NCBI GenBank assembly: GCA_949524905.1
Contig: CATINC010000014.1
Coordinates: 1-44,994, forward strand
Length of the DNA stretch: 44,994 nucleotides
Direction: 5' to 3'
Source of the DNA: Opitutia bacterium UBA7350
GTDB lineage: Bacteria > Verrucomicrobiota > Verrucomicrobiia > Opitutales > Coraliomargaritaceae
Shown in pieces: positions 1 through 44,994 of this stretch (the stretch's first letter is position 1; every line of letters starts with the position of its first letter). Below the pieces are notes generated by a model. The model did not search any database. It was not told the origin of the DNA and saw nothing but the letters and a program-made list of their open reading frames with translations. Made by a program: the position numbers and the translations under genes.

Positions 1-336
1 ACCGCAGGTTACGCTATCGACACGCTCATTTGTTGTGGAGGTGGCACAAAGAACCCCGTTTTTATGCAACAACACGCCAATGCCACCGGATGCCGCCTGT
101 TGATCCCGGAGGAACCGGAATCGGTGCTCTTGGGCGCTGCTATGTTGGGTGCGGTTGCCGCTGGAGCATACGGAAATCTTGAGGCCGCAATGGCTGCGAT
201 GTCTCGCCCAGGATCTGTCATCGAACCTGACTTAGGGGTGCAAAGCTTTCACGGAGCAAAGTACACGGTTTTTCATCGGCTTTACCACGACCAAAAAGCC
301 TATACTCAACTGATGTCCGGCGCAGCTATAGGCTAA
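1..336 (+). CDS. FGGY-family carbohydrate kinase, C-terminal fragment (ribulokinase-like)
   Basis: The reading frame is open from base 1 and ends with TAA at 334-336, so only the last 111 residues of a gene that begins outside the window are present. The segment starts with a run around ICCGGGTKNP, the C-terminal ATP-binding glycine motif of FGGY sugar kinases. It continues with LIPEEPESVLLGAAMLGAVAAG, the typical 'E-x-LGAA-x-LA' helix of ribulokinases and related enzymes. The family phosphorylates sugars with ATP in the cytoplasm. The motif style favours the D-ribulokinase/FGGY branch, but the substrate cannot be decided from the tail alone. The gene converges on metY with a 13-base gap. Confidence 0.8.
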   Translation, partial: TAGYAIDTLICCGGGTKNPVFMQQHANATGCRLLIPEEPESVLLGAAMLGAVAAGAYGNLEAAMAAMSRPGSVIEPDLGVQSFHGAKYTVFHRLYHDQKAYTQLMSGAAIG

Positions 337-349
337 GCGATTTAGGTCC

Positions 350-1660
350 TCAGACTTTTCCCAGTGCCTGTTTGAGGTCTGCTAGAAGATCTTCGACGTC
401 CTCAATTCCAACCGATAGACGAACATAATCCGGGGTAACTCCTGCCGCTGCTTGTTGTGCTTCATCAAGTTGCTGGTGTGTCGTGGTTGCCGGGTGGATT
501 GCTAGAGATTTGGCGTCTCCAATATTAGCCACGTGACTGAAGAGTTTCAGACTGTCGATAAAACTACGGCCTGCATCGAGTCCGCCTTTTAGACCAAAAC
601 CTAAGAGTGCTCCATGGTGATCTTGAGTGAAGTATTTCTTAGCAGGCTCATGATGAGGGCTGTTGGGAAGTCCAGGATAATTGACCCAATCAACCTGTGG
701 TTGATTGTTGAGGAATTCCGCAACTACTTGAGCATTTTGGCAATGACGCTCCATTCGTAAATGCAATGTCTCGAGACCCTGTAAGTGTAAGAAGGAATTA
801 AAGGGAGCGGCACAATTTCCAGTATCCCGGAGCCATTGCAGGCGCATTTTCATTATGTATGCAATGTTCGCCCCTCCAGCTGGTGGGAAGGATTTAAAGA
901 CATCCCAGTGAACGAGACCATGATAGCTGGTGTCGGGCCCGGTGAATTCATTGAAGCGTCCGCTGCCCCAGTCGAAGTTGCCACCATCGATGACGATACC
1001 ACCAATGCTGGTTCCGTGGCCCCCAATGAATTTTGTGAGGCTATGGATGACGATATTAGCGCCGTGTTCCAGCGGGCGGCACACCGCTGGTGAGGCGGCG
1101 GTGTTATCGATGATCAGTGGGAGCTTATTTTCTTTGGCAATCAAGGAAACTTCCTCAAAGGGAAAGATGTTAAGTTTGGGATTTGCAACGGTGTCGCCGT
1201 AAATCGCTCTGGTCTTTTCGTCGATAAGCGGTTTAAAGCTTTCCGGATCTTCAGCATCTGCAAAGCGGACCTCTATGCCGAGCTTGGGTAAGGTGTATTT
1301 AAAAAGGCTGAAAGTTCCGCCATAGAGTTGTGCGGCTGAGACGATGTTATCACCTGCTTGGGCGATGTTAAGAATTGCGCTGGTGATAGCAGCTTGTCCA
1401 CTGGCATGTGCGAGGCCTGCCACTCCACCCTCGAGGGATGCGACACGCTTTTCTAGCACGTCGGTGGTGGGATTCATAATACGGGTGTAGATATTGCCCA
1501 GTTCTTCAAGGCCGAAGAGCTTTGCCGCATGATCGGTATCTCGAAAGGTGTAGCTAGTGGTTTGGTAAATTGGAACTGCGCGGGATCCGGTAGCAGGATC
1601 GGGTTCTTGTCCAGCATGAAGGGCACGTGTAGCAAATCCGGGAGTAGTATTTTGAGTCAT
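350..1660 (-). CDS. metY: O-acetylhomoserine sulfhydrylase (aminocarboxypropyltransferase), MetY
   Basis: This 436-residue PLP enzyme of the Cys/Met metabolism family converts O-acetylhomoserine and sulfide to homocysteine in methionine synthesis. The N-terminus has the [19 protein letters not shown] opening and the YTRIMNPT motif (residues 58-65). DNT sits at about 185-187, and the PLP lysine is K210 in [11 protein letters not shown]. The length fits MetY (about 430) rather than the shorter cystathionine synthases. The ATG is preceded by AAGGAA, one of the few clear Shine-Dalgarno sequences in the window. It lies downstream of xylB on the same strand but 119 bases away, so a separate promoter is likely. 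I recognised no SAM riboswitch in that gap. Confidence 0.95.
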
Positions 1661-1779
1661 CTGGTTTCCTTAGTATAGGTCAATGTTTGGTAGGATCTGT
1701 CGGGAATGTCGACAAAGCAGGCTATTAGCCTTCAAATAATTTTCCTGTGCGCAACCTTCAAATGCAGCATGAAAGGAGC

Positions 1780-3333
1780 CTATGGTGCTGCTTCTAGAAG
1801 CTTTGCCAGTTTTTCAGCAGCAGCATCGTAATGATGGGGTGCGACCTGTGGGTATAGTAGACTGTTCTCTAGAGGGCTGCAAAAGCTTAACTCCAATTCA
1901 TCGAGTGTAATATCGCTAGACTGACAAGCAGCTCGCATGGCAGCACCGAGGGCAACAGAACCACTCACAGCAAGTCGCTCTACATTTACCTGAAAGATAT
2001 CTGCTAGAATTTGTGCAATAGCATCATTTTTTGAAGCACCGCCAGTAAGATAGATTGTTTTCGGTTGGAGCTGCATCCACTCACTACAACATTTCATGTT
2101 AAGGAATTGACCTTCTACGCAGGCGCGTACGGCGGCCTCGGCCTCTTGCCAATCACAAAATGCTTCACTGCCTGTCATGAGTGGACGCTCACAATTCAAG
2201 CGTGGGCTTACTTCTGGACGGAAAAAGGGAAGCATAACCTGGCCACCGTTGCCGGGTTTGGTATTTTCAAGTGCGTTCGTAAATTGATTCCAGTTAAAAT
2301 GGAATTTATCTTTGACGGCCTCCCGGGCAAGAGAACCGTTGACGAAGCATTGCAAGGACATGGATCCACCCATGGGGTTGCCAAATACATGGCCACAACC
2401 TTTTGGGTCGGCGACGACTTGAGGCATTGCGGCAAAAAAAGTATCGGAGGTTCCTAAGGACACTACAATTTTTCCAGGCTGGCTGGCGCCCATACCGACA
2501 AGGCTGCTGGGATTATCTCCAGTAAAAAGCGTTACCGGGATGCCTGCTGGTAGACCGAATTTTTTTGAAAAGAAAGAAGAAAGGATACCGGCTTGAGTTT
2601 CTGCAGGACGCACAGGTGGCAATTTATCAACTAATCCGGGTGCAGTGGCGTGGAGCAACTCAGGATCCCAGTCCCAATGCTCGATATTCATAAGATTCAT
2701 GCCGGAGGCATCACCGGTGTCGATAGGGCAATCATTTCCGCATAGGACGGAGCAAATAAAGGAACTGACTAAATGAATGCGAGCAGTACTTTCGTAAGCA
2801 ATCGGTTCGTTTTTATAGAAACGTCTAATTTGGGGCCCGCTAAAGCGTTCAATGGGAATGGACCCGGAGCGCTCGCATACAGCGGCATCACCGCCTACTT
2901 TAGCAGAAATTTCACGGCATTCCTCGTGGGTTGAACGGTCCATCCAGATAGGAGCAGAATTTCTTGATAAGCTAACTTCAATTTGTTCTGCAAGGTTGAC
3001 CTTTGGATTGAGCTCTGGAATAATTTTAAACCATTCCTTGTTTAGATACACGGATCCATGTTGCTGACCGGCTCCGGAAATCGCCTTTATCTTTGTAAGA
3101 TCACATAACTTTCCAAGATCTTGAAGTAGGAGTTCGAGGGCATCAAGCCACATACGTGGATCGGCATGCACTTCTCCGTCTTTGCCATCTGGGATAAATC
3201 CCTGAGGTGCGTTGTATTGCGGCAGATGTTGCCCAAAGTTTATGGCATGCTCCGCCACGATAGAGCCTTCCGCAGTGTCAATAACAACTGCGGAAAAGCT
3301 CTGAGTGGAAGCGTCGAGTCCGAGGGTGTACAT
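1780..3333 (-). CDS. xylB: Xylulokinase
   Basis: A 517-residue FGGY-family kinase that phosphorylates D-xylulose to xylulose 5-phosphate for the pentose phosphate pathway. The N-terminus MYTLGLDASTQS is the ATPase fold's first phosphate loop. GDASGMNLMN (about residue 218) carries the presumed catalytic Asp, and GDNPSSLVGMG and SLGTSDTFFA form the C-domain ATP site. LTGGASKNDAIAQILADIF and VALGAAMRA are the C-terminal FGGY motifs. It follows xylA with a 24-base gap on the same strand, so the two form an operon. That context, plus the adjacent XylR regulator, fixes the sugar as xylulose. No Shine-Dalgarno sequence precedes the ATG. Confidence 0.95.
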   Translation of the reverse strand: MYTLGLDASTQSFSAVVIDTAEGSIVAEHAINFGQHLPQYNAPQGFIPDGKDGEVHADPRMWLDALELLLQDLGKLCDLTKIKAISGAGQQHGSVYLNKEWFKIIPELNPKVNLAEQIEVSLSRNSAPIWMDRSTHEECREISAKVGGDAAVCERSGSIPIERFSGPQIRRFYKNEPIAYESTARIHLVSSFICSVLCGNDCPIDTGDASGMNLMNIEHWDWDPELLHATAPGLVDKLPPVRPAETQAGILSSFFSKKFGLPAGIPVTLFTGDNPSSLVGMGASQPGKIVVSLGTSDTFFAAMPQVVADPKGCGHVFGNPMGGSMSLQCFVNGSLAREAVKDKFHFNWNQFTNALENTKPGNGGQVMLPFFRPEVSPRLNCERPLMTGSEAFCDWQEAEAAVRACVEGQFLNMKCCSEWMQLQPKTIYLTGGASKNDAIAQILADIFQVNVERLAVSGSVALGAAMRAACQSSDITLDELELSFCSPLENSLLYPQVAPHHYDAAAEKLAKLLEAAP

Positions 3334-3357
3334 TAAGGCAATGGCCGAATTCCAGAT

Positions 3358-4662
3358 TTACAGGAATTCGTTTATGAGGTTTTCAAGCATCTCTTGACGT
3401 CCGCTAGCAAGAACGGGTTCGCCGCTTGCCAGGGCTGCTTTTGCAAGGGTCTCAAAACTACATTTTCCGGATTCAATTTCGGCACCGAGTTGGCTGTCAA
3501 AACTAGCGTAGCGATCTTTAACAAATTGATCCAGTCGACCGTCTTCACGAATCGCGTGGGCAATCTTAAGGCCTCGGGCGAAAGCATCCATGCCACCAAT
3601 ATGGGCGTGCATGAGATCGATTGGTTGGTGAGACTCGCGGCGACGTTTGGCGTCAAAGTTAAGGCCACCCGTGGTAAGCCCACCCATCTTTAATACGCAG
3701 AGCATGACTTGGGTGGTAAGATAAATATCAGTTGGGAATTGATCGGTGTCCCATCCGATGAGTTCGTCACCCCGGTTGGCATCAATACTACCCAGCATTC
3801 CAGCGTTGGCGCTGACGGTGAGCTCATGTTCCATGGTATGACCTGCTAAAGTAGCATGGTTAGTCTCGATGTTGAGCTTGAAGTGATCCATTAAGCCATA
3901 CTCTCGTAGGAAATTCAGACAGGCTGCTGCGTCTGAATCATACTGGTGGGTAGAGGGCTCGCGCGGTTTGGGTTCAATATAGAAGGGACCGTTGAATCCA
4001 ATTTTCTTAGCGTGATCAACTGCCATGTGGAGAAAGGCTCCTAGATGATCGAGTTCGCGCTTCATGTCGGTATTTAAAAGAGTGGCGTAGCCTTCGCGGC
4101 CACCCCAGAAGGTGTAGCCGAGTCCGTCAAGTTCCTTGGTGCACTCAAGGGCTTTTTTAACCTGAGCAGCGGCATAGCTATAGACTGCCGCATCTGGTGA
4201 AGTGGCGCCGCCTTGAGCATATCGAGGATGACTGAAGAGGCAGGCGGTGCCCCAAAGTAATTGAACCCCTGTTGCCGATTGCTTCTCTTTGAGTTTTTCG
4301 ACGACGGCATCAAGCGCTGCGTTGGAGGCATTCAGATCATTTAACTCCGGTGCAATGTCGCGGTCGTGCCAGCAGTAATAATCGATTCCAATCTTGTTGA
4401 GAAATTCAAAAAAGACATCGACGCGATTGAGGGCGTTTTCGACGGAGTCTGAACCATCATCCCAGGGCATCTCGGCGGTGCCGCCACCAAAGGGATCAGA
4501 AAGCACATTACGCATGACGTGCCAATAAGGCGCCGCAAAGCGAAGGTGGTCTTTCATAGACTTACCGTCAATGAGGGCATCTGCGTCGTAATGTTTAAAG
4601 GCAAGGGGATTTTTTGAAGTAGAGCCCTCGTATTGGATTTTTTCGCAGTCGAAGTATTGCAT
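3358..4662 (-). CDS. xylA: Xylose isomerase
   Basis: A 434-residue class II xylose isomerase that interconverts D-xylose and D-xylulose in the cytoplasm with two divalent metal ions. All key residues are visible, shifted by two from the E. coli numbering. Catalytic H99 and D102 lie in [11 protein letters not shown]230 and K232 in IEPKP, and E266 and H269 in [13 protein letters not shown]294 follows, then D305 and D307 in [10 protein letters not shown], and D337 in GGLNFDAK. Length and motifs indicate a full, active enzyme. It is the first gene of the xylAB operon and is divergent from xylR. The 123-base intergenic region holds a tandem direct repeat next to a weak -35 and a good -10, as expected for an activator-dependent promoter. 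Confidence 0.97.
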
Positions 4663-4697
4663 GGTTTTGTAGATAAATGAATATGTGCTAAGAGGAA

Positions 4698-4726
4698 ATA
4701 GTATCGAAAAATTTGTAAACTTAAAA
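4698..4726 (-). promoter_or_regulatory. Predicted xylAB promoter (-10/-35)
   Basis: Read on the minus strand, TACTAT (4698-4703) is a good -10 box. TTTTAA (4721-4726) lies exactly 17 bases upstream as a poor -35. The direct repeats taken to be the XylR operator begin a few bases further upstream. A weak -35 next to activator half-sites is typical of class II activation by AraC-family proteins. The assignment rests on sequence pattern only. Confidence 0.45.
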
Positions 4727-4732
4727 CCGCAA

Positions 4733-4767
4733 AATGCGTATCAATTCTGTTGATTTGCGTCAATTTA
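4733..4767. promoter_or_regulatory. Putative XylR operator: direct repeats 21 bp apart
   Basis: The xylA-xylR intergenic region contains AAATGCGTATCAATT (4733-4747) and ATTTGCGTCAATTTA (4753-4767). The shared TGCGT cores start at 4735 and 4756, 21 bases or two helical turns apart. Tandem half-sites with this period are the usual binding geometry for AraC/XylR proteins, whose two HTH motifs and dimer contact one DNA face. The position between divergent xylA and xylR fits both activation of xylAB and autoregulation. Confidence 0.55.
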
Positions 4768-4785
4768 TCTCTAATTTACTGAAAC

Positions 4786-5928
4786 ATGGGTGAACGGGTG
4801 GCCATTGTAATGTCAGAGGTGTTTCTGCGGCGGCTTTCTCCGTCCTTGATGCCTTTTGTGCGTCGTCGTCAGGATTTCTCAATTCTGAGCATTCACCGGC
4901 CGATTGAAATGCTTTGTGACCGTTTGCGAACCATGCAAGCAAGTGGTCTTATAACAGAATGGTTGCCAGAGGTGACGGAAGAATTACTGGGGTTAGGAAT
5001 TCCGACGGTGGTAGCTGATACGGATAAAAGTTATCCTGGGGTTGTTAGCTTGGATGTGGATGATTGGGCGGTGGGCCGTGAAGCGGCCAATGCCTTTAAG
5101 CAAGCAGGCTATAAAAGTTATGCCTGTCTGGGCAACAGCACGCCTTATTCTGAGCAACGAATTGAAGGCTTTAAGAATGCTTTAGGTAAGCAGGTTTCTG
5201 TTTTTAATGAAGCTGGTTTTTCAGATGCACGATACAGCGAACAATTCATTGAACCTGGTGAAGCTCTTTTGAATTGGCTCTCTGCTTTGCCTAAACCGGT
5301 CGGAGTGTTTACTGCCCACGATCCCTTGGGCCGTTTTTTATGCAGTGCTTGCCTAAAGCTTGAGTTAACCGTTCCGGAACAGGTGGCCGTTATTGGTGCT
5401 AATAACGATGAGATCGTCTGCGGCTTGAGTTATCCTATGTTATCGAGTGTCCCCATCCCGTGGCAACGCCTTGGAGATTTAGTCGGTGAATGGATGCAGC
5501 GCTTGCGAGCGGGAGAGTCGCCGCCAAGCGATCCGATCCTGGTAGCGCCTGGACCTGTAGTCTTACGGCATTCTGCCAGTCACCTGCTTGTCGACGATGC
5601 TATCTTGCGTCGGGCGATGGCTTATTTTTCAGAGCGCTTAGGAGAACCGGTAAATGTAGCGTCTTTATGCGCTGATTTACGCTTGGCTCGACGAACCGTT
5701 GAACGAAGATTTTATGAGTATTATGATTGTACTCCTAGAGAAATGCTGTGTCGGATGCGAGTCAATCGGGCAAAGGAATTGTTACTTGAAAGTAATCAAT
5801 CGGTGGCACGAATTGCCGAATTGTGTGGTTTTAATGACGCGGAACGACTTGCGGTTGTCTTTCGTCAGTTTTCAGGTCAATCACCTACACAATGGCGCAA
5901 GGCCTCTGCTGCTGGCGAAGGAAGATAA
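4786..5928 (+). CDS. xylR: XylR-type transcriptional regulator (sugar-binding domain + AraC HTH)
   Basis: A 380-residue protein with a LacI/periplasmic-binding-type sensor domain (about residues 1-265) followed by a C-terminal AraC/XylS DNA-binding domain (about 270-375). The HTH segment reads VASLCADLRLARRTVERRF, then SVARIAELCGFNDAERLAVVFRQFSGQSPTQWR, the two helix-turn-helix motifs of the family. This architecture is that of XylR, the D-xylose-responsive activator of xylA. The gene is divergent from xylAB. The start at 4786 lacks a Shine-Dalgarno sequence; the next ATG at codon 9 is an alternative. The sensor domain looks slightly shorter at its N-terminus than in LacI-like sensors, so I cannot exclude an upstream non-ATG start. 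Confidence 0.9.
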   Translation: MGERVAIVMSEVFLRRLSPSLMPFVRRRQDFSILSIHRPIEMLCDRLRTMQASGLITEWLPEVTEELLGLGIPTVVADTDKSYPGVVSLDVDDWAVGREAANAFKQAGYKSYACLGNSTPYSEQRIEGFKNALGKQVSVFNEAGFSDARYSEQFIEPGEALLNWLSALPKPVGVFTAHDPLGRFLCSACLKLELTVPEQVAVIGANNDEIVCGLSYPMLSSVPIPWQRLGDLVGEWMQRLRAGESPPSDPILVAPGPVVLRHSASHLLVDDAILRRAMAYFSERLGEPVNVASLCADLRLARRTVERRFYEYYDCTPREMLCRMRVNRAKELLLESNQSVARIAELCGFNDAERLAVVFRQFSGQSPTQWRKASAAGEGR

Positions 5929-5935
5929 TTACAGT

Positions 5936-7672
5936 TTACCAGAAGAAGGCATATAATGCCAGCGTGGCGACAATGATCAGTCCGCCAACTAACTTTGCGC
6001 CAGAGGAAGACTCCAGTGAGATAGCATCATTAACCGGCATGACTGCAGGTTGCTTCATTGGTTTAAAGATTGTAAGAAGCAGGCCGGCCATGAAGACGAT
6101 AAAAAAACAAATCGCCATGCGGTCAAGGAAGGCGATTTGATCCGCGTACCACCATCCTTTGGAAACCAACCACGGACCCACCACCCATTTAAACCCACCG
6201 TATGACACGACGTTGAGGCCGATGCCAACCGCTCCAAAATAACGCGGGGTGCGGGGTACGAAAAAACCAAAGATAAAGACGACCAGAATACCAGGTGAGA
6301 TGAATCCCTGGAATTCCTGTATGTAGGCAAAAATACTGCTGAAATTGTCGAGCTTTGGGGCAACTATGCCGGCAAGGATCACAAAGAGTACAACAAAAGC
6401 ACGTCCGACTTTTACCAGCTTGGCGGGCTTCTTTTCTCCGCTGAATTTGGAATATAGATCAATGGTGGCGATCGTGGAAGCCGAGTTTAGCATAGAGGCC
6501 AGAGAACTGATTACGGCTCCACTGAGCGCTGCCAAAACAAACCATGAAATCAAGGGGTAGGGCTTGATCAGGTTTCGCACTAATACGGGAAAAGCCCGGT
6601 CGTAGTCATAATCGCCCGTGGCTGGATTCAGTAGGTCGCCAGAAAAAAGATTATAAGCGAGGATTCCGGGGATAACGACCAAGAAAGGAATAAGTAATTT
6701 AAGCGATGCGGCAAAGACGATGCCCTTTTGTCCTTCTGCTAGAGACTTAGACCCGAGTGTTCGTTGCACAATGTATTGATTGAGACCCCAGTAGAAAAAG
6801 TTGGGTATCCACAGTCCTATCAATAGAGCAGTCCAAGGAATATCGGAATCTTCCTTAGGGCGAACCATGTGAATTTTGCCGCCGGATCCATTCGGTCCAT
6901 TGCGCGCCACGGCTTCGCCGTCGACACCGTCATTGAGGAGCATGAAGCGTTCCCATGCGCCCGCTTGGGCAATTTGTTCAACGGTGGCTTCAGAATTGGC
7001 GACTTTCGTTAGAATTAATTCCTCTGCTGGCTTTTCGGCCAACAAATTGAAAGCAAATAGCATTACAATTGCGCCGCCTAATATAAGCGCTCCGCCCCAA
7101 ATGAGATCTGTCCAAGCGCAAGCTTTTAGACCACCGACAAATACATAAATCGCCGCTAAGGCAGCAATTATCCAGCACACGGCTGTTAAGTTATTAAGCA
7201 CCGGCACGGTGTTATAATATTCTGAAATAAATTTCGCACCTGAAAAGATGACCGAGGAGGTTGCTACAAAAACAAGGGTGACGATTGCCGGGATTGCCAT
7301 TGCTAAACGGGCTACCCCGTCAAAGCGATATTGGAGAAATTCCGGGATAGTATAAAGTCCAGCTCTGAGAAACTTTGGGAGGAACCAAAATGCTACAATT
7401 ACCAGCGTAACTGCAGCCATCCACTCGTAGGAGGCGATCGCCATGCCTAACCAGTTGGCAGAGGCTCCGGACATTCCGACAAATTGCTCGGTCGAAATAT
7501 TAGCAGCGATCAAAGAGAAACCCACCAACCACCATGTGAGACCGCGCCCCGCCAGGAAATAATCAGTCGCACCTTTTTCCCCGCTCAGTTCCTCATCGCG
7601 GCTTTTCCATATACCAATTGAAATGACTCCGATGACGGCACCAATAAATAGGCTTACTTCGAGTACATCCAT
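5936..7672 (-). CDS. SGLT-type sodium/sugar symporter (SSS family)
   Basis: A 578-residue, roughly 14-helix inner-membrane transporter. It closely follows the layout of the Vibrio Na+/galactose symporter vSGLT. Examples are FSLIAANISTEQFVGMSG near the N-terminus, GGLKACAWTDLIWGG (SSS signature 1) and YWGLNQYIVQRTLGSKS. Signature 2 is ALSGAVISSLASMLNSASTI, which includes the Na2-site serines. A long loop between helices 6 and 7 (about residues 240-270) is also SGLT-like. It converges on xylR with a 7-base gap, which suggests a role in xylose or other sugar uptake. However, it starts only 36 bases after sucD on the same strand and no XylR-like repeat lies upstream, so it may be transcribed with sucCD. 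The substrate is inferred. Confidence 0.9.
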   Translation of the reverse strand: MDVLEVSLFIGAVIGVISIGIWKSRDEELSGEKGATDYFLAGRGLTWWLVGFSLIAANISTEQFVGMSGASANWLGMAIASYEWMAAVTLVIVAFWFLPKFLRAGLYTIPEFLQYRFDGVARLAMAIPAIVTLVFVATSSVIFSGAKFISEYYNTVPVLNNLTAVCWIIAALAAIYVFVGGLKACAWTDLIWGGALILGGAIVMLFAFNLLAEKPAEELILTKVANSEATVEQIAQAGAWERFMLLNDGVDGEAVARNGPNGSGGKIHMVRPKEDSDIPWTALLIGLWIPNFFYWGLNQYIVQRTLGSKSLAEGQKGIVFAASLKLLIPFLVVIPGILAYNLFSGDLLNPATGDYDYDRAFPVLVRNLIKPYPLISWFVLAALSGAVISSLASMLNSASTIATIDLYSKFSGEKKPAKLVKVGRAFVVLFVILAGIVAPKLDNFSSIFAYIQEFQGFISPGILVVFIFGFFVPRTPRYFGAVGIGLNVVSYGGFKWVVGPWLVSKGWWYADQIAFLDRMAICFFIVFMAGLLLTIFKPMKQPAVMPVNDAISLESSSGAKLVGGLIIVATLALYAFFW

Positions 7673-7708
7673 ATTGTTTGCAGGGAAATTTAAGTTAAGG
7701 ATTAGATT

Positions 7709-8593
7709 TTAGCCTTTGTAGACAGTGATTAAAGCGTCGGCAATTCCAGAGGGATTACGCGCTAGGGCAACCCCAGCAGCTTCCATCGCCGCAAACTTAG
7801 CTTCGGCGGTTCCCGCTCCACTGGCTGAAACGATCGCGCCGGCATGACCCATTGTGCGACCTTTTGGCGCGGAAGCACCGGCAATGAATCCTGCCATTGG
7901 TTTTTTGACATGCGCCTTGATGTATTCGCAGGCTTCTTCCTCGGCATTGCCGCCAATTTCACCAATCATAATGATGGCATCTGTATCAGGATCTTCGTTA
8001 AACAATCGAATAGCGTCGGTTTGAGAGGTACCGTTGATGGGGTCGCCGCCGATACCGATGCAGGTACTTTGGCCATGGCCTCGTTGCGTGAGTTGCCAAA
8101 CCGCTTCATAGGTTAGGGTACCCGAACGAGAAACCACACCCACGCGACCGGGTTTATGAATGTAACCAGGCATGATGCCGATCTTGCATTCTCCGGGGGT
8201 GATGATGCCGGGGCAATTTGGGCCGATGAGGCGGGTGCGGTTATTCTTAGCATTTAGGCGACGGCGAATTTCTGCCATGTCGCGTACTGGGACACCTTCG
8301 GTGATGCAAATGACCAGAGGGATTTCAGCTTCGACAGCTTCAAGGATTGAATCGCCTGCAAAGGGTGGTGGTACATAGATGACAGAAACATTGGCCCCAT
8401 GCTCTCGAATCGCTTCTGCCATGGTATTACAAACAGGTACCTGGTTTTCCCACAGTTGACCCCCTTTGCTGGGTGTCACGCCGGCGACAATCTGCGTGCC
8501 GTAATCAAGGCATTGCTGGGTGTGAAAGGTGCCGGTCTTACCGGTAATACCTTGAACGACTAGGCGAGTGTCTTTATTTACTAGGATGCTCAT
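7709..8593 (-). CDS. sucD: Succinyl-CoA ligase (ADP/GDP-forming) subunit alpha
   Basis: A 294-residue alpha subunit of succinyl-CoA synthetase, which makes ATP or GTP from succinyl-CoA in the TCA cycle. The N-terminal CoA-binding Rossmann fold begins [21 protein letters not shown]. The phosphohistidine loop is [22 protein letters not shown] near residue 245, and [14 protein letters not shown] is the conserved ligase motif. Length matches the family (about 290). It lies 19 bases behind sucC and clearly forms an operon with it. No Shine-Dalgarno sequence is visible. Confidence 0.97.
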
Positions 8594-8612
8594 ATGAAAG
8601 GGTTCTAGGTAT

Positions 8613-9800
8613 TTAAGCTTTTACTTGAGCAGTTATGATTTCGGCTGCTTCGGCAAGGCTGTCAGCAGGGGTACAGGCAATTCCACTTTCCTTGAGGATC
8701 GCTTTTCCGGCTTCAACGTTAGTACCTTCAAGGCGGATAACGAGTGGCACTTGAAGATCGACCTTGCGAGCGGCTGCGACAATGCCACGTGCAATGACAT
8801 CGCATTGCATGATACCTCCGAAGATATTAACAAGGATGCCCTCAACCTTGGGATCAGAAAGTATAATTTCGAATGCTGCAGTGACTTGATCTTCGTTGGC
8901 ACCGCCGCCCACATCTAAGAAATTGGCAGGTTCGCCGCCGCAACTTTTGATAATGTCCATTGTGGCCATTGCCAGACCAGCGCCATTGACTAAACAAGCG
9001 ATATTTCCATCGAGAGCAATGTAACTGAGATTATACTTTGAGGCTTCAATTTCCTTGGGGTCTTCTTCGTTGAGATCACGGAGTCCTTCGATTTGTGGAT
9101 GCTTAAATAGGGCGTTGCCGTCAAAAGTCATTTTTGCGTCCAATGCGACAAGATCATTGGTGTCGTTTGTGATGAGCGGATTGATCTCTACCAACATGGC
9201 GTTGTTTTCCCAGTAGAGTTTGTAGAGCCCACTCAGTAGGTGTGCAAATTGTTTGATTTGCTCTCCGCTTAATCCGAGCTCAAAAGCGACACGTCGACAG
9301 TGATGGGGACGTAGACCCATGGCAGTTGAAACAGGCACCCGGATGATTTTCTCAGGGCTTTTATCCGCAACTGCTTCGATATCCATTCCGCCTTCAGTCG
9401 AGGCGATGATAACTGTTTGAGCGGTTTCTCGATCGAGGACGAGTGCGAGGTAATATTCATGTTGAATCTCACAAGCTTCAGTAAAGTACACGGTTTGAAC
9501 CTTTCGACCGGTGTTGCCGGTTTGTTGGGTCACTAGTGTGTTTCCTAACATACGCTTGGCAGTCTCTAAAGCAGCTTCTCGCCCATCGACTAATTGAACG
9601 CCACCCTTGAAGCCGTCAGTGAAGGTACCCTTGCCACGACCTCCAGCATGAATTTGAGCCTTGACCATAAATTTTTGGGCATTGCCCAATTGGGCGATCG
9701 CAGACTCAGCTTCGCTCTGGGACTGGGCGGGGTAGCCCTTAGGGATGGGGACGCCATATTCGTGCAGTAATTGTTTGGCTTGGTACTCGTGTATATTCAT
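8613..9800 (-). CDS. sucC: Succinyl-CoA ligase (ADP/GDP-forming) subunit beta
   Basis: A 395-residue beta subunit with an N-terminal ATP-grasp domain and a C-terminal ligase domain. The start [20 protein letters not shown] is the standard SucC N-terminus. [14 protein letters not shown] is the nucleotide-binding glycine loop. [24 protein letters not shown] is the metal-binding part of the grasp fold, and [19 protein letters not shown] and [10 protein letters not shown] belong to the C-terminal domain. It is the first gene of sucC-sucD. The ATG follows an AT-rich sequence with no Shine-Dalgarno motif. Confidence 0.97.
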
Positions 9801-9891
9801 TCGATCTTAAGATAAATGGTACAAGCTAGGGTTCAAATTTGCGGGTGCAATTCTATTTCCGCTAATCTCCATAAAAAGGCAACGCTTTGAT

Positions 9892-10965
9892 CTAGAGCGA
9901 GCAACCCTGAGCAGTTTCGCAGTTGGGGCGAGCTACAAGTCCCTTAAGGGGTTCATCTGCAAAGGCTTGTTGTGCGCGACCATCTTTGATGAGGTGACGA
10001 TCACAAACGATATCAAGTTCGGCTTTAGTACTCACTCTACGGGCCTCGTGCAAAAATTTTCCTTCAAGGTCTACCCCTAGCCCGATGAAGTTAAGGAATT
10101 TCTTCAGGTGATTGATATGGAAACGTTCCGCTCTTCCTGGTTGCAGGGTAGCGATAAAGAGACGCTCGATATACTCTCGAACGTCGGCGAGGGTTGGTTG
10201 AAAAATAGGCTCTTGGGCATAGTGCTCACGCAGCTGACGGAAGATCCAGGGGTTGCGAATGCAGGATCGTCCGATCATGAGGCCAGCGGCTCCGGTATTT
10301 TCAAGAACCCAAAGGCCTTTTTTTAAGGAGGTGACATTACCATTTGCGAGCACTGGAATAGTAAGGGTGCTTGCGGCTTGCTGGATGTATTCATAATGCA
10401 CCGCACTGCGATAAGCTTCCTTCACGGTGCGGGCGTGTAGGCTCAAGAGGTCAACCTGATGTTTTTCAATGAGCTTAAGGATGGTCTTGAAGTTACGATC
10501 GTCCTCAAAGCCAATGCGCATTTTGACGGTGAAGCGCCCTCTCACTGCTTCTCGGAGGCAACCGAGGATACGATCCACTGCGGCAGGGTCACGCAGAAGT
10601 CCTCCGCCAACGTTCTTGCGATACACTTTGGGGGCAGGGCAACCCATATTCAGGTCAATGCCCGCTACCGGAAGATTAGCGGCATGAATCGCTCCGACGG
10701 TACGCTTTAGATCGGGTAAGCTTTCCCCGATGAGTTGTGCAAACACAGGGCGGCCGGTATCGTGTAGTGCAATCGAGTCTACGATATGTGATTCAAGGCT
10801 AGAGTGCCCGTGTACACGGAAATATTCTGTAAAAAGCAGATCTGGTGGGCCATAGTGCCCGAGCAGTCGCATGAAGGGTAGGGTAGTTACGTCCTGCATC
10901 GGGGCGAGGGCACTCCAGGGTTGCCCAGGGATCATAGTCTCCGGCAAAGGAAGGGTAGTGTTCAT
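9892..10965 (-). CDS. dus: tRNA-dihydrouridine synthase (Dus family)
   Basis: A 357-residue FMN-dependent enzyme that reduces uridine to dihydrouridine in tRNA D-loops. ALAPMQDVT is the FMN-contacting N-terminal motif. GIDLNMGCPAPKV holds the catalytic cysteine, VKMRIGFEDD and LLSLHARTVKE carry the active-site Lys and His, and GLMIGRSCIRNPWIF is the phosphate-binding loop. The start codon overlaps the stop of the upstream nuclease-domain gene by four bases (ATGA), so translation is probably coupled. The exact Dus subgroup cannot be fixed from the motifs. The C-terminal tail after about residue 330 is not conserved to my eye. Confidence 0.93.
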   Translation of the reverse strand: MNTTLPLPETMIPGQPWSALAPMQDVTTLPFMRLLGHYGPPDLLFTEYFRVHGHSSLESHIVDSIALHDTGRPVFAQLIGESLPDLKRTVGAIHAANLPVAGIDLNMGCPAPKVYRKNVGGGLLRDPAAVDRILGCLREAVRGRFTVKMRIGFEDDRNFKTILKLIEKHQVDLLSLHARTVKEAYRSAVHYEYIQQAASTLTIPVLANGNVTSLKKGLWVLENTGAAGLMIGRSCIRNPWIFRQLREHYAQEPIFQPTLADVREYIERLFIATLQPGRAERFHINHLKKFLNFIGLGVDLEGKFLHEARRVSTKAELDIVCDRHLIKDGRAQQAFADEPLKGLVARPNCETAQGCSL

Positions 10966-11423
10966 ACTGGAGATTCGCCTCCTTCGGTCTGATTAAGAAT
11001 CTTTTCAAGAAGACCACTCATATCGTCGACGGCATCTAAAACATTTTGGGAAGCGTAGATCGGTTTACTCGTAAGCAATGCCATCGCGATTGAATCACTT
11101 GGGCGGGCATCAACTTCTACAATTTTATGACCTAATTCATTATCCATCGAGATAACTAATCGGGCATAGAAAGTACTCTCGGCTACATCGTTAATAATGA
11201 CACGCTCGACTTCAGCACCCATGCCGTCTAAGAGGCTGATCATCAAGTCATGGCTCTGGGGGCGAACATTTTGAACACCGTTGATGGCGTGCTCCAGAAT
11301 GCTACCCATGCCTTGATCTACATAAATCACAAAAACCTTGCGATCACTGCCTAGAAAAATGGCAGAACCACTAGAGGTTGGCATGACGGCTTTAATTTTT
11401 AAGAGTGTGACTGGATTTTCCAT
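10962..11423 (-). CDS. Bifunctional nuclease domain (DUF151/BFN) protein
   Basis: A 153-residue protein of the DUF151/BFN family, whose plant members have DNase/RNase activity and whose bacterial members are mostly uncharacterised. Family marks are IFLGSDRKVFVIYVDQGMG near residue 20 and RPQSHDLMISLLDGMGAEVERVIINDV in the middle. The hallmark EVDARPSDSIAMALLTSKPIYA follows. I chose the ATG at 11423 because GAAGG lies four bases upstream, and because the family normally starts with a Val/Leu-rich strand like this. An upstream in-frame ATG at 11468 has no ribosome binding site. The gene overlaps dus by ATGA. Its function here is unknown. Confidence 0.88.
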   Translation of the reverse strand: MENPVTLLKIKAVMPTSSGSAIFLGSDRKVFVIYVDQGMGSILEHAINGVQNVRPQSHDLMISLLDGMGAEVERVIINDVAESTFYARLVISMDNELGHKIVEVDARPSDSIAMALLTSKPIYASQNVLDAVDDMSGLLEKILNQTEGGESPV

Positions 11424-11500
11424 GGCGCCTTCGCTTAGGAGTGATATTTTTTGTTCGCATGTAATCAATGCATTAGGGCAAACTGTAGTCGAGTATTGGT

Positions 11501-12025
11501 ATGAACGACAAATCCAAAAATCTTTACCTCGTGGGATTCATGGGCGTTGGCAAGTCTGTTATTGGACGCCAGGTTGCCGGGAAATTAGGTTTACAGTTCA
11601 TTGATTCGGATAACGCAATTGAGAAAGCAAAGGGTTGCCGCATTTCAGATATCTTTGAAACAGAAGGGGAGGCAAGTTTTCGTCAGTACGAACGGCGTTT
11701 TGTGGAGTCTGGGCACCCATCCAGTGGTTGTGTGATTGCTTGCGGCGGGGGCCTAGTTGTGCAGGCGGGAATTGCGGAGATTTTGCGCGCGCGCGGTGTG
11801 GTGATCAGTCTTTTTGCATCGATTGAAACGATTATGGAACGGACAAGTCGCAATGATAAACGACCCCTCTTAAATGTAGAAAATCGAGAATCCCGAATTC
11901 GTGATTTATTAAAAGAGCGAGAGCCAGCTTACCTTGCGGCAGGCATTGCTATCAGCACTCAAGGGAGAAGTGCTGCGGAAGTAGTGGAGCATATTATTCG
12001 GGTTTACGAATCCCACTCAGCTTAG
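11501..12025 (+). CDS. aroK: Shikimate kinase
   Basis: A 174-residue kinase that phosphorylates shikimate at the 3-position in aromatic amino acid synthesis. The Walker A loop is GFMGVGKS at residues 12-19. FIDSDNAIE contributes the Asp that contacts magnesium and shikimate. The shikimate-binding Arg and glycine-rich segments are FRQYERRFVE and VIACGGGLV, and the LID is RTSRNDKRPLL. Length fits AroK/AroL (about 170). The gene is divergent from the DUF151 gene and converges on a thioesterase gene. No Shine-Dalgarno sequence is seen. Confidence 0.95.
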   Translation: MNDKSKNLYLVGFMGVGKSVIGRQVAGKLGLQFIDSDNAIEKAKGCRISDIFETEGEASFRQYERRFVESGHPSSGCVIACGGGLVVQAGIAEILRARGVVISLFASIETIMERTSRNDKRPLLNVENRESRIRDLLKEREPAYLAAGIAISTQGRSAAEVVEHIIRVYESHSA

Positions 12026-12043
12026 ACGCTGGGGTTGATGTGC

Positions 12044-12448
12044 TCACTTCACAGAATAAGTTGCTATGCAATCGAGGAAATTTTGAGGCGGTCGAAGAGC
12101 TTTGCCTGAAGCATCCATAAATGCATGAACCGTGTGACCTGTGGTCAGGACCTTGGATTCGCGCTTAACGGTGTAATCAAACCGAAAGCGTGCCCGTGGT
12201 GGTTCTGAGAGCCGAAGTTCAACCTTTAAGCAGTCATCAAAATGGGCGGGATTTTTATAATTCGCCTGAGCTTCCAAGACGGGAAAAAAGAGACCCTGCG
12301 CTTCTAGATCTCGGTAAGGTAAGCCTAATCGAGTGAGGAGTTCGATACGCGCTATTTCAAACCAAACAAAATAGTGGCTATGATAAACTACATTCATGCG
12401 ATCGGTCTCAACATAACGGGCGCGAATCTCGGTGCTAAATTTCAACAT
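12044..12448 (-). CDS. Acyl-CoA thioesterase, YbgC/FadM-type hotdog fold
   Basis: A 134-residue single hotdog-fold protein. The N-terminal TEIRARYVETDRMNVVYHSHYFVWFEIARIE contains the D-x-M-x-V-x-Y/H-x-Y motif of the 4-hydroxybenzoyl-CoA thioesterase/YbgC group, with the catalytic Asp at about residue 16. Members hydrolyse short- or medium-chain acyl-CoA and some associate with the Tol-Pal system, but no tol genes are nearby. It is convergent with aroK (18-base gap). The substrate is not predictable. Confidence 0.88.
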   Translation of the reverse strand: MLKFSTEIRARYVETDRMNVVYHSHYFVWFEIARIELLTRLGLPYRDLEAQGLFFPVLEAQANYKNPAHFDDCLKVELRLSEPPRARFRFDYTVKRESKVLTTGHTVHAFMDASGKALRPPQNFLDCIATYSVK

Positions 12449-12568
12449 ATACTTTAACTTGATTGACTGTCTGCGAAAGTGAAGCCGGAATCACCGTTTT
12501 TCGTTCTTAGCCGCTCGGTGAGCTTGCCATTCTAGCGCTTCCCGTTTTTGTAGGGAGTTGAACACCTC

Positions 12569-12844
12569 ATGTTCCGAATTTTAAAAGGTATCGCTCGCTG
12601 GTTGATGATTTGGCTCTATTTTGTAAGCCTAATTTGTTTTATTGGCGCAACTTTAGGAGTCCTAAGCCATGTATGCTTTGGATTTTTTTTCGTTGATACT
12701 CCAGATTATGCCTATCTTGCTGACTTAGGTTTACTTCACGGTTTAAAATATAGCAGCCTATGGGCAGGGGGGCTTGCCATCGTGCTTTGTGTCATGCGGG
12801 CACACCGTGAATTTCAAAAAGCTCATCGTGCTAATATCGGATGA
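12569..12844 (+). CDS. Small two-helix membrane protein, function unknown
   Basis: A 91-residue protein with a strongly hydrophobic segment at about residues 12-40 and a second at about 62-78, ending in a basic tail (RAHREFQKAHRANIG). I do not recognise a family. Its stop codon overlaps the start of the next gene by four bases (ATGA), so the two products are probably made together and may interact in the inner membrane. A GGGAG sequence lies 11-12 bases before the ATG, at poor spacing. Confidence 0.7.
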   Translation: MFRILKGIARWLMIWLYFVSLICFIGATLGVLSHVCFGFFFVDTPDYAYLADLGLLHGLKYSSLWAGGLAIVLCVMRAHREFQKAHRANIG

Positions 12845-13413
12845 AAAATTCTGAGCGTATATTTATCTATTTCATCGGATTTTTGATGGGGCTCTTGATG
12901 GTTTCCGCGATTCTCATGCGACGGGCGGCACGTGATGATGTTGTGGTGGCAGATCCATGGGGGTATCACATAAATAATGCTGCTACTGCTAATGCAGAGC
13001 ACCTGCCAATAAAAGTCCAGCCTGCCATGCTCGTAGGAAAGATCCTCCGTTTTGGATATCTGCCTAATGTAAATCACCCTCAAGAGCGGATTTGGATCCT
13101 TAGTTTTGATGATAGTTACCCCTATGTACGTATTGTCGAGAATTTGGAAAGTGGAAAACTCCGCTACATGGCAGCTGATCAGATCCAAATTAAGCTAGCG
13201 GATGGGGTAGATGTGGCAGAATTATCGCCCGCACTGGAGGCCTTGGGCTTACGCTTGCGCAATTTTAATCGCAAGCACAATCTCGTTGTTACAGGGGTAC
13301 TCAATACCAGCCTACAAGCCGTTCCCGATACAATCTCGGCTCTTGAGCCTTGGGCTAGCCTTATTGAGCATGCGGGACCCGACTTAATTCGATTTCGTGA
13401 AGTGCAGCATTAG
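12841..13413 (+). CDS. Single-pass membrane-anchored protein, function unknown
   Basis: A 190-residue protein with one transmembrane helix at about residues 7-26, followed by a basic RRAAR turn and a soluble domain of about 160 residues. By the positive-inside rule the placement of this basic patch leaves topology ambiguous. The C-terminal part (about residues 125-190) looks like a compact alpha/beta domain (LRLRNFNRKHNLVVTGVL) but I recognise no family. It is coupled to the upstream small membrane gene by an ATGA overlap. The pair sits just before the tig-clpPX operon, with 116 bases between. Confidence 0.7.
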   Translation: MKNSERIFIYFIGFLMGLLMVSAILMRRAARDDVVVADPWGYHINNAATANAEHLPIKVQPAMLVGKILRFGYLPNVNHPQERIWILSFDDSYPYVRIVENLESGKLRYMAADQIQIKLADGVDVAELSPALEALGLRLRNFNRKHNLVVTGVLNTSLQAVPDTISALEPWASLIEHAGPDLIRFREVQH

Positions 13414-13529
13414 TGTGCTCCAACTTCAGGGCGTTTATAATATGGGATTGACCAAATTTTCCCTTTTCCCTTTGCTACGCCGCTTTCTCTAATTTCTACG
13501 CTTAAAGCCTACCATCATCTAAATTTATC

Positions 13530-14870
13530 GTGAAAACCGAATCCAAAGACATCAACTCCACCCGCAAAGCGGTCTCTGTTCACATTCTTGCCGAAGAAAT
13601 CAATGAAATTGAGGCGCAATTGGTTAGCGACTTTCAAGGTCAGGCTAAAATCCCAGGTTTCCGTCCAGGCAAGGCGCCCGAAAAAATGGTACGTAGTCGC
13701 TATGCTAAGGATTTGAAAAAGGAACTCGCCAACCGTGTTGTAAGCAAAGCTCATGAAGGCGGAATCCAAGGTGCCGACTATGAAGTTTACGGGATCGTTG
13801 ACCTTAAGGAGGGTGACATCATTGCTGGTCAAGATGCCATTATTGAGTTCACGGTTGATATCATCCCTTCCTTTGAATTACCAAGCTATGAAGGTTTAAA
13901 GGTGAGTAGTTCTTCGGTTGAACCCACTGCCGAGGAAGTCGATGCCATGCTAGACCAAATCCTTGGTCAGCGCGCGGAGTTTAAAGAAGTTGAAAAGCCT
14001 GCCGTCGAAGGTAATTACGTGCGTTGTGGCTACGAGGGTAGTATCGACGAAAAACCACTCACCGAAACGTATCCCGAATTACCTTCGATCTACGGCACTC
14101 AAAAAACTACTTGGGAAGAGGCAGGCGCGAAGGAGTCACCCGGTGTGCGTGCTATTATTGATGGCGTGGTTGGAATGAAAGCTGGTGATGAAAAATCTGT
14201 TACCATGGATTTTCCCGAAGATTTTGAAATGGCCGAGCTAGCAGGTAAATCGGTGATCTATGTCATCAAGGTTGAGGAAGTACGCGAAAAAATAATGCCG
14301 AAAATGGATGCGGCATTCTTTGAAGCTCTCAAGGTGAAAGATGAAGCAGAACTCCGTGAACAAATCACCGAGAATATCAAAAACCAAAAACAACAACAAA
14401 ATTTTCAGGAAGAGCGTCAGCAAATCACAGACCAGCTTCTGCAAGCGGTTGATTTGGAATTACCCCAAAGCGGGGTAGATAATGAAACCGAAGCTTTGCT
14501 CCGAGACTTCATGCAACGTAATATGCAGCAGGGTGCTAGCGAAGCAGACTTTGAAAAGAATAAAGCCGCACTCCATGCAAGTGCCAGCAAGTCGGCCATT
14601 GATCGCATGAAATCACGCATCATTTTAGGGAAAATCGCCGAAAAGGAAAAGATTAAGGCCGAGAACGATGATTTCAGCCGTCTAATCATGCAGGAAGCTA
14701 TGCAAACAGGGCAAAAGCCGGAAAAACTCGTCAAGGATATCCAAAAGGATCAAAGCCGCATTAACCGGATGCGATTGGATATTCTTATGGGAAAAACCAT
14801 GGACAAACTCCTCGAAACCGCCGAGCGGGAAACTGTTGAGACACCAGCACAAGGCGAGTCTCAAGGATAA
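13530..14870 (+). CDS. tig: Trigger factor
   Basis: A 446-residue ribosome-associated chaperone and peptidyl-prolyl isomerase. The N-terminal domain carries the ribosome-docking signature GFRPGKAP at residues 43-50, the same numbering as in E. coli. A FKBP-like PPIase domain spans roughly residues 155-250, and a long helical C-terminal arm is rich in K, E and Q. The start is GTG. It is followed by clpP and clpX on the same strand, the classic proteostasis operon. The final residues (ETPAQGESQG) are a flexible tail. Confidence 0.96.
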   Translation: MKTESKDINSTRKAVSVHILAEEINEIEAQLVSDFQGQAKIPGFRPGKAPEKMVRSRYAKDLKKELANRVVSKAHEGGIQGADYEVYGIVDLKEGDIIAGQDAIIEFTVDIIPSFELPSYEGLKVSSSSVEPTAEEVDAMLDQILGQRAEFKEVEKPAVEGNYVRCGYEGSIDEKPLTETYPELPSIYGTQKTTWEEAGAKESPGVRAIIDGVVGMKAGDEKSVTMDFPEDFEMAELAGKSVIYVIKVEEVREKIMPKMDAAFFEALKVKDEAELREQITENIKNQKQQQNFQEERQQITDQLLQAVDLELPQSGVDNETEALLRDFMQRNMQQGASEADFEKNKAALHASASKSAIDRMKSRIILGKIAEKEKIKAENDDFSRLIMQEAMQTGQKPEKLVKDIQKDQSRINRMRLDILMGKTMDKLLETAERETVETPAQGESQG

Positions 14871-14936
14871 AAGCAAAGTCCTTTTCAATTGCCCTTTGCG
14901 TTTGCTAATGCTAAGATTTTAACACAATTATACCAC

Positions 14937-15533
14937 ATGAGTTACGTTCCACTTCCAACTGTATATGAACGCGAAGGGCGCACTGAGCGTGCTTGGGATA
15001 TTTATAGTCGTCTCCTTCGAGACCGCATTATTTTTATTGGTACCCCCATTAACGACTTCGTTGCAAATGCGGTCATTGCTCAAATGCTCTTTCTTCAAAT
15101 GGAAGACTCCAAAAAAGATATCAGTCTTTATATCAACTCTCCGGGTGGAAGTGTGACCGATGGCATGGCGATTTACGATACCATGAACTTCCTCGAGTGT
15201 GAAATCGTTACCTACTGCGTCGGGCAAGCTGCCAGCATGGCTACACTCCTTCTGGCTGCGGGGACCCCGGGTAAACGATACGCCTTACCCAATAGCCGAA
15301 TCCTTATGCATCAACCCTCCGGTGGAGCGACTGGACAAACCTCTGATATTTCAATCGCCGCACGTGAAATCCTTCGTTGGCGTGAACGTATGAATGTACT
15401 CATTGCACAACACACCAAAAAAAGCGTCGCTGAGATTGAAGCAGACTCCGACCGAGACTTCTACTTATCTGCAGAGGACGCCTTGGCATATGGCATCGTT
15501 GACCATGTCATTGAAAACAAGCTGCCTGCTTAA
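14937..15533 (+). CDS. clpP: ATP-dependent Clp protease proteolytic subunit
   Basis: A serine protease subunit of 198 residues that assembles into tetradecamers and degrades substrates fed by ClpX. The catalytic triad is visible: S100 in [16 protein letters not shown]125 in [10 protein letters not shown], and D174 in [12 protein letters not shown]. The mature-type N-terminus [31 protein letters not shown] supports the ATG at 14937. An in-frame TTG at 14889 would add 16 residues of no clear family resemblance. The gene is 66 bases behind tig and 18 bases ahead of clpX. No propeptide is evident. Confidence 0.96.
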
Positions 15534-15551
15534 GCCTTCTGGTCTTGTTAT

Positions 15552-16874
15552 ATGGCTAAATCTACTCGCATGACCTTTTGCTCCTTCTGTGGTAAAGCAC
15601 AGAACGAAGCTCGCAAGATGATCGCTGGTCCTTCGAGTGTCCATATCTGTGATGCCTGCGTCACTGTCTGCAAAACCATTATCGAGCGCGAACTGGGTGA
15701 GGATACTGCTGCCGAACAGCAAAAAGAGGCTGCGAGTCCTCCCAAAATATCCTTTGAACTTCTCAAGCCTGCTGAATTAAAAGCATTCCTTGACCAACAC
15801 GTCATCAGTCAGGATTACGCCAAGCGTGCCCTTGCAGTTGCGGTCTATAATCATTATAAGCGCCTTCAAGCGGAGTCACGTATCGAAGCCTCCGATAAAT
15901 TCAAATTTCCTGAAAAAGAACTGGCTGAAGTCGAAGTTGAGAAAAGTAATATCCTCCTCCTTGGACCCACGGGATCGGGCAAAACCTTATTAGCTCGCAC
16001 ACTGGCGCAGACCTTGGGAGTTCCTTTTACCATTGTAGACGCAACCACTCTAACCGAAGCTGGTTATGTCGGTGACGATGTTGAGAACATCGTTCTTCGC
16101 CTCTTACAGGCCGCCGATTACGACGTCGCTCGTGCCGAGTGTGGTATTATCTATGTTGACGAAATTGATAAAATTGGACGCAAGACCGACAATGTTTCTA
16201 TCACCCGCGATGTTTCAGGTGAAGGGGTTCAGCAAGCGCTCCTCAAAATCATTGAAGGCACTACTTGTAACGTACCGCCACAAGGAGGACGCAAACACCC
16301 CAACCAAGAATATATTCAGGTTAATACCTCTAATATCCTCTTCATTTGCGGCGGTGCTTTCGTTGATCTTGATAAAATTATCCAGAACCGCATCGGTTCA
16401 AAAGCTATGGGTTTTGATGCTCGCCAAAACAGCGAGGTTCCCGTCAGCGATCTTCTCATCCAGACTCAACCCGAAGATCTTGTTCAATTCGGCATGATTC
16501 CCGAATTCATCGGACGTCTCCCCATGGTTGCCGTGCTCGATGAGCTTACCGTCGAAGATCTCCGGCACATCCTATTGGATACTCAAAACGCCATCGTAAA
16601 GCAATATCGCAAACTCTTTGCGATGGACGGTGTTAAACTTTCTTTTACCAAAGACGCTATTGAAGCCATCGCTCAAAAAGCGATTCAATTAAAGACCGGT
16701 GCTCGTGCCTTGCGTGCCATCATGGAAGGAGTGATGCTCGACGTGATGTACCTGATACCCCACGAGGAAAATCTGAGCAAGGTGGTTATTAATGGCAAGG
16801 TCATCGAAGGTAAAAGCAAAGCTAAGCTCCATTACCTGCGCGCTAAAGGTTCTAAAAAGAACAAAGCGGCTTAG
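15552..16874 (+). CDS. clpX: ATP-dependent Clp protease ATP-binding subunit ClpX
   Basis: A 440-residue AAA+ unfoldase. The N-terminal zinc-binding domain uses C10, C13, C33 and C36. Walker A is GPTGSGKT (138-145) and Walker B ends in DEID (203-206). The GYVG pore loop is at 171-174 and the RKH loop is in [10 protein letters not shown]. The ClpP-docking tripeptide, IGF in most species, appears here as MGF in IGSKAMGFD. The gene is last in tig-clpP-clpX and ends with a Lys-rich tail. Length and motifs match a functional ClpX. Confidence 0.97.
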
Positions 16875-16969
16875 TTAATCAATCGCAAAGGCACATCCCT
16901 TCACTATGGAGGTAGGATAGGGCAGGTAAGTGCGCTTTAAATGGATTCAAGCATTTGCTTAGCTTCTAT

Positions 16970-17284
16970 TCATTCGGCGGCCTGGGTGGTACCGCAATGG
17001 TTACATTGGATCACTTTTTTAGTGCGGCATAGGAATAGCCCAATTAGACAACCAAAAAAGGAAGGAATCGTTATATAGAAAATAACCATTTCCCTCGCGG
17101 CGTATTCGGTTTCGGTGGTCGCAACGAGGGAGAGGATTCTGAGGGAGTTACAACCAAAAATTAACGCTAAGAGTAAAAGGGCAATGCCCAAAGGGGCGAC
17201 GATGCCTCCATAGCGCAGTTTCTTATCCATTTGTAAATGCCCGATTCCGCATAATATGCAGGGTATCTCTATTTTACTTTGCAT
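16970..17284 (-). CDS. Small membrane protein with two CxxC zinc-ribbon-like ends, function unknown
   Basis: A protein of 104 residues from the ATG at 17284. It opens with IEIPCILCGIGHL and closes with VIQCNHCGTTQAAE, giving two CxxC knuckles that could form one zinc ribbon, with two hydrophobic helices between them. In-frame alternatives are an ATG at 17314 and a TTG at 17320. I prefer 17284 because it places the CxxC close to the N-terminus and has a GAGCGAG stretch upstream. No family is recognised. It is transcribed towards clpX, with 95 bases between the stops. Sequence organisation makes a real gene likely. Confidence 0.6.
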   Translation of the reverse strand: MQSKIEIPCILCGIGHLQMDKKLRYGGIVAPLGIALLLLALIFGCNSLRILSLVATTETEYAAREMVIFYITIPSFFGCLIGLFLCRTKKVIQCNHCGTTQAAE

Positions 17285-17583
17285 AATTTTGCTCGCTCTT
17301 GAGTTTGTTGTCATCTTCAAAAATATAATTTATTTTAATTTATAGCACCTCATTAATGTAAGTAATTAATTTATAATGTAAATAAATTCTGTTCGATAGG
17401 TCACATTTCTATTCGGCGTAAAGGGGTCTTTATAGATCTGTATACGGATACCTTGATCTATTGATGACAGCTTATCAGTGTATTTACTGACCGCGGATAC
17501 GAAGTTTTAAAAAAATTAATTTAGCAACAATGTGCGCTTCCTGAATGAGTGTGAGCTTGCTCTTATGGAGTCGCAGTATCGTA

Positions 17584-18036
17584 ATGAAAAAGATGTTTCG
17601 TTACACACTAATTGTCGTAGGCAAATTAAAGCAGCGAGCTTTGTCTGAATTATGTGCGGATTATGAGAAGCGACTTCAACGGCAGGGAAAGCTTGAAGTG
17701 GTAGAACTAAAGGATGGTACCGTAGAAAATGAGGGGCAGCGAATTCTTGAGACCATAGAAAAACGTCGTGAGGCGAAGTTATACGCCTTGGCGGAAGAAG
17801 GCAAAGGGATGGAGTCCCGGGCATTTTCAAAAGAATTAACAGCGCTCGAGGGGCGTCCCATTATTTTTGTGATCGGGGGTGCATATGGTCTCGCAAGGGT
17901 GGTAAAAGCACGCGCAGATGTCTTGCTTTCCTTGTCACCCATGACCTTTACCCACGAGATGGCACGGTATATATTGAGCGAACAGCTTTTCCGCGCCGAT
18001 GCCATTCGTCGCGGTTCAGGCTATCACCACATCTGA
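17584..18036 (+). CDS. rlmH: 23S rRNA (pseudouridine1915-N3)-methyltransferase
   Basis: A SPOUT-family methyltransferase of about 150 residues (YbeA/RlmH) that methylates pseudouridine 1915 in helix 69 of 23S rRNA on assembled 70S ribosomes. FRYTLIVVGKLK is the first strand, and IFVIGGAYGL and LSLSPMTFTHEMARYILSEQLFRA form the trefoil-knot SAM site. The sequence ends GSGYHH, as in the family. I chose the ATG at 17584, close to the conserved first strand. An ATG at 17593 is equally possible, and one at 17545 would add an atypical N-terminus. No Shine-Dalgarno sequence helps. Confidence 0.93.
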   Translation: MKKMFRYTLIVVGKLKQRALSELCADYEKRLQRQGKLEVVELKDGTVENEGQRILETIEKRREAKLYALAEEGKGMESRAFSKELTALEGRPIIFVIGGAYGLARVVKARADVLLSLSPMTFTHEMARYILSEQLFRADAIRRGSGYHHI

Positions 18037-18054
18037 GGGATACCCTCGTGTGGT
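18026..18054 (+). terminator. Hairpin overlapping the rlmH stop codon
   Basis: ACCACA (18026-18031) pairs with TGTGGT (18049-18054), and inside it GAGGG (18035-18039) pairs with CCCTC (18043-18047) around a three-base loop. There is no T-run after it, so it is either a weak or Rho-assisted terminator or an mRNA 3'-end stabiliser. Confidence 0.35.
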
Positions 18055-18073
18055 TATGAAAGGGGGCACTATC

Positions 18074-18247
18074 CTAGCACTTGTATCGATTTGACATCGA
18101 CATCAAGGTTGGAGCCCACAACCCCACAAATATTGCTGCAAATTTAGCTTCATCCGGTGCGGAAACATTTACGAAGCCTGCCCAAATGGCAATTGATAAT
18201 ACCACCGAGAGGAGGGATAAATAGAATAGTATATTAGATTTACTCAT
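18074..18247 (-). CDS. Small membrane protein of 57 residues, function unknown
   Basis: This short frame starts with ATG at 18247 and ends with TAG at 18074. It encodes a protein with a hydrophobic helix at residues 5-25, a short polar turn (NVSAPDEAK), a second hydrophobic stretch ending VGLWAPTLM, and a basic tail (SNRYKC). Charge pattern, two clean helices and the PDEAK turn look like a genuine small inner-membrane protein rather than a random frame. I think I recognise the GLWAPT motif from short hypothetical proteins of other bacteria but cannot name a family. AGGA directly abuts the start. It occupies a gap between rlmH and the PEP-CTERM gene. Confidence 0.55.
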   Translation of the reverse strand: MSKSNILFYLSLLSVVLSIAIWAGFVNVSAPDEAKFAAIFVGLWAPTLMSMSNRYKC

Positions 18248-18522
18248 TCCTAAAATTAAAAACAGTTATCCAAACTAGCAAGCACGTATTTTTGGCGAGG
18301 TTATTTCGGTTTTTAGCGAGTAAGTTTTTCTTTTCTGTGTTAATGAGTTTGATTTAGGCTGATCGGGTTATGAGGATCGGGGTGTGAAACGGAGGACCAG
18401 CATTATATCATGGGGCATTCTACTAAGCTCCTTATTCGTGGAAGCGGCAAAGCTGAACGAGACAACCGATGGCAGTGAGTTTCAGCGACAAGAAGTGCGA
18501 TTTACGCCGCAATTAGGGAGCA

Positions 18523-19116
18523 TTACCGCCTCCGAAGAGCCACAAGTCCGAGTGCAAGACCTCCGAGTAACAAGGCATAGCTGGAGGGTTCTGGGACTGC
18601 TGTTAGATAAATATCCCATCCATATTTTGTTATCGATGAATCACTAGTAAAATTAAATCTAACATACTGCGTATTTATTCTATACCATCTATCAAGCCAT
18701 ACATCATCATTACTTGGCCCAGTAATATAAGATGTAGGTAAATGTTGTATTAATTCAGGAGCTGTTACATTTGATAAAGCTATAAAATCAGAAGCAGATG
18801 TTGTATTAGATGCTAATATATTTAGTCTATCATAGCTGTTTTCAGTATTAAAGTTTTTTATATTTATCCATACAAAATTTCCTGATCCTGCATCAAAAGT
18901 TATATATTGATTTTCGTTATTTGAATAATTACTACTTTCACCTCCACTATCAAAGAATCTATAAGGTGCTTGTAATAACGAATGATATGCTTGCGATGTA
19001 TCATTGATCGTAATATTTAAAGCGTTCATTTCTACTTCACTACCTGGCTCATATGCAAAAACGGATAAGTTTAATAAAAAAAGCAGCGGCAGCATAAGTA
19101 GGCTCTTCAATTTCAT
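18523..19116 (-). CDS. PEP-CTERM sorted surface protein with CUB-like domain
   Basis: A secreted protein of 197 residues from the ATG at 19116, where a normal signal peptide (MKLKSLLMLPLLFLLNLSVFA) begins; an upstream ATG at 19149 would precede it with 11 extra residues. The C-terminus AVPEPSSYALLLGGLALGLVALRRR is a textbook PEP-CTERM sorting signal for the exosortase system, which usually handles surface or exopolysaccharide-associated proteins. The body is Asn/Ser/Tyr-rich, and its last third (YVRFNFTSDSSITKYGWDIY) resembles the end of CUB-type domains. Most of the gene is much more AT-rich than its neighbours, while the last 80 bases are not. This suggests recent acquisition or a modular tail. 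No exosortase gene is in the window. Confidence 0.85.
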   Translation of the reverse strand: MKLKSLLMLPLLFLLNLSVFAYEPGSEVEMNALNITINDTSQAYHSLLQAPYRFFDSGGESSNYSNNENQYITFDAGSGNFVWINIKNFNTENSYDRLNILASNTTSASDFIALSNVTAPELIQHLPTSYITGPSNDDVWLDRWYRINTQYVRFNFTSDSSITKYGWDIYLTAVPEPSSYALLLGGLALGLVALRRR

Positions 19117-19440
19117 AGGATATCTAAAGCTATAAGCATACCACCCCATTAGTAAATTATTTTTTTAGAAGGCACTTGATGTATATACACATCATCACGA
19201 GACCAGCCAAACAAACCCCCGCCCCTCCCTCTGCTAAAGTTTGCCTAATTATTTGCCTAATTTCATTGATATTAGGCAATTTTTGGCAAAATCTCCAAGG
19301 TATGCCATTATGGCATGTTCATTCACATTAACCCAATTAATCGTACCGATAGGTAGGCTTTAGGCATGTAAGTCTCTCTTGTACATAGTCATAAGGCATG
19401 CAAGCTATTCCGATGCTGATTCCCCACCACGCCATCGTGA
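19117..19440. other. Repeat-containing intergenic spacer
   Basis: No gene is seen between the PEP-CTERM start and tRNA-Ala. The stretch holds short repeats: TTGCCTAAT at 19241-19249 and again at 19253-19261, with its inverted copy at 19271-19279. It also has a TGCCAT/ATGGCA palindrome near 19302, and AGGCATGTAAG/AGGCATGCAAG at 19362 and 19394. It may carry promoters for the PEP-CTERM gene and processing signals 3' of the tRNA. Confidence 0.6.
19241..19279. repeat. TTGCCTAAT direct and inverted repeats
   Basis: Two direct copies of TTGCCTAAT start 12 bases apart (19241 and 19253). An exact inverted copy, ATTAGGCAA, is at 19271-19279. The second copy and the inverted copy can form a 9-bp stem with a 9-base loop. 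This could be an operator for a dimeric regulator or an RNA hairpin; no T-run follows. Confidence 0.6.
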
Positions 19441-19516
<76 letters not shown>

Positions 19517-19619
19517 GCAAAAGTATTGGAGTAAAGGAATGCTTGCAGGGGCGTCAATGAATTTGTGCCAGCAATTGGCTTAAGTTGTTAGGTTTTGGTT
19601 CAAATATGGATTGCTTGAT

Positions 19620-20390
19620 ATGAACGGTGTACAAAATAGATCGCCTGGCATAGAGCAACGTTTGCGAGAGCGAGAGCCTCCGCAAGCTGCCTGCGTGATG
19701 CATCAGGTATGGAAGGAGTTATTGTTTTTGCATTGGTCGATCGATGCAGAAGAGGTGCAGATGCGATTGCCGAAGACTTTACAAGTGGATTGTTTTGATG
19801 GTCGTGCATGGGTCGGCGTGGTGCCATTTTTTATGCAGGGAGTCCGTCCACGATTTTTGCCAGCAGTGCCCGGAATATCGAATTTTCTAGAATTGAATCT
19901 TCGGACCTATGTGGTGGACTCGAAAGGGCGTCCGGGAGTCTGGTTTTTTTCTTTAGATACTTCCCATCGAGTGCCTGTTTGGATCGCTCGGAGGTTTTTT
20001 CATTTGCCCTATTGCCATGCAATTATGACGGCGACCCGAAAGAATGGTGTGATTGAGTATCGATCCAGTCGTTGCAATTCGGATGGCCTGGACGAGGAGC
20101 AAATCTATCGTTGGTCCCGGAACGGAGTCTTGCGGACTGCGGAGCCGGGTAGTCTGGAGTTTTTTCTGATGGAGCGGTATCGACTCTTTTCGCATAATGC
20201 CTCCAAGGAGCGACTGTATTCTGGGCAAGTACACCATAAGCCGTATCAATTTTCTGAGGTCGACCTTCAGACATACTCTAAACGTTTATTTGTCTTAAAT
20301 GGATTAGAGACACCACTAAGTGAGCCAGATTCGGTGATTGCTGCACCAGGCGTTCCTGTGAGCATTCACACCTTGAGTCGGGTACAATAA
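19620..20390 (+). CDS. DUF2071/YqjF-family protein
   Basis: A 256-residue protein matching the DUF2071 (YqjF-like) family of unknown biochemical function. Diagnostic stretches are VWKELLFLHWSIDAEEVQMRLPKTLQVDCFDGRAWVGVVPF near the N-terminus, the following NFLELNLRTYV, and GVWFFSLDTSH. The fold belongs to the acetoacetate decarboxylase-like class. I chose the ATG at 19620, with GGA nine bases upstream; a TTG at 19611 is an alternative. The gene sits alone after tRNA-Ala and converges on glnA across a terminator hairpin. Confidence 0.85.
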   Translation: MNGVQNRSPGIEQRLREREPPQAACVMHQVWKELLFLHWSIDAEEVQMRLPKTLQVDCFDGRAWVGVVPFFMQGVRPRFLPAVPGISNFLELNLRTYVVDSKGRPGVWFFSLDTSHRVPVWIARRFFHLPYCHAIMTATRKNGVIEYRSSRCNSDGLDEEQIYRWSRNGVLRTAEPGSLEFFLMERYRLFSHNASKERLYSGQVHHKPYQFSEVDLQTYSKRLFVLNGLETPLSEPDSVIAAPGVPVSIHTLSRVQ

Positions 20391-20419
20391 AAACGCCGCC
20401 CCAGGGTGGGACGGCGTTT
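20387..20419 (-). terminator. Rho-independent terminator of glnA (probably bidirectional)
   Basis: AAACGCCG (20391-20398) pairs perfectly with CGGCGTTT (20412-20419), extended by C/G pairs inside. Read on the minus strand the stem is followed by TTTTTAT, so it ends glnA transcripts. On the plus strand it may also end the DUF2071 transcript, though the T-run there is short. Confidence 0.85.
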
Positions 20420-20448
20420 GAAGAGTAAGATCGAGTAGGGAATCGAGG

Positions 20449-21477
<1,029 letters not shown>

Positions 21478-21560
21478 AATAATGCTGCGTTAAGTCAGGT
21501 TTTGATTTTGTTTGCTTACAATGATTCGGGCGGAATGCCAAATTTCATCGTCTGAGTAAT

Positions 21561-21576
21561 AGCAGAATGCATGCCA
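21561..21576 (-). promoter_or_regulatory. Putative sigma-54 (-24/-12) promoter of glnA
   Basis: Read on the minus strand, TGGCATGCATTCTGCT matches the RpoN consensus TGGCACG-N4-TTGCW with GG and GC exactly ten bases apart. It deviates at one base of each box. It would start transcription about 70 bases before the glnA ATG. Nitrogen genes are classic sigma-54 targets, but no NtrC site was recognised. Confidence 0.5.
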
Positions 21577-21588
21577 GCGAAAGTCCGC

Positions 21589-21622
21589 AAGGCTTTTTTA
21601 GATTTTATTGCTTAAAAGCCTT
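21589..21622. repeat. 9-bp inverted repeat upstream of glnA
   Basis: AAGGCTTTT (21589-21597) and AAAAGCCTT (21614-21622) are perfect inverted copies around a 16-base AT-rich loop. They lie just upstream of the putative sigma-54 promoter. Neither side has the T-run of a terminator at the right place, so a protein-binding site or leader hairpin is possible. Confidence 0.6.
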
Positions 21623-21708
21623 GAAAATTTGGGTCTTTCGGGGCGAAGAGTAAAAATCTAGCATGAGTGGACTTGCCAGGGCGGGATCAAAGTTTCACTC
21701 TTTAAACG

Positions 21709-22146
21709 ATGCATGAGGCAAAAAATACGGCACGAGCGGTGGTTAAGATCGGGTACGACGGTCGAGTGCATAAGCATTTCAAGGGTCCGCAGGCTCAAGA
21801 GCGTTACGAAAATGAGAAACGGGTCCTATCCTTTTTGCAGGAAAGGGAATGCCCATTTGTACCCCGTATGCTTCAGCATGATGATGAACACATGTATCTG
21901 GTGACGAGTAACGCTGGGCAACGAGTCGAGCACTTAAGTGCTGGCAAATATGAACGACTTTTTGAGGAATTAAAAAAATATGGGGTACGCCACGAGGACG
22001 CAGAAGTCCGCAATATTACCTATAATGAAAAGGCGGGGCGTTTTTGTATAATAGATTTTGAATTTGCGACGATTCTTGAACCTGGCTATGCGCCTTCGCC
22101 TTTGATGGAATCTCACCCAAACCGAGATGCTTATAACCATGACTGA
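21709..22146 (+). CDS. Minimal protein-kinase-like protein
   Basis: A 145-residue protein with the core of a eukaryotic-like or Bud32-type kinase. A beta-rich N-lobe has VVKIGYDGRVHKHF and E35 in YENEKRVLSFL. The catalytic loop reads GVRHEDAEVRNITYN (H-x-D...N), followed by the metal-binding CIIDFEFATI in place of DFG. There is no substrate-binding C-lobe beyond this, so it is among the shortest kinase-like proteins. Its stop overlaps the start region of the PP2C gene, pointing to a kinase/phosphatase pair. Whether it phosphorylates proteins or small molecules is unknown. The ATG lacks a Shine-Dalgarno sequence. Confidence 0.7.
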   Translation: MHEAKNTARAVVKIGYDGRVHKHFKGPQAQERYENEKRVLSFLQERECPFVPRMLQHDDEHMYLVTSNAGQRVEHLSAGKYERLFEELKKYGVRHEDAEVRNITYNEKAGRFCIIDFEFATILEPGYAPSPLMESHPNRDAYNHD

Positions 22147-23005
22147 GGAGCCAGCAGAACCTACTAAAGTTGCTCTGCCTGCGATCATGTGGTCGGGGTT
22201 AACGGATGTGGGACGTTACCGTAAAAATAATGAAGACGCTTTTCTAGCCTTGACGGTTGACGGAAATGAGGTGCGCCGTCTCGGGAAATACGGTACATCT
22301 AGAACGGCACAGCAAGATTTTATTTTTGCGGTGAGCGATGGAATGGGCGGTGCTAATGCCGGTGAATACGCAAGTTCAATTGCGGTGGAAAAGATTACCC
22401 AAATGATTCCAGACTGTTTTCGCCGAGCTGCAACAGGTATGGAAATTGGTTGTGCTGATATTTTGCAAGAGCTCTTCGAACAAATTCACGCGGCCATTTT
22501 AAAGATGGGTAAAAGCTATGAGGAATTGTCGGGTATGGGGGCAACTCTAAGCCTTTGTTGGGTTAGACCTGGCAGTTTGTATTTTTGCCATATTGGGGAC
22601 AGTCGTCTCTATTATTTGCCAAAAGAAGGTGGGATTCGCCAATTAACGCAGGATCATACTCATGTCGGCTGGATGCAATTTAAAGCTGAAATTAACGAGC
22701 GTGAGGCGCGGAGCCACCCCGGACGTAATGCTCTTCAGCAAGCGCTGGGTGGGGCGACGCAAATCTTACAACCTTCTTTGGGTTCGGTGCGTTATGAGGT
22801 CGGCGATCGTTTCTTACTTTGCACCGATGGTTTGGTGGAGGGTCTTTGGGATAGTGGTATGAATCGACTGGTACGGAGTTGTCGGCCTGAAGAGTCTGAT
22901 GATGTTGCCGAGCGTTTAGTGCGCGAAGCGGTTGCAACTGACGGCAGGGATAATACCACCGCCTTGGTTTTTGAAATTTTAGCGGCCCAAGCCTTAACTG
23001 AATAA
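22139..23005 (+). CDS. PP2C-family serine/threonine phosphatase
   Basis: A 288-residue metal-dependent protein phosphatase. Family motifs appear in order: DVGRYRKNNEDAF, AVSDGMGGANAGEYAS, GMGATLSLCWV, CHIGDSRLYYL, LTQDHTHV, LLCTDGLVEGL and GRDNTTALVFEIL, which include the metal-binding aspartates. It is cytoplasmic with no membrane anchor. The start at 22139 lies inside the upstream kinase-like gene (8-base overlap); an ATG at 22127 is an alternative. Its last 12 bases overlap the convergent feoB gene. The target is presumably the neighbouring kinase-like protein or its substrates. Confidence 0.92.
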   Translation: MTEEPAEPTKVALPAIMWSGLTDVGRYRKNNEDAFLALTVDGNEVRRLGKYGTSRTAQQDFIFAVSDGMGGANAGEYASSIAVEKITQMIPDCFRRAATGMEIGCADILQELFEQIHAAILKMGKSYEELSGMGATLSLCWVRPGSLYFCHIGDSRLYYLPKEGGIRQLTQDHTHVGWMQFKAEINEREARSHPGRNALQQALGGATQILQPSLGSVRYEVGDRFLLCTDGLVEGLWDSGMNRLVRSCRPEESDDVAERLVREAVATDGRDNTTALVFEILAAQALTE

Positions 23006-25204
23006 GTGCCAAGAACTGCTTACCAAGGCACATAAGATGAGACCAATAGCAGTTGGAATTACAGCAGCCCAAGTGGTCCAGCGCAGTGAACCAGTTTCTT
23101 TATAAATGGTAAAAAGGGTGGTGCTGCAGGGGTTGTGGCAGAGGCTGAACAGCATGAGGCAAATGGCGGTGAGGGTCGTCCATCCACCTGCTGTGAGGAG
23201 TTGGCTCAGCGCAAGGACATCGTCATTTTCAAACATGACGCCTGCACCGCTCGCTCCTTCAACCGCCATTCCGGTTACCATCACGGTGAGCATGAGGATT
23301 GTGGGGATAACAATTTCATTCGCAGGGATAGCAACAATGTAGGCTAAGACAACAACTCCGGTAAGGCCAAAGATTGCTGCAAGAGGATCGAGACCGTTAA
23401 TAGCCCATAATGCTAATGAGATCTCGCCGATGTTGATATTACAAATACCCCAGATTACAATGCCTGCAGGGACTGCAAAGACGACTGCGCGCCATAGGAC
23501 AAAGAGGGTGCGGTCAATCAGGGAAGTGTAGAGGGTTCGCCAAATTGCAGGCGGACGATACGGTGGCATTTCAAGACTGAATGCGGAGGCTGTACCCTTT
23601 AAGAGGGTGCGCGATAAGCCAAAAGAAACAAGGAAGGTGAGAAAAATCCCTAAGGAGGCGACTGTAAACACGCCTGCAGCAGCAATGAGTCCCGCCAGCG
23701 GTTTGGGTGCAAGCGAACCGATGAAGATACTCGCGATCAGGATTTGGGTGGGCCAGCGTCCATTGCAGAGGGCAAAGTTGTTGGTCAAAATGGCGATGAG
23801 TCGTTCACGAGGGGAGTCAATCACTCGAGTGGCGATGACTCCAGCGGCGTTGCAACCGTATCCCATTGCCATAGTGAGCGCTTGTTTTCCGTGAGCACCG
23901 CTTTTTTGAAAGAGGCGATCAAGGTTGAAGGCGACTCTGGGGAGATAACCGAAGTCTTCTAGTAAGGTAAAAAGTGGAAAGAAAATTGCCATCGGCGGTA
24001 GCATCACACTGATGACCCAACCGGTGGTTAGGAAGATGCCATCGAGTAGGAGTCCATCCAACCAGAAGGGCAATCTGATTTGAGCTGAAAGTTCCTTTAG
24101 AAAGGGGTGCAATTGTTCGAGGAACAGACTCGCCAGCATTGAGCTGGGAACATTCGCGCCTTCGATGGTAATCCATAGGACCGCCATCATGATGAGTCCC
24201 ATCAAAGGAAAAGCCGTAATCGGGTGGGTGAGCCAACGATCCAACAAACGCTGCCAACGCAAACGGGTAGAAGGACCGTCTGTCTGTACACAGGCTGAAG
24301 CTATTTCAGTAGAGGCTGCCGCGATAGATTCCACCGTGGAGTCGTGGAAATCTGGTGGCAATTGCCAGCGCAATTCAGATGACCGCTCCACAATTGCTCG
24401 TCCCTCTATGGTTGTATTGCTTGTTTCGGTACCCAGTCCTTGAATGGCCCCGGTGGCAACGGCTTCTTTTATGCGGCTATCGTTTTCAAGCAGGCGCCAA
24501 GCAACCCATTGGCATTGTTTGAGCTCAGGAAAGGTTGTTTGTAATTCCGCTGTAAGGCTTTGGAGTAATGCCATCGGTTCATCTGAAGCGAGGGGTATTT
24601 GAAGGGGCTCGTATTTAAGGGTTTCGCTTGCGACGGCTTCGATGGCATTTAATAAATCTTCAATGCCCTGACCACTTCGTGCTGCCATTGGAATGACGGG
24701 AGCGCCAAGCTGGCGGGTCAATGCTTTGCAGTCGACGTTGATCCCGTGTGCTTCCGCTTCATCGATCAAGTTTAAGGCAATCACAGCTTTATCGGTGATT
24801 TGTAAGATCTGAAGGGTTAGGTTTAAATTTCGTTCGAGTGAAGTGGCATCAATGACAATGACAGTCACGTCTGGTTGGCCAAAAAGGAGGAAGTTACGGG
24901 CGACTTCTTCATCTGCCGAGGTTGAGAGCAGGGAATAGGTCCCTGGAAGATCCACCAATTTATAGCGCGCCTCACGGAGTGAAAAACCGCCTTCAGCGCG
25001 ACTGATTGTTTTACCCGGCCAATTGCCGGTATGTTGTCGCAGTCCCGTTAAAGCATTAAAAACCGTGCTTTTGCCGGTGTTTGGGTTACCTGCCAAGGCT
25101 ATGATATAATCCCAACCAATCGTTTTAAGACCTAATTGTTCGAGACGGGCACGCTTCGTTGGTAGGCAGTCAGCGCAAGCGGTTGGTGGGCAGTTGGTAC
25201 TCAT
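22994..25204 (-). CDS. feoB: Ferrous iron transport protein B
   Basis: A 736-residue inner-membrane Fe(II) transporter with an N-terminal G domain. G1 is GNPNTGKST at residues 39-47, G3 is DLPGTYSL and G4 is NLID in place of NKxD, followed by EAEAHGI as usual for FeoB. The C-terminal half has the Gate helices, including FPLFTLLEDFGYLPRVAF and MAMGYGCNAAGVIATR. Three cysteines (C5, C10, C13) precede the G domain. The start overlaps the end of the DtxR/FeoA fusion gene by ATGA, so the two are translationally coupled. FeoC is absent, and FeoA is supplied as part of the regulator gene. Confidence 0.96.
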   Translation of the reverse strand: MSTNCPPTACADCLPTKRARLEQLGLKTIGWDYIIALAGNPNTGKSTVFNALTGLRQHTGNWPGKTISRAEGGFSLREARYKLVDLPGTYSLLSTSADEEVARNFLLFGQPDVTVIVIDATSLERNLNLTLQILQITDKAVIALNLIDEAEAHGINVDCKALTRQLGAPVIPMAARSGQGIEDLLNAIEAVASETLKYEPLQIPLASDEPMALLQSLTAELQTTFPELKQCQWVAWRLLENDSRIKEAVATGAIQGLGTETSNTTIEGRAIVERSSELRWQLPPDFHDSTVESIAAASTEIASACVQTDGPSTRLRWQRLLDRWLTHPITAFPLMGLIMMAVLWITIEGANVPSSMLASLFLEQLHPFLKELSAQIRLPFWLDGLLLDGIFLTTGWVISVMLPPMAIFFPLFTLLEDFGYLPRVAFNLDRLFQKSGAHGKQALTMAMGYGCNAAGVIATRVIDSPRERLIAILTNNFALCNGRWPTQILIASIFIGSLAPKPLAGLIAAAGVFTVASLGIFLTFLVSFGLSRTLLKGTASAFSLEMPPYRPPAIWRTLYTSLIDRTLFVLWRAVVFAVPAGIVIWGICNINIGEISLALWAINGLDPLAAIFGLTGVVVLAYIVAIPANEIVIPTILMLTVMVTGMAVEGASGAGVMFENDDVLALSQLLTAGGWTTLTAICLMLFSLCHNPCSTTLFTIYKETGSLRWTTWAAVIPTAIGLILCALVSSSWHLFS

Positions 25205-26154
25205 GATGGATCATTACTCCCAAGGATTTGGACAAAAATATTTTCACTTTGATTTTTGCGGAGAGCGACCACGGTATTGCGTACGCGGTAGGCGATCGGA
25301 CTTTTGAAGATTCCATTCAACTCAAGCTCGATAATACCGCCCTTTACGAAACCAAGGTCGAGAAGACGCCTACGTTCGGTACCACGGCAAGCAGGGCTGA
25401 TGCTTAAAATTTCGGCTTTCTGATTTAGTTTAAGATCGGAGAGGCGCAGGGCTTCGTGTGTGAAATTAATATTCTCGGGCAGAGGCTCCACAATGAGTGA
25501 ATCCACCATTTCCCGGTCGCAGTAAATTTCTCGTCCTGCAATACGCAGCTGTATGCTGTCATCTGATAGCTGCTCGATTTCAAAGCATAGGTTGGGGGCC
25601 AGACCTGCCTTACAGATACGATCAAAGACCGTATCTGGATTATCCTTGAGGCGAACAATACGACCCAGTTGACCAATTTTTAGATTCCGCAACGAACAAC
25701 CCTGTCGGATCGTGCTTTGCCCTGCACGAGTAGGAATGGGATCGCCGTGTGGATCAAAGCGTGGATGTCCTAATGCTTGGGCGAGCCGGTTGGTATCTTC
25801 CGAGCTGAGTTCATGCTCAACACGTTCTGCTTCGGCATGCCAATCTTTGCCGACGATCCCAGTTTCATTAGCGAGGAAGGTTTCGTAAAGTCGGTGTGCT
25901 CGAAGAATTTGCAGTGCGTATTCTTTGCCAGATTCTGTTAATCGGTAGGTTTCTCCCCGAGATTCAGCGAGACCGACTTCTTGAAGTTTTGCTAGGATCT
26001 TACGTGCATGTATTCGTCGGCATTCCAATGCCCCCGCTACACTCTGTGTGGTCGTATCCAACTTCTCCTGCTCAAATACCCATAAATGTTTTAGCGCATC
26101 TTCGAGATGGGAGCGATTACCGGTGGACTTAAAAGCTTTCATTGAGGCCATCAT
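25201..26154 (-). CDS. DtxR/MntR-type metalloregulator fused to FeoA-like domains
   Basis: A 317-residue fusion. Residues about 15-80 form a DtxR winged helix, with LEDALKHLWVFEQEK and ARKILAKLQEVGLAESRGETYRLTESGKEYA. Residues about 80-145 are the metal-binding dimerisation domain, with RAHRLYETFLANETG, EAERVEHELS and LGHPRFDPHGDPIP. Residues about 150-225 look like a first SH3-like FeoA domain. Residues about 230-310 form a second, with RLSDLKLNQKAEILSIS, RRRLLDLGFVKGGIIEL and SPIAYRVRNTVVALRK. It overlaps feoB, so it probably senses Fe(II), represses the operon and also provides the FeoA function. The ATG at 26154 has a second ATG directly after it. Confidence 0.88.
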   Translation of the reverse strand: MMASMKAFKSTGNRSHLEDALKHLWVFEQEKLDTTTQSVAGALECRRIHARKILAKLQEVGLAESRGETYRLTESGKEYALQILRAHRLYETFLANETGIVGKDWHAEAERVEHELSSEDTNRLAQALGHPRFDPHGDPIPTRAGQSTIRQGCSLRNLKIGQLGRIVRLKDNPDTVFDRICKAGLAPNLCFEIEQLSDDSIQLRIAGREIYCDREMVDSLIVEPLPENINFTHEALRLSDLKLNQKAEILSISPACRGTERRRLLDLGFVKGGIIELELNGIFKSPIAYRVRNTVVALRKNQSENIFVQILGSNDPS

Positions 26155-26165
26155 TTTGAGGCATC

Positions 26166-26201
26166 AAAGTTGAACATTTCAATACTAAAATTGAACTTTA
26201 A
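26166..26201 (-). promoter_or_regulatory. Putative operator of the DtxR-FeoA/feoB operon
   Basis: Upstream of the regulator start lie a palindrome TTGAACATTTCAA (26170-26182) and a related TTGAACTTTAA (26191-26201). AAAGTT and AACTTT form outer inverted arms. Between them, TAGTAT read on the minus strand (26183-26188) would be a -10 box. Placement on and next to the -10 suits metal-dependent autorepression. Confidence 0.4.
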
Positions 26202-26260
26202 GAGTAAATGCCTTACTAAATGATCAAAAGTTAATTTAAAAACGTGAAGAAAGTGAGTAA

Positions 26261-26380
26261 ATTGCGAATATTAGCGGTGTTTTTGGAGGCATGATTTTAG
26301 CATTACTCAGTGTATTTGTCGTGCCTGTACTTTATTGCGCCAGAGCGGAACTGAGCCACCGTTTGCAGATTGGGGAATAA
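26261..26380 (+). pseudogene. Remnant of the C-terminus of an RND efflux permease
   Basis: The plus-strand frame from 26261 to TAA at 26378-26380 encodes about 39 residues. It contains GVFGGMILALLSVFVVPVLYC, which strongly resembles the last transmembrane helix and GG-(x)-LLxLFVVPVLY signature at the very C-terminus of AcrB/CusA-type RND permeases, followed by a short charged tail as usual. A stop precedes it at 26258-26260 and no further similarity is visible upstream. It therefore looks like the stub of a deleted transporter gene. An ATG at 26291 could in theory initiate a 29-residue peptide. Confidence 0.5.
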
Positions 26381-26493
26381 GCTTAATTTTAAATACAACT
26401 TTCGAGGTGCATCTACTTTTTGTTGAAGGTGTGCCTTTTCTGTAAACTCAAAGGCAACCCTTTTAAGATAAACTCGAGCCGTGGCATTAAGCT

Positions 26494-27630
26494 TTAGCGT
26501 TCCAGCAAGCGCAGGAATTCTTCGTTAGACTTAGTGGAGCCGATGCGGTCGATCATGGCTTCAGCGGCGTCTTCAATTTTTTGTCCTGAGAGGGCTCGGC
26601 GTAGAAATTGTGCGGCTTCCAGGCGTTTTCCGGAGAGGAGGAGTTCTTCGCGGCGGGTGCCGGAGGCATTGAGGTTGACGGCAGGCCAAAGGCGAAGCTC
26701 AGCGGCTTTGCGGTCGAGTACCATTTCCATGTTACCGGTGCCTTTAAATTCTTGGAAGATAAGATCATCCATTTTACTGCCGGTTTCTACGAGAGCCGTT
26801 GCCACAATGGTGAGACTGCCGCCTTCTTCGCAATTGCGTGCTGCGGAGAAGAGTTGACGTGGTTTTTCAAGGGCGCGCACGTCCAGGCCACCGGTCATAG
26901 TGCGACCGCCTTTTCCGGAAGCAGCGTTGTAGGCGCGGGCGAGTCGGGTGATGGAATCAAGGAGGAAAACGACGTCTTTTCCTGCTTCTACAAGTCGCTT
27001 AGCGCGCTCGATCGCGAGTTCAGCCATGCGTAGGTGATTGGGAAGATCTTCGTCGTTTGAGGAGGCGTAGATTTCTGCCTTAACACTGCGATTGAAATCG
27101 GTGACTTCCTCTGGGCGTTCATCAACCAGGAGGACGATGAGATGACAATCCGCGTGGTTTTCAACAACACCATGAGCGATATCATGTAGGAGTGTCGTTT
27201 TGCCAGTCCGAGGCGGGGCAACAATGAGACCGCGCGTGCCTTTGCCAATGGGGCAAAAGAGATCCATGATACGAGTGGTCAGGCGGGCGTCATCGGCTTC
27301 AAGTAGAATGTGTTCGCTTGGAGCAATAGAGGTCATTTGCTGGAATGAGAAACGGCCTTTGCGTTCATCCAGATTAAAGCCATCTACTGTTTCGATAAAG
27401 CGAACCTTTGGGTTTGGAAATTTGGCATTATGCAAGGCCTTAGCAACGATGATATTACCGCTTTTAAGTTTAAAGCGCTTAATGAGCTCGCGAGGGACAA
27501 AGGGATCGTTCGGGGTAGTTTTACCGTTGCGAGCAGGATCGAGCAGTTGGCCGGTCTTATTGGGCAGTATTTCTAGGAGGCCGCTAACGGTGATCTCATT
27601 TTCGGTAGCAGTATTTTCTGACGGAGTCAT
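26494..27630 (-). CDS. rho: Transcription termination factor Rho
   Basis: A 378-residue hexameric RNA helicase that terminates transcription. The N-terminus (ENEITVSGLLEILPNKTGQLLDP) enters almost directly into the cold-shock-like RNA-binding domain, so the helical Rho_N domain of E. coli Rho (419 residues) is missing. Walker A is APPRTGKTTL (from residue 138). DERPEEVTDF (170-179) and LLDSITRLARAYN are Walker B and surrounding motifs. The Q/R-loop regions GKGGRTMTGGLD and IVATALVETGSKMDD are intact. It has its own predicted promoter with a leader of about 150 bases, room for the autoregulation typical of rho. Confidence 0.96.
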   Translation of the reverse strand: MTPSENTATENEITVSGLLEILPNKTGQLLDPARNGKTTPNDPFVPRELIKRFKLKSGNIIVAKALHNAKFPNPKVRFIETVDGFNLDERKGRFSFQQMTSIAPSEHILLEADDARLTTRIMDLFCPIGKGTRGLIVAPPRTGKTTLLHDIAHGVVENHADCHLIVLLVDERPEEVTDFNRSVKAEIYASSNDEDLPNHLRMAELAIERAKRLVEAGKDVVFLLDSITRLARAYNAASGKGGRTMTGGLDVRALEKPRQLFSAARNCEEGGSLTIVATALVETGSKMDDLIFQEFKGTGNMEMVLDRKAAELRLWPAVNLNASGTRREELLLSGKRLEAAQFLRRALSGQKIEDAAEAMIDRIGSTKSNEEFLRLLER

Positions 27631-27792
27631 TTGATGTAAAAGAGTTGGTGTCGCGACAAGGGTATAGCAAGTGGGCGCTATCCATGCTGTGCGCTGAATT
27701 TTAATCAGTCGCTTGGTGTAAGAGTCTCAACGACGATACAAAGTGCGCCGCTATCCGTTAGATAGGAGTAGAAACTCGATTGAAACTACATT

Positions 27793-27821
27793 ATTGGAGC
27801 GTGAATAAAGTAGCTTGTCAA
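27793..27821 (-). promoter_or_regulatory. Predicted rho promoter
   Basis: On the minus strand, TTGACA (27816-27821), a 17-base spacer and TCCAAT (27793-27798) give a perfect -35 and a 4/6 -10. It lies between the anti-sigma stop and rho and implies a 5' leader of roughly 150 bases. Confidence 0.4.
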
Positions 27822-27864
27822 CGCTTCAGTCGGGCGCGAACGAGGGCAATCTATATGGCTCGCT

Positions 27865-28113
27865 TTATTCCCGCAGTAAGTCTTTTAAGGCTTCTTTTTG
27901 GGTGGGGCCTAACTTGGGTTGTTCCAAGATGCCCTGAGACACGTGCTTTTTGTAGCAACTACACATATCCTGGCTTTCGATCACTTGCTGGTTAAATTTA
28001 CCGCAAAAGATGCAAAGGCGTACGTGAAGTTTGAGGCAGACGCGACGAAACAACGACATTTTTGCTAAGTCATCTTTGTGGAGCGCTTTGGAAACTTGTT
28101 TGCAGGTGAACAT
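27865..28113 (-). CDS. Zinc-binding anti-sigma factor (ZAS-like)
   Basis: An 82-residue soluble protein. It begins MFTCKQVSKAL and contains KLHVRLCIFCGKFNQQV, giving the H-x3-C-x2-C zinc motif of anti-sigma factors, with an upstream Cys in the first helix. It follows the ECF sigma gene closely, which is the usual position for the cognate anti-sigma factor. I start at the ATG 28113. A GTG at 28125 would add four residues and reduce the gap to six bases. There is no transmembrane segment, so the trigger is more likely cytoplasmic or redox-based. The last 25 residues are a charged tail. Confidence 0.75.
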   Translation of the reverse strand: MFTCKQVSKALHKDDLAKMSLFRRVCLKLHVRLCIFCGKFNQQVIESQDMCSCYKKHVSQGILEQPKLGPTQKEALKDLLRE

Positions 28114-28131
28114 ATTGGATGGCACGATTGA

Positions 28132-28725
28132 CTAATCAGATTCCTTCCATCGGGATTCCAGCGTAACTTTGAGTTGTTGCCGGGCGCGATGTAAGAGAAC
28201 CCATAAATAATTCGGGGTAACATCCAAAACCTTACAAACTTCATCCGTTGTTTGATCTTCCAAGACTCGAAGAACAAATGCCTGCCTAGCAGGTTCCTTT
28301 ACTTCATCAATACAGGTTTGGAAAACCTTCCAGAATTCACCGTTATCGTAATATTTGCGGGGGTTGAATTGCCAGGGATCTGGGTTGGTCGTGGCGATGC
28401 CGCTATATTTGAACCAAAAGCTCTCCAAGAGTGCTTCATCTTCTGCCTCGATATCAACTTTGTTTTCTTTGATAGAGCGGCGGATCTGGTCGACAATTTT
28501 ATTGCGCATGATGCCACGCAACCAGAATTTGATGTCGCGACTACCATCGAAACGATTGAGTGCTTTAATGCCGGCAAGGAGGGTGTCTTGCACGCAATCC
28601 TGTGCACTCTCAGGGTTGCGTAGGCGAGACATCGCAAAGCCGTAGAGATAGTCACCGTATTTATCCACCCATTGGTCGGGCGGAGTGACGGGTACTTTTG
28701 TTGCGGGTGTTTCCTTTTTGGGCAT
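28132..28725 (-). CDS. ECF-type RNA polymerase sigma factor
   Basis: A 197-residue group 4 sigma factor. Region 2 reads YGDYLYGFAMSRLRNPESAQDCVQDTLLAGIKALNRF followed by FWLRGIMRNKIVDQIRR. Region 4 reads ARQAFVLRVLEDQTTDEVCKVLDVTPNYLWVLLHRARQQL, with its HTH. The linker of about 60 residues is longer than usual and rich in W/F/Y and P. It starts 13 bases after gyrA and is followed at once by the anti-sigma gene, so all four genes gyrB-gyrA-sigma-anti-sigma lie head to tail. Its promoter target is unknown. Confidence 0.9.
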   Translation of the reverse strand: MPKKETPATKVPVTPPDQWVDKYGDYLYGFAMSRLRNPESAQDCVQDTLLAGIKALNRFDGSRDIKFWLRGIMRNKIVDQIRRSIKENKVDIEAEDEALLESFWFKYSGIATTNPDPWQFNPRKYYDNGEFWKVFQTCIDEVKEPARQAFVLRVLEDQTTDEVCKVLDVTPNYLWVLLHRARQQLKVTLESRWKESD

Positions 28726-28738
28726 TTAGAGTGGAGCG

Positions 28739-31243
28739 CTAGGATTCTTCAGTGGTCGTTTCTTCGACTGCTTCGCTGTTTGCTTCTGAGTCTTCAATAC
28801 TGTCGTCCTTCTCACTGGCAATCACCTTGGAGATACCGATGAGCTTGTCTTCATCTCCCAAATTTACGAGTTTGACACCGGAGGCGGCGCGTCCAGTGAT
28901 TCGGACATCTTTGATGGGGGAACGGACAGCCTGACCCTTTAAGGTAAACATCATAATTTCATCTTCATCGGTGACGGAGAGTGCACCTGCAACTTCTTCT
29001 GTCTTCATAGCAATTATGCCTGAGCCCCCTCGCGATTGCTTTCGGTAATCATCGAAGGCGGTGCGTTTTCCGAGTCCATTTGTTCCAGCCAGCAAGAGTT
29101 TGGCCTCTGAATTAACGATTTCTATGGCGACAACGGCGTCGTCCTTAGATTTTAACTTGATGCCACGTACACCACGAGTGGCACGTCCCTGATCCCGAAG
29201 GTCGCCCTCTGAGAATCGAATCGATTGAGCCTGCTGTGTTACTAGGAGGATGTCGTCCTCACCCATGGTTAGGCGAGCGCCAATAAGAGCATCGCCTTCG
29301 TCGATTTTGATGCCTATGATACCACCTCTCCTAAAATTGCGGAAATCGGAAAGGAGGGTCTTTTTGGTGACGCCATTACGAGTTGCTAAAACAATGCGAT
29401 GGTCGGATTCATCAAAATCCTTTACGCAGATCATGGCAGCAATCTTTTCACCTTCTTGAAGCTCCAGAACATTAGCGATGGCGCGACCTTTGGCAGTACG
29501 GGAGCCTTCAGGGATGTGGTAGACTTTTTCTACGTAGACGCGACCACTGTTCATGAAGCACATTAGGTAATCATGCGTCGAGGCGGTGAAAAGGTGCTCC
29601 ACAAAGTCGTCTTCGTATTGCCCGGAACCGATCACACCTTTGCCACCGCGCTTTTGAGAGCGGTAGGCGTCGAGGTTTGTGCGTTTAATGAAGTTGTTGT
29701 GAGTAACGGTGATCATGCAGCCCTCGTTGGGGACTAGATCTTCCATGGAAAGGTCGCCATCAATGGCCAAGAGTTGAGAACGCCGAGGGTTGCCGTATTT
29801 CTCCTTCATTTCTCCAAGCTCGGTTTTAATGACGCCTAGGAGTTCCTGTTCGTTTTCAAGGATACTGCGAAGACCCTCAATTTTTTCCATAAGTTGGCGG
29901 TATTCATCTTCAATTTTGTCTCGTTCAAGTCCGGTTAGCTGGTAGAGGCGCAATTCGAGAATGGCATTGGTTTGAACCTCGCTGAGGGGGTATTTACCCA
30001 TGAGGGCGACTTTAGCCTCATCGCGATTCTTAGAGGCGCGGATGAGTTTGACAAATTCGTCCAGGTTATCGAGTGCGATTTTGTATCCTTCTAAGGTGTG
30101 TGCACGGGCTTCGGCTTTGCGAAGACGGAACTGGGTGCGGCGGTAGATGACTTCCCGGCGGTGGTCGACATAGCATATCAGCATCTCCTTGATGTTCATT
30201 TGCTTGGGTCGACGATTATCCAGGGCGAGTAGGATGACGCCAAAGGAGCTTTCTAGAGGGGTGGATTTGTAAAGTTGATTGATGATGACGCGCGGGATAG
30301 CGGCACGTTTTAACTCAATCACGATGCGGGTTTCTTCAGTGGACTCATCGCGTAAATCCGAGATACCCTCGATTTCCTTGGTTTGGATCAGTTCAGCGAT
30401 CCGCATTACGAGCGAGGCTCGATTGACGTTGTAGGGGATCGCGGAAATAACGATCTCTTCTTTGCCGCCACTTTCAACTACTTCGGCGATACCGCGAGTT
30501 CGCACAATGCCACGTCCAGTTTTGAGGTAGCTCTCGATGCCGGATTTTCCGTGTATGAATCCTCCACCCGGGAAATCAGGTCCCGGTATATATTGCATGA
30601 GCGCTTCGAGTTCTATTTTAGGATCATCGATGATTGCACAGGTAGCATCGATAATCTCATTCAGATTGTGGGGTGGAATATTAGTGGTCATACCCACAGC
30701 AATACCGGTAGAGCCGTTCATCAAGAGATTCGGTAGGGCGGACGGTAGCACGGAGGGTTCAGTGGTGCTCTCTTTGTAATTTGGAATAAAGTTGACGGTA
30801 TCTTCGTCAATATCGCGAAGAATATCCTCTGCAATAGCTTCAAGTTTACACTCGGTATAACGATAGGCCGCGGGGGAATCACCATCGATTGAACCGAAGT
30901 TGCCTTGCGGAATAATGAGGGGAGAGCGCATGACCCAATTTTGAGCAAGACGCACAAGCGTGTCGTAAACCGAGGAGTCGCCGTGTGGGTGATAATTTTT
31001 GAGGACTTCTCCGACGACACCAGCGCATTTATCAAAGGGCCGGTTGTGTAAGAGGCCTTCACGGAGCATGGCATACAGGATGCGACGTTGAACAGGCTTG
31101 AGCCCATCGCGGGCGTCGGGCAGGGCACGGCTCACAATGACAGACATTGAATAATCAATGTATGCGGTCTGCATAATCTCCGTAATGGAGGTTACTTCAG
31201 CGCGATCATTTGCAGCAGCGGGTTCGTTGGGTGGGTTTTCCAT
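28739..31243 (-). CDS. gyrA: DNA gyrase subunit A
   Basis: An 834-residue breakage-reunion subunit. The catalytic tyrosine is Y129 in PAAYRYTE. The quinolone region HPHGDSSVYD keeps Ser at 90 and 91 and Asp at 94, the drug-sensitive state. The six-bladed C-terminal DNA-wrapping domain includes the GyrA box QKRGGKG, which separates gyrase from topoisomerase IV. The end is Glu/Ser-rich and acidic. It follows gyrB with a 38-base gap and precedes the ECF sigma gene by 13 bases. Confidence 0.97.
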   Translation of the reverse strand: MENPPNEPAAANDRAEVTSITEIMQTAYIDYSMSVIVSRALPDARDGLKPVQRRILYAMLREGLLHNRPFDKCAGVVGEVLKNYHPHGDSSVYDTLVRLAQNWVMRSPLIIPQGNFGSIDGDSPAAYRYTECKLEAIAEDILRDIDEDTVNFIPNYKESTTEPSVLPSALPNLLMNGSTGIAVGMTTNIPPHNLNEIIDATCAIIDDPKIELEALMQYIPGPDFPGGGFIHGKSGIESYLKTGRGIVRTRGIAEVVESGGKEEIVISAIPYNVNRASLVMRIAELIQTKEIEGISDLRDESTEETRIVIELKRAAIPRVIINQLYKSTPLESSFGVILLALDNRRPKQMNIKEMLICYVDHRREVIYRRTQFRLRKAEARAHTLEGYKIALDNLDEFVKLIRASKNRDEAKVALMGKYPLSEVQTNAILELRLYQLTGLERDKIEDEYRQLMEKIEGLRSILENEQELLGVIKTELGEMKEKYGNPRRSQLLAIDGDLSMEDLVPNEGCMITVTHNNFIKRTNLDAYRSQKRGGKGVIGSGQYEDDFVEHLFTASTHDYLMCFMNSGRVYVEKVYHIPEGSRTAKGRAIANVLELQEGEKIAAMICVKDFDESDHRIVLATRNGVTKKTLLSDFRNFRRGGIIGIKIDEGDALIGARLTMGEDDILLVTQQAQSIRFSEGDLRDQGRATRGVRGIKLKSKDDAVVAIEIVNSEAKLLLAGTNGLGKRTAFDDYRKQSRGGSGIIAMKTEEVAGALSVTDEDEIMMFTLKGQAVRSPIKDVRITGRAASGVKLVNLGDEDKLIGISKVIASEKDDSIEDSEANSEAVEETTTEES

Positions 31244-31281
31244 TTAATTAAAAGCGTTGGTTCGTGAGATGCGTGTTTCGT

Positions 31282-33834
<2,553 letters not shown>

Positions 33835-33959
33835 CTAAGGATGCTTTTGCAGTGTTACGACTAAAAAGTGCCGTCTGGGAACATTTTTTATTTTTATTTT
33901 ATCTAACTGATAAACAAGGGTTTAGGGTTAAAAAAGGCGTCAAAATCGAGTCTTTGAAA

Positions 33960-33975
33960 AATAAGTTTACTTATT
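33960..33975. promoter_or_regulatory. Palindrome upstream of the Rrf2 gene, possible autoregulatory operator
   Basis: AATAAG (33960-33965) and CTTATT (33970-33975) form a perfect inverted repeat around TTTA, ending 26 bases before the Rrf2 start. Rrf2 proteins bind such AT-rich dyads and commonly repress themselves. It could equally act on gyrB, whose start is 138 bases away. Confidence 0.35.
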
Positions 33976-34001
33976 GAGTCAGAATAGTAGGTTTTGAAGC
34001 A

Positions 34002-34415
34002 GTGAAAGTCTCAAATAAACTGGAATATGCTTGCCGGGTAATGTCACAATTAGGGCGTACTTATGGTCAAGGATTGATGGTGCACGTGGAGACTTTGGCG
34101 GAGGCCGAGGACGTACCCGCTAATTATTTAGTACAAATTTTAAATGAACTGCGAATCTCGGGCTTGATTGTGAGTAAGCGCGGTAAGCAGGGAGGCTATG
34201 CCTTGTCACGAGCACCTAAAAGGATACTGCTGAGCGAGATCGTGCAGGCTTTGGATCCAGAATTATTAGAATCAAATTGCGCGTACAGCGGTCATTCCGG
34301 TGAACGGGTAAGTAAAATTTGGTCGCTCATTGGTGCTGATTTATGCAAGCAGCTAGAAAGCTACACCCTGGAGGCGTTTATTGTGAACGATCAGGGTGAA
34401 ATGTACTACATTTAG
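34002..34415 (+). CDS. Rrf2-family transcriptional regulator
   Basis: A 137-residue winged-helix protein. MKVSNKLEYACRVMSQLGRTYG and NYLVQILNELRISGLIVSKRGKQGGYALSR are the Rrf2 hallmark helices and wing. The cysteine loop of IscR-type members is not kept: only one Cys (ESNCAYSG) falls in that region, so a 2Fe-2S cluster of the usual three-Cys type is unlikely. Similar cysteine-poor members include CymR-like regulators of sulfur metabolism, but no such target is adjacent apart from an SLC13/sulfate-like permease that converges on it. The start is GTG. Confidence 0.88.
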   Translation: MKVSNKLEYACRVMSQLGRTYGQGLMVHVETLAEAEDVPANYLVQILNELRISGLIVSKRGKQGGYALSRAPKRILLSEIVQALDPELLESNCAYSGHSGERVSKIWSLIGADLCKQLESYTLEAFIVNDQGEMYYI

Positions 34416-34442
34416 ATGGGCTGACCAGGGGCAAAGGATTGC

Positions 34443-36260
34443 CTAGAATTGCCAAAATATCGGCACCAGGAGTACCGTAACTGCACAGCATATGATGTTG
34501 AGGGGCAGGCCAACCTTGGTGAAGTCTTTGAATTTATAACCACCGACGCCGTAAATGTAGGTGTTGGTTTGGTAACCAATAGGAGTTGCAAAACTAGCAG
34601 AGGCAGCGACACAGGTGCCAATCACAAATGGGCGTGGATCGACGCCGAGCGCTAGAGCGACTCCAAGGGCAATGGGCACCATGAGCGCGACAGCTGCATT
34701 GTTGGAGAGAAACTCTGTAAAGACGGAGGTCATTACGTAGATGACTAATAACATCGCCACTGTTTGGAGGTGTAGTGGTACGATGCTATTGACGAAGATT
34801 ATGAGACCCTCAGCAATGAGAAGGCTGGCTCCGGTGCTATCCATAGCAACCCCAAGCGCTAGCATGCCAAAGATAATGACTAAGATGCTCCATTCTATGG
34901 AGGCATAGGCCTCTTTGGGTTTCATGCAGCCGCTAAGAAGAATGACTGCCACTCCAAGACTGGCAGCTGCGATAATTGGGACGACATTAAAGGAAGCTAG
35001 GAGGACGACGCCAGTACAGACAAAGAGGGCTATGGGCATTTTAGCACGAACGTCTTGGGTCGGAACACGAGGTCGGTCAAGGAGGATTAATTCTTCGTTA
35101 TTGGTTAGGTTTTCGATGGCTTTATTTGGACCCATCATGAGCAGGGTGTCTCCCGGTTGCAGGCGTAGCTCGTTGAGTCGTTCACGTTGATTTTCCCCTT
35201 TGCGATGAATCGCAACCACGACCATCCGAAACCGTTGGCGGAAATTTATTTCTCCAAGAGTATTTCCGGCAATGGTGGCATTGGGTGCGACAACCGCTTC
35301 AACTATGGCACCTTCATCAGTAGCGATGGTTTCGAGGTCATCTGAAAGTTCTGCCTGCAAGGCGATGCCTTTTTCCGAGCGAGCGGCTGCGATGCCGGAG
35401 GGGTGGCAAGCCATGACTAAGCGGTCGCCTGCTTCCAGTCGGGTTTGATTTAGGTCTTCCTCGACGGCGACCCCGTGGCGCACTATTTCTAGTAAACGGA
35501 TACGGCGCGTTTTTAGGAAGCTGCACTCGGAGGCGGGTTTGCCTACCAGGTTTGAGTCGGCGCGAACAAAAGCTTCTGTGATGTATTCTTCTCTTTCCTC
35601 TTCGCTAAGAATAGAAGTGAGGTTTTCACGGCGTGGCAGGAGGCGGTTTCCGAAGAATACCAAATAAATCGTTCCAGCGACCAGAATGGGTAAACCAACC
35701 GCTGATATTTCAAACATACCAATAGCTTCGTGTCCTGCTTCCACTAAAATTCCGCTGGCTAGTAGATTGGTACTCGTGCCGAGGAGGGTGCAGGTGCCAC
35801 CAAAAATAGAGGCATAGGAAAGGGGAATGAGTAGTTTTGAGGAGGGGAGGCCCATTTCCCGCGAAAGCGTCAAGATCACGGGCATGAGCACAATTACGAC
35901 TGGAGTGTTGTTAACAAAAGCCGAGACTGCGGCAACGCCTAGAATCATGACAAAAAGGAAACGTTTGTAAGGGAGCTTTACCATACGTCGGAGGTAACTG
36001 GTAATTAGATCAATCGCGCCGGTGCGTTCCAGGGCCGCACTCACAATGAACATAGCGGCAATCGTGAGGGGTGCGGAATTACTAAAAACCGTTAGTATAT
36101 TTTGGAAATCTGGTAAATCAGAACTGCCTGACAGCATGCTGACAAAGAGCAAAACCGCAAATACGGTCAGTGAAGTGAGATCAGGTGGAATGCGCTCCCA
36201 GATAAAACTAATTATAGCGAAAGCGAGTAATCCAAAGACAAAGTAGATTTCCCAGGACAT
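34443..36260 (-). CDS. SLC13-family permease with two TrkA-C (RCK_C) domains
   Basis: A 605-residue membrane protein with the split layout of SLC13/DASS anion transporters. An N-terminal half of about six helices contains [14 protein letters not shown] and [13 protein letters not shown] cytoplasmic insert at about residues 210-400 holds two TrkA-C-like domains (for example [24 protein letters not shown] and [19 protein letters not shown], each ending in LEAGDRLVM- or LQPGDTLLM-like strands). The C-terminal half has [12 protein letters not shown] and [15 protein letters not shown]. Relatives transport sulfate, dicarboxylates or other anions with sodium or protons. The substrate here is unknown, with sulfate a reasonable guess. 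It converges on the Rrf2 gene with a 27-base gap. Confidence 0.9.
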
Positions 36261-36399
36261 GGAGAATATTTATTAAACAAAGGTGTAAACTGTTTATAAT
36301 GGTTGATGAAGACAAGTGTGCATTATGTGTAAAAAAAGCGTTTGCAGGCTATCAATATGAATGGCTAATGTAAATTGGTTTATAAGTACGTTTGGAAGT

Positions 36400-36870
36400 A
36401 TGAATAAGGAGGCATTTTATTATTGTTTGCTGGAGACTTTGCGCTTGGAGGCAAAGCACGCCGTGGATGCCTCCAAGGACGCCGCATCTTATGCGACCGA
36501 CGAAGAATCGCGTGCACAGTCTAAGTGGGATACACAGGGACTGGAAGCATCGTACCTCGCGGCGGGGCAGGCAGGACAGGCGATGCTATGGGCAAACGCA
36601 GTCGAGGAATTGCAGTCGGAACGAGTCACGCTTTTGCAAGCAAAGGATCAAGTATCCCTAGGAGCATTGTTGCGCTGTGCCTTTGAGGCGGGAGAGGAAT
36701 ATTATTTTTTTGCCGGAGTGGCCGGAGGTCAAGTGGTGCTGCTTGATTCAAAAGAAGTAACGGTCATTACGCCTCAATCTGAACTGGCGCATTGTTTGTT
36801 GGGATTGAAAGCAGGAGATGCTTTTACCCTGCGCAATGGTCGAGCGGGGCAGATTTTATCGGTTGAGTGA
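36400..36870 (+). CDS. GreA/GreB-like protein (transcription elongation factor family)
   Basis: A 156-residue protein. The middle has ATDEESRAQSKWDTQGLEASYLAAGQA, and the C-terminus VITPQSELAHCLLGLKAGDAFTLRNGRAG, which resembles the Gre factor C-terminal domain (TPxSPLGxALLGxxxGD). Such stand-alone GreA/GreB-family proteins with a helical N-terminus occur in proteobacteria and others; their exact role at RNA polymerase is not settled. I start at the ATG 36400 because homologous proteins begin just there; an ATG at 36361 would add 13 residues. The tip acidic residues needed for RNA cleavage are not evident. It is divergent from the SLC13 gene. Confidence 0.7.
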   Translation: MNKEAFYYCLLETLRLEAKHAVDASKDAASYATDEESRAQSKWDTQGLEASYLAAGQAGQAMLWANAVEELQSERVTLLQAKDQVSLGALLRCAFEAGEEYYFFAGVAGGQVVLLDSKEVTVITPQSELAHCLLGLKAGDAFTLRNGRAGQILSVE

Positions 36871-36876
36871 GCTCTC

Positions 36877-37362
36877 TTATTTCCAAAGATAGCTTTGGGC
36901 AGAGCCCAGAATTTTGCCGTTTGGGTCGAGTAGGGTAAACTTCCAGGCTGCCGGCGTGTGTTCTCTTTGATAGGGCCAATCGGTACCGGTTAAACCGAAG
37001 AGTAGTTGGCTGCTGTTGCCGCGTTTGGATGGAAGGGTGAGTTCAAAGCGTTGAGCCTCGGATTGCTTGGGCGTGTAAAGCTCTGCGATTAATAGTGTTC
37101 CGGAAGGGAGATCCTTTACTTTCTGATCGAGCCGAAGGGTGAAATAAAAGCCTTCACGGCTGTTTGCTTGCGTGCGCACAACCGTGCGCTTTCCATGTGC
37201 TTCTACGCCAGTAAGAAATTCATTGATCCGCTTAAAAGAGCTCTCAGGCTTATATTCCGGCTGAATTTTCTGAATTTCTGTAGCCTCAATTTTTGGTGGC
37301 GGCTTAGTGGAGCAAGCGACCCAGGCCAAGCAAAGGAGAGAGAGAAAAACGGAACGAACCAT
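36877..37362 (-). CDS. Lipoprotein, function unknown
   Basis: A 161-residue protein with a signal peptide and lipobox (LAWVAC). The first mature residue, Cys, is about residue 17 from the ATG at 37362; an ATG at 37374 would add four residues. The mature part starts with a Pro/Lys-rich linker, then a beta-rich domain of about 100 residues (VRTQANSREGFYFTLRLDQ, ending AAWKFTLLDPNGKILGSAQSYLW). This looks like an extracytoplasmic beta-sandwich with no family I can name. A TTGACA lies at 37392-37397 upstream. It converges on the GreA-like gene with a 6-base gap. Confidence 0.75.
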   Translation of the reverse strand: MVRSVFLSLLCLAWVACSTKPPPKIEATEIQKIQPEYKPESSFKRINEFLTGVEAHGKRTVVRTQANSREGFYFTLRLDQKVKDLPSGTLLIAELYTPKQSEAQRFELTLPSKRGNSSQLLFGLTGTDWPYQREHTPAAWKFTLLDPNGKILGSAQSYLWK

Positions 37363-37424
37363 AGGCAATAGCATTTTAAGCAGGGCGTATTTGTCAACGT
37401 TTGGTGGAACAGATTACCTTGGAT

Positions 37425-39422
37425 TCAGTAAGTGCGCGAAGGAGCAACCCGCAAGGTTTCGAATCGGTTGGGGTCAATTTCTTGAATAAAGCGACTTGGG
37501 TTCATGCGCATAACGTTTTGCCCACGTTGGTTGAGCATGGGGTAACTTAAATAGAGTTCATCCATCGCTCGGGTGACTGCTACATAAAAGAGACGGCGTT
37601 CTTCTTCTAGATCGCCGCTGTCAATGGTGCGCTGGAGTGGAAAGAGCCCGTCGGCTAGACCGATGACAAAGACCACTGGAAATTCCAAACCTTTGGCTTG
37701 GTGGATCGTGGTCAGGCGGAGGCAGTTTTTTTGATCTTCCGGAGAGCGTTCATTGCTTTCGGATGCCAAGAGGACCAGTTGTGCGAGGAGTTCTTCCATG
37801 GTCTCATAACGATTTGCAAAAGCGATGAGGCTTTGTAGGTCATCTTCACGGTCGTTCCAATTGGGATAAATTTCTCGAATGTAACTGCCGTACCATCCTT
37901 GTAGTGCCAGTTCGACTACTTCATTAGGGGCATTTTCAGTCAGGGCTTGGTTGATTTCTAGAATGGTGGCGACCAAAGAAGGCCAAGTTTCGCTGGCAGC
38001 GGCTGGTACTTTTCGCAGGACCTTGTCATCTGTTAAAGCGTCACAAAAATCGCGGGATTCTTTTTCAGCGAGTTCCCGAGTAAAGGCATGAATGCGTTCA
38101 GCTGTTTTAGGGCCGACTTTAGGCAGGAGGGTGGTGAAGCGGGTAAATGCTGAGATGTCGGCAGGATTTGAAGCAAAGCGTAACTGAGCGGTGAAGTCCT
38201 TAATATGTGCTTGTTCAAAGAAGCGAACTCCGCTGGTGATTTGATAATCAATATTTCTGCGAGAGAGCTCCATTTGCAGATCCATTGCATGAAAATGGGC
38301 GCGGTAAAGAATCGCAATGTCGGAGAGATCACGGCCTTCATCGATTAAGCCCTCTATGCGTTGTAGGATAAAATTTGCCTGTCCGCGGGTGTCCATCATA
38401 GGAACAAAGTAGGGCAGTTGCCCATCTACTTTAACCGGTCGCAATTCTTTATGGTAACCGCGTCCAGATGGTTGGTGCGCGAGGATGGCGTTAGCAAATT
38501 CCAGAATCTGAGGGGTGCTACGATAATTGGTCTCAATTTTATGGAGCTTCGCTCCAGGGTGGCGATCTTCGAAACGCATGATGTTGTCAAAGTCTGCGCC
38601 ACGCCAGGTGTAGATGCATTGTGCGTCATCGCCGACAGCCATGATTTGATGGTGTGCGCCAAATTGCTCGATGATTTCAGACTGCAAACGGTTGGTGTCT
38701 TGAAATTCATCTACGAGAATGTGTTTAAAGCGATCCTGGTAAAGAGTGGCGATATCAGGATTTTCCTTAAGAAGCTTTAGGAGGTGCTCTAGGAGGTCGT
38801 CGTAATCAACAACCTGTTGTTTGAGTTTTTCGACTTGGTAGGCTTGGTGAAATTCAACTGCTTTATCGGCAATGCCGTCGAGCAGGGGAAAGTATTCGCT
38901 GGCTTGCTCCCTAACTGGGGAACAGGTGTTACGTGCGAAGCTGATCATATTGGCGAGCACCTTCGGCTTGGGGTTGTGCTTGCCCTTGATGAATTTTGAA
39001 TCAACGGATTGAATGCAGTTTTTGAGGACAGATTCTGCTTCGCCTTCATCTAGGATGGAATAGTGACGCTTGAGGCCGATTTTTTCACCATGAACTCTTA
39101 ATATACGCTGGGCGATGCTGTGAAAGGTACCACCCCAGAGTTGTCGCCTAGGGATACCGGTTAAATCTTCCACCCGTTCAAGCATTTCACGAGCGGCTTT
39201 ATTCGTAAATGTGAGTAAGAGGATTTCATTAGGCTGAATGCCCTGATGTAAAAGATAGGCCACCCGATAGGTAAGGGTGCGGGTCTTGCCTGAACCAGCG
39301 CCCGCTAAGACTAGAGCAGGTCCCGGTTCAGCGGTCACGGCAGCGTGTTGCTCCTCGTTTAATTCACCCGCAAAATCAATCGGGGGGAAGTTGGGCATAA
39401 GGTGGTCAATCGGCTCGGACAT
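37425..39422 (-). CDS. ATP-dependent DNA helicase, UvrD/PcrA/Rep family
   Basis: A 665-residue superfamily 1A helicase with motifs in order: Q-motif and [23 protein letters not shown] (I), [11 protein letters not shown] (Ia), LVDEFQDTN (II), [14 protein letters not shown] (III), NYRSTPQI (IV), [15 protein letters not shown] (V) and [17 protein letters not shown] (VI). It unwinds DNA 3' to 5' during repair or replication restart. The protein is somewhat shorter than UvrD (about 720) and lacks the usual C-terminal extension, so Rep-like or PcrA-like naming is open. I use the ATG at 39422; a TTG at 39497 and an ATG at 39398 are other in-frame possibilities. Confidence 0.93.
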
Positions 39423-39539
39423 CTGTTTTAATAAGGGAAGCCTTTGCGCTCGGTGCAAAACAAAAGCGTATTTTGAGGAACTGGATTTACTCTGCAAAGC
39501 AGGGTTGCGGTTTTTCGCAAGCTGGTTTGCCTAGTAGGG

Positions 39540-40997
39540 GTGCAAATTATACCATCTGAAAATGTGAGCCAATACCGCAAGGAGGACCTGCGGATTTTTT
39601 TGGCAGCCTGTCGCGAGGCGGCCTGCGAAAAGGAACACTTTCAACTGGCGAGTATTTCTATGGAGGTGGATGGCATCGAACCCTTAAAGGTGCTCGAAGC
39701 GATTTCCAAAGTTGGGGAACAACACTTTTATGTGGAACGGCCTGCAAAGTCTCTAGCACTCGCAGGGGCGGAAGCTCTCGTGGAAGGGCACTTCTCCGGC
39801 GCGGATCGGTTTCAAGCAGTGAAGGATTTTGCGGAGAAAATTCTGGAAAACACCATTTCAGTCGGGGATCTCTCCGCGCCCTTTGCGGGTCCACATTTCT
39901 TCACTGCTTTTACTTTTGAGTCCACTGTTTCCAAGGCAGCTGAATACGCTGCTGCAAGTGTTTTTGTGCCACGTTGGCAGGTTTCACGTATGGGTGACCG
40001 CTACGGCGCAGTTGCCAATGTGCGCATCGACCCCGATTGCGATTTAGATCAAGCCGTGGAAGGGGTATGGACCGCTTACGAAAAGTTCTCCGCGTTCAAT
40101 TACACCGCAGAATCTGCTGGCAAGCTTTCGGGTGATGCAGAAATCAAGGTGGTGGAGGATATTGAACTGGGTGAACGACCCTTTGCTGAACTCGTCGAAG
40201 CAGCCTTGTTAGATATTCAAAACGGCGCCTACGACAAGATTGTCCTCTCACGTGTGCGGGAACTGACCGCTGACTGCGACTGGCAACCGCTTAAAGTCCT
40301 CGATCGTCTTCGCAGTCGCTTCAAAGATTGCTTTACCTTTTCGCTCGGGAATCGTGACGGCAGTTGCTTTATCGGAGCCAGTCCCGAACGCCTCTTGGAA
40401 ATCCGTGAAGGACGTCTGCGAACGGAAGCCATTGCGGGCTCCGCTCCACGGGGCAAGACTGCCGACGCGGATGCTGCCCTTGCGAGTGATTTATTAAACA
40501 GCGAAAAGGATTTATGGGAACACGCCTGTGTGCGGGACTCCATCATTCGTCGTCTCTTCGCGCGGGGGATCAGTGGAAAATCTCGGGGTGGTCCCAATTT
40601 GCTGCCCCTAGCCAACGTTCAGCATCTTCGCACCCCTATCGAAGCCGAGGTTATGCGCGGTGTCCACCTCCTTGATATCGCTGAAGAATTACACCCGACA
40701 CCAGCGGTCGGTGGTACCCCTCGCCAAGCAGCCCTACAAGCGCTTCCGGGGCTTGAGACTTCTCAGCGCGGACTCTATGCAGGTGCGCTTGGATGGTTTA
40801 ATCACCTCAACGAAGGTGATCTCATTGTCGGTATCCGATCCGCCCTTATTAAAGGTAAAACTGTAAAATTATACGCAGGTGCTGGTGTTGTTGAAGGCTC
40901 CACCCCTCAGGGAGAAATTGCGGAAACCGATATGAAGCTCCGCGCCCTCTACGAAGCCCTCGTGCCCGAGGGTAGGGCATTGAGGGGTGACGTTTAA
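39540..40997 (+). CDS. menF: Isochorismate synthase (menaquinone pathway)
   Basis: A 485-residue chorismate-utilising enzyme that converts chorismate to isochorismate. The C-terminal catalytic domain shows IVLSRVREL, CFIGASPERLLEIREGRLRTEAIAGSAPRG, SEKDLWEHACVRDSI, LHPTPAVGGTPRQ, GALGWFNHLNEGDLIVGIRSA and YAGAGVVEGSTPQGEIAETDMKL. These carry the magnesium-binding glutamates and substrate Lys/Arg. No glutamine-amidotransferase partner is nearby, so isochorismate rather than anthranilate chemistry fits. It is the only men gene here; the rest of the pathway must lie elsewhere. The start is GTG with GGGG adjacent. It is divergent from the helicase. Confidence 0.9.
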   Translation: MQIIPSENVSQYRKEDLRIFLAACREAACEKEHFQLASISMEVDGIEPLKVLEAISKVGEQHFYVERPAKSLALAGAEALVEGHFSGADRFQAVKDFAEKILENTISVGDLSAPFAGPHFFTAFTFESTVSKAAEYAAASVFVPRWQVSRMGDRYGAVANVRIDPDCDLDQAVEGVWTAYEKFSAFNYTAESAGKLSGDAEIKVVEDIELGERPFAELVEAALLDIQNGAYDKIVLSRVRELTADCDWQPLKVLDRLRSRFKDCFTFSLGNRDGSCFIGASPERLLEIREGRLRTEAIAGSAPRGKTADADAALASDLLNSEKDLWEHACVRDSIIRRLFARGISGKSRGGPNLLPLANVQHLRTPIEAEVMRGVHLLDIAEELHPTPAVGGTPRQAALQALPGLETSQRGLYAGALGWFNHLNEGDLIVGIRSALIKGKTVKLYAGAGVVEGSTPQGEIAETDMKLRALYEALVPEGRALRGDV

Positions 40998-41047
40998 GTG
41001 CAGTTCAGTCGTTTACCCGCTCGACTGGTTAAGCCATTTTATTTGTG

Positions 41048-41085
41048 TGAATTGTATCCGCTTTAGGTTGAATTGTAGCCGCTTT
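41048..41085. repeat. 17-bp tandem repeat with 21-bp period
   Basis: TGAATTGTATCCGCTTT (41048-41064) and TGAATTGTAGCCGCTTT (41069-41085) differ by one base and start 21 bases apart. Such spaced direct repeats are found at IS21-family ends and in tandem operator sites. No transposase is nearby, so if it is an IS end it is a solo remnant. Confidence 0.7.
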
Positions 41086-41248
41086 GTGAGCCAATACCGC
41101 CAGAACTTTTACTGCTAGGTGAACTTGTCCAAGAAGACACCGTCAAGTCGTTAAAAATCAACAGTGCTTCACCGGTGGAACGTGCGTCGATTATACCTTC
41201 TTCAACCGATGAACCGCTGTATTTTAGGTAATCTATTTCACAGAACAT
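41063..41248 (-). pseudogene. Orphan ORF fragment, possibly a truncated gene
   Basis: The frame runs for 61 residues. The first half (FCEIDYLKYSGSSVEEGIIDARSTGEALLIF) reads like an ordered protein N-terminus. The second half (SSWTSSPSSKSSGGIGSQSGYNST) is low-complexity and its end is encoded by the tandem repeat. This break suggests a larger gene truncated by an insertion or deletion. The N-terminal pattern (x-Y-x-G-S-x-V-E-x-G-x-I-D-A-R) faintly recalls small uncharacterised domains, but I cannot assign one. It may equally be a chance ORF. Confidence 0.25.
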
Positions 41249-41421
41249 CGAATGCGGATAATCGTGCGATAGGGCACGGGTTGCCCGTCACATTTGGTTC
41301 AAGTTTCGGTTGGGTTGGATTTCGATTCCTGTGATGTGTGTGCCCTTCAAACTGAAATTTAACTGTGTTACTCTGTATGCCAGTGATGCTGTCATGTATC
41401 AGAGTTTATGAAATGTAGGAT

Positions 41422-41557
41422 TTTCATGAATTTATAAGATAGGGTATAATACTTTAAATTTGGGTTAAAGCATTTATTTACGATAAGTTCATCCGTAGCG
41501 CTAGGTGGCATTTAAGCGGTAAAGCGAGTCCCTTTTCCACGCTCAATCTCGCTTTTT
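41422..41557 (+). ncRNA. Possible small RNA with promoter and terminator
   Basis: A perfect TATAAT (41445-41450) has TTTCAT 17 bases upstream (41422-41427). About 70 bases on, AAAGCGAG (41521-41528) pairs with CTCGCTTT (41548-41555), followed by further T residues. This arrangement could produce an RNA of about 100 bases from near 41457. No known RNA family is recognised. Confidence 0.22.
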
Positions 41558-41738
41558 ACTGGGCTTAGAGGGTCGGCGTCAGAAAGTTTGTAATGTGGTG
41601 GCGTGGATAGGGATTTATTAGCACGATATCACAGGCTTTGGATAGCTATCTAGGTTTATCACTACCCCAATTTCATCAACAACTCTGCTCGTATACAGGT
41701 CTTTTCCTGTGCTTTGATTTTTGCTAAACTCTTAACTA

Positions 41739-42878
41739 ATGGTGTTATTTTTTCCCAACGAAGCCAATCCAGAGGAACAACGCTGTGCCGCTACACCTGA
41801 CTCGGTAAAGCGCTTGCGTCTGCTCGAGGGTTCACTGGAAGTACGTGTGGAATCTGGTTTGGGTCTAGGTGCTGGATTTTCAGATGCGGATTTTGAATCG
41901 GCGGGTGCGAAAGTGGTGGATTCACGTGCATCCGGTTTGCAGGGTGCGTCCCATATTTTGCGCATTCATGCTCCGAGTGTTGAGGCTTTAAAGGAATATC
42001 CCAAGGGCGCGGTGTCGGTCAGTCTTTTGGATCCTTACAACAACGCTGCTTTGTTGGGTGCATTTGCTGATCAGGAGGTGGACGCTATCAGCTTAGAGAT
42101 GATTCCACGGACGACCCTAGCGCAGAAGATGGATGTGCTGAGTTCGCAGGCAAATTTGGCAGGCTATGCCTCGGTGGTATTGGCATCTCAGATTTTAGGG
42201 AAGGTTGTGCCGATGATGATGACTCCGGCCGGAACGATTTCGCCCGCACGGGTATTTGTGATTGGGGTAGGGGTTGCCGGATTGCAGGCCATCGCCACCG
42301 CTAAGCGATTGGGAGCACGAGTAGAGGCTTTTGACACGCGTGCGGTTGCTGAAGAGCAGGTAAAATCATTGGGTGCAAAATTTGTGAAGATTGATCTCGG
42401 CGAGACCGGTCAGACCGAGGGCGGTTATGCTAAGGAATTAACGCCTGAACAGATTGAGTTGCAGCAAAAGGGCATGGCAAAGATTTGTGCTGCTTCGGAC
42501 ATCGTCATAACGACGGCGAAATTGTTTGGGCGTCCGGCGCCGCGCATCGTTACCGCAGAAATGTTATCGGGGATGCGTGCGGGTGCGGTAGTGGTAGATT
42601 TAGCCGCCGAGACGGGCGGCAATGTTGAAGGCACGATGCCTGGTGAAGTAACTACGACCGACGGCGGGGTGAAGGTGGTGGGAACCCGTTGCCTTGAGGG
42701 CATGGTAGCTCGTGATGCTTCCGAAATGTTTGCCGCAAATTTATTCGCACTGGTGGAGCATTTTTATGAAGCAGATTCCGCTTCGCTCGCGCTTGATCGT
42801 GAAGATGAAATCCTGGAAGGTTGCCTGATGGTGCGTCAGGGCAAGATTATCCACGAACAGTTCAAAAGCTCAGTTTGA
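41739..42878 (+). CDS. pntAA: NAD(P)(+) transhydrogenase subunit alpha part 1 (NAD-binding dI)
   Basis: A 379-residue soluble subunit of proton-translocating transhydrogenase, which exchanges hydride between NADH and NADP+ driven by proton motive force. The N-terminal alanine dehydrogenase-like domain has FFPNEANPEEQRCAATPDSVKRL. The Rossmann fold is VIGVGVAGLQAIATAKRLGARVEAFDTR, and VVDLAAETGGNVEGT contains the conserved NAD-site residues. The gene is split from the membrane part of PntA, as in Rhodospirillum rubrum, and pntAB starts one base after its stop. No Shine-Dalgarno sequence precedes the ATG. Confidence 0.95.
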   Translation: MVLFFPNEANPEEQRCAATPDSVKRLRLLEGSLEVRVESGLGLGAGFSDADFESAGAKVVDSRASGLQGASHILRIHAPSVEALKEYPKGAVSVSLLDPYNNAALLGAFADQEVDAISLEMIPRTTLAQKMDVLSSQANLAGYASVVLASQILGKVVPMMMTPAGTISPARVFVIGVGVAGLQAIATAKRLGARVEAFDTRAVAEEQVKSLGAKFVKIDLGETGQTEGGYAKELTPEQIELQQKGMAKICAASDIVITTAKLFGRPAPRIVTAEMLSGMRAGAVVVDLAAETGGNVEGTMPGEVTTTDGGVKVVGTRCLEGMVARDASEMFAANLFALVEHFYEADSASLALDREDEILEGCLMVRQGKIIHEQFKSSV

Positions 42879-42879
42879 T

Positions 42880-43170
42880 ATGGAACTCGTACTATTATTA
42901 TTCATTTTCGTACTTGCGGCTTTTTTAGGCTTTGAGCTGATCGCCAAGGTACCATCGCAGTTACATACGCCTTTGATGTCTGGCTCAAATGCGATATCCG
43001 GCATCACGGTCGTCGGGGCGATCTTGGCAGCTGGTGCTTTTGATTCTCCCATTGGGAAGTGGCTGGGTCTAGCTGCTTTGATTTTGGCGACCGTAAATGT
43101 GGTGGGTGGCTATCTCGTGACCGATCGCATGCTCGCGATGTTTAAAAAGAAAGGGGACTCGAAGAAATGA
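42880..43170 (+). CDS. pntAB: NAD(P)(+) transhydrogenase subunit alpha part 2 (membrane)
   Basis: A 96-residue membrane subunit with about three to four helices. FLGFELIAKVPSQLHTPLMSGSNAISGITVVGAI is the conserved proton-channel signature of the PntA C-terminal membrane domain, and GYLVTDRMLAMFKKK is the cytoplasmic end. It is encoded separately between pntAA and pntB, and its TGA overlaps the pntB ATG (ATGA). Confidence 0.95.
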   Translation: MELVLLLFIFVLAAFLGFELIAKVPSQLHTPLMSGSNAISGITVVGAILAAGAFDSPIGKWLGLAALILATVNVVGGYLVTDRMLAMFKKKGDSKK

Positions 43171-44564
43171 GTACGACTTTTCTTAATATCGCTTACATCA
43201 TAGCGGCTATTTTCTTTATCTTTGGGATTAAAATGCTGGGGTCAGCCGACACCGCGCGCAAAGGTAACCTGGTTTCGTCTCTGGGAATGCTTTTAGCAAT
43301 TGTGGTTACCCTGTTTCAGACAGGAATGGATTTAACCTTAATATGGATCGGTCTCGGTATTGGGGCTGCGATTGGGATTGTTTGGTCAAAGGTGGTCAAA
43401 ATGACGGGCATGCCGGAGTTGGTTGCTTTATTTAATGGATTTGGTGGACTGGCTTCTGTGTTGGTTGCTTGGGCAGGCTATCAAGAATTTTTTGATATGG
43501 GTATGTCCGATAGTAGCGTGCACCCCTCCTTCACGGCTGCGGTAACATCGGCAGCTGTCTGGATCGGCGCTCTGACCTTCTCCGGCAGTGTGATTGCTTG
43601 GTTGAAGTTGTCAGAAAAAATTGCAGGGAGTCCGGCAGTCCTGCCCATGCAGCGAATAGTCGGACTTGTTTTATTGCTGGTTTCGATTGGCTCCGCAGTT
43701 GTTTACAGTTTATATCCCGATGCGGGTTTTGCTTATGAACTTTTCCTAGCGGTGCTCATTGCGGGCATTGTTTTAGGGCTGGTGGTGGTGCTTCCAATCG
43801 GGGGTGGGGATATGCCGGTGGTGATATCGTTGTTGAATAGCCTCTCTGGCTTGGCGGCCTCTGCGGCAGGTTTTGCCATTCAAAACAACGTCTTGATTGT
43901 GGCCGGTTGTTTAGTCGGTTGTTCGGGATTAATTTTAACGATGATCATGTGCAAAGCCATGAATCGAACGCTGACTCATGTCCTATTCAGCGGTTTTGGA
44001 GGCAGTAAAAAAGGAGTATCGGAAGCAGTTGAGGGCGAAATGAAAGCGGCCTCAGCTTCGGATGCTTACTATGTTTTGGAGGCTGCCCGCTCGGTGGTGA
44101 TTATCCCCGGTTACGGCATGGCCGTTGCCCAAGCGCAACACACTGTTAAAGAACTGGGTGAAATTCTTGAGGAAAATGGGGCAGAGGTTTTTTACGCGAT
44201 CCACCCAGTTGCGGGTCGTATGCCAGGTCACATGAACGTGTTGCTCGCGGAGTCTGATGTGCCTTACGAGCAACTCGTGGAGATGGATTCTATCAATCCG
44301 CGTATGCCTTCGGTCGATGTCGCCATTGTCATTGGAGCCAACGACGTCGTAAATCCGGCTGCCTCTGATGATCCAGGGAGTCCGATTTACGGGATGCCCA
44401 TCATTAAGGCGCACGAAGCTCAAACAGTCTATGCCTTAAAACGAGGACAAGGCGCTGGATTTTCTGGACTCGTTAACAAACTCTATTTCTTGGAAAAGAC
44501 TCGTATGCTATACGGTGATGCCAAAGAGACCGTGGCCTCACTGGTCAATGAGTTTAAAGCTTGA
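43167..44564 (+). CDS. pntB: NAD(P)(+) transhydrogenase subunit beta
   Basis: A 465-residue protein with about nine transmembrane helices (roughly residues 1-270) and a C-terminal NADP(H)-binding domain (about 290-465). Membrane motifs include LVALFNGFGGLASVLVA and NSLSGLAASAAGF. The nucleotide domain has VVIIPGYGMAVAQAQHTVKEL, AIHPVAGRMPGHMNVLLAESDVPY, VAIVIGANDVVNPAA and MPIIKAHEAQTVYALKRGQGAGFSG. All are diagnostic of PntB. It completes the three-gene pnt operon. Confidence 0.97.
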   Translation: MSTTFLNIAYIIAAIFFIFGIKMLGSADTARKGNLVSSLGMLLAIVVTLFQTGMDLTLIWIGLGIGAAIGIVWSKVVKMTGMPELVALFNGFGGLASVLVAWAGYQEFFDMGMSDSSVHPSFTAAVTSAAVWIGALTFSGSVIAWLKLSEKIAGSPAVLPMQRIVGLVLLLVSIGSAVVYSLYPDAGFAYELFLAVLIAGIVLGLVVVLPIGGGDMPVVISLLNSLSGLAASAAGFAIQNNVLIVAGCLVGCSGLILTMIMCKAMNRTLTHVLFSGFGGSKKGVSEAVEGEMKAASASDAYYVLEAARSVVIIPGYGMAVAQAQHTVKELGEILEENGAEVFYAIHPVAGRMPGHMNVLLAESDVPYEQLVEMDSINPRMPSVDVAIVIGANDVVNPAASDDPGSPIYGMPIIKAHEAQTVYALKRGQGAGFSGLVNKLYFLEKTRMLYGDAKETVASLVNEFKA

Positions 44565-44619
44565 AGGCTGCGTGGATAACTAGCCCACCATCCTAAAGCC
44601 TCCGCCACAAGCGAAGCAG

Positions 44620-44697
<78 letters not shown>

Positions 44698-44994
44698 GCA
44701 AGGGTTTCTTGCCTGATTCTTTGGCTGATCCGTTCGACACGAACCATAAATCAAAGAATCAAACGTAAGTACAAATACCAAACCAGCAGACTCCGTGTTT
44801 ACAAGTCAAAAGATGGGAAATTTGTAATTGATGGCGTCCTTAATATGCGCGCATGGGATGGGTAGCAGTGCAAGCGATTCTACGAGGTATATTTCGAGGC
44901 ATAAAAAATCCCCTGCACGTAGAAAATGAAAACTACCTGCAGGGGATTTTATGATTAAATTGGATAATTTCCTTCGCCTTTGCTTACAAAATTA
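44698..44994. other. Window end: tRNA promoter region and terminator, no gene seen
   Basis: No convincing coding frame is present upstream of tRNA-Asn to the window edge. The region should contain the tRNA promoter, which I could not place with confidence, and it holds one strong hairpin terminator at 44905-44950. Confidence 0.5.
44905..44950. terminator. Strong bidirectional rho-independent terminator
   Basis: AAAATCCCCTGCA (44905-44917) pairs perfectly over 13 bases with TGCAGGGGATTTT (44938-44950), with an inner GTAG/CTAC pairing in the loop. A-runs and T-runs flank both sides, so it can terminate either strand, probably a minus-strand gene that lies beyond the window. Confidence 0.85.

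Follow-up and report, generated by a model that had tools for sequence, protein, structure and literature searches.

An AT-rich PEP-CTERM gene beside a tRNA-Ala gene in a verrucomicrobial genome, probable remnant cargo of an integrative element

PEP-CTERM proteins are known for sharing a C-terminal tail and little else. Modularity of these proteins at the protein level is known, and module similarity is stronger within species than between species, according to the accessible part of PMC1569441. The gene described here joins an AT-rich body to a tail that can be traced at the DNA level across genera, and the join lies in a mobile-element context. It resides in a window of 44,994 nucleotides (the whole stretch of DNA analysed) from Opitutia bacterium UBA7350, whose genome (G000; 1.67 Mb, 17 contigs) is referred to below as the own genome. 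Where did body and tail come from, and how did they come to lie together next to a tRNA gene?

A gene of three compositions

The open reading frame covers 18523-19149 on the minus strand. An alternative ATG at 19149 would yield a protein of 208 aa, and the start at 19116 is most naturally preferred, being followed by a head that resembles a signal peptide (Table 1). The protein ends with a PEP motif, a hydrophobic segment and a basic end, and scores above the curated cut-offs of PEP-CTERM profiles: PF07589 gives 28.6 bits (cut-off 20.7; 31.6 bits in the genome-wide search), TIGR02595 24 bits (cut-off 16). The own genome contains seven PF07589 matches at E 0.001, the best of which is the window gene; for TIGR02595 there are 16 at E up to 1, and 13 of these exceed the cut-off. 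Two exosortases are encoded in the same genome (PF09721, 131.3 and 82.4 bits, cut-off 25.7).

Table 1. Features of the PEP-CTERM locus in the window
Feature	Position	Strand	Basis
PEP-CTERM protein CDS, 197 aa from MKLK	18523..19116	-	PF07589 profile match
Head, first 22 codons, hydrophobic, signal-peptide-like	19051..19116	-	by eye
AT-rich orphan body (putative), 151 codons	18598..19050	-	composition, homology searches
PEP-CTERM tail VPEPSSYALLLGGLALGLVALRRR + stop, 25 codons	18523..18597	-	PF07589, DNA comparison
Post-stop DNA conserved with tail in relatives	18509..18522	-	DNA comparison
Truncated N-terminal fucosidase-like remnant, 44 aa	18384..18515	+	57% identity over 44 aa
Repeat-spacer-tRNA-Ala stretch	19145..19530	.	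73% identical to G036:C3:54812-55198
Conserved ~64-bp repeat	19161..19224	-	covariance model R1 match 19155-19230
TTGCC..TTGCC direct-repeat motif (TTGCCTAATTATTTGCC), candidate arm-type site	19241..19257	+	motif scan
tRNA-Ala(GGC), presumed integration target	19441..19516	-	tRNA search

The body has a GC content of 0.296, a GC3 of 0.132 and a fourfold-site GC of 0.113, whereas the tail has a GC of 0.573 and a GC3 of 0.48; in the head, the first ~37 nt of which are 84% like a head at locus L082, GC is 0.33 and GC3 0.45. Twenty-four genes of the window have a GC3 of 0.486 +/- 0.034, and the lowest values among 756 body-sized in-frame chunks cut from them are 0.375 (GC3) and 0.436 (GC). The GC of the body falls below that of all these chunks, and the body is therefore far outside the local range. 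At the 15 other PEP-CTERM loci of the own genome, one without an in-frame body, GC3 of the 14 bodies ranges from 0.33 to 0.55. Tail GC3 exceeds body GC3 also at L024 (by 0.17) and L025 (by 0.27), both below the TIGR02595 cut-off and both with ordinary bodies, against 0.35 in the window gene. What sets the window gene apart is hence its AT-rich body, and not a tail richer in GC than the body. The high GC of the tail is partly due to amino-acid composition. Amino-acid composition as the sole cause is opposed by the GC3 of the tail, and by DNA homology that runs past the stop codon. A compositional seam between body and tail had been claimed in a preliminary description of this DNA, and calculation of GC and GC3 confirms it. 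The same description was silent on the ordinary GC3 of the head, the tRNA-Ala gene, the repeat, the direct-repeat motif and the truncation of a fucosidase gene at the tail end.

Judging from homology searches, the body is best regarded as an orphan, none of the searches having returned a credible relative. No relatives were found in genome contigs and viral contigs, where both searches reach close relatives only, nor in plasmids, phages and PDB sequences, and comparison with PHROGs gave nothing useful. In 384 genomes of the class the body matched, besides itself, a single long ORF of G219 (E=0.0066, 26% identity), not CUB-like by eye and taken as a chance match. Compared with 59 PEP-CTERM proteins collected from the family, the body had a best match of E=0.03.

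The end of the body had also been likened to a CUB domain. What stands is a weak profile match: PF00431 gives 14.8 bits on the whole protein (E=0.036) and 16.2 bits on the body alone (E=0.014), a score below the Pfam cut-off of 21.4, and the match covers profile positions 12-68 of 110. No match was obtained with the reversed body, used as one control. Matches to CUB were found in 0 of 43 family genomes, with one control genome matching and none over the cut-off; a search of the phylum gave 0 of 387 genomes, a figure that does not show absence since the controls were silent too. Calcium-binding CUB domains have residues of the form E...YD...SD, to which the stretches NTENSYD and TSDSS of the body may correspond. 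AlphaFold, run without homologues, returned models of mean pLDDT 40.2 and 32.5, which are unusable. With a score under the cut-off and such models, CUB was rejected as a settled identity of the body, for which it is suggestive but unproven.

The tail, its kin and the truncated neighbour

Elsewhere in the own genome the tail DNA finds no match beyond 14 bases, and the next-best tail there is 49% identical over 41 aa. The closest tail proteins reside in two genomes of another genus, G032 (88% over 26 aa) and G035 (83% over 29 aa), and are identical to the window tail at 23-24 of 25 positions. The resemblance extends to DNA. Coding bases are identical at 60 of 75 positions in G035 and 61 of 75 in G032; synonymous randomisations gave means of 49.3 and 50.3, and reached the observed identity in 1/5000 and 2/5000 trials, respectively. 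For the tail at L081 (G036), identical at 55 of 75 bases, the figure is 11/5000, while for the degraded tail at L087 (G008) the excess of DNA identity is not significant (423/5000). After the stop codon 13, 12, 10 and 11 of 17 bases are identical in G035, G032, L081 and L087, respectively. In the same four relatives homology begins sharply at the V-PEP codon, no similarity being found in the preceding 75 nt in any of the four comparisons.

Tail kin carry unrelated bodies or none; in G032 the tail sits in a 43-aa frame without a body. Besides L087, a degraded tail occurs at L143, a fifth relative found among the chosen loci only, which also lies on a contig bearing the ~64-bp repeat described below. 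In the genome-wide DNA search, among the matches listed, the repeat is carried by 3 of the 4 contigs of tail relatives. Given the location of the kin on repeat-bearing contigs and the DNA shared past the stop codon, the tail has the appearance of a DNA module belonging to these islands, and, as its closest kin belong to another genus, the whole gene probably came as island cargo. The window tail is similar to those of the PEP-CTERM/exosortase (EpsH) system in the C-terminal succession of PEP, hydrophobic stretch and RRR, and in the presence of exosortases; it differs in having its closest kin in another genus, against the within-species pattern reported in the accessible part of PMC1569441. 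The preliminary description had proposed a modular assembly of an acquired or fast-evolving body and a host-style sorting tail. The acquired-looking, orphan body and the sharp edge of the tail support the modular view; a host-style tail is contradicted by the location of its closest kin and by the failure to find its DNA elsewhere in the own genome.

At its other end the tail meets the remnant of a resident gene. The kin of this remnant is a G042 gene that matches alpha-L-fucosidase (PF01120, E=1.5e-64). In G042, which belongs to the same genus, the order is SPOUT methyltransferase (assigned by PF02590; we take the gene to be rlmH), fucosidase and tRNA-Ala, the locus being pieced together from contigs C33 and C26, bridged by a shared 30-bp tRNA end. 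The fucosidase is kept long there, as two successive ORFs of 413 and 211 aa, and of the sequence corresponding to the repeat-spacer-tRNA-Ala stretch only the tRNA part was found. Neither fucosidase nor repeat was found in G041, again of the same genus. In the window fucosidase homology stops at 18516 and tail homology starts at 18509, so that the two overlap over 18509-18516. We read this junction as arrival at the tRNA-Ala gene, plausibly with later loss of the greater part of the fucosidase gene.

Two minor features flank the methyltransferase gene. Downstream of it a 57-aa ORF resembling a small membrane protein (18074-18247, minus strand) has a counterpart in G042 (L088:4960-5133), with ~72% DNA identity over the stretch. 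Upstream of it lies an AT-rich intergenic stretch (17200-17500, GC ~0.30).

Repeats, tRNA genes and integrases

The window repeat is located ~45 bp ahead of the PEP-CTERM start codon. With a covariance model built from 22 copies, 44 matches were obtained at E 0.001; they are spread over 11 of the 43 family genomes, two copies residing in the own genome. At E 1e-6 the repeat was found in 10 of 372 genomes of the order, all of this family. The exact core pattern occurs in 14 stretches, in records named Puniceicoccaceae, Opitutaceae BACL24 or Opitutae/Opitutia, names that point to a marine origin; no occurrence was found in viral contigs. Among the best-ranked literature matches, none was found that describes these repeats or a sharing of tail DNA by islands.

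The arrangement of repeats was analysed in 42 chosen loci rather than in whole genomes. In the fetched loci repeats separate small cargo genes, many of them exported or lipoprotein-like by eye. Repeats have the same orientation at all 7 loci containing at least two copies of at least 40 bits (19 repeats). A tRNA or tmRNA gene lies within 3 kb at 16 of 26 repeat loci, in 7 of these at a distance of 161-217 bp; 7 of the 10 remaining loci are on contigs shorter than 9 kb. At Ser, Leu and tmRNA sites the repeat is reversed, and 0.4-2.9 kb away from the RNA gene. Among 34 upstream flanks, families of 12, 11 and 3 can be distinguished, while on the other side a single group of 9 is formed, mostly by ends of FRFKMTE-type genes. 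Of 510 ends of homology between genomes, 34 coincide with a repeat, against a null mean of 17.7 and a maximum of 31 in 500 trials, an excess of about two-fold obtained with reciprocal, non-independent HSPs.

Single loci add some detail. A unit of two genes facing apart (129/128 and 145 aa) lies between repeats both at L085 (7765-8850) and at L095 (1562-2885), with different neighbours in the two genomes. A four-gene cluster, larger than the usual cargo, is found beside a repeat at L080 (1754-5319) and L140 (798-4363), the two copies being 96% identical. At L096 (G037) two full tRNA-Ala(GGC) genes (6114-6189 and 8675-8750), ~2.5 kb apart, may mark another element.

In 485,431 bp there are 7 occurrences of the direct-repeat motif that lies between repeat and tRNA-Ala, 4 of them no more than 250 bp from a repeat and the other 3 at integrase starts; zones near repeats or integrase starts make up 5.9% of the bases. 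The motif, which was defined with the alignments already in view, has an exact copy at 3 of the 8 integrase starts in the 42 loci. The integrase nearest to hand is the 378-aa tyrosine recombinase of L086 (PF00589, 28.1 bits), located near the other repeat copy of the own genome. A search at E 1e-5 finds similar integrases, many of them remote, in 26 of the 43 genomes of the family; the only match of the own genome is on contig C17, not on the window contig, and no such integrase was found among the window ORFs of at least 90 aa. The tRNA-Lys(CTT) gene next to the L086 integrase (9434-9570) seems to lack its 5' end.

Upstream DNA was read for the integrases of L086, L151, L152, L153 and L156 and for the L150 relic, a set that leaves out L155, L164 and L165. 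A 3' part of tRNA-Ala precedes the integrase at L151, L152 and L153 (49, 53 and 53 bp identical, respectively), and after it, 37 bp before the integrase start codon, the TTGCC direct repeat begins at all three loci. A 3' part of tRNA-Lys is found upstream of the L086 integrase and, by eye, a part resembling tRNA-Asn upstream of that of L156; at L150 an intact tRNA-Asn gene is next to the integrase relic.

Among the relatives, only L153 has a whole-looking element. The order there is tRNA-Ala 3' part, integrase (8806), cargo, repeat (16829; 34.3 bits) and full tRNA-Ala (17107). A 53/53-bp direct repeat, consisting of the 3' part of tRNA-Ala, encloses the region; the integrase starts ~73 bp inside, and the whole looks like a complete element of 8.4 kb. 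Its repeat copies are weak and diverged (34.3 and 27.0 bits). At 16829-17446 two diverged repeats lie inverted on both sides of one tRNA-Ala, with similar genes beyond each.

Origin of the gene

The PEP-CTERM gene is probably the remnant cargo of an integrative element that targets tRNA-Ala. An element of the L153 type, encoding a tyrosine recombinase with an N-terminal extension, would have integrated at the anticodon half of the tRNA-Ala gene. One of its ends would be formed by the restored tRNA 3' half, ~216 bp including the TTGCCTAATTATTTGCC direct repeats, and the ~64-bp repeat. The integrase end would later have been lost, along with most of the resident fucosidase gene, leaving the order tRNA-Ala, spacer, repeat, PEP-CTERM gene and fucosidase stub. 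As the window has no integrase, and no partial tRNA-Ala was seen in the own genome among the matches listed (6 of 24 candidates scored), we infer the element from one end. The tail would derive from a DNA module common to the islands, and the body from a separate AT-rich source. The protein, by analogy with its family, would be exported, exposing the body outside, and its tail handled by a host exosortase.

Could the gene instead be native and fast-evolving, its body having drifted toward AT in place and its tail having been kept by sorting constraint? According to the accessible part of PMC1569441, PEP-CTERM proteins vary greatly and show little homology beyond the module, and in the window gene both head and tail retain an ordinary composition. 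Yet drift in place would have to account for a body GC3 below that of every one of the 756 local chunks and 14 other PEP-CTERM bodies, for a tail related to those of another genus and not to those of its own genome, and for a resident fucosidase gene truncated at the tail end, and is quite improbable. Still harder to sustain is a purely regulatory role of the repeat, as an element upstream of secreted-protein genes. Its distance from the start codon in the window would suit such a role, and a shared upstream DNA site is described at PEP-CTERM genes of Proteobacteria in the accessible part of PMC1569441. However, the repeat abuts the 3' ends of genes at several loci, stop codons of FRFKMTE genes touching it, most ORFs linked to it are not PEP-CTERM genes, and both the association of the repeat with tRNA genes and its link to the motif at integrases would be left unexplained; this reading has very little probability.

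Cassettes of the integron type, with the ~64-bp repeats as recombination sites and the PEP-CTERM gene as one cassette, would fit the uniform orientation of the repeats, kept though genes face both ways, the two-gene unit with differing neighbours and the clustering of homology ends at repeats. Integron arrays have in common with these loci the orientation and the small size of cargo units. They differ in two respects. The attC core has the form RYYYAAC...GTTRRRY, and the core pair is present in 0 of 22 repeats; the L086 integrase reaches 29.9 bits with the integron-integrase profile, against a cut-off of 265. Membership in the integron class was rejected on these grounds. Moreover, integrases adjoin tRNA parts, the weaker repeat pair of L153 is inverted, and duplication of arrays could likewise produce a single orientation. 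Integron-like cassettes are accordingly an unlikely explanation. A cassette system of another kind may be conceived, in which tRNA-targeting tyrosine recombinases of marine Puniceicoccaceae use the ~64-bp repeat as cargo boundary; recombination at conserved ends (signal-peptide heads, and PEP-CTERM or FRFKMTE tails against the repeat) would then provide unrelated AT-rich ectodomains with sorting tails that the host can read. The proposal is a tentative one, and rather doubtful.

Remnant cargo of a tRNA-Ala-targeting element, the reading we favour, has parallels among described systems. Islands integrated in tRNA or tmRNA genes by tyrosine integrases (Islander type) are known from the accessible part of PMC4383910. 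They are alike in the tRNA target, in the displaced 3' part adjoining the integrase, seen at L153, and in cargo of foreign composition. Elements of the L153 type differ from them by a repeat with a direct-repeat motif at the end opposite to the integrase, a repeat that recurs between cargo genes, and the window copy by the missing integrase end. Tycheposons of Prochlorococcus, described in the accessible part of PMC10872708 as elements with tRNA borders, tyrosine recombinase and cargo, are similar in these three traits and in residing in marine bacteria, a likeness of layout alone; the only whole-looking element found here measures ~8.4 kb. The data point to a family of tRNA-integrating elements of uncultured marine Verrucomicrobiota, apparently undescribed among the best-ranked literature matches, whose secreted cargo would join shared sorting tails to AT-richer bodies.

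A contrast between body and tail may be general among these islands, since a similar pattern is found in 11 FRFKMTE-type cargo genes, some of them closely related. Their mean GC3 is 0.32 in the body and 0.50 in the tail, and the tail has the higher GC3 in 10 of 11, and an equal one in the other. In three other PEP-CTERM genes of islands, body and tail GC3 are 0.33/0.40, 0.37/0.42 and 0.30/0.44. The window gene shows the extreme contrast among the island genes compared. The locus hints at a way in which marine bacteria may acquire surface proteins, each as a finished unit. At L153, fragments of 44 aa from an integrase C-terminus (11710-11841 and 13965-14096; 70 and 73% identity) follow genes ending in FRFKMAE, and look as if cargo had arrived with an integrase end.
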